From assembly GCF_000513295.1 (NCBI RefSeq), contig NC_023065.1, forward strand, positions 2,588,501 to 2,652,500: a DNA stretch of 64,000 nt, written 5' to 3'. Made by a program: the position numbers and the translations under genes. How positions within the stretch are numbered: the first letter of the stretch is position 1; every line of letters begins with the position of its first letter. The notes under the pieces are model-generated. The model was not told where the DNA came from and made no database searches. It saw nothing but the letters and a program-made list of their open reading frames with translations. Below are positions 1 through 64,000 of the stretch, in pieces. Origin of the DNA: Magnetospirillum gryphiswaldense MSR-1 v2 (GTDB taxonomy: Bacteria > Pseudomonadota > Alphaproteobacteria > Rhodospirillales > Magnetospirillaceae).

Positions 1-36
1 GCAAGGGTTAGCCCGGCACGGGCCGCCTCGGGCAAG

Positions 37-411
37 CTACGCCTTGAGCGCGGTCACTTCGATTTCCACCTTCATGCGCGGATCGACCAGACCGCAGACG
101 ATGGTGGTATTGGCCGGCTTGGTCGCCTTGAAATACTTGCCCAACACCGGACCGACGGTCTGAAAATAGGACGCGTCGGTGACATAGACGACGACGCGGA
201 CGACGTCGGCCATGGTGCTGCCGGCCTTATCCAGGGCGGCGGCGATGGTCTGCAGCGCCTGGTCGGCCTGCTCGACTTCGCTGTCGGCGATCTGGCCGTC
301 CTTGAAGCCGGAGGTGCCGGAAACGAACACCCACGGGGCCTGAACCACGGCGCGGGAATAGCCGGCCACTTCCTCGAACGGAGAGCCGGAAGAAATCAAG
401 GTACGGGTCAT
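37..411 (-). CDS. RidA family enamine/imine deaminase
   Basis: This 124-aa protein has the length and pattern of the RidA/YjgF/UK114 family. Visible family features are the N-terminal SSGSPFEE segment, the central VxVYVTDxSYFQTVGPVLGKYF block and the C-terminal VDPRMKVEIEVTAL ending; family members usually carry an Arg that binds the substrate carboxylate, here in DPRMKVEIE. RidA proteins hydrolyse reactive enamine/imine intermediates such as 2-aminoacrylate in the cytosol as homotrimers. The ATG at 411 is chosen because AAAGGA lies about 8 bases before it; an in-frame start six codons upstream lacks this spacing. The gene stands alone, pointing away from the next minus-strand pair. The exact subgroup (RidA versus Rid2-7) is not resolved. 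Confidence 0.85.
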   Translation of the reverse strand: MTRTLISSGSPFEEVAGYSRAVVQAPWVFVSGTSGFKDGQIADSEVEQADQALQTIAAALDKAGSTMADVVRVVVYVTDASYFQTVGPVLGKYFKATKPANTTIVCGLVDPRMKVEIEVTALKA

Positions 412-482
412 GGCATGTCCTTTGCGCAACTTGGGGCAATACGGCGCTTGGTTCTAAACCAATTTCAGGCTGGCGCAAGACT

Positions 483-827
483 TCAAGCGCGGAACAACGG
501 CTCGAGAAACGGGGCCGAACCGTCGGCGCTGTCCACGTCCAGCACCCACAGATCGCCATCGATGGCCCGCGCCCGCGCCACATAGGCCTCGGCCCGCTCC
601 TCGTCCACCGGCTGCGGCCCGGTGGCGCACAGCCAGCCCAACCGCCCCTCGGCGTCGCGCACCTGACCATAGACCCGGCATTGCCGCCCGCCCATGTAGA
701 CCCGCACCAGGATGGTGCCGGAATCCTCGTCGCCTTTATGCGCCACCACCGCCGGCAGCGCCTGCAAACTGCAACGCCGAATGGCGGCGTGGATGAACAG
801 CTTGGCTTTCAGTTTCGGTTCACTCAC
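483..827 (-). CDS. DUF1491 family protein
   Basis: The product is a 114-aa cytosolic protein matching the alphaproteobacterial DUF1491 family: a PKLKAKLFIHAAIRR start, a VVAHKGDEDSGTILVRV strand pair and a DGDLWVLDVDSADG ending. The function of this family is unknown to me. The GTG start at 827 overlaps the TGA of the upstream channel gene in a GTGA junction, so the two are probably translationally coupled. Longer readings of this frame run through the channel gene and are not real. Confidence 0.75.
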   Translation of the reverse strand: MSEPKLKAKLFIHAAIRRCSLQALPAVVAHKGDEDSGTILVRVYMGGRQCRVYGQVRDAEGRLGWLCATGPQPVDEERAEAYVARARAIDGDLWVLDVDSADGSAPFLEPLFRA

Positions 828-1960
828 GACGTCTGCTCTTCCCCTTGCGACAGGCGCGCTTGCGCGGTGGCGCGGATGGTGGCCAGTATCTCCGGCGACT
901 TGTCGGTGAATTGCTGGAAGTCGCGGGCATCCAATACCAGCACCTGACAGCGGGTCAAGGCGGATACGGTGGCGGTACGCTGGCAATGTTGCAAAAGTGC
1001 GATCTCGCCGAAGAAATCGCCCGCCTTCAACACAAAGGTGCCGGCGGGACCGCTGACCTGCACCTGACCGGAAATCAGGAAATACATGCAATCGGCATCG
1101 TCGCCCTCCCGCATCAGCACCTCGCCGCTGATGATGCGCTGCATTTTCAGCAAGGCGGCCAATTGGGCGATCTGCGCCGCCTGCAATTTGGCGAAAAACG
1201 GCACCTTGGCCACCAGATGCCAGGTGTTGACGAAATTGCGCCGCCGCATTTCCTCGGTGAAACCCGACGCCAGGATCGACGCCGGCAACGCGAACATGCC
1301 CAGGCCCAACACACCGACAAAAGCGCCCAGCACCTTGCCCAAGGCACTGAGCGGAACCACGTCGCCATAGCCCAAGGTGGCCAGGGTGACCACACTCCAC
1401 CACATGGCATGGGGGATGCTGATCATGCCGGGATTGAGGTGCCGCTCGACGAAATACAGCACCGTCGAGGTGAACAGAACCAAAAGCGCCATGATGAACA
1501 TGGCCGACAGCAGGGGCCGCCATTCCGACAGCAACACCGCCCCCAGGGTTTCCAGGGCGGGGGAATAACGGGCCAGCTTGAGAAAGGCCAGGATGCCGAA
1601 GGCGGTGTCGACGTCGTGCGGCCAGCCCAGCAGATCGCTGAGAGCGACGGGGGCGAAGGCGATCAGGTCGAACAGGCCGAACGGGCTGAACACATAGCCC
1701 ACCACCGCCTGCCAACGCTCAGGCGACAGCCACGCCGCCGCCAGCCGCACGAAAAAATCAACCGCCACCACGGTCAGGAACAGGCGGTCGGCAAGGATGA
1801 CCACCGGCTCCCAGGCGCCAAAGATGCCCGGCACCGTATCGAGCACGGTTTCGCCGGTGAAGGCGACCACCGCCAGCATGATGAACCAGCGATAGAATTT
1901 CGCCCGGCGCGGCGCCAGGGGATCGCGGCTCAATAATGTCTCAAGCCATTGTGCCACCAT
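824..1960 (-). CDS. cyclic-nucleotide-gated potassium channel
   Basis: A 378-aa membrane protein with six predicted helices between residues about 24 and 232. The K+ selectivity filter TLGYGD is at residues 195-200, after the pore helix SIPHAMWWSVVTLA. A C-terminal cyclic-nucleotide-binding domain spans about 262-360, with the phosphate-binding cassette FGEIALLQHCQRTATV at 317-332 including the cAMP-contacting Arg328. The size and layout match the MloK1/MmaK class of prokaryotic CNG channels, which lack the long C-linker. S4 carries few basic residues (FLKLARYS near 126-133), so gating is probably by ligand rather than voltage. It is the first gene of a two-gene operon with the DUF1491 gene. 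The native ligand (cAMP or cGMP) cannot be told from sequence. Confidence 0.93.
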   Translation of the reverse strand: MVAQWLETLLSRDPLAPRRAKFYRWFIMLAVVAFTGETVLDTVPGIFGAWEPVVILADRLFLTVVAVDFFVRLAAAWLSPERWQAVVGYVFSPFGLFDLIAFAPVALSDLLGWPHDVDTAFGILAFLKLARYSPALETLGAVLLSEWRPLLSAMFIMALLVLFTSTVLYFVERHLNPGMISIPHAMWWSVVTLATLGYGDVVPLSALGKVLGAFVGVLGLGMFALPASILASGFTEEMRRRNFVNTWHLVAKVPFFAKLQAAQIAQLAALLKMQRIISGEVLMREGDDADCMYFLISGQVQVSGPAGTFVLKAGDFFGEIALLQHCQRTATVSALTRCQVLVLDARDFQQFTDKSPEILATIRATAQARLSQGEEQTS

Positions 1961-2080
1961 CGTGTCCTCGCCGCACCGTCATGGCCCGGATGTACACCCG
2001 AATAAGGCAAAATACCAGACACCCCTTGGCGAAACCGGGTTTCACCACGATATCCAAGGTCCAACAACCCTGGACTGACC

Positions 2081-2767
2081 ATGCTCGACCATCGCCCCTT
2101 TGCCCGCTTGGGCACTTTCGACAACGACTGGCTGCACGCCCATTACCATTTCAGCTTCGCCGATTACCTCGACCATCAGCGCCTGGGCTGGGGCGTGGTG
2201 CGGGTGTGGAACGACGATACCATCGCCGCCCACACCGGTTTCGACCCGCACGGTCACCGCGACATGGAGATCGTCACCTATGTGCGCGAAGGCGCCATCA
2301 CTCACCAGGACAGCCTGGGTAACGAAGGCCGCACCGAAGCCGGCCAAGTTCAGGTGATGAGCGCCGGCACCGGCATCCGTCACGCGGAATACAACCAAGA
2401 AGACGGGCCCACCACCTTGTTCCAGATCTGGATCCTGCCGCGGGCACGCGGCTTGACGCCGCGCTGGGAAACCCGGCAGTTTCCGCGCCAGCCGGGGCAA
2501 TTGCAGGTGTTGGCCTCGGGTTTCACCGAGGATGAGGCCCCCATGATCAACCAGGACGCTCGCGTCTTGGGCGGCATCATCAGTCCCGGCGACCGCATCA
2601 CCCACCCCTTACGCGGCCGACATGCCTATCTGGTGGCGGCGCGCGGCAATCCGGTGATCAACGGCATCGCTCTGGCCCCACGCGACGGCTTGGCCATCAC
2701 GGATGAACCCAGTCTGGACATCCATTGCATCGATGAAGCCGAGATCGTCCTGGTCGAAGGCCCGTAA
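2081..2767 (+). CDS. pirin family protein (YhhW-like bicupin)
   Basis: A 228-aa bicupin. The N-terminal cupin carries the full pirin metal site at the same numbering as E. coli YhhW: His57 and His59 in DPHGHRDMEIVTYV, and His101 and Glu103 in SAGTGIRHAEYN. Pirins of this type bind Fe or a related metal, and some have quercetin 2,3-dioxygenase activity; the physiological substrate is unknown. The C-terminal cupin (about 130-228) lacks an obvious metal site, as is usual. The gene is monocistronic and sits between a divergent channel operon and a hemerythrin. Confidence 0.88.
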   Translation: MLDHRPFARLGTFDNDWLHAHYHFSFADYLDHQRLGWGVVRVWNDDTIAAHTGFDPHGHRDMEIVTYVREGAITHQDSLGNEGRTEAGQVQVMSAGTGIRHAEYNQEDGPTTLFQIWILPRARGLTPRWETRQFPRQPGQLQVLASGFTEDEAPMINQDARVLGGIISPGDRITHPLRGRHAYLVAARGNPVINGIALAPRDGLAITDEPSLDIHCIDEAEIVLVEGP

Positions 2768-2879
2768 CGCCAGGTCAATGCCGCCTTGCACGTACGGCAT
2801 TACCCATTTTGCGGCGCACCATGCTATGCTTTCCCCCACTGAAAATCCGGGCACTCAAAAACCGGAAAGGGGGAAACGC

Positions 2880-3293
2880 ATGGCCATCGTGCTGTGGAAT
2901 GAAGATATGAGCGTCGGAATCGACCATCTGGACGATCATCACCGCCGCCTGATCGAATTGCTCAACCAGTTGGGGGCCGCGGTCAGCGCCGGCAATTCCC
3001 GCGATGTCACCGGCTTGGTCCTGGGCGAGCTGATCCGCTATGTCTATTACCATTTCGGCGAGGAAGAGCGGCTGATGGAAGCCGCCGGCTATGACGATCT
3101 GGCCGCCCACCGCCAGTCGCACCGCATCATGGCCGAACATGTGCGCGGGCTGGAAAGCGCCTATGACCGCGACCCGTCGGCGGTGGTGGCGGCGGAACTG
3201 CACGGCTTCCTCAGCGACTGGCTGGTCCACCACATCCGGAGCGAGGATTCCCGTTACGTCCCGTGCCTGAGTGGGCGGGCCGGCGCCGCCTGA
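2880..3293 (+). CDS. bacteriohemerythrin (copy 1)
   Basis: A 137-aa single-domain hemerythrin, an O2-binding four-helix bundle with a non-heme di-iron site. The signature is complete: DHLDDHHRRLIELLNQL on helix A, YYHFGEEERLM on helix B, AHRQSHRIMAEH on helix C and WLVHHIRSEDSRYVP on helix D, supplying the His/Glu/Asp ligands. The ATG at 2880 follows AAAGGGGGAAAC, a good ribosome site; an upstream in-frame extension of 59 residues has no family similarity. Related single-domain hemerythrins buffer or deliver O2 in microaerophiles. Two more copies lie at 4744-5169 and 31324-31737. Confidence 0.93.
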   Translation: MAIVLWNEDMSVGIDHLDDHHRRLIELLNQLGAAVSAGNSRDVTGLVLGELIRYVYYHFGEEERLMEAAGYDDLAAHRQSHRIMAEHVRGLESAYDRDPSAVVAAELHGFLSDWLVHHIRSEDSRYVPCLSGRAGAA

Positions 3294-3432
3294 ACCCAAG
3301 CCCCTAAGGTATATGTTGCAGCGCACAACCCTATCCTCTTGAACGGGCCGCCTCCGCCGTATGCCACTTTGCCTTGGCCCCGGTCCTGATCGATGATCGG
3401 GTCATGGTTTGAGTGCAAAAGGGGGCCATGCC

Positions 3433-3678
3433 ATGCCTTATACGCGCTGCCCGTTCTGCGGTGACGCCCTGCCCGCGCACCGGCATGACTGCCGGGTGCC
3501 CAGCGACCTTGACCGCTTCGAGCGCATCCACGACCTGCTCAACAACCACCCGGAAAAGTCTTTCCTGCGCCAGAATCTGATGCGCCATCTGGTGTCGTTC
3601 GGTCGCCGCGCCGACGCCGCCCTGCGCAGGCCGTCCATGGGTCAGTCGCCGATGAATTCCGCCACCATGGGGGCGTGA
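3433..3678 (+). CDS. small hypothetical protein with CPFCG/H-C zinc-ribbon-like N-terminus
   Basis: An 81-aa reading frame starting at the ATG at 3433, preceded by AAAAGGGGG at a good distance. The N-terminus reads YTRCPFCGDALPAHRHDCRVP, giving a C-x2-C...H-x-H-x-C cluster able to bind a metal; the rest is basic and helical. I do not recognise a named family. Its last 37 bases overlap the 3-prime end of the convergent phosphohydrolase gene, so the C-terminal tail may be poorly conserved. The coding potential and ribosome site favour a real gene, but the evidence is modest. Confidence 0.5.
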   Translation: MPYTRCPFCGDALPAHRHDCRVPSDLDRFERIHDLLNNHPEKSFLRQNLMRHLVSFGRRADAALRRPSMGQSPMNSATMGA

Positions 3679-4664
3679 AAGCTGTCGGGGGCGGTCCACA
3701 CCGTCGCCGGACCGACCAGTTCGTCGCCCAGGGTCTCGTTGTGGATTTCGCACGCGGCCAAACAGCCCAACAGCGGGCGCGACACCAAGATGTGATCCAG
3801 CATCACCCGCTGACCATGATGAACCACGCTGAAGCGCTGGCTTTCGGGGATGGAGCGCTCCACCGGCACCAGCATACGGGCGGCCAGATGGCCGTTGCCG
3901 GTATCTTCCTCGTCGCCGCGCAGGGTTCTGACCGGCGCCTCGCGATCGCCGGCGTTGAAATCGCCGCATACCGCCACCAGCGCATCCCCTTGCGCATCGA
4001 ACATTTGCTCGACCACAAGCCGCGCTTCCAAGGCCTGACCGGCGCGCTTGACCGCCGCCAGATAAAAGCCCTCGGCCCAGCCGCCGACGCTGAGCCAGCG
4101 ACCGTGTTCGGTCTTTTGACCGGCCAGCCAAGCCGCCCTGGGCGCACGCAGATGCAGGTTAACCACGTGCAGCACCCGGTCATGCCCCAAATCAACATCG
4201 GCCCACAGGATGGGGCGATCCCATTCCACCGCCTGGGCCTGATCGGGAGCCGGGCGCGCGGTCACCGGCAAGATCGCCGGCGGCGGCACCAGATCATGCC
4301 AAACCTGGCCATGGGACAGCAGGGGAAAGCGTGACAGGATGACAAGGTTGTGGCGGTCCGCCGGGCGTTTGCCGCCGCGGTTCAGGCTGATCACCCGGTG
4401 ATAGTCCGCGTAAGCGGTGCCCTCCAGCAGACGGTCCAGGCCCGTAGCTTCACGCGGACCGTGCTTGCCGTCGATGGTGTGGGCGTTGACCTCCTGCAGA
4501 CACAGGATATCGGCGCGCAGACGCTGCAATTGCGGGCGCAACACCGCCATACGGTCGGCGAAATCGTCGGCTCCGGACAGACGGTCGTCCAGACTTTCCA
4601 GATTAAAAGTGGCCAGACGCCAACGCTCCACCTTCGGGCCTCCATCGCCCCCCTGCCCCGTCAT
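3642..4664 (-). CDS. endonuclease/exonuclease/phosphatase (EEP) family protein
   Basis: A 340-aa EEP-fold metallohydrolase. Motifs in order: WRLATFNLESL at the N-terminus (metal-coordinating Asn), ADILCLQEVN (catalytic Glu), VVNLHLRAPR, VAVCGDFNAGDREAP (Asp/Asn pair), MLDHILVSRPL and the terminal SFHAPMVAEF with the catalytic His. There is no signal peptide, so it is probably cytosolic. The substrate is not predictable: the family includes DNA repair endonucleases, nucleotide phosphatases and phosphodiesterases. The ATG at 4664 is chosen because similarity begins shortly after it; the 42 codons upstream overlap the hemerythrin promoter region and look non-coding. It is transcribed divergently from the next gene. 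Confidence 0.82.
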   Translation of the reverse strand: MTGQGGDGGPKVERWRLATFNLESLDDRLSGADDFADRMAVLRPQLQRLRADILCLQEVNAHTIDGKHGPREATGLDRLLEGTAYADYHRVISLNRGGKRPADRHNLVILSRFPLLSHGQVWHDLVPPPAILPVTARPAPDQAQAVEWDRPILWADVDLGHDRVLHVVNLHLRAPRAAWLAGQKTEHGRWLSVGGWAEGFYLAAVKRAGQALEARLVVEQMFDAQGDALVAVCGDFNAGDREAPVRTLRGDEEDTGNGHLAARMLVPVERSIPESQRFSVVHHGQRVMLDHILVSRPLLGCLAACEIHNETLGDELVGPATVWTAPDSFHAPMVAEFIGD

Positions 4665-4743
4665 GCAGTGTAATCCGCCGCCCGCTTGTATCAAGCATCC
4701 ATCCAATGCTATTGAATTGCTGGGCACAGGGATGAGGTACGAG

Positions 4744-5169
4744 ATGGCGGTCCTGACATGGAGCGAGACGTATAGCGTCGGCAGCGCCATGATCGATTCG
4801 GATCACCGCATCCTCATCAACCTGATCAATCAATTGCACGACGCCATCGAAACCGGCCAAAGCCGCGCCGTGGTCGGCAGCGTCATCAATGTGCTGGTGG
4901 AATACGTGGAACACCACTTCCACCGCGAAGAAGCGCTGATGACCCAGATCGGCTATCCCGAACGCGAGCAGCACATCCAAAGCCACCGCGACCTGGAAAA
5001 CCGGGTGCGCGAGGCCCGCCAGCGCTGGATGGCCGGGGAACGGCAAGTTCTTGATGACGATCTGATGGTTTTTCTGAAAAGATGGCTGACGGATCATATC
5101 TTGAGGGCCGATATCGCCTATCGCCCTTGGGTCGAGGCCGCAGCCGGCACGCATGGGGATGCGGATTAA
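4744..5169 (+). CDS. bacteriohemerythrin (copy 2)
   Basis: A 141-aa single-domain hemerythrin with all expected ligands: MIDSDHRILINLINQL, VEHHFHREEALM, EQHIQSHRDLEN and WLTDHILRADIAYRPW. The ATG at 4744 has GGGATGAGG six bases upstream and is preferred to the ATG at 4732, which would add four residues. It is more basic and more diverged from copy 1 than a recent duplicate would be. It lies directly before cheZ, separated by 48 bp, so co-transcription is possible; in this group hemerythrins are often associated with aerotaxis. That link is an inference. Confidence 0.93.
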   Translation: MAVLTWSETYSVGSAMIDSDHRILINLINQLHDAIETGQSRAVVGSVINVLVEYVEHHFHREEALMTQIGYPEREQHIQSHRDLENRVREARQRWMAGERQVLDDDLMVFLKRWLTDHILRADIAYRPWVEAAAGTHGDAD

Positions 5170-5217
5170 GCCGGTGTTGCATGTAATTAGATTGGCGGGG
5201 GGAGGGCGCGGCCCGAA

Positions 5218-5973
5218 ATGATGACTGAACGCAAGCTGTTTACCGCGGAGATCCAACGTCTCAAGGCCCAGGCGGCCAAGGGCGAGACCCCGGTCATGTT
5301 GGGCGGCGCCTCCAATGATGAGGTGCTGAAGGTTCTGAACGAGATCCGTCACGACATCCGCACGCTGGAACACACCATGCGCGGCGAGGAAGCCCCGCCC
5401 CTGGACGCCCAGGTCGCCAACATGGACGAGATGGTGACGCAAAAGCAGGCCGAAGTCTCGATGCTGAAGACCGAGCTGCGCGCCCTGGCCGTCTGTATTG
5501 AACAGACCAAGCACGAAATCGCCGCCCTGCGTCCCAAGGATTCCGACGAAGATCGCATCCTGGCCGTCACCTTTGAACTCGACGCCATCGTCGAGGCCAC
5601 CGAAGGCGCCACCCAAACCATCTTGGAAGCCGCCGAAAAGATCGAATCGCTGACCAGCGAAATCGGCTCGCACGGGGATGACGCCTATGTGAAGCGCCTG
5701 GCCGAAGACATCAACGAAACCGTCATCACCATGTTCGAGGCCTGTAACTTCCAGGACATCACCGGCCAGCGCATCACCAAGGTGGTCAAGACGCTGAAGT
5801 ACATCGAGTCCCGCGTCAACGCCATGATCGACATCTGGGGCCCCGAGAATATCGCCGAAATCGTCCCCAAGCAGCCCGACGATCACCGCGACGACGATTC
5901 CAAGCTGCTCAACGGCCCGGCTCTGGAAAACCAAGGCATCAGCCAGGACGAAATCGACAAATTGTTCGGCTGA
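5218..5973 (+). CDS. cheZ: protein phosphatase CheZ
   Basis: A 251-aa, mostly helical cytosolic protein. The catalytic CheZ motif EACNFQDITGQRI lies near residues 175-187; it contains the Asp and the water-positioning Gln of the family. The acidic, Pro-rich linker ends in the C-terminal CheY-binding helix SQDEIDKLFG. CheZ removes phosphate from CheY-P and so ends the flagellar motor signal. No other chemotaxis gene is in the window. Two adjacent ATG codons (5218 and 5221) are possible starts behind GGGGGGAGGG. A rho-independent terminator follows at once. Confidence 0.88.
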   Translation: MMTERKLFTAEIQRLKAQAAKGETPVMLGGASNDEVLKVLNEIRHDIRTLEHTMRGEEAPPLDAQVANMDEMVTQKQAEVSMLKTELRALAVCIEQTKHEIAALRPKDSDEDRILAVTFELDAIVEATEGATQTILEAAEKIESLTSEIGSHGDDAYVKRLAEDINETVITMFEACNFQDITGQRITKVVKTLKYIESRVNAMIDIWGPENIAEIVPKQPDDHRDDDSKLLNGPALENQGISQDEIDKLFG

Positions 5974-5991
5974 TATCCGTATTTTTATCGC

Positions 5992-6029
5992 AAAAAGCCG
6001 GTCTGCCCATGGCAGTACCGGCTTTTTCT
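5992..6029 (+). terminator. rho-independent terminator after cheZ
   Basis: AAAAAGCCGGT pairs with ACCGGCTTTTT, and the inner CTGCC pairs with GGCAG around a CAT loop, making a long hairpin followed by TTTTTCTT. The A and T flanks could also serve a transcript from the other strand. Confidence 0.85.
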
Positions 6030-6198
6030 TATTAACACTTCGTCAATAAACAGAATTTACCCCAGGAACTCGCAAGTTATCGGGTCATCACCCGATGGAC
6101 GACACAGTAAACACCAAGGACTTTTGCATAAAATTTTCTTTGTTTACTGTGGTAACACCATCCTTGACGCCGCCGGCCGCAATCGCCACGATGCGCCC

Positions 6199-6587
<389 letters not shown>

Positions 6588-6767
6588 AAATTTCCCCCTT
6601 CTCTCCCCCCATGCCGGCCCATCGGAATCTCCCTATGGCGAGGGCCGACGCCTGGGAACAATTCTCGAACAAATTTACCTTCTGTTTACCTTTCGATGCC
6701 GATTCATTCAAGTGAATCAAGGCGTTGTACGGCTTTGTTCGTCTACTTTGCGAGAATGTCAATTGAT

Positions 6768-6800
6768 TTGACAACAACCAGTTCGGACCATGGTTTTACT
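6768..6800 (+). promoter_or_regulatory. candidate dcw promoter (TTGACA -35)
   Basis: A perfect TTGACA at 6768-6773 lies upstream of the MraZ boxes. The expected -10 position (about 6791-6800, TGGTTTTACT) is a poor match, so the promoter call rests on the -35 and its place. Confidence 0.35.
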
Positions 6801-6817
6801 AGTCAATACCATTGACG

Positions 6818-6851
6818 CCCATATTTACCCATGTTATCCCATAAGAACCCA
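6818..6851. promoter_or_regulatory. MraZ-type operator, four direct repeats at 10-bp period
   Basis: CCCA (TGGG on the other strand) occurs at 6818, 6828, 6838 and 6848, an exact 10-bp period, separated by AT-rich hexamers. MraZ is known to bind arrays of TGGGN repeats with 5-nt spacers upstream of its own operon, so this is the likely autoregulatory site. It lies 87 bp before the mraZ start and downstream of the candidate -35. Confidence 0.8.
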
Positions 6852-6937
6852 CCGAGAGACGCCTTAGGGCGAAGTGTGCGTCGCGGTAGGGGGGTTCTGG
6901 GGATAACGGGCACATTTCGGCAAGGCGGACATGGGGG

Positions 6938-7417
6938 ATGGGACTTTTCCTCTCCACTATCGTGAATAAGGTTGATCGCAAGGGACGGGTCTCCGTTCCG
7001 GCGAGCTTCCGCACGACTTTGTCCCAGCAGATTTTCCAGGGCATCATCGCCTATCGGTCGTTCACCGCGTCCTGCATCGAGGGCTGCGGCATGGACTTCA
7101 TGGAGCGCCTGTCCGACAGCACCCAGACTTTCGACGCCTTCTCGCCGGAACAGGAAGACATCTCGGCCCTGATCTTCGCCGACGCCCGCCAATTGGCCTG
7201 GGATCCCGAAGGCCGCATCCTGTTGCCCGAAGACCTGATCGAACATGCCGGCCTGAGCGAGACCGCCGCCTTCGTCGGCAAGGGCCAGACCTTCCAGATC
7301 TGGCAGCCCGAAGCCTATAAGGCGATGGAAGCCGAAATCCGCGCCCGCGCCCTGAAAAACCGTCCGACCCTGCCCTTGAAAGCTCCGGTCAAGCCCGTGG
7401 TCGGAGACGGAAAATGA
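6938..7417 (+). CDS. mraZ: division/cell wall cluster regulator MraZ
   Basis: A 159-aa protein with two tandem AbrB-like MraZ domains: the N-terminal copy has [18 protein letters not shown], and the second has [21 protein letters not shown]. MraZ forms a multimeric ring, binds the repeat array upstream and regulates the cluster it heads. The ATG at 6938 is chosen because the family starts with M[10 protein letters not shown]; another ATG at 6931 is out of frame. AAGGCGG provides the ribosome site. The gene ends in an ATGA overlap with rsmH. Confidence 0.95.
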
Positions 7418-8400
7418 CCAGCCCCGCCCAAACCACGGACTCGGACTCCCGCCCTCATATCCCGGTCTTGCTGGCCGAGGTGGTCCAGGCCCTGGCCCCC
7501 CAAGACGGCGACGTGATGGTCGACGGCACCTTTGGTGCCGGCGGCTATTCCTTGGCCTTGCTGGATCGCGCCCGCATCCACGTTTTCGGCATCGACCGCG
7601 ATCCGTCGGCCATTGCCGCTGGCCGGCGCCTGCCCCAAGCCGCCGATGGCCGCCTGAACGTCATCGAGGGTCGTTATGGCGACATGGACCTGTTGCTGCC
7701 TCAGGCCGGCATCACCAGGGTCGACGGCATCGCCTTGGATATCGGCGTGTCGTCCATGCAGATCGACCAGGCCGAGCGCGGCTTTTCCTTCGCCAAGGAC
7801 GGCCCCTTGGACATGCGTATGGAACAAAGCGGCCCGTCGGCGGCGGATGTGGTCAACACCGCGTCGGAAGCCGAACTGGCCGACATCATCTATCATCTGG
7901 GCGAGGAAAAGTACGCCCGCCGCGTCGCCCGTGCCATCGTCGCCGCCCGCCTCGACACCCCCTTCACCCGCACCTTGCAACTGGCCAACGTCATCCGCGG
8001 CGCCGTGCGCAAATCGGGCGACGGCATCGACCCGTCCACCCGCACCTTCCAGGCCCTGCGCATCCATGTGAATGACGAATTGGGCGAGCTGGAACGCGGG
8101 CTGGAAGCGGCCGAACGGCTGCTGGCCCCCGGCGGTCGGCTGGCCGTGGTCACCTTCCATTCGCTGGAAGACCGGGTGGTGAAGACCTTCCTGAAAAAGC
8201 GTTCTGGCGACATGCCGGCGCCGTCGCGCCATTTGCCGGCCCAGGCCGCCGGCCCGGCCCCCACCTTCTCGCTGATCTCGCGCAAGGCCACCGCCCCGTC
8301 CGACGCCGAATGCCGGGCCAATCCGCGCGCGCGCTCAGCCAAGCTGCGCGCCGCCTTGCGTACCGACGCCGCCCCTTGGGTGGCGGGAGGTGCGGCATGA
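7414..8400 (+). CDS. rsmH: 16S rRNA (cytosine-1402-N4)-methyltransferase
   Basis: A 328-aa SAM-dependent methyltransferase (MraW) that methylates N4 of C1402 in the 16S rRNA decoding centre. Visible motifs: [10 protein letters not shown] at the N-terminus, the SAM-binding [20 protein letters not shown], and [13 protein letters not shown] late in the protein. The inserted helical domain lies between about 100 and 220. Both ends overlap neighbours by ATGA, so translation is coupled to mraZ and ftsL. Confidence 0.96.
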
Positions 8401-8777
8401 TCCGCGGCATGATCGGCACCATCTTGTTGACCCTGGCCGCCGGCCTTGTCGGCATCGGCCTGTTTTACGTCAAGCATCAGGTCAAGGAACAGGAAGCCCG
8501 TCTGGCCGAACTGAACCAGGAAATTCGCGCCAACCAGGAAGCCATCCACGTCTTGAAGGCCGAATGGAGCTTCCTGAACGACCCGGCGCGCCTGAAGCAA
8601 TTGTCGGAAAAGTACCTGGACATGAAGGTGATGGGGCCGACCCAGGTCACCACCATGCAAGCCCTGCGTCACGACGCCACCCCGCCTCATGCTTCGGTTG
8701 CCGCCATGCCCAAGCCGCCCGCCCGCCCGGCGCCGGCCTTGGCCGAAACCAGGCCTAACGTGGGGGACATGCGATGA
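8397..8777 (+). CDS. ftsL: cell division protein FtsL
   Basis: A 126-aa bitopic membrane protein. One transmembrane helix (residues about 5-24) follows a four-residue cytoplasmic tip, then a periplasmic coiled coil (about 25-60, [21 protein letters not shown]) and a Pro/Ala-rich C-terminus. FtsL acts with FtsB and FtsQ to activate the FtsWI septal synthase. Identification rests on size, topology, the motif [18 protein letters not shown] and the position between rsmH and ftsI, since FtsL sequences diverge strongly. It overlaps both neighbours by four bases. Confidence 0.85.
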
Positions 8778-10534
8778 GCCTGTTTTCCCGCACCCCCTAT
8801 CACCCCGGCATCCATCCGGGCGAAGACCTGCAAAACAACCCCGGCGCCTTGCGCTTGGATGGTGTGCGCTCGCGCGCCATCGAGACCAGCCGCACCCGCC
8901 TGCTGGTCACCGCCCTGGTTTTCCTGGCCATCTTCGGCATCATCGGCGGACGCATGATCGATGTCGCCGTCCTCGACGGCAATCCGGCCAAGCCGCGCGC
9001 GCTGCCCCAGGCCCGGACCCAGGACCTGGAAATGGGCCGGGCCGACATCACCGACCGCGATGGCGCCGTGTTGGCCACCAGCCTGCCCACCGTGTCGCTG
9101 TACGCCCGTCCGCAAGACATGATCGAAGCCCGTGTCGACGTGGCCGAGGCGGCGAAGAAGCTGGCCGCCGCCCTGCCCGACATGGATGCCGACGACGTGC
9201 GCGCCCGCATCCAAGGGGCCAAAACCTTCGTCTATCTGCGCCGCAACCTGACGCCACGGCAGCAATACGACGTCAACGCCCTGGGCATTCCTGGCCTGCA
9301 TTTCGAAAAGGGCGAACGCCGGGTCTATCCCCATGGCAATCTGGTCGCCCATGTGGTCGGCATGACCGATATCGACAACAAGGGCATCGCCGGTATCGAG
9401 CGTTTCTTCGATCGGCGACTGACCGAGGATTCCGCCCCCTTGGCCCTATCCTTGGATGTGGGCGTGCAAAACGTGGTGCGCACCGAACTGCAAAAGTCGG
9501 TGCAGCAATTCAACGCCCTGGGCGCCACCGGCATGGTCGCCGACGTTCAGACCGGCGAGATGCTGGCCATGGTCAGCCTGCCCGATTTCGATCCCAACGA
9601 CCCGCCCGCCGGCACCAACGAGGCCATGTTCAACCGCGCCACCAAGGGCGCCTACGAGATGGGCTCGACCTTCAAGCTGTTCAACACCGCCATGGCGCTG
9701 GAAAGCGGGCGGGTGAACATCAATTCCAGCTTCGACGCCACCAAACCGTTGAAGTTCGGCAGCCATACCATCCACGACGACCACGCCCAGAACCGCTGGA
9801 TGAGCGTGCCGGAAATCCTGATCCATTCGTCCAATATCGGCTCGGCCCGCATGGCCCTGGAAGCCGGCAGCGATTTCCAGCGCCGCTTCATGGGCCGCTT
9901 GGGCATGCTGGATTCCCCCACCCTGGAACTGCCGGAAGTGGGCGCCCCCCAGGTGCCCAGTCCATGGCGCGAGATCAACACCATCACCATTTCCTTCGGG
10001 CATGGCCTGTCGGTGACCCCGGCCCAGTTGATGGCGGGCACCGTCGCCTTGGTCAATGGCGGCATTTTTCATCCGCTCACCCTGACCCACCGCCCCGACG
10101 GCACCCCGGTTCCCGGCGAGATCGTGCTGAAGCAGAAAACCTCGGCCCATATGCGCAATCTGATGCGCATGGTGGTGACCGAAGGCACCGGCAAAAAGGC
10201 CGACGTGCCCGGTTACGAGGTTGGCGGCAAGACCGGCACGGCGGAGAAGGCCGCCCATGGCGGCTATCGCAAAAAGGCGGTGCTGTCGTCGTTCGTCGCC
10301 GCCTTCCCCATGGACAACCCGCGTTACGTGGTCATCGCCATGATCGACGAACCGCAGGGCACCAAAGAAACCTACGGCTATATCACCGCCGGCTGGACCG
10401 CCGCGCCGGCGGCGGGCCGCATCATCGCCCAGATCGCCCCCATGCTGGGGATCGCGCCGAAGGCCCTGCCCGAAGCCAGCGCCGCCGCCAAGCCGCCAGT
10501 CAGCAAGGGAGGCGACCTTGCGCAATCTCGCTGA
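8774..10534 (+). CDS. ftsI: septal peptidoglycan transpeptidase FtsI (PBP3)
   Basis: A 586-aa class B penicillin-binding protein. A cytoplasmic tail and one transmembrane helix (about 42-60) precede the periplasmic pedestal and the transpeptidase domain. The three active-site motifs are intact: SxxK as STFK (Ser298-Lys301), SSN (352-354), and KTGT (486-489). It cross-links septal peptidoglycan with FtsW and is the target of beta-lactams. The 3-prime end overlaps murE by 17 bp. Confidence 0.95.
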   Translation: MSLFSRTPYHPGIHPGEDLQNNPGALRLDGVRSRAIETSRTRLLVTALVFLAIFGIIGGRMIDVAVLDGNPAKPRALPQARTQDLEMGRADITDRDGAVLATSLPTVSLYARPQDMIEARVDVAEAAKKLAAALPDMDADDVRARIQGAKTFVYLRRNLTPRQQYDVNALGIPGLHFEKGERRVYPHGNLVAHVVGMTDIDNKGIAGIERFFDRRLTEDSAPLALSLDVGVQNVVRTELQKSVQQFNALGATGMVADVQTGEMLAMVSLPDFDPNDPPAGTNEAMFNRATKGAYEMGSTFKLFNTAMALESGRVNINSSFDATKPLKFGSHTIHDDHAQNRWMSVPEILIHSSNIGSARMALEAGSDFQRRFMGRLGMLDSPTLELPEVGAPQVPSPWREINTITISFGHGLSVTPAQLMAGTVALVNGGIFHPLTLTHRPDGTPVPGEIVLKQKTSAHMRNLMRMVVTEGTGKKADVPGYEVGGKTGTAEKAAHGGYRKKAVLSSFVAAFPMDNPRYVVIAMIDEPQGTKETYGYITAGWTAAPAAGRIIAQIAPMLGIAPKALPEASAAAKPPVSKGGDLAQSR

Positions 10535-11948
10535 CCTGATCCCCGGCAATCACACGGCCAATCCGCTGATCACCGCGATCACCTGCGATTCGCGCAAGGT
10601 CGGCCCCGGCACCCTGTTCTTCGCCCTGTCGGGCAGCAAGGCCGATGGCCGCGCCTTCATCCCCCAGGCCGTCGCCCAGGGCGCTGTCGTCATCGTCGCC
10701 GAGACCGGCACCCAAGCCGATACCGGCACCGCCTTGCTGGTCACGGTGGACAATCCGCGCCGCGCCTATGCCCTGGCCGCTGCCCGCTTCCATGGCCGCC
10801 AGCCCGAGGTCATGGCCGCCATCACCGGCACCAACGGCAAGACCTCGTGCGTCAACTTCACCCGCCAGATGTGGACCAGCCTGGGCCATCGCGCCGCCTC
10901 GCTCGGCACCTTGGGCATCATCGCCGATGGCTGGCCCAGCCGCCCCAGCCTGACCACCCCCGATCCCGCCGACCTGCATGAAGCCCTGGCTGAACTGGCC
11001 GAGAACAGCATCACCCATGCGGCCATGGAAGCCTCCAGCCACGGCCTTGACCAGTTCCGCCTGGACGGGGTCAAACTACAGGCCGCCGGCTTCACCAACC
11101 TGACCCGCGACCACCTGGATTATCACGGCGACATGCAGGCCTATCTGGCCGCCAAGCTGCGCCTGTTCACCGATCTGCTGCCCGAGGACGGTGTCGCCGT
11201 CATCAACGCCGATTGCCCGGTGGCGGCGCAGGTGGCCCAGGCCGCCGGTCCCCGTCGCGTGCTGCGCTTTGGCCGTGCCGGCACCGAACTGGCGCTGAAG
11301 GACATTCGCCCCGATTCCCATGGCCAAGTGCTGGATCTGGACGTGCTGGGCCACAGCGCCACCATCCGCCTGCCCTTGGCCGGCACCTTCCAGGCGGCCA
11401 ACGCTTTGGCCGCCCTGGGACTGGTCATCGGCTGCGGCGGCAATGCCTTGGCCGCCATCAATGCCCTGGAATCCCTGACGGAAATCCCTGGTCGCCTGCA
11501 AAAGGTGGCGGACAAGGACAGCGCCCCCATTTTTGTCGATTACGCCCACACCCCCGATGCCCTGGAAACCGTGCTGACGGCGTTGCGCCCCCATGCCACG
11601 GGCCGATTGCTGGTGGTGTTCGGCTGCGGCGGCGACCGCGACCCCGGCAAGCGCCCGCAAATGGGCGAAATCGCCGCCCGGCTGGCCGACATCATCCTGG
11701 TCACCGACGACAACCCGCGTTCGGAAGACGCGGGCCTGATCCGCGCCGCCATCATGGCCGCCGCCAAGGGTGCGATGGAAATCGCCGACCGCCGCACCGC
11801 CATCCGCCACGCCGTATCGCTGCTGCGTCAAGGCGACGTGCTGGTGGTCGCCGGCAAGGGCCACGAAAGCGGCCAGATCGTCGGCGCCCACACCTTGCCC
11901 TTCGATGATGCCGAGGAATGCCGCCAGGCGGCGGGAGGCGCGGCATGA
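10518..11948 (+). CDS. murE: UDP-MurNAc-tripeptide synthetase (meso-DAP adding)
   Basis: A 476-aa Mur ligase that adds meso-diaminopimelate to UDP-MurNAc-L-Ala-D-Glu in the cytosol. The ATP-binding loop GTNGKTS is at 104-110, and the DNPR motif that recognises meso-DAP appears as TDDNPRSED in the C-terminal domain, so the added residue is DAP rather than lysine. The start is a TTG at 10518 inside ftsI; AAGGGAGG lies six bases before it and the family N-terminus begins there. The end overlaps murF by ATGA. Confidence 0.95.
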   Translation: MRNLADLIPGNHTANPLITAITCDSRKVGPGTLFFALSGSKADGRAFIPQAVAQGAVVIVAETGTQADTGTALLVTVDNPRRAYALAAARFHGRQPEVMAAITGTNGKTSCVNFTRQMWTSLGHRAASLGTLGIIADGWPSRPSLTTPDPADLHEALAELAENSITHAAMEASSHGLDQFRLDGVKLQAAGFTNLTRDHLDYHGDMQAYLAAKLRLFTDLLPEDGVAVINADCPVAAQVAQAAGPRRVLRFGRAGTELALKDIRPDSHGQVLDLDVLGHSATIRLPLAGTFQAANALAALGLVIGCGGNALAAINALESLTEIPGRLQKVADKDSAPIFVDYAHTPDALETVLTALRPHATGRLLVVFGCGGDRDPGKRPQMGEIAARLADIILVTDDNPRSEDAGLIRAAIMAAAKGAMEIADRRTAIRHAVSLLRQGDVLVVAGKGHESGQIVGAHTLPFDDAEECRQAAGGAA

Positions 11949-13333
11949 GCTTATGGAAAGCCGCCGAGACGCAGGCCGCCACCCACGGCACCCTGATGGG
12001 GGCCAGTGACTGGACCGCCGAGGGCGTGTCCATCGATTCGCGCTCTATCGCTGCCGGCGATCTGTTCATCGCGCTTTCCGGTCCCAACCACGACGGCCAC
12101 GACCACGTCAAGGCCGCCATCGAGGCCGGCGCCGTCGCCGCCCTGGTCCACAAGGTGCCGGAAGGCTGCGACGGCCTGCCGCTGGTGCTGGTCACCGACA
12201 CCATGACCGGTTTGCAGAATCTGGCCGGTGCCGCCCGCGCCCGCTCGAATGCCCGTATCGTCGCCGTCACCGGTTCGGTCGGCAAGACCGGGACCAAGGA
12301 AATGCTGGCCCTGGCCCTGTCGCGCCAGGGCAAGACCCATTATTCGGTCGGCAGCTTCAACAATCATTGGGGCGTGCCGCTGTCCTTGGCCCGCATGCCC
12401 GCCGATTGCGTCTTCGCCGTGTTCGAACTGGGCATGAACCATGCGGGCGAGTTGATCCCGTTGACCAAAATGGTTCGCCCCCATGTGGCCCTGATCACCA
12501 CCATCGAGGCGGTGCATTCGGCCTTTTTCGCCACTACCGAGGACATCGCCGACGCCAAGGCGGAAATCTTCCTGGGCGTCGAAGCCGGCGGCACCGTCAT
12601 CCTGCCGCGCGACAACCGTCATTTCCGCCGTCTCGCCGCCGCCGCCAAGACCGCCGGCATCAGCCACCGTCAAAGCTTCGGCAGTCATATCGATGCCGAT
12701 GCCCGCATGCTCGATTGCGCCGTCGATCCCGACGACACGGCGGTGTTCGCCCTGCTGCGCGACCATGCCCTGGCCTTCCGCGTCGGCGTCCCCGGCCTGC
12801 ATTGGGGCATGAACGCCCTGGCCGTGCTGCTGGCGGTGGAGGCCTTGGGCGGCAACGCCGAAAAAGCCTCGCAATCACTGGCCGCCATGTGCCCGCCGAA
12901 AGGCCGGGGCGAGCGCCATGTGGTGGCCTGGAAGGGCGGCAGCATCGAAGTCATCGACGAAAGCTACAACGCCAGCCCGGTGTCCATGAAGGCGGCCATC
13001 GCCACCTTGGCCGCCGCCCGTCCGGGCAAGGGCGGACGCCGTATCGCGGTGCTGGGCGACATGCTGGAACTGGGCGATTCGGCCCCGGCGCTGCACACCC
13101 ATCTGGCCGAGGCGGCAGCGCTGTGGAACACCGATCTGGTGTGCACCGCAGGCCCGTTGATGGCCCACCTGCATCAGGCGCTGCCGGCAACGCGGCGCGG
13201 TATCCATGCCGCCAATTCGACGGAATTGGCGGGTCTCATCAAAACCGTGATCAAGCCCGGCGACGTGGTGGTGGTCAAAGGTTCCGCCGGGTCGCGCATG
13301 GCCCAGGTGGTCAAAGCCTTGCTGGAAGGGTGA
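11945..13333 (+). CDS. murF: UDP-MurNAc-tripeptide--D-Ala-D-Ala ligase
   Basis: A 462-aa Mur ligase that completes the pentapeptide precursor by adding D-Ala-D-Ala. The ATP loop is GSVGKTGTK (110-118). [10 protein letters not shown] and [19 protein letters not shown] are typical MurF blocks in the central and C-terminal domains. The start at 11945 overlaps the murE stop. The D-Ala-D-Ala substrate is made by ddl further down the same operon. Confidence 0.95.
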
Positions 13334-13343
13334 CGGGGAAAAC

Positions 13344-14432
13344 ATGCTCTACAACTTGCTCTATCCCCTTGCCGACGAGGTTGCCGTGTTCAACCTCTTC
13401 AAATACCTGACCTTCCGCACCGGCGGCGCGGTGCTGACGGCGCTGGTCGTCGCCTTCGTCATCGGCCCCGGCCTGATCCGCTGGCTGCGCCAATGGCAAA
13501 AGCAGGGCCAGCCCATCCGCGCCGACGGCCCGGAAAGCCATCTGCTGACCAAGAAGGGAACGCCCACCATGGGCGGCTTCCTGATCCTGATCGCGCTCGC
13601 CGTCGCCACGCTGTTGTGGGCCGATCTGCGCAGCCATTACGTCTGGATCGTGCTGATGGTCACCTTGGGCTATGGCCTGCTGGGCTTCTTGGACGATTTC
13701 CTCAAAGTGTCGAAGAAGAACCCCAAGGGCCTGCCCGGCAAGCTGAAGCTGGCCGGCCAGATCGCCATCGCCCTGATCGCCGCCTTGTGGGTCTATGCCA
13801 TCCAGCGCGAGCCCTTGGCCGGCACCTTGGCCGTCCCCTTCCTGAAAAGCCTGCTGATCCAGTTGGGCTGGTTCTTCGTCCCCTTCGCCGTCTTCGTCAT
13901 CATCGGCGCCTCCAATGCCGTCAACCTGACCGATGGCCTGGACGGGCTGGCCATCGTGCCCGTCATGATCGCCGCCGGCGTCTTCGCCCTGATCTCCTAT
14001 CTGGTCGGCCACGCCGTCTTCGCCAATTACCTGCAAATCCACTACGTCCCCGGCTCGGGCGAGTTGGCGGTGTTCTGCGGTGCACTGGTCGGTGCCGGCT
14101 TGGGTTTCCTGTGGTTCAACGCGCCGCCGGCCATGGTGTTCATGGGCGATACCGGCTCGCTGTCCTTGGGCGGGGCCTTGGGCGCCATCTCGGTGGTGAC
14201 CAAGCATGAGCTGGTCTTGGCCATCGTCGGCGGCCTGTTCGTGCTGGAAACCGTGTCGGTCATCGTCCAGGTGGCCAGCTTCAAGCTGACCGGCAAGCGG
14301 GTCTTCCGCATGGCGCCGTTGCACCATCACTTCGAGAAGAAGGGCTGGGCCGAACCCACCGTGGTCATCCGCTTTTGGATCATCGCCGGCATCCTGGCCC
14401 TGGTCGGCCTGTCGACCCTGAAGCTGAGGTAG
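13344..14432 (+). CDS. mraY: phospho-MurNAc-pentapeptide translocase
   Basis: A 362-aa integral membrane enzyme with about ten transmembrane helices that transfers phospho-MurNAc-pentapeptide to undecaprenyl phosphate to make lipid I. Catalytic landmarks are GFLDDFLKV with the DD pair, the [10 protein letters not shown] loop, [12 protein letters not shown] and the basic [10 protein letters not shown] loop. It is one of few genes here that does not overlap its upstream neighbour: 10 bp separate it from murF, with ACGGGG as ribosome site. Confidence 0.96.
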
Positions 14433-14437
14433 AGATC

Positions 14438-15829
14438 ATGATCCGCGTCCCCTTCCTGACCGATAAGCGTGTGGTGGTGCTGGGCCTGGGCAAGTCCGGC
14501 AGCGCCACCTTGCGCGCCTTGGTCGAAAGCGGCGCGCGGGTCACCGGCTGGGACGACAATCAAGCCGCCCGCGATGCGGCCCAAGCCGCCGGCATCCCCC
14601 TGGCCGATCCGCTGGCCCTTGATCTGTCAGAGGTCGACATGATCGTGTGGAGCCCGGGCATCCCCCACACCTTCCCGCAACCGCATCCGTTGGCCGAGGC
14701 GGCGCGGGCCGCCGACATTCCGCTGGTCTGCGATATTGAATTGCTGGCGATCGCCAAGCCCGACGCCAAATTCGTGCTGATCACCGGCACCAACGGCAAG
14801 TCGACCACCACCACCCTGGTCGCCCATATCCTCACCAGTGCCGGCATCGCCAATGCCGCCGGCGGCAATCTGGGCACAGCCGCCCTTGACCTGCCCGATC
14901 TGGATGCCGACGGCATCTATGTGCTGGAACTGTCGTCCTATCAGTTGGAACTGACCCGAAGCTTGCGGGCGCGGGCCGGCGTGCTGTTGAACATCACCCC
15001 CGACCATCTGGGACGCCATGGCGGCATGGATGGCTATATCGCCGCCAAACGCCGGTTGTACGACTTCATCGCTGCCGACGGCGTCTCGGTCATCGGTCTC
15101 GACGACGCGCCGACGCGCGGCATCGCCGACTGGCTGTTGGGCGCCGGTCACCGGCACACCGCCATTTCGGTCAAGCAGGTGCTGGACCACGGCATCAGCG
15201 CCCCCGACGGCATCTTGCGCCAGGACGGCGTCGAAATCTTCGACCTGACCGCCATCGCCACCCTGCCCGGTCGCCACAACTGGCAAAACGCCTGCGCCGC
15301 TTTCGCCCTGGTCAGCGCCGTGGGCGTACCGTCCACCGCCATCGCCGCCGGCATCGCCAGCTATCCCGGTCTGGCCCATCGCCAGCAATTGGTCGGCACC
15401 AAGGCGGGCGTGCGCTTCATCAACGATTCCAAGGCCACCAACGCCGAAGCGGCGGAAGTGGCCCTGGTCTGCTATGACGCGATTCACTGGATCATCGGCG
15501 GCCAGGCCAAGGAAGGCGGCATCGCCAGCCTGGAACGTCACTTCCACCGCATCAAACACGCTTATCTGATCGGCGATGCCGCCCCGGCCTTCGCCGAGAC
15601 ACTGGCCGGCAAGGTCGCCTTCACCCAATGCGGCAGCTTGGACCGCGCCGTGACCGCAGCTGCCGCCAACGCCCAAGCGGGTGAAGTGGTGCTGCTGTCG
15701 CCGGCCTGCGCCTCGTGGGACCAGTTCAAAAGCTTCGAGCATCGCGGCGAAATCTTCCGCCAGTTGGTGGAGGCGCTGCCTCGTGTCGAAGACGCGGCGC
15801 CGTCACAGACGGCGGGGAGGCCCCAATGA
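14438..15829 (+). CDS. murD: UDP-MurNAc-L-alanine--D-glutamate ligase
   Basis: A 463-aa Mur ligase adding D-glutamate. An N-terminal Rossmann domain (VVVLGLGKSGSATLRAL) binds UMAG; the ATP loop GTNGKSTTT is at 117-125; INDSKATNAEA and LLSPACASWDQFKSFEHRGEIF are typical MurD C-terminal blocks. The ATG at 14438 is used because the Rossmann strand begins eight residues later; an upstream in-frame reading lies inside mraY. It overlaps ftsW by ATGA. Confidence 0.95.
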   Translation: MIRVPFLTDKRVVVLGLGKSGSATLRALVESGARVTGWDDNQAARDAAQAAGIPLADPLALDLSEVDMIVWSPGIPHTFPQPHPLAEAARAADIPLVCDIELLAIAKPDAKFVLITGTNGKSTTTTLVAHILTSAGIANAAGGNLGTAALDLPDLDADGIYVLELSSYQLELTRSLRARAGVLLNITPDHLGRHGGMDGYIAAKRRLYDFIAADGVSVIGLDDAPTRGIADWLLGAGHRHTAISVKQVLDHGISAPDGILRQDGVEIFDLTAIATLPGRHNWQNACAAFALVSAVGVPSTAIAAGIASYPGLAHRQQLVGTKAGVRFINDSKATNAEAAEVALVCYDAIHWIIGGQAKEGGIASLERHFHRIKHAYLIGDAAPAFAETLAGKVAFTQCGSLDRAVTAAAANAQAGEVVLLSPACASWDQFKSFEHRGEIFRQLVEALPRVEDAAPSQTAGRPQ

Positions 15830-16950
15830 GCCTGGGCCGCACCGATACCTCGACCATTGGCCGCTGGTGGTGGACCGTCGACCGCTGGACCATCGCCGCC
15901 ATCTTCGCCCTGATCGCCATCGGCGTGCTGCTGACCATGGCCGCCAGCCCGGCGGTGGCCGACCGCATCGGCACCGATTCCTTCCATTTCATCCGTCGCC
16001 AGTTCGTCTTTCTGGTACCGGCGGTTCTGGTCATGCTGGGGGTGTCGCTGCTGAACCCCAAGCAGGTGCGTCGCTTGGGCGTACTGGGCTATTGCGCGTC
16101 CGTGCTGCTGCTGGTCGCCGTGTTGTTGTTCGCGCCCGAGATCAAGGGCTCGACCCGCTGGCTGAGCCTGGCCGGCATCACCATCCAGCCCAGCGAATTC
16201 GCCAAGCCGACCTTTGCCATCATCGCCGCCTGGATGTTCGCCGAAGGCCGGCTGAACCCGGGCTTCCCCGGTCGGGCCATCGCCTGCTTTCTGTACGCCA
16301 TGGTCGCCGGCCTGCTGCTGAAACAGCCTGATGTCGGCCAGACTCTGGTGATCACCGCCATCTTCGCCGTCCAGTTCTTCCTGGCCGGGCTGCCCATGCT
16401 GCTGGTGGTGGTGGGCGGTGTGCTGGCGGTGCTCGGCGGCGTCGGCGCCTATTTCATCTTCGGCCACGTGCAGACCCGCGTCGATCGTTTCCTCGATCCG
16501 TCCGGCGACGGTGCCTATCAGGTGACCACGGCGCTGAACGCCTTCAAGTCGGGCGGGCTGTTGGGCCGCGGCCCCGGCGAGGGCCGGATCAAGCTGGTGC
16601 TGCCCGACGCCCATACCGATTTCATCCTGGCCGTCGGCGGCGAGGAATTCGGCGTTGCCCTGTGCCTGTTCGTGCTGCTGCTGTTCGCCTTCATCGTCCT
16701 GCGCGGTTTCGCCCGGCTGATGAAGGACGAAAACCTGTTCGTGGTGCTGGCCAGTGCCGGCCTGTTGGTGCAGTTCGGCTTGCAGGCCATCATCAACATG
16801 GCCTCCACCTTGCGGCTGATGCCGACCAAGGGCATGACCCTGCCGTTCATCTCTTATGGCGGTTCGTCCATGCTGGCCCTGGCGCTCGGCATGGGCATGG
16901 TGCTGGCGCTGACCCGCAAGCGCTATGGCGACGAGGAGCTTGAACAATGA
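15826..16950 (+). CDS. ftsW: septal peptidoglycan glycosyltransferase FtsW
   Basis: A 374-aa SEDS-family polytopic membrane protein with ten predicted helices. It polymerises lipid II at the septum together with FtsI. Family landmarks are KGSTRWLSLAGITIQPSEFAK, GGLLGRGPGEG, LPDAHTDFILAVGGEEFG and LPFISYGGSSM. The start at 15826 overlaps the murD stop, and the end overlaps murG. Confidence 0.95.
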   Translation: MSLGRTDTSTIGRWWWTVDRWTIAAIFALIAIGVLLTMAASPAVADRIGTDSFHFIRRQFVFLVPAVLVMLGVSLLNPKQVRRLGVLGYCASVLLLVAVLLFAPEIKGSTRWLSLAGITIQPSEFAKPTFAIIAAWMFAEGRLNPGFPGRAIACFLYAMVAGLLLKQPDVGQTLVITAIFAVQFFLAGLPMLLVVVGGVLAVLGGVGAYFIFGHVQTRVDRFLDPSGDGAYQVTTALNAFKSGGLLGRGPGEGRIKLVLPDAHTDFILAVGGEEFGVALCLFVLLLFAFIVLRGFARLMKDENLFVVLASAGLLVQFGLQAIINMASTLRLMPTKGMTLPFISYGGSSMLALALGMGMVLALTRKRYGDEELEQ

Positions 16951-18059
16951 GCAAGCCCTTCGCCCTGCTTGCCGCCGGTGGCACCGGTGGCCACGTCTTC
17001 CCGGCCGAAGCCCTGGCCGCCGAACTGATCGGGCGCGGCTGGCGCCTGGGACTGGTCACCGACCGGCGCGGCCAGACCTATGGCGGCACCCTGGGTTCGC
17101 TGCAAACCTTCCGCATCCGTGCCGGCGGCATCGCCGGGCGCGGTCTGGCTGCCCGCATGGGCGCCATGGCCGAATTGGCCCTGGGCATCGTCCAGGCCCG
17201 CGCCATCCTCAAACGCGAACGCCCCGCAATCATCGTCGGCTTCGGCGGCTATGCCAGCGTGCCGGCCATGGTCGCCGGCGGCCTGTTGGGCATCCCGACG
17301 ATGATGCATGAACAAAACGGCGTGCTGGGCCGGGCCAACCGTCTGCTGGCCGGCAAGGCCCGCGCCATCGCCGTGTCCTATGCCCATGTCGCCCATGTGG
17401 CGGAGGAATGGAAAACCAAGCTGCGCCACACCGGTATGCCGGTGCGCCCGGCCATCGCCGCCTTGCGCGGCACGCCCTATCCGGCGCTCGACGATGCCGG
17501 CCCCATCCGCCTGCTGGTGCTGGGCGGCAGCCAGGGCGCGCGGGTGCTGTCAGAGGTGATTCCCGCCGCATTGCTGGCTTTACCGGCAGCGTTGCAGGCG
17601 CGTATCGAGATTTCCCAGCAATGCCGCCCCGAAGATATCGAGGCGGTGCGCGGCCTTTATGCGGGAAGCCCGATCAAGGCCAGCCTGGACAGCTTCTTCA
17701 GCGACATCCCCGAACGCATGGCAGCGGCCCATCTGGTCATCGCCCGTTCCGGCGCCTCGACCATGGCCGAGCTGACCTATCTGGGCCGCCCGGCCATCCT
17801 GGTGCCCTATCCCCATGCCGTCGACGACCACCAGACCGCCAATGCCCGGGCGCTGGACGAAGCCGGCGGCGGCTGGCTGATGCCGCAGACCGGCTTCAAC
17901 GCCGAAACCCTGGCGGCGCGCCTGACCGCGCTTCTCACCCAACCCGGCACCTTGGCCCGTGCCGCTGAATGCGCGCTGGCCGCCGGCCGTCCCGACGCCG
18001 CCGCCCGGCTGGCCGATCTGGTGGCCGAAACCGCGAATTTGCAGGAGTCCCGCTCATGA
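16947..18059 (+). CDS. murG: lipid I N-acetylglucosaminyltransferase MurG
   Basis: A 370-aa GT28 glycosyltransferase at the inner membrane face that adds GlcNAc from UDP-GlcNAc to lipid I, giving lipid II. The N-terminal glycine loop [16 protein letters not shown] and the C-terminal UDP-GlcNAc site [25 protein letters not shown] (landmarks only) are clear, and [10 protein letters not shown] is the acceptor-side block. ATGA overlaps on both sides couple it to ftsW and murC. Confidence 0.95.
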
Positions 18060-19480
18060 GAACCATGCCGCTTTCCATCGGCGCCATCCATTTCGTCGGC
18101 ATCGGCGGCATCGGCATGTCGGGCATCGCCGAGATTCTGGTCAATCTCGGCTATACCGTCCAGGGCTCGGACATCGCCGACAATTACAACGTCGAGCGCC
18201 TGCGCAAGTTGGGGGTCACCGTCCATATCGGCCACAAGGCGGAAAATCTGGACCAAGCCCGCGTCGTCGTGGTGTCGTCGGCGGTCAAGTCCGACAACCC
18301 GGAAGTGGTGGCGGCGCGCTCGAAGATGGTTCCCGTCGTCCGCCGCGCCGAAATGCTGGCCGAGCTGATGCGGCTGAAATCGGCCATCGCCATCGGCGGC
18401 ACCCACGGCAAGACCACCACCACCTCGCTGGTCTCGGCCATGCTGGACGCGGCGGGCATGGACCCGACCATCATCAATGGCGGCATCATCAACGCCTATG
18501 GCACCAATGCGCGGCTGGGCGCCAATGACTGGATGGTGGTGGAAGCCGACGAATCCGACGGCACCTTCACCAAGCTGCCGGCCACCTGCGTCGTCGTCAC
18601 CAATATCGACCCCGAGCACATGGATTATTACGGCTCGTTCGACAAATTGCGCGACGCCTTCCGCACCTTCGTCGAGAACATCCCGTTCTACGGCTTCGCC
18701 GCCTGCTGCATCGACCACCCGGAAGTCCAGGCGCTGATCGCCCGCGTCCCCGACCGCAAGATCGTCACCTATGGCTTCTCGCCGCAGGCGCTGATCCGCG
18801 CCACCAATGTCAAGATCGGCCCCGGCGGCGCCCGCTACGACGTGGTCATCACCGACCGCGTCACCGGCGCCACCCGCATCATCGACGATGTCCGCCTGCC
18901 CATGTACGGCGAACACAACGTCTTGAACTCGCTGGCCGCCATCGCCTGCGCCAACGAACTGGGCCTGACCAACGACGTCGTGCGCAAGGCGCTGGGCGGT
19001 TTTTCCGGTGTCAAACGCCGTTTCACCAAGACCGGCGAGGCCAAGGGCATCACCGTGATCGACGATTACGGCCATCATCCGGTGGAGATCAACGCGGTGC
19101 TGAAGGCTGCGCGCAGCGCCACCACCGGCAATGTCATCGCCGTGGTCCAGCCCCATCGCTATTCGCGCCTGTCCAGCCTGTTCCCTGAGTTCTGCACCTG
19201 CTTCAACGACGCCGACACGGTGATCGTCGCCGATGTCTATGCCGCCGGCGAACAGCCCATCGACGGCGCCGACCGCGATCATCTGGTGATGGGCTTGCAG
19301 GAACACGGCCACCGTCACGTCATCGCCCTGCCCGAGGCGTCCGCCCTGGCCGGCATCGTCGATGGCTTGGCCAAATCCGGCGACATGGTGGTGTGCCTGG
19401 GCGCCGGCAACATCACCCAATGGGCGCACGCGCTTCCCGCTCAGTTGGAATCCCTGCCCACCGACAAGGGGGCCGAATGA
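18056..19480 (+). CDS. murC: UDP-MurNAc--L-alanine ligase
   Basis: A 474-aa ligase that commits UDP-MurNAc to peptidoglycan by adding L-Ala. The N-terminal [15 protein letters not shown] loop binds UDP-MurNAc; the ATP loop is GTHGKTTTT (115-123); EADESDGTF carries the metal ligand; [10 protein letters not shown] and QPHRYSR belong to the C-terminal domain. The start at 18056 overlaps the murG stop, and the ATG of murB lies within its stop region. Confidence 0.96.
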
Positions 19481-20403
19481 TGAACGCTGCCGCGCGGAAA
19501 GCCTGGATCAAGTCGCTGCCCAAGACGCGCGGTCGCCTGACCGTGGACGCGCCGTTGGGCGGGCTGACCTGGTTCCGCGTCGGCGGCAATGCCGAAGTTC
19601 TGTTCCGTCCCGCCGACGTGGACGATCTGGCCGAATTCCTGATGCAATTGCCGCTGGACATCCCGGTCACCGTCATCGGCGTCGGCTCCAACCTGTTGGT
19701 GCGCGACGGCGGCGTGTCGGGCGTTGTCGTACGTCTGGCCGGATCGTTCGGCCATATCGACGTCATGGGCGACATCATCACCGCCGGGGCCGCCGCCCTG
19801 GACCTGACCGTTGCCCTGACCGCCGAGGAAGCCGGCCTGACCGGCATGGAATTCCTGTCCGGCGTGCCCGGCACCATCGGCGGCGCGCTGCGCATGAATG
19901 CCGGCGCCTTCGGCGGCGAGATGAAGGACATCACGCTTTCGGCCACCGCCATCGACCGCGCCGGCACCACCCAATTGCTGACCCTGCCCGACCTGGACAT
20001 GAGCTATCGCCATTGCGGCTGCCCGGATGAATACATCTTCCTGTCGGCGACGTTGCAGGGCAAGCGCGGCCAGCCGGCGGCCATCGCGGCCAAGATGGCC
20101 GAGATCAAGACCGCGCGCGAAGACAGCCAGCCGACCCGGGTGCGCACCGGCGGATCCACCTTCGCCAATCCGCCGGGGCAAAAGGCGTGGGAGCTGATCG
20201 ACAAGGCCGGCTGCCGCGGTCTGGTCATGGGCGGCGCCCAGGTATCGGAAAAGCACTGCAATTTCCTGCTCAACCTGGGCGAGGCCAGCGCCGCCGACAT
20301 CGAAAATCTGGGCGACGAAGTGCGCCGCCGGGTGCTGGAAACCAGCGGAATCGAGCTGGAATGGGAAATCCGCCGCATCGGTGACAAGGGAGAACACGCA
20401 TGA
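19477..20403 (+). CDS. murB: UDP-N-acetylenolpyruvoylglucosamine reductase
   Basis: A 308-aa FAD enzyme reducing UDP-GlcNAc-enolpyruvate to UDP-MurNAc. The FAD-binding segment includes [27 protein letters not shown] and [29 protein letters not shown] carries the catalytic Ser, and [11 protein letters not shown] the C-terminal Glu. Length and the lack of a Tyr-loop insertion suggest type II MurB, usual in alphaproteobacteria. Two consecutive ATG codons are available at 19477 and 19480. Confidence 0.95.
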
Positions 20404-21320
20404 GCCGCCGCGTCACCGTGCTGATGGGCGGAGCCTCCGCCGAACGCGACGTGTCGTTGCGCTCGGGCGCCGCCGCCGCCGCCGCTCTGGAACAGGCCGG
20501 CTTCACCGTTGCCACCATCGATGCCGGGCGCGATGTGACGGCCTTGGCCCAGGCCATCACCGCCAGCCGTCCCGACGTGGTGTTCAACGCGCTGCATGGC
20601 CGTTTCGGCGAGGATGGCTGCGTCCAGGGTCTGCTCAATCTGCTGGGCATCCCCTATACCCATTCCGGCCTGTTGGCCTCGGCCGCCGCCATGGACAAGG
20701 CGTTTTCGCGCCAAGTGTTCCAGCAGGCCGGCATCCCGGTGGCCCATGGCGTGGTGGTGGAAAAGACCGATGGCGGCGCCGACCCCATGAAGCGTCCGTT
20801 CGTGGTCAAGCCCATCAACGAGGGCTCGTCCGTCGGCGTCTATGTGATGAAGCCGGGCGACAACCGCGCCCCCCTGGCCGATTGGCCGTTCGAGTCCGAC
20901 CGCGTGCTGGTGGAAGAATTCGTCCCCGGGCGCGAGCTGACCGTGGCGGTGATGGGCGACCGCGCCCTGGGCTGTCTGGAAATCACCTCGGAACGCGGCT
21001 TCTACGATTATGACGCCAAATATGCGCCGGGCGGCTCGAAGCACATCATGCCCGCCCCCATCCCGGCGGAAGATTACGCCGAAGCCTGCCGGCTGGCGGT
21101 GGAAGCCCATCGCGTGCTGGGCTGCCGCGGCGTGTCGCGCGCCGATCTGCGTTACGACGACACCAAGCCCGGGCAAAAGCCGCGTCTGATCGTGTTGGAA
21201 GTCAACACCCAGCCGGGGATGACCGCCACCTCGCTGGTCCCCGACATCGCGTCTTATTGCGGCATCAGCTTCCCCGAGTTGGTGCGCTGGATGGTCGAGC
21301 AAGCGGAGTGTGACGGATGA
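20400..21320 (+). CDS. ddl: D-alanine--D-alanine ligase
   Basis: A 306-aa ATP-grasp ligase. Conserved features are [14 protein letters not shown] with the D-Ala1 Glu, [19 protein letters not shown], and the metal-binding end [24 protein letters not shown] has the Tyr typical of D-Ala-D-Ala enzymes rather than the Phe of D-lactate types, so ordinary glycopeptide-type precursor is expected. It overlaps murB and ftsQ by ATGA. Confidence 0.95.
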
Positions 21321-22306
21321 GCGACAGCGACATCATCATCAGCGCCGAAGACCGCATCAGGCCGTCGACCACCGCCGACACCGTGCCCTTGCCGCGCCTG
21401 TCGCGCCCGCGCCGCGCCGCGCAAAAGGAAAAGCGCGAAGTGCGCGGCGAAGGCCGGCCCGAGACCAAGCCCAAGGGCAAGCTGCGCCGCCGCATCCCGT
21501 TTCCGCGCCTCAACTTCACGCCGTTGCAAAAGCTGTCGGCGGCGGGCATCGCCATGACCACCTTGGTGGTGGGCGGCGCGGTCATCTGGTATTCCGGCAT
21601 CATCCAGCGCACCACCCAGACCATGATCACCCAGGTGATGCAGGCCACCGCCCACGCCGGCTTCCGCGTCGATGAAATCACCGTGGCCGGACGCAGCCGC
21701 ACCACCATGGACCAACTGGCCGCCGCCTTGGGCAGCGGCCACGGCAGCCCGATCCTGTCGCTCAATCTGGAGCAGGCCAAGGACCGGCTGGAAGCCTTGC
21801 CGTCGGTGCGTCAGGCGGCGGTGGAACGCCGTCTGCCCGACACATTGCACATCGCCATCATCGAACGCCAGCCCATCGCCGTCTGGCAAAACAACGGCAC
21901 CCACATGCTGGTGGATAAGGACGGCCATGTCATTCCCGGTTCCGTCGCCGGGTATGAAGGCCTGCCCATGGTGGTGGGCGACGGCGCCGGTAGCCGCGCC
22001 AGCGAATTGCTGGCCATGCTGGCCACCGAACCCAAGCTGGCGCCTCGGGTCAAGGCCGCCATCCGCGTCGGCAACCGCCGCTGGAACCTGATGCTGGACG
22101 ATGCCCATGACGGTCTGGAAGTGCGCCTGCCGGAAGACGAGGCCGCCGCCGCCTGGAAGCGACTGGCCGAGTTGGAGAACAGCCAGGGCCTAACCAATCG
22201 TCAGGTGCGCATGGTCGATCTGCGCGTCCCCGACCGCATGATCCTGAAGACCGAGCGCGCGGCGACGCCGCCAGATGCCACCCGCCGCAAGGATAATGGA
22301 GCCTGA
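21317..22306 (+). CDS. ftsQ: cell division protein FtsQ
   Basis: A 329-aa bitopic protein. A long basic cytoplasmic tail (residues 1-75, rich in Arg and Lys) leads to one transmembrane helix (about 76-94), then a periplasmic POTRA domain (about 105-175, FRVDEITVAGRSRTT) and the FtsQ beta domain. It scaffolds FtsB/FtsL at the divisome. The long tail is common in alphaproteobacteria. The stop shares one base with the ftsA start. Confidence 0.9.
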   Translation: MSDSDIIISAEDRIRPSTTADTVPLPRLSRPRRAAQKEKREVRGEGRPETKPKGKLRRRIPFPRLNFTPLQKLSAAGIAMTTLVVGGAVIWYSGIIQRTTQTMITQVMQATAHAGFRVDEITVAGRSRTTMDQLAAALGSGHGSPILSLNLEQAKDRLEALPSVRQAAVERRLPDTLHIAIIERQPIAVWQNNGTHMLVDKDGHVIPGSVAGYEGLPMVVGDGAGSRASELLAMLATEPKLAPRVKAAIRVGNRRWNLMLDDAHDGLEVRLPEDEAAAAWKRLAELENSQGLTNRQVRMVDLRVPDRMILKTERAATPPDATRRKDNGA

Positions 22307-23550
22307 TGAGCATGCGTAACGGACTGATCGCAGCGCTGGATGTGGGAAGCACCAAGGTGTGCTGCTTCCTGGCGCGCGTCCAGGACGACGGCATGCCCCG
22401 TATCGTCGGCATCGGCCATCAGGTGGCGCGCGGCATGCGCGCCGGCGCCGTGGTCGATCTTGAGGAACTGGAACATTCCATCCGCGCCGCCGTCGACGCC
22501 GCCGAGGACATGGCCAATGAACGGGTGCGCGCCGTGGTGGTCAATCTGTCGGGCGGCGCCCCGGGCTCCACCAACGTCAAGGTGGAAGTGTCCATGAACG
22601 GCCATGCGGTCAACGAGGCCGATATCCGCCGCATGCTCGACCATGGCCGCGCCCATCATGAAAACGCCGAACGCGACCTGATCCATGCCATTCCGGTGGA
22701 TTACACCATCGACGGCAACGAAGGCATCCGCGATCCGCGCGGCATGTACGGCGAGCGCCTGGGCGTGGCCATCCACGTCATTTCCGCCGCCACCGGGCCG
22801 GTGCGCAACCTGATGACCGTGGTCCATCGCTGCCATCTGGACATCGAGGCCCGCGTGGTCAGCCCCTTCGCCGCCGGTCTGGCCTGTCTGGTCGACGACG
22901 AAAAGGAACTGGGCGTCACCTGCATCGACATGGGCGGCGGCACCACCTCGATCGCCGTGTTCGTCGCCGGCCAGTTGGTGCACACCGACGTCATCCCGGT
23001 GGGCGGCCACCACGTCACCAACGACATCGCCCGCGGCCTGTCGACGCCGCTGTCTTATGCCGAACGCATGAAGACGCTGTACGGCAGCGCCATCCCGTCG
23101 CCGTCCGACGACCGCGAAATGCTGAAGGTGCCGCTGGTGGGCGAGGACGAGGACGGCGCCTCCAATCAGGTGCCGCGCTCCATGCTGATCCAGATCATCC
23201 AACCGCGGTTGGAGGAGACCCTGGAACTGGTGCGCTCGCACCTGGAGAAAAGCGGCTTCGACAAGATGGCCGGGCGCCGGGTGGTCCTCACCGGCGGCGC
23301 CAGCCAGATGCAGGGCGTGCGCGATCTGGCCGGACTGGTGCTGGACAAACAGGTCCGCCTGGGCCGTCCGGTTGGTCTGCACGGTCTGCCCGAATCCACC
23401 AACGGTCCGGCGTTTTCCACCTGCGCCGGCCTGATCCGATATGCCATGGCCCATCAGCCAGTGGCCAAAAGCGGTCGCAAAGCGATCCAAGAGCAAGAAA
23501 GTCCGGGCGGTTGGGGCCGTATCGGATCGTGGTTGAAGCGAAATTTCTAG
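22306..23550 (+). CDS. ftsA: cell division protein FtsA
   Basis: A 414-aa actin-fold ATPase that tethers FtsZ to the membrane. ATP-binding motifs are [14 protein letters not shown] (phosphate 1), [14 protein letters not shown] (phosphate 2) and [13 protein letters not shown] (adenosine). The C-terminus [11 protein letters not shown] is the amphipathic membrane-targeting helix. The first ATG at 22306 is preferred (GGAG nearby); a second at 22312 is possible. A 41-bp gap with GGAGG leads to ftsZ. Confidence 0.95.
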
Positions 23551-23591
23551 GTTCAAAAGGCCGAAACGGCCATACAGCGCGGAGGTACCAG

Positions 23592-25280
23592 ATGCTTAAC
23601 TTTCTTCCGGGGAACCCCCAGGATCTAAAGCCGAAAATCACCGTCATCGGGGTCGGTGGAGCCGGCGGCAACGCGGTCAACAACATGATCGCGTCGCGTC
23701 TTGAGGGCGTTGAATTTATCGTCGCCAACACCGATGCCCAGGCCATCAACCAGTCGCGCACCGAGCGTCGCGTCCAGTTGGGCACCACCGTCGCCCAGGG
23801 GTTGGGTGCCGGATCGCGTCCCGAGATCGGCCGCGCCGCCGCCGAGGAAAGCCTGGAAGAGGTGATCGGCCAGATCGCCGGCGCCAACATGGTGTTCATC
23901 ACCGCCGGCATGGGCGGCGGCACCGGTTCCGGCGCCGCCCCGGTCATCGCGCGGGCCGCCCGCGACCACGGCATCCTGACCGTGGGCGTGGTGACCAAGC
24001 CGTTCCACTTCGAAGGCGCGCACCGTATGCGCACCGCCGAGGGTGCCATCGAGGAACTGTCGCAATACGTCGACACCTTGATCATCATCCCCAACCAGAA
24101 CCTGTTCCGCGTCGCCACCGAACGCACCACCTTCGCCGACGCCTTCAAGATGGCCGACGACGTGCTGTATTCGGGCGTGCGCGGCGTCACCGACCTGATG
24201 ATCATGCCCGGCCTGATCAATCTGGATTTCGCCGACATCCGCACCGTGATGAGCGAAATGGGCAAGGCGATGATGGGCACCGGCGAGGCCGAGGGCGACA
24301 AGCGCGCCATTGAAGCCGCCGAAGCCGCCATCTCCAACCCGCTGTTGGACGACACCTCGATGAAGGGCGCCAAGGGCGTGCTCATCAACATCACCGGCGG
24401 CATGGACATGACCTTGTTCGAGGTCGATGAAGCCGCCAACCGCATCCGCGACGAAGTCGACCCGGAAGCCAACATCATCTTCGGCTCGACCTTCGACGAA
24501 AAGCTGAACGGCAAGATGCGCGTGTCGGTGGTCGCCACCGGCATCGCCAGCGAAGCCGCCGCCCAGCCCAAGCCGACCGTGGTGTCGCTCAACACCCCGC
24601 AGGCCCAGCCGCAACCCCGCGTCGCCGCCGGCGGCACTGCCGGCGCCGGCTTCCGCCCCGCCGTGGTCACCGCCCAGGCGGCCCCGGCCGCCGCTGTCGC
24701 CGTCGCCCAGGCGCAGCCGCAGATGGAGGCCCGCACCGTCGCCCAGCCGGCCCCGCAACCGGCGCATCAACCCGTCGTCACCGCTCAGGTGCGGGTGCAG
24801 CCGGCGGCTGCCCGTCCGGCCCAGCAGCCCATGGCCGAGACCTTCCGCCCCGATCCGCAACTGCGCCTGGACCCGGTGCTGGAGCGTCCGGTTCCCGCCA
24901 CCACCTCGCTGCAAGCGGATTTCCGCGCCGATCCCGACATGGGTCATCTCAGCCAGGCGGTGTCGCACATCGCCGAAACCGCTCAGGCCGCGCCGCAACC
25001 GCAGCGTCAGCCGGAAATCCAGCGTCAGCAGGCGCCGCAGCCGCAGCGCCAGCCCGAGCCGGAAGCCCGTCGCAGCGGAGGCCTGTTCGGCCTGCTGCGT
25101 CGGCCTGCCGCCGCCCAGCCGGCGCCGCAGCCGCAGCGTCACGAACCGGCCCCCATGGCGCAGCAACCGCGCCAGGAACCGGCCCGCATGGGCAACATGG
25201 CCACCCGCAGCGAGCCCAGCGTGGCCCGTGCCGGTGAGGATCTGGACATTCCCGCCTTCTTGCGCCGTCAGGCCAATTAA
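23592..25280 (+). CDS. ftsZ: cell division protein FtsZ
   Basis: A 562-aa tubulin-like GTPase forming the Z ring. The GTP signature GGGTGSG is at 108-114, with [12 protein letters not shown] near the N-terminus. The globular part ends near residue 330. A long disordered linker of more than 200 residues, very rich in Gln, Pro, Ala and Arg, leads to the conserved C-terminal peptide [11 protein letters not shown] that binds FtsA. The linker is long even for an alphaproteobacterium and includes repeated QPQRQ-type units. GGAGG lies six bases before the ATG. It is the only ftsZ in the window. Confidence 0.97.
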
Positions 25281-25313
25281 GTCCGGGTTTGTTATCGCGC
25301 TGTTTATCTCCTT

Positions 25314-25350
25314 GGGGTCCGGTCCGGCTGGACCGGACCCCCTTTTTCTT
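25314..25350 (+). terminator. rho-independent terminator after ftsZ
   Basis: GGGGTCCGGTCC (25314-25325) pairs perfectly with GGACCGGACCCC (25330-25341) around a GGCT loop, followed by CTTTTTCTT. A strong terminator closing the dcw operon. Confidence 0.93.
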
Positions 25351-25509
25351 AGTTACCGCACCGCCGAAGCGGATGTAACAAACCGAAATAATGATTGATT
25401 TGAGGGCTTGAGAGCCGGGGAGTAGAAGATAACCATCGAATTGGGCCGGATGCCGGGAAGATTGGTGAGTACTTCACCAAGGGGCGTCCGACGAGGAAGG
25501 GGTTTAGTC

Positions 25510-26520
25510 GTGAAGATCAACAAGACCGACGTGGTTACCACCTTCAAATCTTCTGCCGAAGCCAAGGCTTCCGTTGAAACCAACGTCATTCGCCAGCGTA
25601 CCTTGAAGACGGCCATCGGCTGCTCGGGCGTTGGCCTGCATTCCGGCGCCAAGGTCACCATGGTGCTGCACCCCGCCGCCGCCGACAGCGGCATCGTCTT
25701 CCGCCGCACCGACATCGCCGGGCGTGGCGCCTATGTTCCCGCTTTGTGGTCGAACGTCGGCGACACCCGCATGAACACCTGCCTGACCAATCAGGACGGC
25801 ATCCATGTCGGCACCGTCGAGCACCTGCTGTCGGCCCTGGCCGGCTCGGGCATCGACAATTGCGTCATCGAGATCAACGGTCCGGAAGTGCCGGTGATGG
25901 ACGGTTCCGCCGCTCCCTTCCTGTTCCTGATCGAATGCGCCGGCACCATCGAGCAAACCGAACCGCGCCGCGCCATCCGCGTGTTGAAGCGGGTTTCGGT
26001 CACCGACGGCGACAAGACCGCCACCTTGAGCCCCGCCGCCGGCGGCTTCCGCCTCAACTTCCACATCGATTTCGCCTCTGCCGCCATCGGCCAGCAAAGC
26101 TTTTCCGTCGCCCTCAATCGCGGCACCTTCAAGGCCGAGATCAGCCGTGCCCGCACCTTCGGCTTCGAGCACGAGGTCGCTTACCTGCGCGCCAACGGCT
26201 TGGCCCGTGGCGGCTCGCTCGACAATGCCGTGGTCATCGACAGCACCGGCACCCGCGTGCTCAATGATGACGGCCTGCGCTACGGCGACGAATTCGTCCG
26301 CCACAAGATTTTGGACGCGGCGGGCGATCTGTTCCTGGCCGGCGCCCCGCTCTTGGGCGTCTATGACGGCGTTCGTTCCGGCCATGCGCTCAACAACCAA
26401 TTGCTGCGCGCCTTGTTCGCCGACCAAACCGCCTGGGCTTACACCACCATCGCCGCCGGTTCCGCCGCCGCCCAGGGTCTCGCCCTGGCCGCTCCGGACA
26501 AGCTGGTGGTCAACGGCTGA
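25510..26520 (+). CDS. lpxC: UDP-3-O-acyl-N-acetylglucosamine deacetylase LpxC
   Basis: A 336-aa zinc deacetylase, the committed step of lipid A synthesis. Zinc ligands are His105 in [10 protein letters not shown], and His265 and Asp269 in [10 protein letters not shown]; the catalytic His292 lies in [11 protein letters not shown]. The GTG start at 25510 has AGGAAGGGG seven bases upstream; no ATG fits as well. The N-terminus carries about 25-30 extra residues before the first conserved strand. It lies behind the ftsZ terminator, so it has its own promoter or depends on read-through. Confidence 0.95.
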
Positions 26521-26557
26521 CCCTCTCTGCCGATTTTCCGTAGGACGAACACCTTCC

Positions 26558-26593
26558 ACCCCCGCAGCCCGCAAGGCACTGCGGGGGTTTTTT
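26558..26593 (+). terminator. rho-independent terminator after lpxC
   Basis: CCCCCGCAG (26559-26567) pairs with CTGCGGGGG (26579-26587), followed by six T residues. Confidence 0.92.
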
Positions 26594-26637
26594 CATGCCC
26601 CGGCGCTTCCCAGCCCTCTTCCCCTGGGCCGGCGGCG

Positions 26638-26646
26638 TGCTATAGT
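26638..26646 (+). promoter_or_regulatory. extended -10 promoter element before bamD
   Basis: TGCTATAGT matches an extended -10 (TGnTATAAT) 33 bp upstream of the bamD start and just after the lpxC terminator. No good -35 is seen, as is usual for extended -10 promoters. Confidence 0.45.
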
Positions 26647-26678
26647 CCGGCGCAACAGTTTAAGGCCCAAGGGATTCC

Positions 26679-27494
26679 ATGATTCGCCTCGCCCGCTCCC
26701 GCCGCCTTGCCGGTGCCACCCTGATCGCCGCCGCTCTCCTGCTGTCCGCCTGCTCGGACAAAAAGGATGAATACGTCGAGCGCCCGGTCGAGGAATTGTA
26801 CAACGAGGCCATGGATCTGGTCGAAAAGGGCGAATATTACAAAGCCGCCCTGGCTTTCGACGAAGTGGACCGCCAGCATCCCTATTCGGTATGGGCGACC
26901 AAGGCGCAGTTGATGAACGCCTATGTGCTGTACGAGCGCAACAAATACCCCGACGCCCTGGTGGCCTTGGACCGCTTCATCCAGTTGCATCCCGGCAACA
27001 AGGACGCGCCCTACGCCTATTACCTGAAGGGGCTTTGCTATTACGAACAGGTCACCGACGTCGCCCGCGACCAGAAGATGACCGAAATGGCGCTGAAGTC
27101 GCTGCAAGAGGTGGTGGACCGCTATCCCGCCAGTTCCTACGCCCGCGACGCCAAGCTGAAGGTGGATTTGACCCGCGACCACCTTGCCGGCAAGGAAATG
27201 AACATCGCCCGCTATTACCAAAAGCGCGACCAATGGCTGGCGGCGCTGAACCGTTACAAGATCGTGGTCGAGCAGTACCAGACCACCAGCCACGTCCCCG
27301 AGGCGCTGCACCGCATGGTGGAAATCTATCTGACGCTGGGCCTGACCGAGGAAGCCAAGAAGACGGCGGCGGTCATCGGTCATAACTTCCCCGGCAGCGA
27401 CTGGTACGAGGATACCTTCTCCATGGTCAATACCGGCCAGTCCGCCACCCAGGCGGAAAAGAAGGATTCCGGCTGGTTCGGCTGGATGTGGTAG
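26679..27494 (+). CDS. bamD: outer membrane assembly lipoprotein BamD
   Basis: A 271-aa lipoprotein of the BAM complex. The signal peptide ends in the lipobox LLSAC with lipidated Cys25; Ser-Asp follows. Five tetratricopeptide-like repeats fill about 40-240, starting with ELYNEAMDLVEKGEYYKAALAFDEVDRQHPYS (first 20 residues are the landmark). BamD works with BamA to fold outer membrane proteins. The C-terminal tail DSGWFGWMW is aromatic and unusual. AAGGGA is the ribosome site. recN follows after seven bases. Confidence 0.93.
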   Translation: MIRLARSRRLAGATLIAAALLLSACSDKKDEYVERPVEELYNEAMDLVEKGEYYKAALAFDEVDRQHPYSVWATKAQLMNAYVLYERNKYPDALVALDRFIQLHPGNKDAPYAYYLKGLCYYEQVTDVARDQKMTEMALKSLQEVVDRYPASSYARDAKLKVDLTRDHLAGKEMNIARYYQKRDQWLAALNRYKIVVEQYQTTSHVPEALHRMVEIYLTLGLTEEAKKTAAVIGHNFPGSDWYEDTFSMVNTGQSATQAEKKDSGWFGWMW

Positions 27495-27501
27495 GCACGC
27501 C

Positions 27502-29169
27502 ATGCTGGCTTCGCTGTCGATCCGCGACGTCGTCCTGATCGAAAAGCTGGACCTGAGTTTCGCCGGCGGCCTGTCGGTGTTTACCGGCGAAACCGGTGCC
27601 GGCAAGTCCATCTTGCTGGATTCCCTGTCCCTGACCCTGGGGGCCAGGGCCGATTCCGGGCTGGTGCGCCACGGCGCCCCGCAATTGACCGTCATCGCCG
27701 AATTCGACCCACCGCCCTTTCATCCGGCCCGCGTGCTGTTGGCCGCCCAGGACATGGATGCCCAGGACGGCCCCCTGGTGCTGCGCCGGGTGGTCACCGC
27801 CGATGGACGCTCGCGCGCCTATGTCAACGATCAGGCGGTCAGCGTCGGTCTGCTGCGCAAGGTCGGCGACGAATTGGTGGAAATCCACGGCCAGTTCGAA
27901 AGCCACGGTCTGCTGGATGAAACCACCCACCTGCCGGTGCTGGATGCCTTTGCCGGATTGGGACAAAGCCGAGGTTCCGTGCGCGCCGCCTGGACCGTCT
28001 GGCGCGAAGCCGCCAAGGCCAGGGCCGCGGCCGAAGCGGCGCTGAAGCAAGCCCGCGCCGAAGAAGACTCCCTGCGCCACGCCCATGATGAGTTGCATGC
28101 CCTGGCGCCCAAGCCGGGCGAGGAAAGCGAGTTGGCGGCCAAGCGTGCGGTCATGCAACACAGCGAAAAGCTGATCGAGGCCATGAACGCGGCACAGACG
28201 GCCTTGACGCAAAAGGGCGACGTCGAGGCCTCGTTGCGCTCGGCCCAGCGCATCCTCGAACGGGTCGCCGAGAAGGCCGAAGGCAAGCTGAACCCTGTGA
28301 TCGCCGCCCTCGACCGCGCCGCCGACGAAGCAGCCGAGGCCATCGGCCAGTTGGAACGGGTCTCGTCGGAAATCGATCTGGACCCGCGCGCCCTGGAAAA
28401 AGCCGAGGAACGGCTGTTCGCCCTACGCGCTGCCGCCCGCAAGCACGGAATCGACGTCGATGGTCTGGCCGGCTTGCGCGACCGTCTGGGGGCGCAACTG
28501 GCGGCGTTGGACGGCGGCGGCAACGATTTGACCAAGCTGGCCAAGGCCGAACAGGCCGCCCGCACCGCCTATGTGGAAGCTGCCCGCGCCCTGTCCAAAT
28601 CCCGGACCGAGGGCGCCGCCCGCCTGGATCGGGCGGTGGCGGCGGAATTGCCGCCGTTGAAGCTGGATAAGGCCCGCTTCACCACCCAGGTGCAGCCGGG
28701 CGATGAAAATGACTGGGGGCCGGACGGCCTGGACAAGGTGGCCTTCCTGGTCGCCACCAATCCCGGCGCCCCGCCCGCCGCCTTGGGCAAGGTTGCCTCG
28801 GGCGGTGAATTGTCGCGCTTCATGCTGGCCTTGAAGGTGGTGCTGGCGCAAAGCTCGAGCACGCCGACCATGGTGTTCGACGAGGTGGATTCCGGCATCG
28901 GTGGCGCCGTCGCGGCGGCCGTCGGCGAACGGCTGGGCCGTTTGGGCAAGGATGTGCAGGTTCTGGTGGTCACCCACTCGCCCCAGGTGGCGGCCCGTGG
29001 CGCCTCGCATTATCGTGTCGCCAAGACCGAGGTCGAGCCGGGCCGGGTGCTGACCAGCGTCGACGCCTTGCCGGCAAGCGCCCGGACCGAGGAAATCGCC
29101 CGCATGCTGTCTGGCGAGAACGTCACCGACCACGCCCGCGCCGCCGCCGCCGCCCTGATCGTCGGATAG
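27502..29169 (+). CDS. recN: DNA repair ATPase RecN
   Basis: A 555-aa SMC-like ATPase. The N-terminal Walker A is FTGETGAGKSILLD; a long coiled coil occupies about 150-370; the C-terminal lobe has the signature ASGGELSRFMLALKVVL, Walker B TMVFDEVDSGIGG and VVTHSPQVAARG. RecN helps recombinational repair of double-strand breaks. It is placed directly after bamD, as in many alphaproteobacteria, where ligA often comes next; here ligA is absent and unrelated genes follow. Confidence 0.95.
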   Translation: MLASLSIRDVVLIEKLDLSFAGGLSVFTGETGAGKSILLDSLSLTLGARADSGLVRHGAPQLTVIAEFDPPPFHPARVLLAAQDMDAQDGPLVLRRVVTADGRSRAYVNDQAVSVGLLRKVGDELVEIHGQFESHGLLDETTHLPVLDAFAGLGQSRGSVRAAWTVWREAAKARAAAEAALKQARAEEDSLRHAHDELHALAPKPGEESELAAKRAVMQHSEKLIEAMNAAQTALTQKGDVEASLRSAQRILERVAEKAEGKLNPVIAALDRAADEAAEAIGQLERVSSEIDLDPRALEKAEERLFALRAAARKHGIDVDGLAGLRDRLGAQLAALDGGGNDLTKLAKAEQAARTAYVEAARALSKSRTEGAARLDRAVAAELPPLKLDKARFTTQVQPGDENDWGPDGLDKVAFLVATNPGAPPAALGKVASGGELSRFMLALKVVLAQSSSTPTMVFDEVDSGIGGAVAAAVGERLGRLGKDVQVLVVTHSPQVAARGASHYRVAKTEVEPGRVLTSVDALPASARTEEIARMLSGENVTDHARAAAAALIVG

Positions 29170-29181
29170 AAGCCGCCGCGC

Positions 29182-30033
29182 TTACCGCTGCGGCCACGCC
29201 TTGAATTCGCTGATTTTCAGCCCCACCGGCACTTCCGCCCGAGCAAGGTCGAGAACGTCGCCGCTCAAGGGCACCCGGATGGTGCCGGCGGGCATGGCCA
29301 GATCGACCCAGCGCAGGCCGGCGGGTTCGGACCGGATGCCGGCGCGAATCAGCGACACCGAGGTGCGCAACAGCCGGGCGCGGGTCGGATCGGAAGCGGC
29401 GATCAGCAGGCGCTTCAACACCCCTTGCGGACTGGCCAGGGTCACCACCGCCACCGAGCCCGGCGGCATTTCGTCATCGGCCGCCGCCGCCGCCAGCAAT
29501 CGGCGCCGATCGCCTTCGGTGGTATAGGTGACAACGGCACCGTCGGCATCGTACAGCCACTCGCCGGTGGCCAGGGAATAGGCGCTGCGGCGATTGCCGT
29601 TTTCCACGCTGAGCACGTTTTCGTCATCGATGATTGCCTTGCGCCCCGGCGCCACCACCGTGTAAAGCGGCGGCTGCAACACATCGACGGCACCATCCAG
29701 CGGCCAGGCGTCCAGGCGGACCCGGCCCAGACCGTTCGAGCCGTCGAAGACATCCACATCGATCACTTCCAGACGCAGCAACAGACGGCGCGGTCGCGGC
29801 TCGCCAATCACCGGCACCATGGTCGGGCGGAAGCTGACATTGACCATGCGGCCCTGCAACCGGCCACCCACATCGCGGACGCCGAACACCGATTCGCCGG
29901 AAAAGGCGTGAAACAGGTTGATCTGACCGCCCAATCCGGCCAACACCGCCACCGCAATGCCTATGGGCGCCGACCACATCATGACGAAGCCGGCAAAGAA
30001 CAATCCGATCAGAAAAGTCCAAGCGTGACGCAT
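29182..30033 (-). CDS. hypothetical membrane-anchored protein
   Basis: A 283-aa protein of unknown family. The N-terminus has one or two hydrophobic segments (residues about 4-20 and 24-37), after which a largely beta-rich domain faces the periplasm; the block GNRRSAYSLATGEWLYDADG resembles a beta-propeller-like strand pair but no motif names a function. The ATG at 30033 has AAGGGGATTCT before it; the 18 codons upstream are rejected. The gene is convergent with recN and has no partner on its own strand. Confidence 0.7.
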   Translation of the reverse strand: MRHAWTFLIGLFFAGFVMMWSAPIGIAVAVLAGLGGQINLFHAFSGESVFGVRDVGGRLQGRMVNVSFRPTMVPVIGEPRPRRLLLRLEVIDVDVFDGSNGLGRVRLDAWPLDGAVDVLQPPLYTVVAPGRKAIIDDENVLSVENGNRRSAYSLATGEWLYDADGAVVTYTTEGDRRRLLAAAAADDEMPPGSVAVVTLASPQGVLKRLLIAASDPTRARLLRTSVSLIRAGIRSEPAGLRWVDLAMPAGTIRVPLSGDVLDLARAEVPVGLKISEFKAWPQR

Positions 30034-30106
30034 AGAATCCCCTTCACACCCTTGGCGCACATTACGCGGTGGCGCGCCCGGGGGCAACCTTCCGGCACGG
30101 GGGAAT

Positions 30107-31279
30107 TTATTGCAGTTTCATACCGGTCTTGAAGAATTGGTCGGCCAGTCGTCCCTGGACGTAACGGATACCCAACCCGCGGGCAAAGGGAAAGGCCTTG
30201 GGATTGTCGCAGCGCGCCAGCACCGCCTGGCCATGACCGTTCAATTCCTTCAGGCCGCCGACCAGGGCTTGCAGCCCCTCCGTCGACGGCGCCAGCATGC
30301 TTTCGTTCCAGCCGATCTTGATGAAATCAGGACGCAGCCGGCCCAGAGACAGCATGTCGAAATCCTGCCATTCCAGGCCATCGATACACAGTTTCAACCC
30401 CATCTTGGCGGTGGATTTGCGCACGTCGCGGTACAGGTCCATGTGCTGAACCACATCGGTCTTGTGTACCTCGACGACGATGCGTCCGGCCAGGCGGCCC
30501 GGCAACGCATTGTTGAACTGCTCGAATTCCTTCGAGCTCGCCGTGGCCAGGGTCAGGTTGACGCTGAACGCCTTGTGCCGGTACTCGGCGATTTCCTTGG
30601 CCATGGTGCGAAGGGTGGCCCGGTCCAGATCCTCCTTCAGCGCGTGGAACAGCCAGGGCGATCCGGTCAGACTGGCCTCGGGCAGGAAGTTTTCCTCGAT
30701 CTGCTTGGTGGAAACGAAGAATTCAAGGAATTCGATGGACGGCACCTGTTCGCCGATGAAATAGACCGGCTGGTTGAAGATGCAGTGCCGCAGGTCGAGA
30801 TTGCGGATTTTCTCCGATAATTGGTGCAGGTTTTCCGCGTTCATGGGCTTTTTCAACGCCCGCGCCGCCTCGGGCTGCACGGCGATGATGCCCTTGAAGG
30901 CCTGGAAGACCACGTCCAGATCCTTGGTCGCATCGGCGATCTTGTAGAACGAATATTCACCGTAAGCATTGCGCCGGCTGAACGGTTCGTCGTCCAGGAA
31001 CAGCTTTTCCACCTTGGCGCACATTCCCAGCACTTCCGATACGGTGACGTGGGAATAGGCGACGAACAAATCGCCGTTATGGGCGCTGAACACCTTGCAA
31101 TAAGGCGAACGGGCAAAGCTTTTGCCGATGAAATGCTTGGCACTTTCAATGCGCCGGGCCTGATCGGTTTGCGCCGGCCCGGCCGAGACACAGAAGTGAA
31201 TCACCCGCTTTCCCAGCGGATCCTTCTTGATGGCATGCAATTCGTGCAGGAAAGCACGTTCCATTTCCGTCACACGCAT
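30107..31279 (-). CDS. degenerate EAL-domain-like protein
   Basis: A 390-aa cytosolic protein. The C-terminal half (about 190-385) has the fold pattern of EAL phosphodiesterases: strands RIVVEVHKTDVV, LKLCIDGLEW, DFIKIGWN and the final GIRYVQGRLADQFF. The signature EAL, the DDFGTG loop and most metal-binding acids are missing, so c-di-GMP hydrolysis is unlikely. It may bind a ligand or a protein partner. The N-terminal half (1-180) has no recognisable domain. Related alphaproteobacterial proteins pair with cytochrome or motility genes, but nothing here proves that. The gene precedes no operon partner; a hemerythrin lies upstream on the same strand. Confidence 0.7.
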   Translation of the reverse strand: MRVTEMERAFLHELHAIKKDPLGKRVIHFCVSAGPAQTDQARRIESAKHFIGKSFARSPYCKVFSAHNGDLFVAYSHVTVSEVLGMCAKVEKLFLDDEPFSRRNAYGEYSFYKIADATKDLDVVFQAFKGIIAVQPEAARALKKPMNAENLHQLSEKIRNLDLRHCIFNQPVYFIGEQVPSIEFLEFFVSTKQIEENFLPEASLTGSPWLFHALKEDLDRATLRTMAKEIAEYRHKAFSVNLTLATASSKEFEQFNNALPGRLAGRIVVEVHKTDVVQHMDLYRDVRKSTAKMGLKLCIDGLEWQDFDMLSLGRLRPDFIKIGWNESMLAPSTEGLQALVGGLKELNGHGQAVLARCDNPKAFPFARGLGIRYVQGRLADQFFKTGMKLQ

Positions 31280-31323
31280 GGCGACAGACCCCTTGGCTGA
31301 TGCTTATGCAAACCCGACCCAGG

Positions 31324-31737
31324 TCAGGCGCTGGACTTCTTCGACTTTTCAGCGATGAAGCGGGCGTACTCGGCGTCGGTTTCCATGATGTGGTTCAGCA
31401 ACCATTCCAGCACGAAACCACGGACCTTCAGCGCCGCCCTGACCGTGTCGCCGGTCTTGACCGCTTCGCGCAGGCGCCCCACCTCGTTCATGAACTGATG
31501 ATGCAAGGCAGAATGCTGGTCCAGGCCGGGATAGCCCCAGGCCTTCATCAGCGCCTCTTCATGGGCGAAGTGATAGTCGATATAGGCGTCGAGCGCCGCC
31601 AACACATCGTGGACGCATTCCTCCGCCAGATCGGCGTTGATGTTGATGTCCAACTGATTGAGCAGCGAAAACAGGATCAGATGCTCGGCATCCATCTCCC
31701 ATTGCCCGATCTTGTAGCCCTGTTCCCAGGCCAGCAT
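31324..31737 (-). CDS. bacteriohemerythrin (copy 3)
   Basis: A 137-aa single-domain hemerythrin. Ligand motifs are WEMDAEHLILFSLLNQL, IDYHFAHEEALM, DQHSALHHQFMNEV and WLLNHIMETDAEYARF. The ATG at 31737 is preferred because the family begins with M-L-A-W-E-Q-G-Y; 22 further codons upstream are basic and unlike the family. It is 44 bp upstream of the EAL-like gene on the same strand, suggesting co-transcription. Its upstream region contains an A9 run and, further off, a compound palindrome. Confidence 0.92.
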   Translation of the reverse strand: MLAWEQGYKIGQWEMDAEHLILFSLLNQLDININADLAEECVHDVLAALDAYIDYHFAHEEALMKAWGYPGLDQHSALHHQFMNEVGRLREAVKTGDTVRAALKVRGFVLEWLLNHIMETDAEYARFIAEKSKKSSA

Positions 31738-31886
31738 GTCCCTGTTCCCCCGTTGCCACGGTCGTTTCCGCCGGACGTAGCCGGCCAAAAAAAAAGCCGC
31801 CACACCCCAAAGCGGTGGACGGTCTTGATGGAGAAAACCCTAGACCGAGAGCTGGACTGGAATCAAGTCAATACGCACATATCTTA

Positions 31887-31914
31887 CACTAATGTTTTAG
31901 TGACGATCGTCACT
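31887..31914. promoter_or_regulatory. compound inverted repeat in a divergent intergenic region
   Basis: CACTAA-TGTT-TTAGTG (31887-31902) overlaps the perfect 16-bp palindrome AGTGACGATCGTCACT (31899-31914). CACT/AGTG therefore occurs three times at an exact 12-bp step. It lies between the hemerythrin (minus) and the HupD-like gene (plus), 25 bp upstream of a TTGACA element. It looks like an operator for a dimeric regulator. Confidence 0.6.
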
Positions 31915-31938
31915 TTGCCCAAAAATATATCCTTAGTA

Positions 31939-31967
31939 TTGACACTCGCCAGCAGCATCATTAATGC
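31939..31967 (+). promoter_or_regulatory. candidate promoter for the HupD-like gene
   Basis: A perfect TTGACA (31939-31944) is followed after 17 bp by TAATGC, a weak -10. The start codon is 32 bp further on. Confidence 0.4.
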
Positions 31968-31998
31968 CTAAACTGGCGCAAACACCGATGGAGCCGCC

Positions 31999-32454
31999 GT
32001 GATCGGTCTGATCTGCCTTGGCAATTCCCTGCATGCCGACGATGGCTTCGGCACCGCCGTCCACCGGCGCTTGGCCACCCGCCCGTGGCCCCGTCACGTG
32101 TGCCTGCATGACGGCAGTGAAGGCGGAGTGTTGGACATCTTGCACCAGTGCCGCCAAGCGGTGCTGATCACGGCCCTCTCCAGCCGATTGGGGGCGCCGG
32201 GGCAGGTGTTGTTGCTGACCGAGGCAGAGATTCCCGCCGATCCGCAAGGGCCGCTGGGGGCTGGTCCGGCCAGCATCGTCGCCGCCATGCGCCGGCTGAT
32301 GCAAAAACCGCCGAAAACCGAAATCCTGGGGGCGGTGGCGGCGTTGCAGGTGCCATTTTCCGCCGGGCTGACGCCTCTGGTGGCGGCGGCGGTGGAAACC
32401 GCCAGCGCCATGCTGTGGCGTCAATGGGGGATGAGTCAGGCTCCCGCCGTCTGA
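31999..32454 (+). CDS. HupD/HyaD-like hydrogenase maturation protease homologue, degenerate
   Basis: A 151-aa protein whose N-terminus, MIGLICLGNSLHADDGFG, is the signature of the M52 hydrogenase maturation protease family, which trims the C-terminus of the Ni-Fe hydrogenase large subunit. Two of the three nickel-sensing residues of the family are not visible: the VDA segment reads ITALSS and no equivalent of the HxxxL His is found. No hydrogenase gene is nearby. It may have lost protease function or act on another target. The GTG start has GGAG five bases before it. The 3-prime end overlaps convergent ruvX by 19 bp. Confidence 0.68.
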   Translation: MIGLICLGNSLHADDGFGTAVHRRLATRPWPRHVCLHDGSEGGVLDILHQCRQAVLITALSSRLGAPGQVLLLTEAEIPADPQGPLGAGPASIVAAMRRLMQKPPKTEILGAVAALQVPFSAGLTPLVAAAVETASAMLWRQWGMSQAPAV

Positions 32455-32927
32455 CCGGCCAGGAAGTCCCCGCCCAGAAAATCCAGGGCACCTTGCAGGA
32501 TATAGGCGGCCGCCATCTTATCGACCACTTCCGCCCGCCGGGCCCGGCTGGAATCCGCCTCCAGCAGGGTGCGAGTGACCGCCGCCGTCGACAGCCGCTC
32601 GTCCCAGAAGACGATAGGCAGGTCGCGCAGGCCCAGCAGATTGCGGGCGAAGGCGCGGGTGGATTGGCAACGCGCCCCTTCGGTGCCGTCCATTTCCACC
32701 GGCAGGCCCAAGACGATGCCGGCGGCTTCGTGCTTGTCGAGGGCGGCGAACAGGGCTTCGGCGTCCTTGGTGAACTTGGTGCGACGGATGGTGTCGAAGG
32801 GACTGGCGATGGACAAGCGCACGTCCGACAAGGCCAGACCGATAGTCTTGGTCCCCAGATCCAGGCCCATCAGCCGCGCATGGCGCGGCAGGGCGGTTTT
32901 CAGTTCAGCGATGGGCAATATGGGCAT
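32436..32927 (-). CDS. ruvX: putative pre-16S rRNA nuclease RuvX (YqgF)
   Basis: A 163-aa RNase H-fold protein. Motifs: MGLDLGTKTIGLALSD (first acidic residue), VLGLPVEMDGTEG, VFWDERLST (second acid) and VDKMAAAYILQGALDFL (third). YqgF/RuvX is implicated in 5-prime processing of 16S rRNA. About 19 residues precede the usual start at RLMGLDLG; an internal start there is possible. In many alphaproteobacteria ruvX lies close to gatC; here about 4.5 kb of CO- and peroxide-related genes sit between the two. Confidence 0.88.
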   Translation of the reverse strand: MPILPIAELKTALPRHARLMGLDLGTKTIGLALSDVRLSIASPFDTIRRTKFTKDAEALFAALDKHEAAGIVLGLPVEMDGTEGARCQSTRAFARNLLGLRDLPIVFWDERLSTAAVTRTLLEADSSRARRAEVVDKMAAAYILQGALDFLGGDFLAGQTAGA

Positions 32928-33059
32928 GCCCTCAGTCCACCACGCCCGGCGCCGTCGCGCAACAAACGCGACACCGCCATGACAAAAAACCTGTGCATAC
33001 TCCGGCTCTGCGGGCGCATCCTGTGCACAATAGAAAATCCCAAAGGTGTGGGGAGACAC

Positions 33060-34043
33060 ATGGGATATCGACAAAATCGGAGATCGCACCGCCTGGGAAA
33101 CATGGGGGCTGTCGTCGCCGTGGTCCTGATGGCGACGGTGATTCCGGCCCAGGCGCAACAAGAACCGATCCGCCCGCTGGCGGCGGTAGCGCGTCTCGAC
33201 CCTGCCGAGATCATGCTGGGCCGCGCCTTGTTCCACGACGCCTTGCTGTCGCGCGACGGATCGTTGTCGTGCGCCTCTTGCCATCCGCTGGACCGGGGCG
33301 GCAGCGACAACATGGTGGTGTCCGTCGGGATCGGCGGGGCCAAGGGCAGCGTCAACGCCCCCACCGTCTTCAACGCCGCCCACAACATCGCCCAATTCTG
33401 GGACGGTCGCACCGTCACGCTGGAACAGCAGGTGGACGGCCCCTTGCAAAACCCGGTGGAAATGGGCTCCGACTGGCCCGAGACCATCGCCCGCTTGCGC
33501 CGCAGCGACTATGCCCCGCGCTTTCGCGCCCTCTACGGCGCCGACCCCAGCCCCGAACTGGTACGCCGCGCCCTGGCCGGTTTCGAGCGTTCTTTGGTGG
33601 CCACCGGATCGCGTTTCGACCGCTGGCTGGGGGGCGAGGCAACGGCACTGGGGGCCGACGAGAAGAAAGGCTATGCCCTGTTCAAGTCCTATGGCTGCGC
33701 CTCGTGCCACCAGGGCGCCAATGTGGGCGGCAACCTGTTCCAGAAGCTGGGTTTTTTCGGCAACTGGTTCAAGGATCGCGGCGGCCCGGTGACCGCTGCC
33801 GACCTGGGTCGCTTCAACGTCACCGGTCGCGACTCGGACCGCCATGTGTTCAAGGTTCCCAGTCTGCGCCTGGCCGTGCTGACACCGCCTTATTTCCATG
33901 ACGGTTCGGTGGCCAGCCTGGACGAAGCCATCCGCATCATGGGCCGTTACCAATTGGGGCGCGACATCCCCGATGCCGACATCGCCCTGATCGTCAAGTT
34001 CCTGGGCACCTTGCCGCCCGATACGCTGCCGGGTGGATCATGA
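33060..34043 (+). CDS. di-heme cytochrome c peroxidase (CcpA/MauG family)
   Basis: A 327-aa periplasmic protein. A signal peptide (about 1-32, ending AQA) precedes two c-type heme sites, C71-A-S-C-H75 and C213-A-S-C-H217. KVPSLRLAVLTPPYFHDGSVASL near 265-287 is the conserved C-terminal block. Family members reduce H2O2 with electrons from cytochrome c, or act as MauG-like oxidases. A Tyr that would mark a MauG protein cannot be assigned. It overlaps the following sensor kinase by ATGA, so the two are co-translated. Confidence 0.9.
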   Translation: MGYRQNRRSHRLGNMGAVVAVVLMATVIPAQAQQEPIRPLAAVARLDPAEIMLGRALFHDALLSRDGSLSCASCHPLDRGGSDNMVVSVGIGGAKGSVNAPTVFNAAHNIAQFWDGRTVTLEQQVDGPLQNPVEMGSDWPETIARLRRSDYAPRFRALYGADPSPELVRRALAGFERSLVATGSRFDRWLGGEATALGADEKKGYALFKSYGCASCHQGANVGGNLFQKLGFFGNWFKDRGGPVTAADLGRFNVTGRDSDRHVFKVPSLRLAVLTPPYFHDGSVASLDEAIRIMGRYQLGRDIPDADIALIVKFLGTLPPDTLPGGS

Positions 34044-36250
34044 GAACGTTGCTGCGCCCGGCGGTGCTGGCCTTTGCCGCCGCCGCCGCCATGGCCGGGG
34101 TGATGATCGTCTTCGCCGCCCGCAACACCGTCGACAGCGAGCGTCATGCCCAGGTGGTCACCAGCTTCGATACCCAATCCCGGATCGAGGCCAATTTCGA
34201 CCGCGATCTGTTGCGGGTGGTGGCCGGCTTGCTGCCCCATTACGACACCATGTTGGCCTACGAGCGCCAATTGCGCGACGGCCTCGACGCGTTGGAAGTG
34301 GGCAACCCGCATGGTGACATCCCTACCGGCCAACTGGCGCTCTATCGCCAGCATGTGACCGACAAGATGCAGGCGGCCGAGCAGATCAAGGCGGTGAGCG
34401 CCTTCGTCCGGCGCGAGATCAGCTACCTGCCCTTCGCCGTCACCGGCTTCGCCGCCCACGCCGCCCCCGACACCGCGCGGCGCGTGCAGGCGGCGCTGAT
34501 CGCCCTTGACACCGAAAGCCGTGGCGACACCAGCCAATCCGCCGGCCTGACGATCGAGATCGAACGCTTTGCCGCCAGTCCCGACGAAGAATTGCGCTCC
34601 ATCGCCTTGCACATGCGCACCTTGTCGGAACAGCAGGACGTGCTGCGCCAAGCCATCGACACCTATTTCGCCATCCCCAGCCAAGCGACCATGGAAGCGG
34701 CGCGCCACGATTACATGGCCGCCTTCGCCATCCGCCAGGATCGCACCGCGACCCTGAGCCGCCTGCTGCAAATCTCCACCGTGCTGCTGTTCGTGGCGCT
34801 CGGCTGGGCCATCCACCGCCAGGCCAAGGCCCACGACGCCACCCTTGTCGCCCGCGCCCAGTTGATCGACGCGGTAACCTCGCTGTCCGAGGCCTTCGCC
34901 CTGTTCGACAACAAGCGCCATCTGGTGCTGTCCAACCACGGCTACGATCATCTGCTCGACACCCCGGCCCCCATCGGCACGTTCGACCAATTGATGCGGA
35001 CCATGGGAACACGGCTGGAGGCGGTCAACCGCCCGGTCATCCCCACCGACACCGATCATGCCCAGGAATTGCTGTTGCGCGACCGCCAGACCGGGCGCTG
35101 GTATCTGTTTCGTAGCCGCCAAACCTCTGCCGGCGGGCTGGTCTGCCTGTTCACCGACCTGACCGACGACAAGCGCAACGAGATCGAATTGCGCAAGCTG
35201 ACGGCGGCGGTCGAGCAAAGCCCGGTGGCGGTGGTCATCACCGATGCCGACGCCGCCATCGAATACGTCAACCCGGCCTTCCTGGCGCTCACCGGCTATA
35301 CTCTGGCCGACGTGATCGGCAAAAACCCGCGCCTGCTGAAATCGGGCGAGGTCGATATCGCCACCTATCGCGAGATGTGGAAGACCCTGTCCTCGGGGCT
35401 GACCTGGCGCGGCGATCTGGTCAACCGCAAGAAGAACGGCGAATTGTTCTGGGAAAGCACGGTGATTTCCCCGGTCCGCGACCATGCCGGGCGCATCACC
35501 CATTACATCGCCTTGAAGGAAGACATCACCCAGCAAAAGCGCAACGCCGACCTGCTGCTCGACGCCAATGCCGATATCGAGCGCATGCTGTTCGCCACCT
35601 CGCACGATCTGCAAGAGCCGGTGCGCTCGATTCAGATCTATTGCCAGAAACTGGAACGGGAAATCCCGGCGGAACTGGGGGCGGCGGCCCGCGACAGCAT
35701 GCGCACCATTGCCGATGGGGCGCGCCAGATCAGCTTGCTGGTGTCGGGATTGTCCGCCTACAGCCGATCCGGTCGGCCCATGGCCGCCTTCGTCCCGGTG
35801 GATTGCGCCAAAGCCGCCGAGGCGGCATGGAGCGAATGCAAGAACACCCTGGGCGCCCCCCCTATCCTGGGGGTGCACTGGACCACCCTGCCGGTGATCA
35901 GCGGCGACCCGGTCCTGCTGGTCATGCTGTTCCACAACCTGTTCGCCAACGCCATCAAGTTCGCCCGCCCCGCCGTACCGGCGAAAATCACGGTCAGCGC
36001 CGAACGCGACGGCAGCGGCTGGCGCATCGATGTGACCGATAACGGCATCGGCATCGAGGCCGCCTATTTGGACAAGGTGACCAAACCGTTCGCCCGCCTG
36101 CATCCGCGCGCCCAGTATCCCGGTGCCGGCATGGGGCTGGCATCATGCGACAAGATCGCCAAGGCTCATGGCGGTCGGTTGTGGCTGGACTCGATCCCGG
36201 GGCAAGGCACCACCGTGCATGTTTGGCTGCCGGCGGCGGAGAACGCCTAG
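34040..36250 (+). CDS. membrane sensor histidine kinase with helical periplasmic domain and PAS domains
   Basis: A 736-aa kinase. TM1 (about 8-27) and TM2 (about 242-258) enclose an all-helical periplasmic domain resembling the DAHL type of ligand-binding domain. A PAS-like segment (about 275-375) and a clear PAS/PAC pair (about 385-500) follow. The H-box FATSHDLQEPVRSI places the phosphoacceptor at His522; the N-box is LFHNLFANAIKFA; DVTDNGIGIE and GAGMGLASCDKIAKAHGG complete the ATPase. No receiver domain or response regulator is adjacent. Coupling to the peroxidase suggests redox or peroxide sensing; that is inference. Confidence 0.85.
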   Translation: MRTLLRPAVLAFAAAAAMAGVMIVFAARNTVDSERHAQVVTSFDTQSRIEANFDRDLLRVVAGLLPHYDTMLAYERQLRDGLDALEVGNPHGDIPTGQLALYRQHVTDKMQAAEQIKAVSAFVRREISYLPFAVTGFAAHAAPDTARRVQAALIALDTESRGDTSQSAGLTIEIERFAASPDEELRSIALHMRTLSEQQDVLRQAIDTYFAIPSQATMEAARHDYMAAFAIRQDRTATLSRLLQISTVLLFVALGWAIHRQAKAHDATLVARAQLIDAVTSLSEAFALFDNKRHLVLSNHGYDHLLDTPAPIGTFDQLMRTMGTRLEAVNRPVIPTDTDHAQELLLRDRQTGRWYLFRSRQTSAGGLVCLFTDLTDDKRNEIELRKLTAAVEQSPVAVVITDADAAIEYVNPAFLALTGYTLADVIGKNPRLLKSGEVDIATYREMWKTLSSGLTWRGDLVNRKKNGELFWESTVISPVRDHAGRITHYIALKEDITQQKRNADLLLDANADIERMLFATSHDLQEPVRSIQIYCQKLEREIPAELGAAARDSMRTIADGARQISLLVSGLSAYSRSGRPMAAFVPVDCAKAAEAAWSECKNTLGAPPILGVHWTTLPVISGDPVLLVMLFHNLFANAIKFARPAVPAKITVSAERDGSGWRIDVTDNGIGIEAAYLDKVTKPFARLHPRAQYPGAGMGLASCDKIAKAHGGRLWLDSIPGQGTTVHVWLPAAENA

Positions 36251-36543
36251 CAGCACTCGTCTTCCAGCATGCGCAAAGCGTTCAGGCCGATCTCGTCGCC
36301 GTGTTCCTCGAACAATTCCTCGATGTAATAGGTATGACTGCACGCCAGACACAGTTCGTCGGCCTTGCGGAAACCGACCTTGCCGGCCTCGGCCAGACGG
36401 ACGACGAAACGGTCCCAAAGCGCGTTGGACTTGGCCGGATCGGCGATGATGGCCAAGACGTGCTCGATCACCGTCTTGGCGTGGCCTTCGCAGTCGATGC
36501 CGCCAAAGCTGACATAGCGGTCGGGCGGAGTGATGCTGGTCAT
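36247..36543 (-). CDS. cowN: N2-fixation sustaining protein CowN
   Basis: A 98-aa cytosolic protein. DRYVSFGGIDCEGHAKTVIEHV near the N-terminus and the ending EDECC match the CowN family, which lets nitrogenase work in the presence of carbon monoxide. The conserved LFEEHGDEIGLNALRMLE helix is also present. The ATG at 36543 is chosen from the family start; 23 upstream codons are rejected. In Rhodospirillum rubrum cowN is under CO-sensor control (CooA and/or RcoM); here an RcoM-like gene lies directly upstream on the same strand. The 3-prime end overlaps the convergent kinase by four bases. Confidence 0.88.
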   Translation of the reverse strand: MTSITPPDRYVSFGGIDCEGHAKTVIEHVLAIIADPAKSNALWDRFVVRLAEAGKVGFRKADELCLACSHTYYIEELFEEHGDEIGLNALRMLEDECC

Positions 36544-36617
36544 GACGTTCAACCTTGGCTGTGGGGCGGCAGCACCGCCACCATGACCATGCCCGGTCCT
36601 CGGCTCAACCACGGCCC

Positions 36618-36668
36618 CGCCAACGGCACTGGGGCTTTCCCCAAATGCATCGGGAGCACCCCAAATGC
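36618..36668 (-). promoter_or_regulatory. tandem direct repeats between rcoM and cowN (candidate RcoM operator)
   Basis: On the minus strand GCATTTGGGG occurs exactly at 36668-36659 and 36648-36639, 20 bp apart, and a third copy, GCCGTTGGCG (7 of 10), at 36627-36618, 21 bp on. LytTR proteins bind direct repeats on one face of the helix, so the spacing fits. The array ends 75 bp before the cowN start and begins right at the rcoM stop codon. Confidence 0.6.
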
Positions 36669-36669
36669 G

Positions 36670-37365
36670 TCACACCGCCAGACGCTGCCGCAGCACCTCG
36701 ACCTTGCCGCGGCTGACCGGCACCGGCTCGGCCCCCGGCACATCCAGGACGATGCGCCACTGGCCGTCGGCCCGCTCCACCGCCTTGGCCCGGCGCAGAT
36801 TGACGATCCACGACCGATGCACCTGCAGGAAGGTGACCGGGTCCAGCCGCCCGCTCAACTCGGCGAAACCCATGGTGCAGGGGTGCTGGCTGCCGTCGGT
36901 GGCGATGATACGGGAATAATGCCGCTCGGCCCGCAAGGCCGCCGCCAGGGCCACATCCAGCAGACGGACGCCGTGACGGGCATCGAGCGGCAGCTTCAGC
37001 AGCGGTTCGACCGGGGCCTGGGGCAAGGCCTCGACCAGATGGAACACCAGGCAATAGCCGGGACCATCGGCCCCTTCCACCAGCGACACCCGGGCGACCA
37101 GGGTGCCCAGGGGCAGGGTCATGGCCATGGAAGCCGGCTCGTCCGGCTGGGCCAGGGCCAGATCGAGCAGCCATTGCACCTTGGGCCGGACCATGGGCGG
37201 GTGCAAATCCAGAATGGGGGTGCCGATCACCGCCACGCCGTGGGTGCCGCCCTGGGTTTCCAGCATGCGCCGGGCCAGCCGGTTGGCCGACACCACACGG
37301 CGGTCCCGATCCAGGATGACCACGCCTTGCGGGACGCGCTGCAAACGGTATTCGAAGCTGCTCAT
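36670..37365 (-). CDS. rcoM: RcoM-like PAS-LytTR transcriptional regulator (CO sensor)
   Basis: A 231-aa one-component regulator. The PAS domain fills about 1-115 and a LytTR DNA-binding domain about 130-231, with the hallmark FLQVHRSWIVNLRRAKAV. RcoM proteins bind heme through a PAS His and switch ligand on CO binding; here LDLHPPMVRPKV gives His55 as the likely proximal ligand, and MAMTLP (Met80/Met82) is placed like the ferrous Met ligand. The oxidised-state Cys ligand is not obvious. The ATG at 37365 begins the PAS domain. Position directly upstream of cowN supports the assignment. A LytTR regulator of another signal remains possible. Confidence 0.78.
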   Translation of the reverse strand: MSSFEYRLQRVPQGVVILDRDRRVVSANRLARRMLETQGGTHGVAVIGTPILDLHPPMVRPKVQWLLDLALAQPDEPASMAMTLPLGTLVARVSLVEGADGPGYCLVFHLVEALPQAPVEPLLKLPLDARHGVRLLDVALAAALRAERHYSRIIATDGSQHPCTMGFAELSGRLDPVTFLQVHRSWIVNLRRAKAVERADGQWRIVLDVPGAEPVPVSRGKVEVLRQRLAV

Positions 37366-37433
37366 GACGGAGGCCTTGGCCTTGGCGGGGTTGCGATTGG
37401 CGGGTGCGAATGCTAACGTCCGGCCAACTTCAT

Positions 37434-37441
37434 CCAAATGC
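37434..37441. promoter_or_regulatory. isolated CCAAATGC motif between rcoM and gatC
   Basis: The 8-mer CCAAATGC, core of the repeat array upstream of cowN, recurs here 69 bp before the rcoM start on the opposite side. It could allow autoregulation, but the same 8-mer also occurs near leuA at 45147. Confidence 0.25.
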
Positions 37442-37478
37442 AAGATATCTTGCTCTGGCTTACGGAGAACATCACCGC

Positions 37479-37766
37479 ATGTCCCTGGACAAAGCAGCCG
37501 TCCGCGCCATCGCCGAGTTGGCCCGCATCGAAGTGGCGGACGAGGAACTCGATCATCTGGCCGGCGAACTTTCCGGCATCCTGCACTTCGTCGAGCAATT
37601 GGCCGAGGTCGACACCACCGGCATCGCCCCCATGTCGTCGGTGGCCGACCTGACCTTGCCCATGCGCAAGGACGAGGTCACCGATGGCGGCCAGGTGGCT
37701 GCCGTGCTGGCCAACGCCCCCGCTGCCGATGATGGCTTCTTCACCGTTCCCAAGGTGGTGGAATAA
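37479..37766 (+). CDS. gatC: Asp-tRNA(Asn)/Glu-tRNA(Gln) amidotransferase subunit C
   Basis: A 95-aa subunit that wraps around GatA and GatB in the transamidosome, which converts Glu-tRNA(Gln) to Gln-tRNA(Gln) and, where needed, Asp-tRNA(Asn). [28 protein letters not shown] and the [11 protein letters not shown] ending are characteristic. GGAG lies 11 bases before the ATG. The stop shares one base with the gatA start. Confidence 0.93.
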
Positions 37767-39238
37767 TGACCGAGCTCACCAAGCTGACCATCGCCCAGGC
37801 CCGCGATCAGATGGCCAAGGGCGCCTTCACCGCGTCCGAGCTGACCGAGGCCCATATCCGGGCCATGGAAGCCAAGCGCGACCTGAACGCCTATATCACC
37901 GAAACCGCCGATCTGGCGCGCGAGCAGGCCAAGGCCTCGGATCTGCGCCGCCAAGCCGGCAAGGCTGGCGCCCTGGAAGGCATTCCGCTGGGCATCAAGG
38001 ATCTGTTCTGCACCAAGGGGGTCCAGACCACCGCCGCCAGCCGCATCCTGCAAGGCTTCAAGCCACCTTATGAAAGCACCGTGTCGGGCAAGCTGCTCGA
38101 TGCCGGCGCCGTCACCTTGGGCAAGCTCAACCTGGACGAATTCGCCATGGGTTCGTCCAACATGACCAGCGCTTACGGCAAGGTCACCAATCCGTGGAAA
38201 TCCAAATCGGAACCGGCCAAGCAATTGGTCCCCGGCGGTTCCTCGGGCGGATCGGCGGCAGCCGTCGCCGCCCGCATCGCCATGGGCGCCACCGGCACCG
38301 ATACCGGCGGCTCGATCCGCCAGCCCGCCGCCTTCTGCGGCATCACCGGCATCAAGCCGACCTATGGCCGCTGCTCGCGCTGGGGCATCGTCGCCTTCGC
38401 CAGCTCGCTCGATCAGGCCGGCCCCATGGCCCGCGATGTGCGCGATTGCGCCATCATGCTGGGCGCCATGGCCGGGCATGACCCCAAGGATTCCACCTCG
38501 GCCCCCATGCCCGTGCCCAATTTCGAGGCGGCGCTCACCGGCGACATTCGTGGCCTCAAGGTCGGCATCCCCAAGGAATACCGCCCCGATGGTTTGTCGG
38601 ATGAAATCCAGGCGGTGTGGGAACAAGGTATCCAGTGGTTGAAGGAGGCCGGCGCCACCCCGGTGGAGATCAGCCTGCCGCACACCAAATACGCGCTTCC
38701 CACCTATTACATCGTCGCCCCGGCGGAAGCGTCCAGCAATCTGGCCCGCTATGATGGCCTGCGCTTCGGCCTTCGGGTCGAGGGCAAGACCCTGGACGAC
38801 ATGTACAAGAAGACCCGCGCCGCCGGTTTCGGCGCCGAGGTGCGCCGCCGCATCATGATCGGCACCTATGTTCTCTCCGCCGGCTATTACGACGCCTATT
38901 ATTCCAAGGCGCAGAAGGTGCGCCGCCTGATCGCCGAGGATTTCACCAAGGCGTTCCAGCAGGTCGACGTCATCCTGACCCCGACGGCACCGTCGGCGGC
39001 GTTCGGTATGGACGAGAACTCCGATGATCCGGTGACCATGTGGCTGAACGACGTGTTCACCATCCCCACCAGCCTTGCCGGCCTGCCCGGCCTGTCGTTG
39101 CCCGCTGGCCTCAATGCCAGCGGTCTGCCCTTGGGCCTGCAACTGATCGGCCGTCCGTTCGACGAGGAAACCGTGTTCAAGGTGGCCGGCGTGATGGAAT
39201 CCGCCGCCCAGTTCACCGCCGTTCCGGAGGGTGTGTGA
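37766..39238 (+). CDS. gatA: Glu-tRNA(Gln) amidotransferase subunit A
   Basis: A 490-aa amidase-signature enzyme that releases ammonia from glutamine. The catalytic triad is visible: Lys78 in GIPLGIKDL, cis-Ser159 in PGGSSGGSA and nucleophile Ser183 in [10 protein letters not shown]. Length and the C-terminal [18 protein letters not shown] block are standard. The order gatC-gatA-gatB, with one-base overlaps, makes a single operon. Confidence 0.96.
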
Positions 39239-40689
39239 TGATTATTCAAGGCGACACCGGCGATTGGGAAATCGTCATCGGTCTGGAAGTGCACGCCCAG
39301 GTCATTTCCAAGTCCAAGCTGTTTTCCGGCGCCGCCACCGATTTCGGCGCCGAGCCCAACGATCAGGTCAGCTTCGTCGATGCCGGCTTCCCCGGCATGC
39401 TGCCGGTGATCAATGAAAAATGCGTGGAACAGGCGGTGCGCACCGGTCTGGGCCTGAAGGCCAAGATCAACCTGACCTCGGTCTTCGCCCGCAAGAACTA
39501 TTTCTACGCCGACCTGCCGCAGGGTTATCAGATCAGCCAGTACGACCTGCCCATCGTCGGCGAAGGCACGCTGCTGATCGATCTGGCCGACGGGTCCAGC
39601 CGCGCCATCGGCATCGAGCGCCTGCATCTGGAACAGGACGCCGGCAAGTCCATCCACGACATGCATCCATCCAAGTCGTATATCGACTTGAACCGGTCGG
39701 GCGTGGCGTTGATGGAAATCGTCTCCAAGCCCGATATGCGCAGCCCGGAAGAGGCCGGCGCCTATCTGACCAAGCTGCGCACCATCCTGCGTTACCTGGA
39801 AACCTGCGACGGCAACATGCAGGAAGGCAGCATGCGCTGCGACGCCAACGTCTCGGTCCGCCCGGTGGGCAGCACCGAATTGCGTACCCGCTGCGAGATC
39901 AAGAACGTCAATTCCATCCGCTTCGTCCAGCAGGCCATCGAATACGAGGCCCGGCGCCACATCGACGTCTACGAGAACGGTGGCGAGATCAAGCAGGAAA
40001 CCCGCCTGTTCGATTCGGTCAAGGGCGAAACCCGCTCCATGCGCAGCAAGGAACATGCGCATGATTACCGCTATTTCCCCGATCCCGATCTGCTGCCCTT
40101 GGTGGTGGCCCAAGATTTCGTCGACGGCATCCAGGCCACCTTGCCCGAACTGCCCGACGACAAGAAGGCCCGTTTCATGGCCGATTTCGGCCTGAACGCC
40201 TATGATGCCGGGGTGTTGGTGGCCGAACGCGCCAGCGCCGATTTCTTTGAAGCCGTCGCCGCCGGGCGTGATGCCAAGATGGCCGCCAACTGGATCATGG
40301 GCGATTTCTTCGCCGCCATGAATTCGGGCGATTATTCGTGGGAAAAGCCGCCGGTTTCGGCCCAGAATTTGGGCAAGATGATCGACCTGATCAAGGACGG
40401 CACCATTTCCACCCGTCTGGCCAAGGACGTGTTCATCTTCATGCTCGAATCGGGCAAAGACCCCGCGATCATCGTCGAGGAAAAAGGCCTGAAGCAGGTC
40501 ACCGACACCGGGGCCATCGAAAAAGCCATCGCCGAGGTGATGGCCGCCAACCCCGACAAGGTGGCCGAGGTCAAGGCCGGCAAGGACAAGCTGATCGGCT
40601 GGTTCGTCGGCCAAGTGATGAAGGCGACCCAGGGCAAAGCCAATCCCGGCATGCTCAATGAGTTGATCGTCAAGAAGTTCCAGGAATAG
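39238..40689 (+). CDS. gatB: Glu-tRNA(Gln) amidotransferase subunit B
   Basis: A 483-aa subunit that phosphorylates and amidates the tRNA-bound glutamate. [12 protein letters not shown], the [15 protein letters not shown] block, [11 protein letters not shown] and [11 protein letters not shown] are family landmarks, and the C-terminal YqeY-like domain (about 330-483) ends in [15 protein letters not shown]. It shares one base with gatA. Confidence 0.96.
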
Positions 40690-40735
40690 GTACTCGGGGA
40701 AAAGTACACCGAGGCAAAGCCGAGGGACTTTTTCA
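40690..40735 (+). terminator. possible terminator after gatB
   Basis: CTCGG (40693-40697) can pair with CCGAG at 40709 or at 40720-40724, the latter followed by GGACTTTTT. The stem is short, so this is a weak call. Confidence 0.35.
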
Positions 40736-40828
40736 CGGCTAACGGAATAGACCTGACCAAGGTCAAAGCGGCCACCCGTTCGGGCGGTCATCATACCCCC
40801 CATCACGGATATTCCGCCGATGGAGACT

Positions 40829-40960
40829 ATGATGACCGTTGCCGCTTCTTCCTTCCGTTCCGACCTGACCGCCCTTGTCGTTGGATTGGGCCTGCTGTGC
40901 GCCGGCACCGTGGCGGTGATCGGTTCCATCGGCCTGGGTGCCTGGGTGCTGGGGCTTTAA
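40829..40960 (+). CDS. small single-pass membrane protein (43 aa)
   Basis: A short reading frame starting at two consecutive ATG codons (40829, 40832) behind GGAG and ending TAA at 40960. A polar N-terminus of about 12 residues is followed by one continuous hydrophobic, Gly-rich helix of about 28 residues (LVVGLGLLCAGTVAVIGSIG and onward). No family is recognised. It stands alone between gatB and a terminator hairpin. The ribosome site, codon use and clean membrane profile favour a real gene. Confidence 0.55.
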   Translation: MMTVAASSFRSDLTALVVGLGLLCAGTVAVIGSIGLGAWVLGL

Positions 40961-41019
40961 TCCCCGCCCTTTGAAGGATTGCCCCACGGGCAATATGGAT
41001 TCATACTAATTTCACGGTG

Positions 41020-41048
41020 ATGGCGGGCCTCGGCCCGCCATTTCTGTT
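41020..41048 (+). terminator. hairpin terminator after the 43-aa gene
   Basis: ATGGCGGGCC (41020-41029) pairs with GGCCCGCCAT (41032-41041) around a tight loop, followed by TTCTGTT. The T run is imperfect. Confidence 0.6.
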
Positions 41049-41053
41049 GACGG

Positions 41054-41071
41054 ATGTCATAAAAATGTAAC
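41054..41071 (+). promoter_or_regulatory. Pho box upstream of the NUDIX-DUF47-pit operon
   Basis: ATGTCAT-AAAA-ATGTAAC gives two 7-bp repeats with a 4-bp A-rich spacer and agrees with the PhoB consensus CTGTCATAWAWCTGTMAY at 16 of 18 positions. It lies 37 bp before the NUDIX start. In Sinorhizobium the orthologous orfA-pit operon is repressed by PhoB under phosphate limitation. Confidence 0.7.
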
Positions 41072-41107
41072 AAAAGCTCCCTTCGTTTCCCTTTGGGGCA
41101 TCAGCCC

Positions 41108-41533
41108 GTGAGCCATCCCAAATCCATCATTCAATATGCCGCCCTACCATATCGGGTGGTGGACGGCCATGTGGAAGTGATGCTGGTCACCTCGCGCGAG
41201 ACCAAGCGGTGGATTTTGCCCAAGGGTCAGCCGGAAAAGCGGCTGAAGCCCTATGAGGTCGCCGCCGCCGAGGCCTACGAAGAAGCCGGCATCATGGGCA
41301 GCGTCGACAAGGACGCCATGACCATGTTCGCCAGCACCAAGCGGCTGAAGAACGGCACCGAACTGCCCTGCACCATCAAGGTCTATGTGCTGAAGGTGAA
41401 AAAGGTGCTGGACGCGTGGCCGGAAAAATCGGAGCGCGAACGCCGTTGGTTCAGCCCCGGCGAAGCGGCCATGGTCGCCACCGAAGCCGGCCTGATCAGA
41501 ACATTGCTGGATTTCGGCGCCAAGTGGCTTTGA
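41108..41533 (+). CDS. NUDIX hydrolase
   Basis: A 141-aa cytosolic protein with a NUDIX fold. The box reads G-QPEKRLKPYEVAAA-EAYEEAGI: the EAxEExGI half with the metal-binding glutamates is intact, but the canonical Glu at +6 is Leu and the Arg before EA is Ala. RWILPKGQP precedes it, a form common in alphaproteobacterial NUDIX proteins resembling diphosphoinositol or diadenosine polyphosphate hydrolases. The GTG at 41108 is the likely start (TTGGGG upstream); a TTG five codons earlier is possible. It precedes the phosphate transport genes by 63 bp. Confidence 0.8.
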   Translation: MSHPKSIIQYAALPYRVVDGHVEVMLVTSRETKRWILPKGQPEKRLKPYEVAAAEAYEEAGIMGSVDKDAMTMFASTKRLKNGTELPCTIKVYVLKVKKVLDAWPEKSERERRWFSPGEAAMVATEAGLIRTLLDFGAKWL

Positions 41534-41596
41534 GCCCCATGGACTCTTGCCGTATCCCCAGTGTATGACACTTCCGTTACAGCAGATGGGGTTTCC

Positions 41597-42240
41597 ATGG
41601 CTTTGAAGTTCCTGCGCGCGCTCATGCCCAAGGAAGAGCGCTTCATCGAGCATTTTGCCGCCCACGCACAATGTATCGCCGATGCCGCCGTCGCCCTGGC
41701 CGCCATGATGCAAGCCCCCACCGCTGAACGTGAAGCCTGCTTCACCAAGGTGTGCGCCATCGAAAGCAAGGCCGACGGCATCGCCAAGGAAACCCTGGTC
41801 GCTTTGCATCGCGCCTTCATCACGCCGTTCGACCGTTCCGACATCCATGCGCTGACCACCGCGCTGGACGACGCCGTCGACCTGATCGAGGACGTGGCCC
41901 AGCACGCCACGCTTTACAAGATCGACACCTTCGGTCCGCGCATGCTGGAATTCGCGGCGATGATCGAGAAAAGCGCCCTGCTGCTGGTGCAGTTGATCCC
42001 GCTGCTCACCGACATCAACCGCAATGTCAGCCAGATCAATTCCCTGTGCGAACAGGTCGGCAAGCTGGAAAGCGAGGGCGACCGCGTGCTGCGTCTGGCG
42101 CTGTCGGAACTGATCGCCGAAAAGCCCGACACCATCGGCTTCATCGGCAAGAAAGAGGTCTATGACCTGCTTGAAACGGTCACCGACCGTTGCGACGACG
42201 TCGCCGATCTGATCGAAGGCATCGTGCTGGATCACGTGTG

Positions 42241-42241
<1 letters not shown>
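41597..42241 (+). CDS. DUF47 family PhoU-like protein (OrfA of the pit operon)
   Basis: A 214-aa all-helical protein of the DUF47/TIGR00153 family, related to PhoU. MALKFLRALMPKEERFIEHFA at the start, ESKADGIAKETLVAL, FDRSDIHALTTALDDAVDLIEDVA and KEVYDLLETVTDRCDDVADLIEGIVLDHV at the end are characteristic (each is a landmark). Members are encoded next to Pit transporters and modulate phosphate uptake. The ATG at 41597 follows GATGGGG; 12 codons upstream are rejected. Its stop shares one base with pit. Confidence 0.9.
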
Positions 42242-43242
<1,001 letters not shown>

Positions 43243-43255
43243 CCCAATGGGATGC

Positions 43256-43287
43256 GCGAAGGGGCCAAGCCCCTTCGCTTTCTTCTT
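43256..43287. terminator. terminator between pit and leuA
   Basis: GCGAAGGGGC (43256-43265) pairs perfectly with GCCCCTTCGC (43269-43278) around CAA, followed by TTTCTTCTT for the plus-strand transcript. It may also end leuA transcription. Confidence 0.85.
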
Positions 43288-43291
43288 ACCC

Positions 43292-44950
43292 CTACCTCGC
43301 CCGGTTCAAGGCCGAAGCGATGGCCTTCAACGCCGCCATGGTAACCGACGCATCCAGCGCCGCCCCATGCACCACCGCGCCATCAGCGCCCGCCACCGCC
43401 ACATAGGACGCCGCCTGGGCCTCGGAGCCCTGGCCGATGGCGTGTTCGTGGTAATCCTTGATCTTAACCATCACGCCCAGATCCTTTTCCAAGGCATGGA
43501 CGAAGGCATCCACCGGGCCGGCGCCGATACCCTGGACGATCCGCTCCTTACCATCGACCACCAGTGTGGCGGTCAAGGCGCGCTGGCCCTTGGACACCGG
43601 CACGGTGGAGTAATCGACAACCTGGATGCGACCATCGGCCAGATAGGTGCGCTGGAAGAACAGCCAGATTTCCTCAGGCGCCAATTCACGCCCCTCGCGG
43701 TCGGCGTGATCCTGCACCACGCGGGCGAATTCCGCCTGGAAGGGCTTGGGCAATTCCAGGCCGTGGTCGCGTTCCAGCACAAAGGCGACGCCGCCCTTGC
43801 CCGACTGGCTGTTGATGCGGATCACCGCTTCATAGCTGCGGCCCACATCGGCCGGATCGATGGGCAGATAAGGCACTTCCCATACCGGCGAATTGGCCTT
43901 GTCGCGGGCCTTGAAGCCCTTGTTGATGGCATCTTGGTGCGAACCGGAAAACGCCGTGTAGACCAGTTCACCGGCATAGGGGTGACGTTGGTGCACCGGC
44001 AGGCCGGTACATTCCTCCGCCACCCGGCGGATGGCATCGATATCCGACAAATCCAATTGGGGGTCGATTCCCTGGGTGAACAGATTCAAGGCCAAGGTGC
44101 AGACATCCACATTGCCGGTGCGCTCGCCATTGCCGAACAAGGTGCCCTCAACCCGGTCGGCCCCGGCCATCACCGCCAGCTCCGCCGCCGCCACACCGGT
44201 ACCGCGGTCGTTGTGCGGATGGACCGAGACGACCAGACTGTCGCGGTTCTTCACAGTGGCGCAGAACCATTCGATGACGTCGGCATAGATGTTGGGCGTA
44301 CTCATCTCCACCGTCGCCGGCAGATTGACGATCATCTTGCGTTCCGGTGTGGCGCCCCATTCGGCCGCCACCGCCTCGACGATGGCGACGGCGAAATCGG
44401 GCTCGGTGCCGGTGAAGCTTTCCGGGCTGTACTGAAAGGTGACCTCGCCACCCTTGCGCTGAGCCGACATCTCGCGCACCAGCCGGGTCCCGGCCAGGGC
44501 CAGATCGATGCAGCCCTGGCGGTCAAAGCCGAACACCACCCGGCGCTGCACTTCCGAGGTGGAATTGTACAGGTGGACGATGACCTTGTTGGCCCCTTCC
44601 AACGCCTCGAAGCTTTTTCGGATCAAATCCTCGCGCGCCTGGGTCAGGATCTGGATGGTGACGTCATCGGGGATATGGCCACCCTCGATCAGATGACGGA
44701 TGAAGTCGTAATCGGTCTGCGAGGCGGCGGGAAAGCCCACCTCGATCTGCTTGAAGCCCATGGCCACCAAGGTGTTCCACAGCCGCATCTTGCGATGGCT
44801 GTCCATGGGATCGATCAGCGCCTGATTGCCATCGCGCAAATCGACGCTGCACCATTGCGGCGCGGCGGCAATGACGGCATCGGGCCAGCGGCGGGCGGCC
44901 AATTTCATGGTCGGATAGGGGCGGTACTTGTCGGAAGCGGCGGTCTTCAT
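43292..44950 (-). CDS. leuA: 2-isopropylmalate synthase (long form)
   Basis: A 552-aa enzyme condensing acetyl-CoA with 2-ketoisovalerate, the first step of leucine synthesis. The N-terminal TIM barrel has WCSVDLRDGNQAL, VEMSTPNIYADVIEWF and the metal-binding HPHNDRGTGVAAAELAV. The C-terminal regulatory domain (about 430-552) binds leucine for feedback inhibition. Length matches the LeuA type 2 group. The ATG at 44950 is preferred (AAAGGATG upstream) to the 19-codon longer version. A candidate leader reading frame and hairpin lie upstream. Confidence 0.95.
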   Translation of the reverse strand: MKTAASDKYRPYPTMKLAARRWPDAVIAAAPQWCSVDLRDGNQALIDPMDSHRKMRLWNTLVAMGFKQIEVGFPAASQTDYDFIRHLIEGGHIPDDVTIQILTQAREDLIRKSFEALEGANKVIVHLYNSTSEVQRRVVFGFDRQGCIDLALAGTRLVREMSAQRKGGEVTFQYSPESFTGTEPDFAVAIVEAVAAEWGATPERKMIVNLPATVEMSTPNIYADVIEWFCATVKNRDSLVVSVHPHNDRGTGVAAAELAVMAGADRVEGTLFGNGERTGNVDVCTLALNLFTQGIDPQLDLSDIDAIRRVAEECTGLPVHQRHPYAGELVYTAFSGSHQDAINKGFKARDKANSPVWEVPYLPIDPADVGRSYEAVIRINSQSGKGGVAFVLERDHGLELPKPFQAEFARVVQDHADREGRELAPEEIWLFFQRTYLADGRIQVVDYSTVPVSKGQRALTATLVVDGKERIVQGIGAGPVDAFVHALEKDLGVMVKIKDYHEHAIGQGSEAQAASYVAVAGADGAVVHGAALDASVTMAALKAIASALNRAR

Positions 44951-45011
44951 GGCCGGATCATCCTTTGGCGAAACACGGATAGGGATATGGGGTGGAGCGC
45001 GGAACAAGTCA

Positions 45012-45054
45012 CGGTCGCCGGAGCGCGCGCGGGCGCGATCAGTGCCGACGACCG
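45012..45054 (-). promoter_or_regulatory. hairpin in the leuA leader
   Basis: On the minus strand CGGTCGTCGG pairs with CCGGCGACCG over 10 positions with one G-T pair. The 5-prime arm overlaps the last codons of the leader reading frame. No T run follows, so it is not a standard terminator. Confidence 0.4.
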
Positions 45055-45128
45055 CCCATTAGTCGCAAGGCGCCCTGCACCGCCCAGGCGGTTTCGGTCA
45101 CACGGATGATGGAGAAGCTGGAAGACAT
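45039..45128 (-). CDS. candidate leuA leader peptide (29 aa)
   Basis: A 29-codon frame, ATG at 45128 behind CCGAGGG, ending TGA at 45041-45039. It is 88 bp upstream of leuA on the same strand. The peptide ends LRLMGGRRH, coded with TTG and CTA leucine codons; CTA is very rare in this GC-rich genome, and rare leucine codons near the end of a leader are typical of leucine attenuators. The peptide also has one Trp and is not leucine-rich overall, so control by attenuation is uncertain. Confidence 0.4.
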   Translation of the reverse strand: MSSSFSIIRVTETAWAVQGALRLMGGRRH

Positions 45129-45319
45129 GACACCCTCGGAAAAACCCAAATGCACAACAGCCAACACGTATCCCGGCGTCGAGTTACGACACCGGGCCGG
45201 TAAGCAGCAGCAGGGCGAAAGTCCGAGTAATCATGACAACGACGATGCCAGAGCCGACCGGGGCTCGTCAACACCCATCCGTCACCCTATGTAAGGAGGC
45301 GACCACAGCGGAGACGAAG

Positions 45320-45937
45320 ATGATCGACCTGTACACCTGGGGCACGCCCAATGGCCGCAAGGTTTCCATCATGCTGGAAGAATGCGGCCTGCCATATCGC
45401 GTCCACCCCATCGACATCATGAAGGGCGACCAGTTCAGCCCGGATTTCATCGCCATCAATCCCAATTCCAAGATCCCGGCGATCATCGACCAGGACGGCC
45501 CCGGCGGCACCCCGTTCTCGCTGTTTGAATCGGGGGCGATCCTGATCTATCTGGCGGGAAAGACCGGCAGGTTCCTGCCCGCCGATGCGCGTGGGCGCTC
45601 TGAAACCCTGCAATGGCTGATGTTCCAGATGGGCGGCATCGGCCCGATGTTCGGCCAAACCCACCATTTCCGCAAATTCGCCCCCGAACCGATCCCCTAT
45701 GCCATCGAACGCTATTCCAAGGAAACCAAACGACTGTACGGCGTGCTGAACACGCGGCTGGGGCAAAGCGACTTCGTGGCCGGTGAATATTCCATCGCCG
45801 ACATGGCCATCTACCCGTGGTGCCAACGTGCCGACTGGCAGGGCATCGACCTGAACGCGTTCCCGCACGTCGCCCGTTGGATGGAAACCATGAGTGAACG
45901 CCCGGCTGTTGAAAGAGGGATGTCGGTTCCCGGTTGA
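45320..45937 (+). CDS. glutathione S-transferase-like protein (YfcG/YghU type)
   Basis: A 205-aa cytosolic protein. The thioredoxin-like N-terminal domain (1-80) has YTWGTPNGRKVSIMLEECGLPY, with the TPNGRKV motif of the Nu-class YfcG/YghU group, and FESGAILIYLAGKTGRFLP as the glutathione-gamma-Glu contact. The helical C-terminal domain includes GEYSIADMAIYPW. This group often shows disulfide-bond reductase activity with glutathione rather than classical conjugation. The ATG at 45320 has GGAG seven bases upstream. Confidence 0.88.
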   Translation: MIDLYTWGTPNGRKVSIMLEECGLPYRVHPIDIMKGDQFSPDFIAINPNSKIPAIIDQDGPGGTPFSLFESGAILIYLAGKTGRFLPADARGRSETLQWLMFQMGGIGPMFGQTHHFRKFAPEPIPYAIERYSKETKRLYGVLNTRLGQSDFVAGEYSIADMAIYPWCQRADWQGIDLNAFPHVARWMETMSERPAVERGMSVPG

Positions 45938-45961
45938 CCAAAGCGTCACAAGTCGCTAGAA
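45934..45961 (+). promoter_or_regulatory. candidate promoter of tRNA-Ser
   Basis: TTGACC (45934-45939), a 16-bp spacer and CTAGAA (45956-45961) lie about 53 bp before the tRNA. The -35 overlaps the stop codon of the GST gene. Confidence 0.5.
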
Positions 45962-46013
45962 ACGTGCCTTCAGCCACGGGGGTGTTAGCGACCCCACTGA
46001 GAATCATTCCTGC

Positions 46014-46106
46014 GGAGGGATGGGTGAGTGGCTGAAACCAACGGTTTGCTAAACCGTCCTAGGGGGTTAACCCTTAGCGCGGGTTCGAATCCCGCTCCCT
46101 CCGCCA
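46014..46106 (+). tRNA. tRNA-Ser (anticodon GCT)
   Basis: A 93-nt class II tRNA. The acceptor stem GGAGGGA (46014-46020) pairs with TCCCTCC (46096-46102); the discriminator is G and CCA is encoded at 46104-46106. The anticodon stem ACGGT/ACCGT encloses TTGCTAA with GCT at 46048-46050, reading AGC and AGT codons. A long variable arm and GGTTCGAATCC T-arm are present. It borders the start of an AT-richer accessory region. Confidence 0.97.
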
Positions 46107-46137
46107 CTACTTTCAAAGAATAGATTCTCTGACGCAT

Positions 46138-46165
46138 AGAGCCTTGGGCGAAAGCCCAAGGCTCT
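46138..46165. repeat. perfect 12-bp hairpin with GAAA tetraloop
   Basis: AGAGCCTTGGGC (46138-46149) pairs exactly with GCCCAAGGCTCT (46154-46165) around GAAA, a very stable GNRA-capped stem 32 bp after tRNA-Ser. There is no T run after it. It could protect or end the tRNA precursor, or be a remnant of an element end. Confidence 0.7.
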
Positions 46166-46183
46166 GCGCCGTTTGCGGCCAGT

Positions 46184-46397
46184 AGCTGTTGACCTTCTGG
46201 TCTTATGACGGCGCATTTTTAACCAATTTTATCTTCTCTCCCGCCCTGTTTCTCTGGAAGCTGTTGACTGCCGCCAAACGGTACGGGATTTAAAGTTGCA
46301 AGTAATTCAAGGCGTTGTGACGCCAAAAGCTGTTGACCTTTTCGCTGTTATTATTGGCGCGGGCTGGAGTCTGGGAGTGGAATGGACGGTCAACAGC
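46184..46397. repeat. four-copy repeat with core GCTGTTGAC
   Basis: AGCTGTTGACCTT at 46184-46196 and again at 46328-46340, AGCTGTTGAC at 46259-46268, and the reverse complement GGTCAACAGC at 46388-46397. Start-to-start spacing is 75, 69 and 60 bp. Confidence 0.75.
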
Positions 46398-46425
46398 CGT
46401 CCTGGCCCAGAAAGAGCCATCCGCA

Positions 46426-46815
46426 TCAGGCACGGCCAAGCACCTTCTCCACGCCAGTGTGCAGAATTTTCACGGAGACTGGCTTCTCGAGAAATAGATC
46501 GACTCCCGCAGCATAAGCCGTCTCGGCATTCTTCTCACCGACCATCCCAGTTACCAGAACGATAACCGTTTTCGGATCGATCCCGTCTACACCTGCTCGG
46601 ATTCGACGGGTGCATTCCAGTCCGTCCATTACATCCATCTGCCAGTCCATGAAGACGATGTCTGCCCCGCCAGCCTGGAGGGCGGAAATGGCCTCGGCAC
46701 CATTGGCAGCCGAGACGATCTCCGTAATGCCGAGAGCCCCTAAAACCATATGGATCAGTTCTCTCATCTGGGCATTATCCTCGACGATAACAGCGCGCCT
46801 GGGCTTAACCTTCAT
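46426..46815 (-). CDS. single-domain response regulator
   Basis: A 129-aa stand-alone receiver domain. The acidic pocket is Glu12-Asp13, the phosphorylation site Asp57 in VFMDWQMDVMDG, the Thr switch in VLVTGMVG, and the Lys in LEKPVS. There is no output domain, so it probably acts through protein contacts, like CheY or Spo0F. It is the last gene of an overlapping operon with the HD-GYP regulator and the hybrid kinase (11-bp overlap with the former). Confidence 0.9.
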   Translation of the reverse strand: MKVKPRRAVIVEDNAQMRELIHMVLGALGITEIVSAANGAEAISALQAGGADIVFMDWQMDVMDGLECTRRIRAGVDGIDPKTVIVLVTGMVGEKNAETAYAAGVDLFLEKPVSVKILHTGVEKVLGRA

Positions 46816-47863
46816 GAAACTGCTCCCTTAGTGCAACGATTTCGGGCAATATGCCGAGAAACATCTCTACGAGCCTTGGATCAAAGTGCTTGCCGGACTG
46901 ATCCTTTACTAGGGCAACCGCCTTTTCCAGCGGCCAGGCTTCCTTGTAGGGTCTTGACGAAGTCAGGGCGTCGAACACGTCGCAGATGGCGGCAATACGG
47001 GCCTCTATGGGGATATCCTCACCCTTGAGACCCTGAGGATAGCCGCTGCCATCCCATTTCTCGTGATGGCACAACGCCACATTGCGGGCCATCATGAGTA
47101 ATTCAGATTTGTGCTCGCCAATAATTTTGGCTCCTATCGAAACATGCGTCTCCATAATCTTTCGTTCGTCGGGGTCATGCCGACCGGGCTTGAGTAGAAT
47201 TTTGTCGGGGATACCGATCTTACCGACATCGTGCATCGGCGTTGCGTAAAGGATCAACTCCGCCCGCGCAGCCCCCATACCAGCAGCCAATGCCAGCATT
47301 TTGCACGAGTGACTCATGCGCATCACATGCATACCCGTTTCTTCGTCGCGGTACTCCCCAGCCAGACCGAGGCGTTCAATGATCTGTAGCTGGGCCACGC
47401 GCACATCTCTTGTGCGCTCGTGGACGATCTCCTCCAACTCGTCAGCACGTAGCCGCTGCCGCTTGAAGAAATGCCGTGTCTCTAGCATGTTGCGGATTCG
47501 CAGCATCACCTCCCACCGCTTGAACGGCTTGTTGACGAAGTCACGGGCCCCAGCCGTCAGCGCCTGGAACCTTGTCTCATCGTCGGTCTGGGCGGTCAGC
47601 ACCAGTACCGGGAGCCAGTCGCCCTCCTCCAAAGTGGCGGCGAGTTTCTCCAACACTTCGATGCCGCTCATATGCGGCATGCGAACATCAAGCAGGATGA
47701 TATCGAAGTCGTGGGACTGGTGGAGGCCGACCACCTCACGTGGATCACCGGTGGAAATCAGATTGGTGTAGCCTTCCCCAACCAGCATGGCTTGCAGAAC
47801 CGCCACATTGGCCGGTTCGTCATCGACGATCAGGATGCGGGAGGCTTGAAGGACATCATTCAT
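46805..47863 (-). CDS. response regulator with HD-GYP phosphodiesterase output (RpfG type)
   Basis: A 352-aa protein. The receiver domain (about 8-125) has DDEPAN and Asp59 in ILLDVRMPHMSG. A short helix leads to the HD-GYP domain (about 165-345) with the metal-binding HDVGKIGIPD and the motif HHEKWDGSGYPQGLKGEDIP, both intact, so it should degrade c-di-GMP. The ATG at 47863 starts at MNDVLQASRILIVDDEP; the longer frame upstream lies within the kinase gene. It overlaps the kinase by eight bases, so the kinase is its likely phosphodonor. Confidence 0.92.
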   Translation of the reverse strand: MNDVLQASRILIVDDEPANVAVLQAMLVGEGYTNLISTGDPREVVGLHQSHDFDIILLDVRMPHMSGIEVLEKLAATLEEGDWLPVLVLTAQTDDETRFQALTAGARDFVNKPFKRWEVMLRIRNMLETRHFFKRQRLRADELEEIVHERTRDVRVAQLQIIERLGLAGEYRDEETGMHVMRMSHSCKMLALAAGMGAARAELILYATPMHDVGKIGIPDKILLKPGRHDPDERKIMETHVSIGAKIIGEHKSELLMMARNVALCHHEKWDGSGYPQGLKGEDIPIEARIAAICDVFDALTSSRPYKEAWPLEKAVALVKDQSGKHFDPRLVEMFLGILPEIVALREQFHEG

Positions 47864-50000
47864 GAGTGACAAACTTGGCCTCCATCGCACGGGACAAGGT
47901 GCGGATAAGCTCGGATAGATTGACCGGCTTGGTGAGGTAATCGACAAAACCGCTGTTCAGCGCCCGCTCGGCGGTTGCGCTGGTGGCATCGGCGCTGAGG
48001 CCAACCACGGGGATATGGCGGATCAAGGCATCATGCTTGAGCCGGGCGACGGCCTCAAAGCCGTTTATGCCAGGGAGATTGATGTCGAGTAGAATCACAT
48101 CGGGCTGACTGCTACGTGCCAGGATCAGTCCATCTTCCGCATTGGTGGCGGTGATCAACCGCATGGGGGCGAGTTGCTCGAACAGGGCCTCCATCAGGCG
48201 CATATTGAACACATTATCCTCGATGTAGAGAACGAGACGATCCTCGAAGCAGTAATGGAGATTTGGCCCGCTATCGGCGGCGGGGGGGGGCTCTACCTTG
48301 TCGTCACACAACGGGAAGTCCAACCAGAAGCACGAGCCTTTATCAGCCACGCTGGAAAAGCCAATGCGCCCGCCCATGGCCTCAATGATGCTTTTGGTTA
48401 AGGCGAGGCCGATACCAGTGCCCTCAGTCGCGGTTGCATCGGCCCCAAGCCGATTGAAAGGCTTGAACATCTGATCCTGCATATTGTCGGGAATACCCTT
48501 GCCGGTATCGGCGATGATCAACCTGTGAAAGCCGTCCTCGATGGTTTCGCACGAGATGGTCACCGTGCCACCACGTCGGTTGTACTTGGCGGCATTGGAG
48601 AGCAGGTTGAGGATCAATTGCTTGGTACGCTGAGGATCGGCCAGGATCGTCGCATTACACTCAGCGGCCTCATTGACCGGTGTAACCTCGTATTTGGCAA
48701 AGATGGGGGTCGAAAGTGACACGCATTCATCGATCACCGACCCAAGATGGACTGCCGTCACCTCCTGCGTCATGGCCCCGGCCTCAACCTTAGCCAGATC
48801 GAGCACTTCGTTGATGAGGTCGAGCAGATGGGAGCCGCCAGCCAGGATGTGATCAACGTATCCTCGCTGCTTGTCGGTCAAGGGTGAGCCATAACCCGCG
48901 AGCAACACCTCTGCGAAACCAAGGACGGCGTTCAAGGGCGTCCGCAGCTCGTGACTCATGTTGGACAGGAAATCCGACTTAGCCCGGTTCGCGGCTTCGG
49001 CGGCAAGCTTGCTTTCTTGCAATTGGATTTCCGTCAACTTTCTGGCTGTAATATTTGCATGAGAAACGACAGCCCCGGGCTCTGGGCCTGTAATTGGGGA
49101 AATGTCCAGCCTGAACCAACGCTTTTCAGTTGGAGAGTGACATGGGTATTCCAGAGAAATTCCTAACGAAAGCCCATTTATAACGTCCAAAATTGCTTGA
49201 GGCGTCAGCTCAGTAGGGCATTCACTAGAATCCTCTCCTCCACACACCGATCCGTAAAAGTCACCAATGCAGAAGTTGTGCGGCCCATTATTAGCCACTG
49301 AGAAATTGCGCCATGCCTTGTTGACCATGGCAATGCGTCCTTGGCAATCCAGAACGGCAATATGCTGTGACATACAGTCTATGATGAGAGCGAGCCGATC
49401 CCGCGCCCTTTCCAGGTCAAAGGAATGGCTCTTTTCGGCAACCTCTGCCTTCTTCCGTTCCGTGATGTCCAAGGCTATGGTCAGGCATCGCCACCCACTT
49501 CCCCATTCATTTCCAAGCTTGACGCTTTCCAGAATTACAGGGAACGCAGGGCGCTGATCTGGGGAAAGCCATATCTCAGTCAATGATCGTCCGGTAATTT
49601 TTGTCCGCAGAAAATGGCTATCGAGTTCCTTGCGACTTTTTTTATCAACGAAGAGCATAAATGGCTTTCCGGCGACTCTAGCCTTGTCCTTATTGAGCAT
49701 TTTCATGCCGGAAATATTTGCATCAATCACAGCAAAGCCTTCGTTGATGACAAAATATCCAACAGGTGAGTAATCGAAGAGGTCGCGATTTTGCGCGCTA
49801 ATCCCTTCAATGCGTTCTTGAGCCTGTTGGAGCTCTTCGTTTTGGGATCGCAGCTCTTCCTGATGGACTTGTAGGTCGTGCAGAATCTCATCGTCGCCAC
49901 CTTTAGGCGATGACCCGCTTTGAGCAAGCAGAAGACGCAGCGCATCGATCTCCTTAATCAGCACCAAATTTTCTGTCTCGAGAACAGCTTTTGTTTTCAT
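47856..50000 (-). CDS. hybrid sensor histidine kinase (PAS-PAS-HK-receiver)
   Basis: A 714-aa soluble kinase. An N-terminal coiled coil (about 1-70) is followed by a PAS domain (about 75-195), then a second PAS of the EYPCHS type (about 210-330). The H-box FLSNMSHELRTPLNAVLGFAEV, the N-box LILNLLSNAAKYNRR and ADTGKGIPD make the kinase, and a C-terminal receiver (about 590-710) has VILLDINLPGING. No transmembrane helix is seen. The ATG at 50000 is chosen; a GTG four codons upstream is an alternative. It heads the operon with the HD-GYP regulator and the single receiver. Confidence 0.88.
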   Translation of the reverse strand: MKTKAVLETENLVLIKEIDALRLLLAQSGSSPKGGDDEILHDLQVHQEELRSQNEELQQAQERIEGISAQNRDLFDYSPVGYFVINEGFAVIDANISGMKMLNKDKARVAGKPFMLFVDKKSRKELDSHFLRTKITGRSLTEIWLSPDQRPAFPVILESVKLGNEWGSGWRCLTIALDITERKKAEVAEKSHSFDLERARDRLALIIDCMSQHIAVLDCQGRIAMVNKAWRNFSVANNGPHNFCIGDFYGSVCGGEDSSECPTELTPQAILDVINGLSLGISLEYPCHSPTEKRWFRLDISPITGPEPGAVVSHANITARKLTEIQLQESKLAAEAANRAKSDFLSNMSHELRTPLNAVLGFAEVLLAGYGSPLTDKQRGYVDHILAGGSHLLDLINEVLDLAKVEAGAMTQEVTAVHLGSVIDECVSLSTPIFAKYEVTPVNEAAECNATILADPQRTKQLILNLLSNAAKYNRRGGTVTISCETIEDGFHRLIIADTGKGIPDNMQDQMFKPFNRLGADATATEGTGIGLALTKSIIEAMGGRIGFSSVADKGSCFWLDFPLCDDKVEPPPAADSGPNLHYCFEDRLVLYIEDNVFNMRLMEALFEQLAPMRLITATNAEDGLILARSSQPDVILLDINLPGINGFEAVARLKHDALIRHIPVVGLSADATSATAERALNSGFVDYLTKPVNLSELIRTLSRAMEAKFVTHE

Positions 50001-50188
50001 ATTGCAGCTCACTACAAAACTCTTCCGATTTACAGGGCGGAAAATTTGCGATCCTTAGCAATCAGAAAATAGTCTCTGACAGTGGCAAGACAAGCCTCTT
50101 TGGACTAATTTGGCTACGGCAACCTTCCGCCCTCGCCCCCCCTTGCCATTCCATTGATCGTAAAACGAGGCTCGCGTAGGCTGCTCGG

Positions 50189-51346
50189 ATGATCAATCTC
50201 CGCCAGCGCCTTTCCTCAATAATCCGCGACATCGGTTTCGCCCGTGTCAGGCAATTGATCATTTCATCTGACCATCCTCCTTACCTGACGCGCCATCGAG
50301 CCGAGACCATTGCCTCACGTATTCGAATAGTTGCTGGCGCCTTCTCCCTTCTGACCCTGGCATGGATCGCCCTCGATAGACTTGTGTTGCCTTGGCCAAG
50401 CTGGGGCTGGCTGGCCGGGTTGAGGTTGGTCGCTTCGCTCGTGTTCATCGTACTCGCCGTCGCAGCCCATCGCGGAGTGACGCTGGCGCGGGCCTTGTCA
50501 TTGCTGGGGGTTCTTCTGGCGTTGCCGTTGGCTCTTTTTCTGGCGGCGCAGTTCTCGCTGTCGGGACTGCCGCTTGATGATGCGGCCGCAATCGATGCGC
50601 GCCTCTATGCCGCCCTGCCGATCATCATCGTCGCCGGTCTGGGGGTAATGCCCCTGACCGTTGCCGAGGGACTGTCATACGCACTGCCTGTGATCGTGGC
50701 GGCGACGCTCGGCCCGGTTCTGGCCAACGGGATCGACTGGGTTGGTCAGTTGTCCACCATGTGGGTGCTGGGCATGATCTTGGGAGTCTATCTTCTGGAG
50801 AGCATGATCCAGCTCCACTACATGATCAGCCTACTCCAGCGCGCCAGCCACGATCCGCTCACCAATGTCTTCACGCGCCACAGCGGCAACGAGATCGTCG
50901 ACACGCATTTCCGACTGTCGTGCCAGCGGGACGCTCCTTTCGCCGTGGCCTTCATCGATCTAGACAACTTCAAGAGCGTGAACGATGCCCATGGTCATGA
51001 GGCCGGGGACTGGGTGCTCAAGAACGCGGTCACCAACCTTACCCGGCTGCTGCGTAGCTCGGACGCCATCATCCGTTGGGGCGGCGAGGAGTTTGTGGTT
51101 ATCCTAGGTAGCGCCTCCGCCGAAGGCCAGCGAATCGCCATCCAGCGAATTGTAAACGAGTGGCTAGGCACCCGCCCGGACGGCGGCCCAGTTACGGCGA
51201 GCATCGGCGTCGCCGAACGCATCGCTGACAGCGCCCAAGACTGGCCTGCACTGATTGAGCTTGCCGACGCCCGCATGTATCAAGCCAAGATGAGCGGAAA
51301 GGCCCGTGGTATCATGGGTGCGGACGAGGTGATCATTCCAAACTAA
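50189..51346 (+). CDS. membrane diguanylate cyclase
   Basis: A 385-aa protein with five or six transmembrane helices between about 45 and 215, then a short helix and a GGDEF domain (about 225-375). The active site RWGGEEFVVIL is an intact GGEEF; FIDLDNFKSVND carries the metal-binding Asp. An RxxD product-inhibition site is not evident before the GGEEF. The membrane sensor is not a family I can name. Transcribed divergently from the hybrid kinase operon, 188 bp away. Confidence 0.85.
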   Translation: MINLRQRLSSIIRDIGFARVRQLIISSDHPPYLTRHRAETIASRIRIVAGAFSLLTLAWIALDRLVLPWPSWGWLAGLRLVASLVFIVLAVAAHRGVTLARALSLLGVLLALPLALFLAAQFSLSGLPLDDAAAIDARLYAALPIIIVAGLGVMPLTVAEGLSYALPVIVAATLGPVLANGIDWVGQLSTMWVLGMILGVYLLESMIQLHYMISLLQRASHDPLTNVFTRHSGNEIVDTHFRLSCQRDAPFAVAFIDLDNFKSVNDAHGHEAGDWVLKNAVTNLTRLLRSSDAIIRWGGEEFVVILGSASAEGQRIAIQRIVNEWLGTRPDGGPVTASIGVAERIADSAQDWPALIELADARMYQAKMSGKARGIMGADEVIIPN

Positions 51347-51586
51347 ATGCTACATGGCCCGCAGTCTTCGACAGAACATTGACCGTCAGCGATGGGTCAG
51401 TTCCAGCGGATTGACTCTGGTGCTGCCTGACCGCTCTACCCTTAGATAGATATCCGTCGTCCCACTTGTGCCAAATTCCGTCGATGGCGACAGTCTTCGT
51501 CGATCAGATCGACCCAGCAATTACCATTGGTCTAATTGTAGCGCCGATGCCAGACTGGACCCGATAATCTGACGGGGTTTCTGGCG

Positions 51587-52495
51587 ATGGGCGTCTTCTC
51601 AGGATGGTTCGATCCGTCGAGTTTTGCTCCTCATGGCTTCTGCTTGTCGTGGGCGCCTGGGTTGTTGGAGCTCCATGCCGTTTCAGACGCAGTCACGGGC
51701 GTTTGCTACATGGCAGTCGGCTTTTTAATATTCCAATTCGGCAGACGCCGCCCTGACATGGGGTCTGCCGCCCTATTTAATGCTCTGTTCGTGGTCTTTT
51801 TTCTGTGTGGACTGACCCACATCGTCGACATTGTCGTGCTGTGGCGTCCCGTCTACGTCGAGCAGGGGCTTCTCAAGGCGGTTACAGCGGCGGCGTCACT
51901 ACCGGCCCTGATCATTCTGATCAGGTTAGTGCCCAAGGCGATCGGCCTGCCCTCGTCGGCCCAGATGGCTGAGGTTAGCCGCGAGGCCAATTTTGATCCG
52001 CTGACAGACCTGCCCAACCGCCGCCACCTCATTCACAAACTTGAACGGATAATTGAGAAAGCCTCGGAGGAGCGGCGGCAGCTGGCAGTGTTGTTCGTCG
52101 ATTTGGACCACTTCAAACCCGTCAACGACACTCTTGGGCACCAAATCGGCGATCGGCTCCTGGTTGAGGTCGCCGTCCGCCTGAAATCTTGTGTTAGAGG
52201 TTCGGATGTTGTCGCCCGGCTTGGCGGCGACGAGTTTCTGGTGGTGCTTGAAGCAGTCTCATCCCCGGAGTCCACCGCCATGGTCGCCGACAACATCATT
52301 ACCGCTATCGGCCTGCCCTACACGATCGAGGATCAACAAATCGAAATTGGCGCCAGCATCGGCGTGGCGGTATTTCCAGGCGACGGCACCGATCCCGACA
52401 CCTTGATCCAACAGGCGGACAAGGCAATGTACGCCGCAAAGGCTAATGGACGAGGCGGGTTCAGCAACGCGACGGCTGCGGGCGCCAGCCTCTGA
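51587..52495 (+). CDS. diguanylate cyclase with ethylene-receptor-like copper-site membrane domain
   Basis: A 302-aa protein. The N-terminal 120 residues resemble the ETR1-type ethylene-binding domain: three helices, Asp34 in LHAVSDAVTGVCYM, and the CGxTH motif as Cys74-Gly-Leu-Thr-His78 in FFLCGLTHIVDIVVLWRP, the Cu(I) ligands of plant ETR1. The domain ends with LVPKAIGLPS, usual for bacterial members. A GGDEF domain (about 130-295) follows directly with an intact RLGGDEFLVVL. No GAF domain or kinase is present. The ATG at 51587 gives the normal leader before the first helix. Ligand specificity is inferred. Confidence 0.82.
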   Translation: MGVFSGWFDPSSFAPHGFCLSWAPGLLELHAVSDAVTGVCYMAVGFLIFQFGRRRPDMGSAALFNALFVVFFLCGLTHIVDIVVLWRPVYVEQGLLKAVTAAASLPALIILIRLVPKAIGLPSSAQMAEVSREANFDPLTDLPNRRHLIHKLERIIEKASEERRQLAVLFVDLDHFKPVNDTLGHQIGDRLLVEVAVRLKSCVRGSDVVARLGGDEFLVVLEAVSSPESTAMVADNIITAIGLPYTIEDQQIEIGASIGVAVFPGDGTDPDTLIQQADKAMYAAKANGRGGFSNATAAGASL

Positions 52496-52633
52496 GTATT
52501 CCTGTCCCGCCCATTGACAGAATTGGCTCAGCCTCGGCAGGTTGGCCCCGGTGCTGAGGCTGACCGCTTGCCCCCATATACCCGCCATTCGGCGAGAACG
52601 GTTTCTGCGCTCCCGTTGTGCCAAAACCAGCCA

Positions 52634-55408
52634 TTAAGACCAGCAACGTCTCGCATATTCCTCAAACTCCTCTATTGGCAATGGGCGACTAAAGAAATAG
52701 CCCTGACAGGAATGGCAGCCAGATGTTTCCAAGAAATTTCTCTGCGCTTCTGTTTCAACGCCCTCGGCTATGACGCTCAAGCCAAGGCTTTGGGCCAGAT
52801 TGACAATGGTCTTGGCGATGGTCGCATCACTTGGGTCTGTTAGCACATCGCGGACAAACGATTGGTCAATTTTTAACTGATCCAGCGGAAGCTGCTTCAG
52901 GTATGACAACGATGAATAGCCTGTACCAAAGTCATCAAGAGAAAATCCAATACCATCAGCCTTCAGGGCAAACATTTTTTTGATAATGTCTTGCACATTT
53001 TCAGCCAGCATACTTTCAGTCAATTCAAGCTTTAGTCGCTCAGGATTTGCGCCAGTTACTCTAATAACTTCTTGAATATGATCAACAAATTCAGGCTGAT
53101 GAAACTGCTGTACGCTGACATTAACGGCAACAGTAAGATCGGCCAATTCAGGGCGTGTCGCCCATTCCGCCAATTGCTTACAGGCGGCCTCTAAAACCCA
53201 ATTCCCTAATTGTAGGATCAAGCCCGTTTCTTCAGCCAAAGGAATGAAATCTGAAGGGGGCACCAATCCTCGTACGGGATGCCGCCACCGCACCAGCGCT
53301 TCAACGCCAGTCATTCGCCCATTGGAAAAAATCTGAGGTTGATAGTGCAGCAGGAATTGCTTTTTAATTAAGCCCTGACGAAGGTCGGCTTCGATCTTCG
53401 CCCTCTTGATAACGGCTTCTTCCATTTTTGGGTCAAAAAAGTGAATTGATGCCCCGCCCTCAGCTTTAGCCTTATACATGGCAAGGTCTGACTGCTTCAA
53501 AAGATCATCGGCCACCACATGCCCAAAAAACAATGTGGCACCGATACTCGGTGTACATACATAGTGCTGATTGTTGAGGGAGTATGGCTGGCTCAGGGCT
53601 TCTATAATTTTTAAACCTATGGCTTCAACCTGATTGGCAGCTTCAGATTCTGTTCTGGCCAGATCAACCAACAGCACCAAAAACTCATCTCCACCAAGCC
53701 GGGCCACTGTATCGTCTTCACGAACACTTGCTACAAGCCTAGGCGCTATGTCTCTCAGTAATTGGTCGCCGATCTCATGGCCAAGCGTTTCGTTAAGTGC
53801 CTTGAAGTTATCGAGGTCAATGAAAAGCAGGGCACAATGTTTGCCATCGCGATAACTGGCCGTCATTGCCAACTTCATCCGGTCCATCAGCAATGTGCGA
53901 TTTGGTAGGCCGGTCAAGTGGTCAAAGAACGATAATTCAGCAATCTTCCCTTCTGCTCTCCGACGCTCACTGATATCGCGCAATGCACTCGCAATCATTA
54001 CTCCTTGATCTGTATCAACCCGGCTTAAATTTATTTCTACTTCACATTCTGATCCATCCTTTCGTAAAGCCTTAATTGTGCGGCCTCCCAACATAAGCCT
54101 TCTATCTGGAGCCTCTATATAAGCAGACCGATGTTCCGAGTGGGCGCTGTTGACACTCTTGGGAACCAGAGCCTCAATCGATTGGCCGATTAAGTCCTCC
54201 GCCATATAGCCCAACACCTCTTCAACGCGGCTATTGGCCATGGTAATTGCCCCCTGCGCATCGCTAATTAGCAGTGCATCTGGACTTGCGTCAAAGATGG
54301 TTCTCAAGCGTGCTTCGCTTATTTGAATGTCAGAAAAAGCCTGCTCTCTATCAGAAATGGCTTGCCTTAGATTAGTGATATTGGTGTGCGTAATAACGAC
54401 ACCTCTTATCTTTCTGTGCCACAGAGGGGCTACCGTCATCGCGAACCAACGCTGCTCCGTATTTGAGTGGCAGGGATATTCCATACTGAATATCGGCAAG
54501 CTGCCACTCAAAACGGCCATGATGCCGTTATGCGCTTCTAAAGCACCCTCCTTTTCTGAGCCGTCCCCCGCCCGGCAGATACCCAAATAGCTGGCCCCAA
54601 TTCCAGCATTAGGCAGAGGCTGCTCGCCCTCGCAAGTATTTTCCAATGCAAATTTTCGCCAAGCTTCATTAACAGATACAATGATGCCATGACCATCAAG
54701 CACAGCAATTTCTGATTGCACAGAATTTAAAATGACTGTTTTGAACTCTTCACTACTCTGTAAGTCCGCAAAGACCAGATCTCTATCTACCTGCATTTCT
54801 TCAAGTTCAGAAGTTCTCTTAAGGAGAATTGTTTCCGTATTAATGGCTAAGTCTAACGCCTCTACAATAGATCTATTATAGGCCTGGATGGCATAAAGCA
54901 TTAAACCAACGCACATCGCAACTGCAAGGGCCACCGTAAGCCAAGTTTGGGGCGCAATTAGATAGGCTGCGACATCAAACGATGGAGCCGTGCCAAAGGC
55001 ATACATGCTTATGCCAGCGCCAAATAGTGACAAGACAACAAATGACAGCAATATCAAGCCCGTTCGCATTCCTATCATAATTGCCGCAATGCAGACTCCT
55101 GTATTAAAAAAGGTATATGCCGGAGATAGAATGCCAAATTGCAGAACACTTCCAAGTCCAACCATTATTAGTACCAATGACATTGAAAGCGCTTTTGTCA
55201 TTGCTGATAATTTATTTCTAAAATAATATAGTGCACACAAGTACGTAGACAAAATAATCTGCAGCATCATTACGGGCAAAAATCCAATTATAGTAAACCT
55301 CGAAACGCTCGCTGCAGTGGTAATTGGCGCAAAAATCGCCAATATCATTAGGATGTTGTCTGTCAAACGGCTGCGTATCGCTTCCAATTGGCTATTTACA
55401 TGGATCAT
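52634..55408 (-). CDS. membrane PAS-PAS-GGDEF-EAL protein
   Basis: A 924-aa protein. About five transmembrane helices fill 15-190; a coiled coil, a PAS of the EYPCHS type (about 225-345) and a second PAS (about 365-485) follow. The GGDEF domain has an intact RLGGDEFLVLL, and the EAL domain has GVEALVRWRHP, LKLELTESM and FSLDDFGTGYSSLSYL, so both activities could be real. The coding DNA is clearly more AT-rich than the flanks. The ATG at 55408 is preferred; ATG at 55453 or TTG at 55462 would lengthen it by 15-18 residues with no better ribosome site. Confidence 0.88.
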   Translation of the reverse strand: MIHVNSQLEAIRSRLTDNILMILAIFAPITTAASVSRFTIIGFLPVMMLQIILSTYLCALYYFRNKLSAMTKALSMSLVLIMVGLGSVLQFGILSPAYTFFNTGVCIAAIMIGMRTGLILLSFVVLSLFGAGISMYAFGTAPSFDVAAYLIAPQTWLTVALAVAMCVGLMLYAIQAYNRSIVEALDLAINTETILLKRTSELEEMQVDRDLVFADLQSSEEFKTVILNSVQSEIAVLDGHGIIVSVNEAWRKFALENTCEGEQPLPNAGIGASYLGICRAGDGSEKEGALEAHNGIMAVLSGSLPIFSMEYPCHSNTEQRWFAMTVAPLWHRKIRGVVITHTNITNLRQAISDREQAFSDIQISEARLRTIFDASPDALLISDAQGAITMANSRVEEVLGYMAEDLIGQSIEALVPKSVNSAHSEHRSAYIEAPDRRLMLGGRTIKALRKDGSECEVEINLSRVDTDQGVMIASALRDISERRRAEGKIAELSFFDHLTGLPNRTLLMDRMKLAMTASYRDGKHCALLFIDLDNFKALNETLGHEIGDQLLRDIAPRLVASVREDDTVARLGGDEFLVLLVDLARTESEAANQVEAIGLKIIEALSQPYSLNNQHYVCTPSIGATLFFGHVVADDLLKQSDLAMYKAKAEGGASIHFFDPKMEEAVIKRAKIEADLRQGLIKKQFLLHYQPQIFSNGRMTGVEALVRWRHPVRGLVPPSDFIPLAEETGLILQLGNWVLEAACKQLAEWATRPELADLTVAVNVSVQQFHQPEFVDHIQEVIRVTGANPERLKLELTESMLAENVQDIIKKMFALKADGIGFSLDDFGTGYSSLSYLKQLPLDQLKIDQSFVRDVLTDPSDATIAKTIVNLAQSLGLSVIAEGVETEAQRNFLETSGCHSCQGYFFSRPLPIEEFEEYARRCWS

Positions 55409-55465
55409 GGCATCGCCTGCTTGAGATGTGGTGCGCGATTTGTCGACACGCATGTCCAACAAAAA

Positions 55466-55474
55466 TTATCCACA
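55466..55474. promoter_or_regulatory. perfect DnaA-box sequence
   Basis: TTATCCACA is the canonical DnaA box. It lies upstream of the PAS-GGDEF-EAL gene, next to a short hairpin ATAGCC/GGCTAT at 55479-55494. A single box has limited meaning. Confidence 0.3.
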
Positions 55475-55659
55475 AATGATAGCCGACTGGCTATTTCATT
55501 GGAATGGCTCTTGTGGGGCCGCAGTGGGTCACAAAGGGCCGGTTGGGTGGGGCGCGGTGGGTGGCCGCTGTGCCCCCGGCAGCCGCCAGTCATCGGCAAC
55601 GTCTGCCATGCCGACTGTGGATCATGTCCGGCACTTCGAGACCGACGCCAGGAAGAAGC

Positions 55660-55764
55660 TCAACGTGCCACCCCGAACATCTCCCGCTGCTGGTTCCATT
55701 CCACCGGCATGTCGTCCATCAGGTCGGCCAGTTGCACGGCCCGCATCTGCCGGTCGCCGGGCAT
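55660..55764 (-). pseudogene. C-terminal remnant of a recombinase-associated protein
   Basis: Only 34 codons remain, encoding MPGDRQMRAVQLADLMDDMP and onward to a stop. They match the last 34 or so residues of the 134-aa protein at 56418-56822, including the VQLADLMDDMPVEW core. A 29-bp stretch is identical in both (55696-55724 and 56457-56485). A TAA stands just before the ATG, so the N-terminal 100 residues are gone. Confidence 0.7.
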
Positions 55765-55784
55765 GGCTTACACCCCGGCCGCCT

Positions 55785-55952
55785 TCACGCCGCGCGGGCG
55801 AGACGCTGCCTGACTTCCCTGACGAGGGTCCGCACATGATCGACGGAAAGGCGATCCCGCCGCAGAAAGGCATGCATGGTTGGATCGTCGAGGAGATCGT
55901 CCAGCGACGGCTCCCATATCCACCGATCAAGCCCGAAGTCTTGCGCCCGCAT
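55785..55952 (-). CDS. small hypothetical protein (55 aa) beside the prophage
   Basis: ATG at 55952 with GGGAGGGG at ideal distance, ending TGA at 55787-55785. The peptide starts MRAQDFGLDRWIWEPSLDDL and continues as a charged, helical protein. It resembles small conserved proteins found beside serine recombinases in Rhodospirillaceae, but I cannot name the family. It is followed on the same strand by the remnant at 55660-55764. Confidence 0.6.
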   Translation of the reverse strand: MRAQDFGLDRWIWEPSLDDLLDDPTMHAFLRRDRLSVDHVRTLVREVRQRLARAA

Positions 55953-56077
55953 TTGCCCCTCCCAAGGTCTGCTATTCTTGACGACGGCTGATGTCTACAC
56001 CGCATCCGCCCGCTCGTCCGTGAACATTTGCACACAATTACTACCCAGCCGACAAAGCCAGGATGGCCAAGCACAAT

Positions 56078-56323
56078 TCAGTTTTCGGCCTTCGGCACAG
56101 ACCCCAGACGCTGCAGAAATTCAGGCTCGTCGTAATCGCCCATTTCAGGGTCGGCGGTCTGACGGACGACATCCACGCCGGCAACGCTGCCACCCTCCAT
56201 CATGCGGCTGGCGCGTTGCAGGGCCTGTGGCTCGGTCTTGTAGGAAATGGGGGGCTGAGGTTTCAGTCCACCCCTTTTGCCGAGGATGTACGGCTGGCAG
56301 ATGAACAAGGTTTCGAGGGCCAT
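56078..56323 (-). CDS. conserved hypothetical protein (81 aa), prophage-associated
   Basis: An 81-aa soluble protein with ETLFICQPYILGKRGGLKPQ at the start and VRQTADPEMGDYDEPEFLQR later. It seems to be a known type of small protein in alphaproteobacterial prophages, with no assigned function. AGGA lies about eight bases before the ATG at 56323. It is 94 bp downstream of the 134-aa gene on the same strand. Confidence 0.6.
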   Translation of the reverse strand: MALETLFICQPYILGKRGGLKPQPPISYKTEPQALQRASRMMEGGSVAGVDVVRQTADPEMGDYDEPEFLQRLGSVPKAEN

Positions 56324-56417
56324 GGCGGTATTCCTGCGGCAAGGGCGACTACCGCAGGGTGTTTCTATTTCGTTCTTTTGTCAATATGCATGGTCGCGCC
56401 GGGATTCGCGCCCCCGG

Positions 56418-56822
56418 TCACCGCGCCGTGATCCCGTACCTTTCCCGCTGCCGGTCCCATTCCACCGGCATGTCGTCCATCAGGTTGGCAAGCTGGATTG
56501 TCCGCGGCTGGCGTCCATCGAGGATGGTTTCGACGATGTCGGGGGCCAGCAAGGTCAGGCGGTAGATGCGTGTCAGGTAAGACGGATTGATCTTCTCGGC
56601 TTCGGACAATTCGTTCAGGGATGCCACCTTCCCGGATTCAAGCATGCGCTTCCAGCGGTGGGCACGGGCCAGCGCCTTCAGCAGCGTGTCGTCGGGGGTG
56701 GGTTTGGCGCGCACCGGCACGCCGTCGCCCTCAGGCACGATCACCAGCTTGCGGCCGCCATATCGCCGCAGAGTCAGCGGCACACGGATGGTCAGGGTGT
56801 CGATCCGGATGTCGGCGGTCAT
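56418..56822 (-). CDS. recombinase-associated ParB-like HTH protein
   Basis: A 134-aa basic protein. The N-terminal half has a beta pattern (MTADIRIDTLTIRVPLTLRR); the C-terminal half SLNELSEAEKINPSYLTRIYR is a helix-turn-helix like that of ParB/KorB, followed by LANLMDDMPVEWDRQRERYG. Proteins of this type lie beside large serine recombinases in Rhodospirillaceae. No recombinase is in the window. A partial second copy is at 55660-55764. It is divergent from the terminase, 30 bp away. Confidence 0.68.
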   Translation of the reverse strand: MTADIRIDTLTIRVPLTLRRYGGRKLVIVPEGDGVPVRAKPTPDDTLLKALARAHRWKRMLESGKVASLNELSEAEKINPSYLTRIYRLTLLAPDIVETILDGRQPRTIQLANLMDDMPVEWDRQRERYGITAR

Positions 56823-56852
56823 GCCGCGCTCCTGTCGCCAGTCTGGGCGGTG

Positions 56853-58781
56853 ATGTCGGCGATGACGCTGGCCGTCCTGCTCCAGGCGTGGCGCGATGGA
56901 TTGCGTCCCGATCCGGCCCTGACCGTCTCGGAATGGGCCGATCAGCACCGCATGCTGTCGAGCCGGGCCTCGGCCGAACCGGGCCGGTACCGAACCGCTC
57001 GCACGCCCTATATGCGCGACATCATGGACGCGCTGTCGCCTACCAATCCGGTACAGCGGGTGGTGTTCATGAAGGCGGCCCAGGTGGGGGCGACCGAAGC
57101 CGGGTGCTGCTTCATCGGTTTCGTCATCCACCATGCGCCGGGGCCAATGCTGTGCGTCCAGCCGACAGTGGAGATGGCGAAACGGGCGTCTCGCCAGCGC
57201 ATCGACCCGCTGATCGAGGAAAGCCCGGCTATCCGCGATCGGGTCAAACCGGCCCGGTCGCGTGACGCGGGCAATACCATGCTGTCGAAGGATTTTCCCG
57301 GCGGCACCCTGGTGCTGACCGGGGCCAACAGCGCGGTGGGCCTGCGCTCCATGCCGGCCCGTTACCTGTTCCTCGACGAGGTCGACGCCTATCCGGCTTC
57401 CGCCGACGACGAAGGCGATCCGGTCGGTCTGGCCGAGGCCCGCTCGCTGACCTTCGCCCATCGCCGAAAAGTGTTCCTGGCCTCGACCCCGACCATCCGG
57501 GGCATGTCGCGCATCGAGCGGGAATACGAGGCCAGCGACCAACGCCGCTTCTTCGTGCCGTGCCCCCATTGCGGGACCATGCAGTGGCTGAAATTCGAGC
57601 GGCTACGCTGGGACAAGGGCCGCCCCGAGACGGTGCGCTATCACTGCGAATCCTGTGACCAGGAGATCGCCGAGCACCACAAAGGCGCCATGCTGGCAGC
57701 AGGCGTTTGGCGGGCGACGGCCACGGGCACTGATCCCGGTACCATCGGCTTTCACATCTCGGCGCTGTATTCGCCGCCGGGCTGGCAGTCGTGGCGCGAC
57801 ATCGTCCGCCTGTGGGAAGCGGCACAAGGAAATGACGATGCGCTGCGGGTGTTCAAGAACACCGTGCTCGGCGAAACCTGGACCGAATCCGGCGAGGCCC
57901 CCGACTGGCAGCGGCTCTACGATCGTCGCGAAACCTGGGCCAATGGCAGTGTGCCGGAAGGCGCCCTGTTCCTCACCGCCGGGGCCGATGTCCAGAAGGA
58001 CCGCGTCGAGATCGATGTCTGGGCCTGGGGCCGCAACCTGGAAAGCTGGCTGGTAGACCACATCGTCATCGACGGCGGTCCCGAGAAGGCCGAAACCTGG
58101 ACTGCGTTGGAGCAGGTGCTGGCGAAGACCTGGCAACATGCCAACGGTGCCGCCCTGAAGATCGCCCGTCTCGCCATCGACTCCGGCTACGAGGCTTCGG
58201 CGGTCTACACCTGGGGCCGCAAAATGGGCGTCGCCAGCGTGTCGCCGGTCAAGGGCGTCGAGGGCTTCAACCGCTCCAGCCCGGTCTCCGGCCCGACTTA
58301 TGTGGACGCCACCGAGGGCGGCAAGAAGATTCGCCGTGGTGCCCGCCTCTGGACGGTGGCGGTGTCCACCTTCAAGTCGGAGACCTACCGGTACTTGCGC
58401 CTGGAGCGGCCCACCGACGAGGAACTGGCCGAGGGAATCCGTTTCCCGGCCGGAACGGTGCATCTGCCATCGTGGGCAGACTCGGAGTGGTGCAAGCAGT
58501 TCGTCGCCGAGCAACTGGTGACGGTCAAAAACCGGCGCGGCTTCACCAAGCTGGAATGGCAGAAGCTGCGCGAGCGCAACGAGGCGCTGGATTGTCGGGT
58601 CTATGCCCGCGCCGCCGCCTGGATCGTCGGTGCCGATCGCTGGTCAGAGGCTAAATGGCGGGATCTCGAGAAGCAGGTGGCGGCCACGGACTTTGCCTCT
58701 GCCAGTGACCCGGAGGCCGGGCAGATCCGCCGGATCGCTCGCCGACCCCGGCGGATCATCAAATTCAGTGGACTGAACTGA
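56853..58781 (+). CDS. phage terminase large subunit (GpA family)
   Basis: A 642-aa DNA-packaging motor. Walker-A-like FMKAAQVGATEAG, Walker B RYLFLDEVDAYP, a CPHCG...CESC zinc site (about residues 232-270) and the nuclease segment LTAGADVQKDRVEIDVWAWG are all visible, the typical order of lambda GpA. Length is normal. The ATG at 56853 is chosen; a second in-frame ATG at 56862 is possible. No small terminase subunit gene precedes it. Confidence 0.92.
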   Translation: MSAMTLAVLLQAWRDGLRPDPALTVSEWADQHRMLSSRASAEPGRYRTARTPYMRDIMDALSPTNPVQRVVFMKAAQVGATEAGCCFIGFVIHHAPGPMLCVQPTVEMAKRASRQRIDPLIEESPAIRDRVKPARSRDAGNTMLSKDFPGGTLVLTGANSAVGLRSMPARYLFLDEVDAYPASADDEGDPVGLAEARSLTFAHRRKVFLASTPTIRGMSRIEREYEASDQRRFFVPCPHCGTMQWLKFERLRWDKGRPETVRYHCESCDQEIAEHHKGAMLAAGVWRATATGTDPGTIGFHISALYSPPGWQSWRDIVRLWEAAQGNDDALRVFKNTVLGETWTESGEAPDWQRLYDRRETWANGSVPEGALFLTAGADVQKDRVEIDVWAWGRNLESWLVDHIVIDGGPEKAETWTALEQVLAKTWQHANGAALKIARLAIDSGYEASAVYTWGRKMGVASVSPVKGVEGFNRSSPVSGPTYVDATEGGKKIRRGARLWTVAVSTFKSETYRYLRLERPTDEELAEGIRFPAGTVHLPSWADSEWCKQFVAEQLVTVKNRRGFTKLEWQKLRERNEALDCRVYARAAAWIVGADRWSEAKWRDLEKQVAATDFASASDPEAGQIRRIARRPRRIIKFSGLN

Positions 58782-58783
58782 TC

Positions 58784-58993
58784 ATGACTCTCGACGAGAT
58801 GAAGGCTGAGCGCGAGCGGGTGCTGGCGCGGCGTAACTCACTGGTGGCTCGCGTCACCGTCGGCGACCGCACCGTCCAATACGACCTGACCCAGGCCAAC
58901 CATGTTCTGGCCGATCTCGACCGCCGTATCGCCATGCTGGAGGGCAGGAAGCCCCGTCGGCGCATCCTCGCCGTCGCCACCAAGGGGCTGTGA
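58784..58993 (+). CDS. phage head-tail joining protein (gpW-like)
   Basis: A 69-aa protein in the gpW position between terminase and portal. An N-terminal helix (MTLDEMKAERERVLARRNSL), a short beta hairpin VTVGDRTVQYDL and a second helix VLADLDRRIAMLEG give the gpW layout. Two bases separate it from the terminase stop. Confidence 0.75.
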   Translation: MTLDEMKAERERVLARRNSLVARVTVGDRTVQYDLTQANHVLADLDRRIAMLEGRKPRRRILAVATKGL

Positions 58994-58995
58994 CC

Positions 58996-60426
58996 ATGCT
59001 GGGGAGTTTCCGCCGTCGCCTCGGCGCCCTGATCGGCGGCTTCGAGGCCGCCCAGGGCAGCCGCCGGCTCAAGGGCTTCCAGCCCAGCCGCGCCCACGTC
59101 AACACCCTGATCGCTGCTGCCGGTTCCGACATCACGGCGCGAGCCCGCTATTTGGTGCGCAACAACGGCTATGCCCTCAATGCCGCTGAGAGCTGGACCG
59201 GAAACGCCGTCGGTACCGGCATCAAGCCGTCGTCCCTGATCGCTGACAAGGATCTGAAGACCCTGGTGCAGCAGCTTTGGCTGGCCTGGACCGACGAATC
59301 CGATGCCGAGGAGCTGACCGATTTCTTCGGCCAGCAGCGCCGGGCCGCCCGCGAGGTGTTTATCGCCGGGGAAGTGTTCTTCCGCCTACGCCCGCGTCGC
59401 CCGGAAGACGGCCTGACGGTGCCGTTGCAGCTTCAGATGCTGCCGTCCGAGATGCTGCCCCTGACCCGAACCGAGGTTCTTCCCAACGGCAACGTGATCC
59501 GTCAGGGCATCGAGTTTGATCGCATCGGGCGGCGGGCGGCATATTGGTTCCTGCGCCGCCATCCCGGCGATCTCACCGATCCCGGCATGGTCGGCGAAAT
59601 GGTGCGTGTTCCGGCCGCCGAAATCATCCATGTCATCGACCCGGTGGAATCCGGCCAGCTTCGGGGCGTGTCCCGGCTGGCCCCGGCCATCGTCAAGCTG
59701 TTCCTGCTCGACCAGTACGATGACGCAGAACTTGAGCGCAAGAAGATCGCGGCCATGTACGCGATGTTCGTCATCTCGCCGGCACCAACCGATATTATCG
59801 ATGTGACCCCAGCCGACGATGGTTCCGGCGACCGCATCGTCGAGGTCCAGCCCGGCCAGGTGGTGCCCTTGGAGCCGGGCGAGCAGATCCAGACCTCGGC
59901 CCCCGCCGATGTGGGCGGATCGTATGAGCCATTCGAGTATCGGACGCTGCTGCAGATCTCGGCCGCCACCGGCATCCCTTACGCCTATTTGTCCAACGAC
60001 ATGCTGAAGGCCAACTACTCCAACTCGCGCATGGCGCTGCTGGAATTCCGCCGCCGGGTCGAGGCATGGCAGCACTCGGTGATGGTCCACCAGATGTGCA
60101 GGAAAGTGTGGCAGCGCTGGCTGGATGTGGCGGTGCTGTCCGGGGCGCTCGACATTCCCGGCTACGAGCGCAAACGCGCCAGCTTCATCGCCTGCTCCTG
60201 GCTGCCGCCGAAATGGGACTGGGTCGATCCGCTGAAGGACGCCAAGGCCGAGATCGAGCAGATCGGGGCGGGTCTGAAAAGCAGGACGCAAGCACTGGCC
60301 GAGCGTGGCTACGACGCCGAACAGGTCGATGCCGAGATTGCCACCGACCGGGAACGGGAACAGCGGTTGGGGCTGACCTTCGGTTCCGATCCGCCACCGC
60401 TCTTGTTGCCCCCACCGACATCGTAA
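58996..60426 (+). CDS. phage portal protein (lambda GpB family)
   Basis: A 476-aa portal. RARYLVRNNGYALNAAESWTGNAVGTGI, GEVFFRLR, IIHVIDPVESGQLRGVSRLAPAI and LSNDMLKANYSNSRMALLEFRR are family blocks (landmarks). Twelve copies form the DNA gate of the capsid. The ATG at 58996 has AAGGGG at good spacing; a GTG at 58990 overlapping the gpW stop is possible. The Pro-rich tail is short. Confidence 0.9.
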   Translation: MLGSFRRRLGALIGGFEAAQGSRRLKGFQPSRAHVNTLIAAAGSDITARARYLVRNNGYALNAAESWTGNAVGTGIKPSSLIADKDLKTLVQQLWLAWTDESDAEELTDFFGQQRRAAREVFIAGEVFFRLRPRRPEDGLTVPLQLQMLPSEMLPLTRTEVLPNGNVIRQGIEFDRIGRRAAYWFLRRHPGDLTDPGMVGEMVRVPAAEIIHVIDPVESGQLRGVSRLAPAIVKLFLLDQYDDAELERKKIAAMYAMFVISPAPTDIIDVTPADDGSGDRIVEVQPGQVVPLEPGEQIQTSAPADVGGSYEPFEYRTLLQISAATGIPYAYLSNDMLKANYSNSRMALLEFRRRVEAWQHSVMVHQMCRKVWQRWLDVAVLSGALDIPGYERKRASFIACSWLPPKWDWVDPLKDAKAEIEQIGAGLKSRTQALAERGYDAEQVDAEIATDREREQRLGLTFGSDPPPLLLPPPTS

Positions 60427-60434
60427 GGACGGAC

Positions 60435-61667
60435 ATGCACGATTTGCCCCATCTCGCGGCTCGTCTGTACGGGACGCCGCTGCTGGTCGCCCGCAGTAAG
60501 CTGGATGTGATCCTGGGTGCTCTCGGCCCCCGGCTGGCTGGGCAGTCCATCTCCTTCGACGGTGATACGGCTCCATCCGCCGATGTGGCGGTGACGCCCG
60601 ACGGCATCGCCATCGTGCCGGTGGTGGGAACCCTGGTGGCCCGCTCCGGCTATCTCGGCGCCGCCAGCGGCTTGACCGGTTATGGCGACATCGCCGATGC
60701 CATCGAGGCGGCAGCCACCGATCCCGGCGTTCGCGCCATTCTGCTGGACGTGGACTCCTCCGGTGGCGAGGTGGGCGGGTTGTTCGATCTGGTCGACCAC
60801 ATCCAGGCCATCCGCAGCCAGTGCGGCAAGCCGATCTGGGCGGTGGCGGACGAGGCGGCGCTATCGGCGGCCTATGCCATCGCCTGCACCGCCGACCGCC
60901 TCTACGTCACCCAGACCGGCGAGGTCGGCTCCATCGGCGTGGTAGCTGTCCACCGCGACGAATCGGGGGCAGATGCCCAGGCGGGGCTGGCCTGGAGTTT
61001 CGTCCATGCCGGGGCCTGCAAGGTGGATGGCAATCCCCACCAGCCGCTGTCCGACTCTGCCCGTGCCGGTCTTCAGGCCGATGTGGATGCCCTCTACGGG
61101 AAGTTCGTCGCCCTGGTGGCCAAATGCCGCAAGCAGCCGCCCGAGGCGATCCGCTCCACCGAGGCCACCGTCTATCGCGGCGATCAGGCAGTGGCCGCCG
61201 GGCTGGCCGACAAGGTCGGCACGCTCCGCGTCGCCCTCGCCGATCTCGGCGCCACCCTGGCGCGTTCCTCTATCCGTTCCCCCGTCCTGTCCAAACCCAA
61301 GGAGACCACCATGTCCGAGCAAGCGGGGGACATCCCCGTCATCGAAACCGAACGCTCCACTCCGGGAGCCATTGTTCCGGTGCCCGGCGCAGTAACCGCC
61401 CAGGTGGAACAGCGCCTGCGCGCCGAATATTCCGAAATCAGCGCCATCGCCGCCCAGGCAGCCCGCCTGGGCGTGACCATCGATCCCGCCGAGGCCATGG
61501 CCAAGGGCATCCGCCCCGAGGCGCTGCGTCGCACCGTGCTGGAGCAACTGGCCGAGCGCTCCGAGGCCACCGACGTGGTGGCCGCCGCTCCGGCGGGAGC
61601 CGCCCCCAAGTCCGAAACCGAAAGCCCCATCGTCCGGCGTGCCCGCGAAGCCGCCGCCCGGAAATAA
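60435..61667 (+). CDS. phage S49 family protease with C-terminal scaffold region (GpC-like)
   Basis: A 410-aa protein of the SppA/GpC type. The catalytic dyad is Ser144 in ADEAALSAAYAIAC and Lys196 in HAGACKVDGNPH; ILLDVDSSGGEVGG and GEVGSIGVVAVH are strand landmarks. After about residue 290 the protein becomes Ala/Glu-rich and helical, like the lambda Nu3 scaffold. A strong internal ribosome site produces a likely nested scaffold from 61311. Confidence 0.9.
   Translation: MHDLPHLAARLYGTPLLVARSKLDVILGALGPRLAGQSISFDGDTAPSADVAVTPDGIAIVPVVGTLVARSGYLGAASGLTGYGDIADAIEAAATDPGVRAILLDVDSSGGEVGGLFDLVDHIQAIRSQCGKPIWAVADEAALSAAYAIACTADRLYVTQTGEVGSIGVVAVHRDESGADAQAGLAWSFVHAGACKVDGNPHQPLSDSARAGLQADVDALYGKFVALVAKCRKQPPEAIRSTEATVYRGDQAVAAGLADKVGTLRVALADLGATLARSSIRSPVLSKPKETTMSEQAGDIPVIETERSTPGAIVPVPGAVTAQVEQRLRAEYSEISAIAAQAARLGVTIDPAEAMAKGIRPEALRRTVLEQLAERSEATDVVAAAPAGAAPKSETESPIVRRAREAAARK
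61311..61667 (+). CDS. nested scaffolding protein (Nu3-like), internal start
   Basis: Inside the S49 gene, CCCAAGGAGACCACC precedes an in-frame ATG at 61311, a textbook ribosome site at ideal spacing. The product would be the 118-aa C-terminal part starting MSEQAGDIPVIETERS, rich in Ala, Glu and Arg. In lambda, Nu3 scaffold is made in the same way from within gene C. Confidence 0.65.
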   Translation: MSEQAGDIPVIETERSTPGAIVPVPGAVTAQVEQRLRAEYSEISAIAAQAARLGVTIDPAEAMAKGIRPEALRRTVLEQLAERSEATDVVAAAPAGAAPKSETESPIVRRAREAAARK

Positions 61668-61679
61668 GGACACGCTGCC

Positions 61680-62069
61680 ATGCCTGTGCTGACCGCTTCG
61701 CCCACCCTGGGCGATCTGCTGAAGTTCGAACTGAACGCCAGCTACACCCGCGAGACCGTCACCTTGAAGGCGGGCACGTCCTATCGCCTCGGCTCCGTGC
61801 TGGGCCGCATCACCGCCAGCGGCGAATACCGCCTGTCGCCCGCCGCCGAGGTGGTCGGTGACCAAGGGGCGGAAACCGCCATCGCCGTGCTGTTGGAAGC
61901 GGTGGACGCCACCGATGGCGTGGCCACCGGCCTGATCGCCGCCCGTGGCCCGGTCATCCTGGCCGATGGCGCTCTGATTTTCGAAGCCTCGGTCGACCAG
62001 CCCGCCGAACGGGCCGCCAAAATTGTCCAGCTTGCCACTGTGGGTCTGGTTGCCCGCGCCACCGTCTGA
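61680..62069 (+). CDS. phage head decoration protein (GpD family)
   Basis: A 129-aa capsid-stabilising protein. SYTRETVTLKAGTSYRLGSVLGRITASGEY and the later AIAVLLEAVDA match the GpD fold pattern; it lies between the protease and the major capsid gene, as in lambda. AGGA precedes the ATG. Confidence 0.85.
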   Translation: MPVLTASPTLGDLLKFELNASYTRETVTLKAGTSYRLGSVLGRITASGEYRLSPAAEVVGDQGAETAIAVLLEAVDATDGVATGLIAARGPVILADGALIFEASVDQPAERAAKIVQLATVGLVARATV

Positions 62070-62083
62070 TCGGAGCCTTTCCC

Positions 62084-63106
62084 ATGAACGCCATCATCAA
62101 CCCCTTCGACGCGGGCGGCTATTCGCTCGCCGAGATGACCCAGGCCATCAACATCCTGCCCAACCTCTACACCCGGCTCGGCCAGATGGGGCTGTTCCGC
62201 TTCGAGGGCGTGACCCAGCGCAGCGTCATCATCGAGCAGGCCGAGGGTGTCCTCAACCTGCTGCCGACCGTGCCCCTGGGCGGCCCCGCCACCGTCGCCA
62301 ACCGCGATGCCCGGAGCATGCGCTCGTTCACGGTGCCGTGGATTCCCCACGATGATTCCATCACGCCCCAGGACGTCCAGGGCGTGCGCGGCTTCGGTGT
62401 CGCCGATGCCGCCGATCCTCTGGCCACGGTGATGGAGCGCAAGCTGACTCGCATGCGCTCGAAACATGCCCAGACCCGCGAGTTCATGGAGGTCAATGCG
62501 CTCCGCGGCATCATCCGCGACGGCTCCGGGTCCACCCTCTACGACTATTTCAGTGAATTCGCCCTGAGCCGTCAGCAGGTGGATTTCACCCTGGGCACCG
62601 CCACCACCAATGTCCAGGCCAAGATCCGCGACGTGTTGCGCAAGGTGGAGACCGAACTGAAGGGCGAGACCATGACCAGCGTTCTGGCCCTGGTCAGCCC
62701 GGAATTCTTCGACAAGCTGATCGGCCACGCCAAGGTCGAGCAGGCCTACCAGTATTATTCCTCGACCGGCGCCCAGCCGCTCAGGGAGGACGTCCGCCGC
62801 CGCTTCCCCTTCGCCGGCATGGTGTTCGAGGAATACAGCGCCACCGTCACTCTTTCCACCGGTGAGACGGAAACCCTGATCCCGGCCGGCGAGGGCATCG
62901 CCTTCCCGCTCGGCACCATGGACACCTTCGTCACCTATGGCGCCCCGGCCAACCTGATCGAGACGGTCAACACCCTGGGCGTGCCCATGTATGCCCGCCA
63001 GTTGGCCCGCCAGGACGGCAGCGCCATCGACGTCAAGACCGAGGCGTCCATCCTGCCGGTCAACAAGCGCCCGCGTCTGGCGGTGCGGTTGTTCTCGGGT
63101 AACTGA
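62084..63106 (+). CDS. phage major capsid protein (GpE family)
   Basis: A 340-aa HK97-fold capsid protein. PFDAGGYSLAEMTQAINILPN at the start, VPLGGPATVANRDARSMRSF, VPWIPHDDSITPQDVQGVRGF and NKRPRLAVRLFSGN at the end are characteristic of the lambda E family (landmarks). Length matches the family. GGAGC precedes the ATG. Confidence 0.92.
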   Translation: MNAIINPFDAGGYSLAEMTQAINILPNLYTRLGQMGLFRFEGVTQRSVIIEQAEGVLNLLPTVPLGGPATVANRDARSMRSFTVPWIPHDDSITPQDVQGVRGFGVADAADPLATVMERKLTRMRSKHAQTREFMEVNALRGIIRDGSGSTLYDYFSEFALSRQQVDFTLGTATTNVQAKIRDVLRKVETELKGETMTSVLALVSPEFFDKLIGHAKVEQAYQYYSSTGAQPLREDVRRRFPFAGMVFEEYSATVTLSTGETETLIPAGEGIAFPLGTMDTFVTYGAPANLIETVNTLGVPMYARQLARQDGSAIDVKTEASILPVNKRPRLAVRLFSGN

Positions 63107-63108
63107 CC

Positions 63109-63405
63109 GTGACGGCCTTCGCCGCTGCCATCGACGACCTGTTCGCCGACCCGAACATGGCCGTCGCCGTCAGCTACCAGGGCCATCCCGTGCGCGCCCT
63201 GGTGCGGCGGCCCGACCGCGAAGCGGAATTCTCGGCCATCACTGTGCAGACCAGCACGGCGGTGTTCGAGATCCGGCGACGGGATGTTCCGGCTCCCCAA
63301 GCGGGGGACATGATCATCGACGACGGCGGCAGTTTCGTCGTCCAGGGCGAACCCCGCCTGGATGCCGAACGGCTGGTGTGGACCTTGGACACGAGGCCGG
63401 GGTGA
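63109..63405 (+). CDS. phage head-tail joining protein (FII-like)
   Basis: A 98-aa protein directly after the capsid gene. It starts at the GTG at 63109. The sequence is beta-rich (VSYQGHPVRALVRRP, AVFEIRRRDVPAPQAGD, SFVVQGEPRLDAERLVWTL), which fits the lambda FII/Phage_attach family. The exact family is inferred from size and position. Confidence 0.7.
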   Translation: MTAFAAAIDDLFADPNMAVAVSYQGHPVRALVRRPDREAEFSAITVQTSTAVFEIRRRDVPAPQAGDMIIDDGGSFVVQGEPRLDAERLVWTLDTRPG

Positions 63406-63410
63406 ATCAT

Positions 63411-64000
63411 TCAGGGTATCAACTCGATCCGACGATCTGCCTGGTGCCGCGCCATGGGCGGGCTGCTTGCAGCAAATGTAGTTAACGCCCCGTTCAATTG
63501 AGTCGTCAACGAGGGTTGAGCGAGCGTGAAAAACAGGATGGTTGGCGCCATGCGGCACCGAAGAATTGGAACACTGTCGGCCTTTCCCTCAAGGCGCCTC
63601 CGAATTTGTTGTGTCCTCAAGGCAATGTTTGCCTGACGAACGAACTGGATGCCAACCACAGTTTGACCGTTCCTGTAGTAGTCGAGCGCTTCGTCGTACA
63701 GGGCATATTTGGGGGCGGTTCGAGGGCTCATGGAATCCACCTCGAAGCCGTTGTCCGGATCGAGAAACACCACATCTGCCTCCTTGAGGGCAGTTCTTGC
63801 GTGGTGATGCCAGATATGCCGGTTGGTGGTCGCAACGTGCTCTCGGTAGAAGGCAGTGTCCTCCGGCAAGACGCCGACCGTTTCGATGCCTTTGATGCGG
63901 CGATTTGAAATAGCTTGGAATGGCCGTAGGCGTTCAAAGAGATCCGGTACCCAGGCCTTCCATTCACCACCGCTCATGTGATGGCGTTTTTCCCCATCAT
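63411..64000 (-). CDS. conserved hypothetical cargo protein, probably partial at the right edge
   Basis: Transcribed against the phage head genes. From an ATG at 63977 the product would be 188 aa, but the frame stays open to the window edge (GEKRHH before the Met), so the start may lie outside. DVVFLDPDNGFEVDSMSPRTAP, the KYALYDEALDYYRNGQTVVG segment and an Arg-rich tail resemble a family of uncharacterised proteins with a DPDNG motif. Base composition is lower in GC than the phage genes around it, as expected of a moron. Function is unknown. Confidence 0.6.
   Translation of the reverse strand, partial: DGEKRHHMSGGEWKAWVPDLFERLRPFQAISNRRIKGIETVGVLPEDTAFYREHVATTNRHIWHHHARTALKEADVVFLDPDNGFEVDSMSPRTAPKYALYDEALDYYRNGQTVVGIQFVRQANIALRTQQIRRRLEGKADSVPILRCRMAPTILFFTLAQPSLTTQLNGALTTFAASSPPMARHQADRRIELIP

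Follow-up and report, generated by a model that had tools for sequence, protein, structure and literature searches.

A predicted membrane diguanylate cyclase of Magnetospirillum gryphiswaldense carrying an ethylene-receptor-type domain with an apparently changed ligand pocket

Domain organization in relation to known ethylene receptors

Ethylene binding by the receptor AtETR1 requires a set of positions that includes D25, I35, P36, I62, C65, and H69 (PMC6586836, PMC11819568), with K91 predicted to bond with D25 (PMC11819568), and the purified AtETR1 domain has a very high affinity for Cu(I) (PMC6586836). Among bacterial receptors, AzoEtr1 of Azospirillum brasilense is described as binding ethylene on the basis of radioligand data (PMC11819568), while the single N-terminal Cys of cyanobacterial receptors may serve for dimers (PMC6682694). 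In bacteria, the Cys/His pair is usually taken as sufficient for calling an ETR1-type domain an ethylene receptor. Here we analyzed a 64,000-nucleotide window of the M. gryphiswaldense MSR-1 v2 genome (NC_023065.1, positions 2,588,501 to 2,652,500), in which a gene on the plus strand (51587-52495) encodes a 302-residue protein combining the only ethylene-binding-type domain (EBD; ETR1_N) of this genome with a GGDEF domain. Among the papers listed in literature searches, which covered mostly articles available without subscription, none dealt with an EBD-GGDEF protein.

The open reading frame, coordinates, strand, and residue numbers given in an earlier note were all correct on re-check. No better opposite-strand ORF overlaps the gene, as stops break the minus-strand reading there, and no sigma-70-like promoter was found in 51300-52700, where 0.9 would be expected by chance. 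The three-helix ETR1_N membrane domain, delimited by PF25487 and hydropathy, spans residues 26-119 (51662-51943, plus strand, as are all features of the gene), and its score of 79.5 bits (E 2.3e-22, Pfam cut-off 27) places the protein in the family. The GGDEF diguanylate cyclase domain covers residues 134-289 (51986-52453) and matches PF00990 with 174.2 bits (E 2.3e-51). Both scores are far beyond chance, and at E ≤ 1 there is no further Pfam family. According to hydropathy, the three membrane segments are centered in residues 38-43, 65-82, and 102-116. An N-terminal PHGFCLSW motif typical of bacterial EBDs (residues 15-22, 51629-51652) precedes them, and the bacterial end LVPKAIGLPS, already pointed out in the earlier note, occupies residues 114-123. 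Residues 120-133, a linker of some 14 residues, lead to the GGDEF domain, with its core signature DLDHFKPVNDTLGHQIGD (residues 172-189) intact, followed by the inhibitory RxxD site RGSD (204-207, 52196-52207) and the active-site motif (213-217, 52223-52237). The presence of a GGDEF domain with an intact active-site motif marks the protein as a predicted diguanylate cyclase. Pfam and motifs agree with the earlier description of ETR1_N and an intact GGDEF domain joined directly, with neither GAF nor histidine kinase. Elsewhere, the PHGxCxxW motif before helix 1 is conserved in 53 of the 63 EBDs found with PF25487 (L001-L023, L054-L082, L141-L155).

The three-helix EBD, the Cys and His Cu(I) ligands, and the Asp are shared with receptors of the AtETR1/SynEtr1 type. 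However, the EBD-GGDEF protein has no GAF, PAS, kinase, or receiver domain, so that the histidine kinase output which marks two-component ethylene receptors of the AtETR1, SynEtr1, and AzoEtr1 type is absent, and it carries the changes I35V, P36G, and I62F in AtETR1 numbering. For AzoEtr1, we used the sequence from an A. brasilense plasmid (NZ_CP059450.1; L135, 2462-4039), recognized by its 525 residues and the overlapping 135-residue response regulator as described in PMC11819568. Its ETR1_N domain is 40% identical to that of the EBD-GGDEF protein over 123 residues, with D, Y, C, H, and K in common. Unlike the EBD-GGDEF protein, with four of the seven ethylene-site residues and a GGDEF output, AzoEtr1 has all seven, an EBD-PAS-histidine kinase architecture, and an adjoining response regulator.

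The copper site and the pocket around it

The ruler for residue numbering was the AtETR1 sequence, in which Y32 is the seventh position required for ethylene binding. In the alignment, the kept residues are Asp34 (AtETR1 D25, 51686-51688), Tyr41 (Y32, 51707-51709), the Cu(I) ligands Cys74 (C65, 51806-51808) and His78 (H69, 51818-51820), and the helix-3 coupling residue Lys97 (K91, 51875-51877). The ETR1-type pattern of D34 and C74-Gly-Leu-Thr-H78 highlighted in the earlier note is thus present and aligns with D25, C65, and H69. What that note missed is that the other three ethylene-site positions are changed, namely Val44-Gly45 (I35-P36, 51716-51721) and Phe71 (I62, 51797-51799), leaving four of the seven residues (D34, Y41, C74, and H78). 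The Cys and His ligands together with the helix-1 Asp are those of a predicted Cu(I) site. Under ideal-helix arithmetic (100 degrees per residue), D34, Y41, and G45 fall within 40 degrees of one face, with V44 up to 100 degrees off them, and F71, C74, and H78 fall within 60 degrees. These angles, which are arithmetic rather than a structural model, fit one pocket; no solved EBD structure was found in the PDB. Since four of the seven residues are retained and the Gly/Phe pocket is common to its clade, the EBD-GGDEF protein looks like one in which the Cu(I) site is kept while the gas pocket is remodeled.

The comparison set consisted of 138 distinct EBD ORF segments, an uneven sample. It combines PF25487 searches in relatives, the order, the family, and a phylum sample with a class sample queried with the EBD of the EBD-GGDEF protein (at most 30 loci each), one scan of genome contigs for patterns close to the EBD-GGDEF protein, and AzoEtr1. 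All seven ethylene-site residues are found in 90 of these EBDs, and D, C, and H are retained in 124, while the G36/F62 pair occurs in only five. Phe62 is present in 11 EBDs, and Pro36 is absent from 10 of them versus 18 of the 127 without Phe62 (Fisher p 2.5e-7, with kinship ignored). On the tree, Phe62 requires at least four changes and the loss of Pro36 at least 11, with four independent pairs of the two on all branches. A link between F62 and the loss of P36 is not proven, because just one such independent pair lies on supported branches, and position 36 alone is not strict, since Pro36 is also missing from those 18 EBDs. Changes at other site positions were observed in a few members of the set: two from the same family (L014 and L015) have Asp25 replaced by Glu, Lys91 by Asn, and a Phe62, L077 and L078 have His69 replaced by Arg, and L049 has Arg for Cys65 and Asn for His69.

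A quick tree of 137 EBDs was built from few columns, with positions 35, 36, and 62 omitted and SH-aLRT as its only support measure; there, the EBD of the EBD-GGDEF protein forms a clade (support 99) with four others (L016-L019), from two genomes of the same genus and two of the same family. Gly36 and Phe62, as well as D, Y, C, H, and K, are found in all five members of the clade, although the EBD-GGDEF protein is at most 46% identical to the other four. In alignment A2, the metal-site residues are among the 45 invariant columns of 115. Close homologues lacking Cys/His, which the earlier note had named as a refutation, do not occur among these four nearest relatives, all of which retain D, Y, C, and H together with the Lys of helix 3. 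They differ from the EBD-GGDEF protein in their output, L016, L018, and L019 being PAS-histidine kinases, while L017 ends at a contig end before any kinase. From this we infer that the pocket had probably already changed when, in a kinase receptor of the G36/F62 branch, the kinase output was exchanged for GGDEF.

Possible ligands and mode of action

In our preferred but tentative reading, the EBD-GGDEF protein is a membrane-bound diguanylate cyclase under the control of a Cu(I)-site domain with a changed or weakened ligand preference. C74 and H78 of the three-helix ETR1_N fold would ligate Cu(I), and D34 and K97 would lie close to it. Occupation of this site by a small ligand would shift helix 3, and the shift would be passed through the short linker to a GGDEF dimer, changing c-di-GMP synthesis in one step. 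The Cu(I) binding, the ligand, the gating via helix 3, the direction of the switch, and the dimer are all parts that we infer. The pocket around the copper site has been rebuilt, with G45 in place of Pro and F71 in place of Ile, as in the kinase receptors of the same family, which makes ethylene an improbable ligand, at least with the affinity seen in plants. The ligand would instead be another small molecule able to ligate Cu(I), or ethylene bound only weakly. Against a changed ligand, positions beyond the seven could compensate, and effects known in AtETR1 from Ala substitutions or single alleles may not be transferable to the bacterial pocket.

The earlier note had proposed a one-step switch from ethylene to c-di-GMP; ethylene at the Cu(I) site would then inhibit or activate the GGDEF domain. 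The part of this proposal that holds is the D/C/H set of copper-site residues with a directly attached GGDEF domain, and membership of ETR1_N and the conservation of D, Y, C, and H agree with it. We nevertheless regard it as unlikely for this protein: P36G, I62F, and I35V all fall at positions required in AtETR1, I62F being the ethylene-insensitive allele etr1-4, and the G36/F62 pair is as rare among EBDs as noted above. Ethylene is reported to alter biofilm formation in Azospirillum and Synechocystis, which speaks for an ethylene response, both via kinases (PMC11819568).

We give somewhat less credence to a relic sensor, whose membrane domain merely anchors and dimerizes a constitutive, product-inhibited cyclase. 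The drifted pocket residues would be explained in this way, the weakest ETR1_N scores of the family fall in this clade (67.5, 62.8, 70.3, 69.5, and 82.3 bits), and the intact RxxD site would permit plain product inhibition. What argues against a relic is the conservation of D, Y, C, H, and K throughout the clade despite its low sequence identity. Finally, a response to copper itself or to its redox state (e.g., O2 or peroxide acting at Cu(I)), instead of to a gas ligand, would account for copper ligands being retained where the gas pocket is not, but it is improbable, as the very tight Cu(I) binding of the purified AtETR1 domain, while attesting to a copper site, suits a fixed cofactor better, and the neighbors within the window are signaling genes.

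Returning to a Cu(I)-gated cyclase with a changed ligand, the whole G36/F62 branch of ETR1_N might have kept its Cu(I) site and swapped its ligand, in which case the receptor fold would be a general Cu(I)-based sensor of small molecules; we consider this broader idea possible but doubtful. With copper residues kept and an ethylene pocket naturally changed, the EBD-GGDEF protein makes ligands besides ethylene directly testable. Its presumed output, c-di-GMP, is easy to measure, and genetics is at hand in M. gryphiswaldense. Among nonmagnetic clones of this species, some are reported to have Tn5 inserted within or close to genes for diguanylate cyclases, a finding that was afterwards attributed to instability or to polar effects (PMC7676999).

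Other outputs, occurrence of the domain, and genomic setting

Of the 138 EBD ORFs, 118 have a kinase output, whether or not PAS or receiver domains are present, whereas a direct GGDEF domain occurs in two and GGDEF-EAL in three. No output was seen in the other 15: the locus end truncates eight of them (PAS is visible in three of these eight), and four stop no more than 60 residues past the domain. These classes come from home-made probes; Pfam then confirmed a kinase in most of 31 initially untyped ORFs (HWE_HK in 23), as well as the architectures of L083, L084, L111, L112, L115, and L149. With a kinase in 118 of the 138 ORFs, the EBD is a known input module, and GGDEF was gained at least four times on the EBD tree. 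The three GGDEF-EAL proteins (L111 and L112 from Methylotenera, and L115 from an Acetobacteraceae MAG) resemble the EBD-GGDEF protein in wiring an EBD to c-di-GMP domains, but they have a PAS domain in between, an added EAL phosphodiesterase domain, and P36 and I62 in place. At another locus (L028, 787-2082, minus strand), an in-frame stop separates an EBD ORF of 195 residues from a same-frame kinase ORF of 235 residues.

The EBD-GGDEF layout described in the earlier note is real but not unique. A second direct fusion, of 329 residues, is encoded at L149 (1411-2400) in a genome of the same order but another family (G924), and no other occurs among the 138. Its two domains are arranged in the same way, and the two proteins are 39% identical over 285 residues; it differs in a nearly canonical pocket (DYIPVCH) and an ETR1_N score of 121 bits. 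As its EBD groups elsewhere on the tree, at a place without support, it is probably a separate fusion. If ethylene is to be coupled to c-di-GMP by such a fusion, the L149 protein is the stronger candidate and, as the complementary case, offers a natural test of a one-step switch.

EBD-containing genomes, as detected with PF25487, amount to 3 of 13 in the genus, 17 of 55 in the family, and 34 of 317 in the order. The phylum sample has EBDs in 29 of its 398 genomes, and the class sample, queried with the EBD of the EBD-GGDEF protein, in 26 of its 385. The distribution is patchy. A phage origin of the domain was not retained, with no match among 50,697 phage records, and neither was a plasmid origin, the 18 matching plasmid records being 29.6-41.3% identical and none of them near.

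The EBD-GGDEF gene and its signaling neighbors lie in a low-GC stretch (46001-55500) with 53.1% GC, compared to 64.5% in 1-46000, where the lowest 9.5-kb segment has 62.9%. Besides an HD-GYP-type regulator (read from sequence) and a hybrid kinase, the neighbors are a second diguanylate cyclase upstream (50189-51346, plus strand) and a convergent PAS-GGDEF-EAL protein of 942 residues (52634-55462, minus strand). ETR1_N is absent from the latter, and a search of the family at E ≤ 1e-10 found no counterpart to its first ~165 residues in any of the 54 other genomes. A PAS-like stretch is common to the hybrid kinase and the PAS-GGDEF-EAL protein (regions 49041-49445 and 54325-55462), at 38% over residues 224-365 of the second protein, and 23 of the 55 genomes of the family contain it. 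The second cyclase is 90.6-94.8% identical at the protein level to those of three relatives, located at unrelated places, as if it moved as a single gene. Its DNA (50118-51400) is 88-92% identical to the copies in the three relatives, with unrelated surroundings. By blastn, no other DNA around it is shared in L177 and L179, and L178 has one 75-base match at 73%. A common operon or system with the second cyclase is unsupported, with no EBD ORF match in the 9-11 kb around it in these three relatives. The low-GC region looks like a patchwork of acquired signaling genes. It is adjoined downstream by prophage head genes (56277-63106) for a terminase, portal, head protease, and major head protein, for which no link to the EBD was found.

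Elsewhere in the same genome, a cation-diffusion protein matches the solved domain of the magnetosome protein MamM of M. gryphiswaldense (3w5x) in 104 of 104 residues. Its gene adjoins a MamK-like gene (L137, 78-2484, for the two together), and the pair marks the host as magnetotactic.
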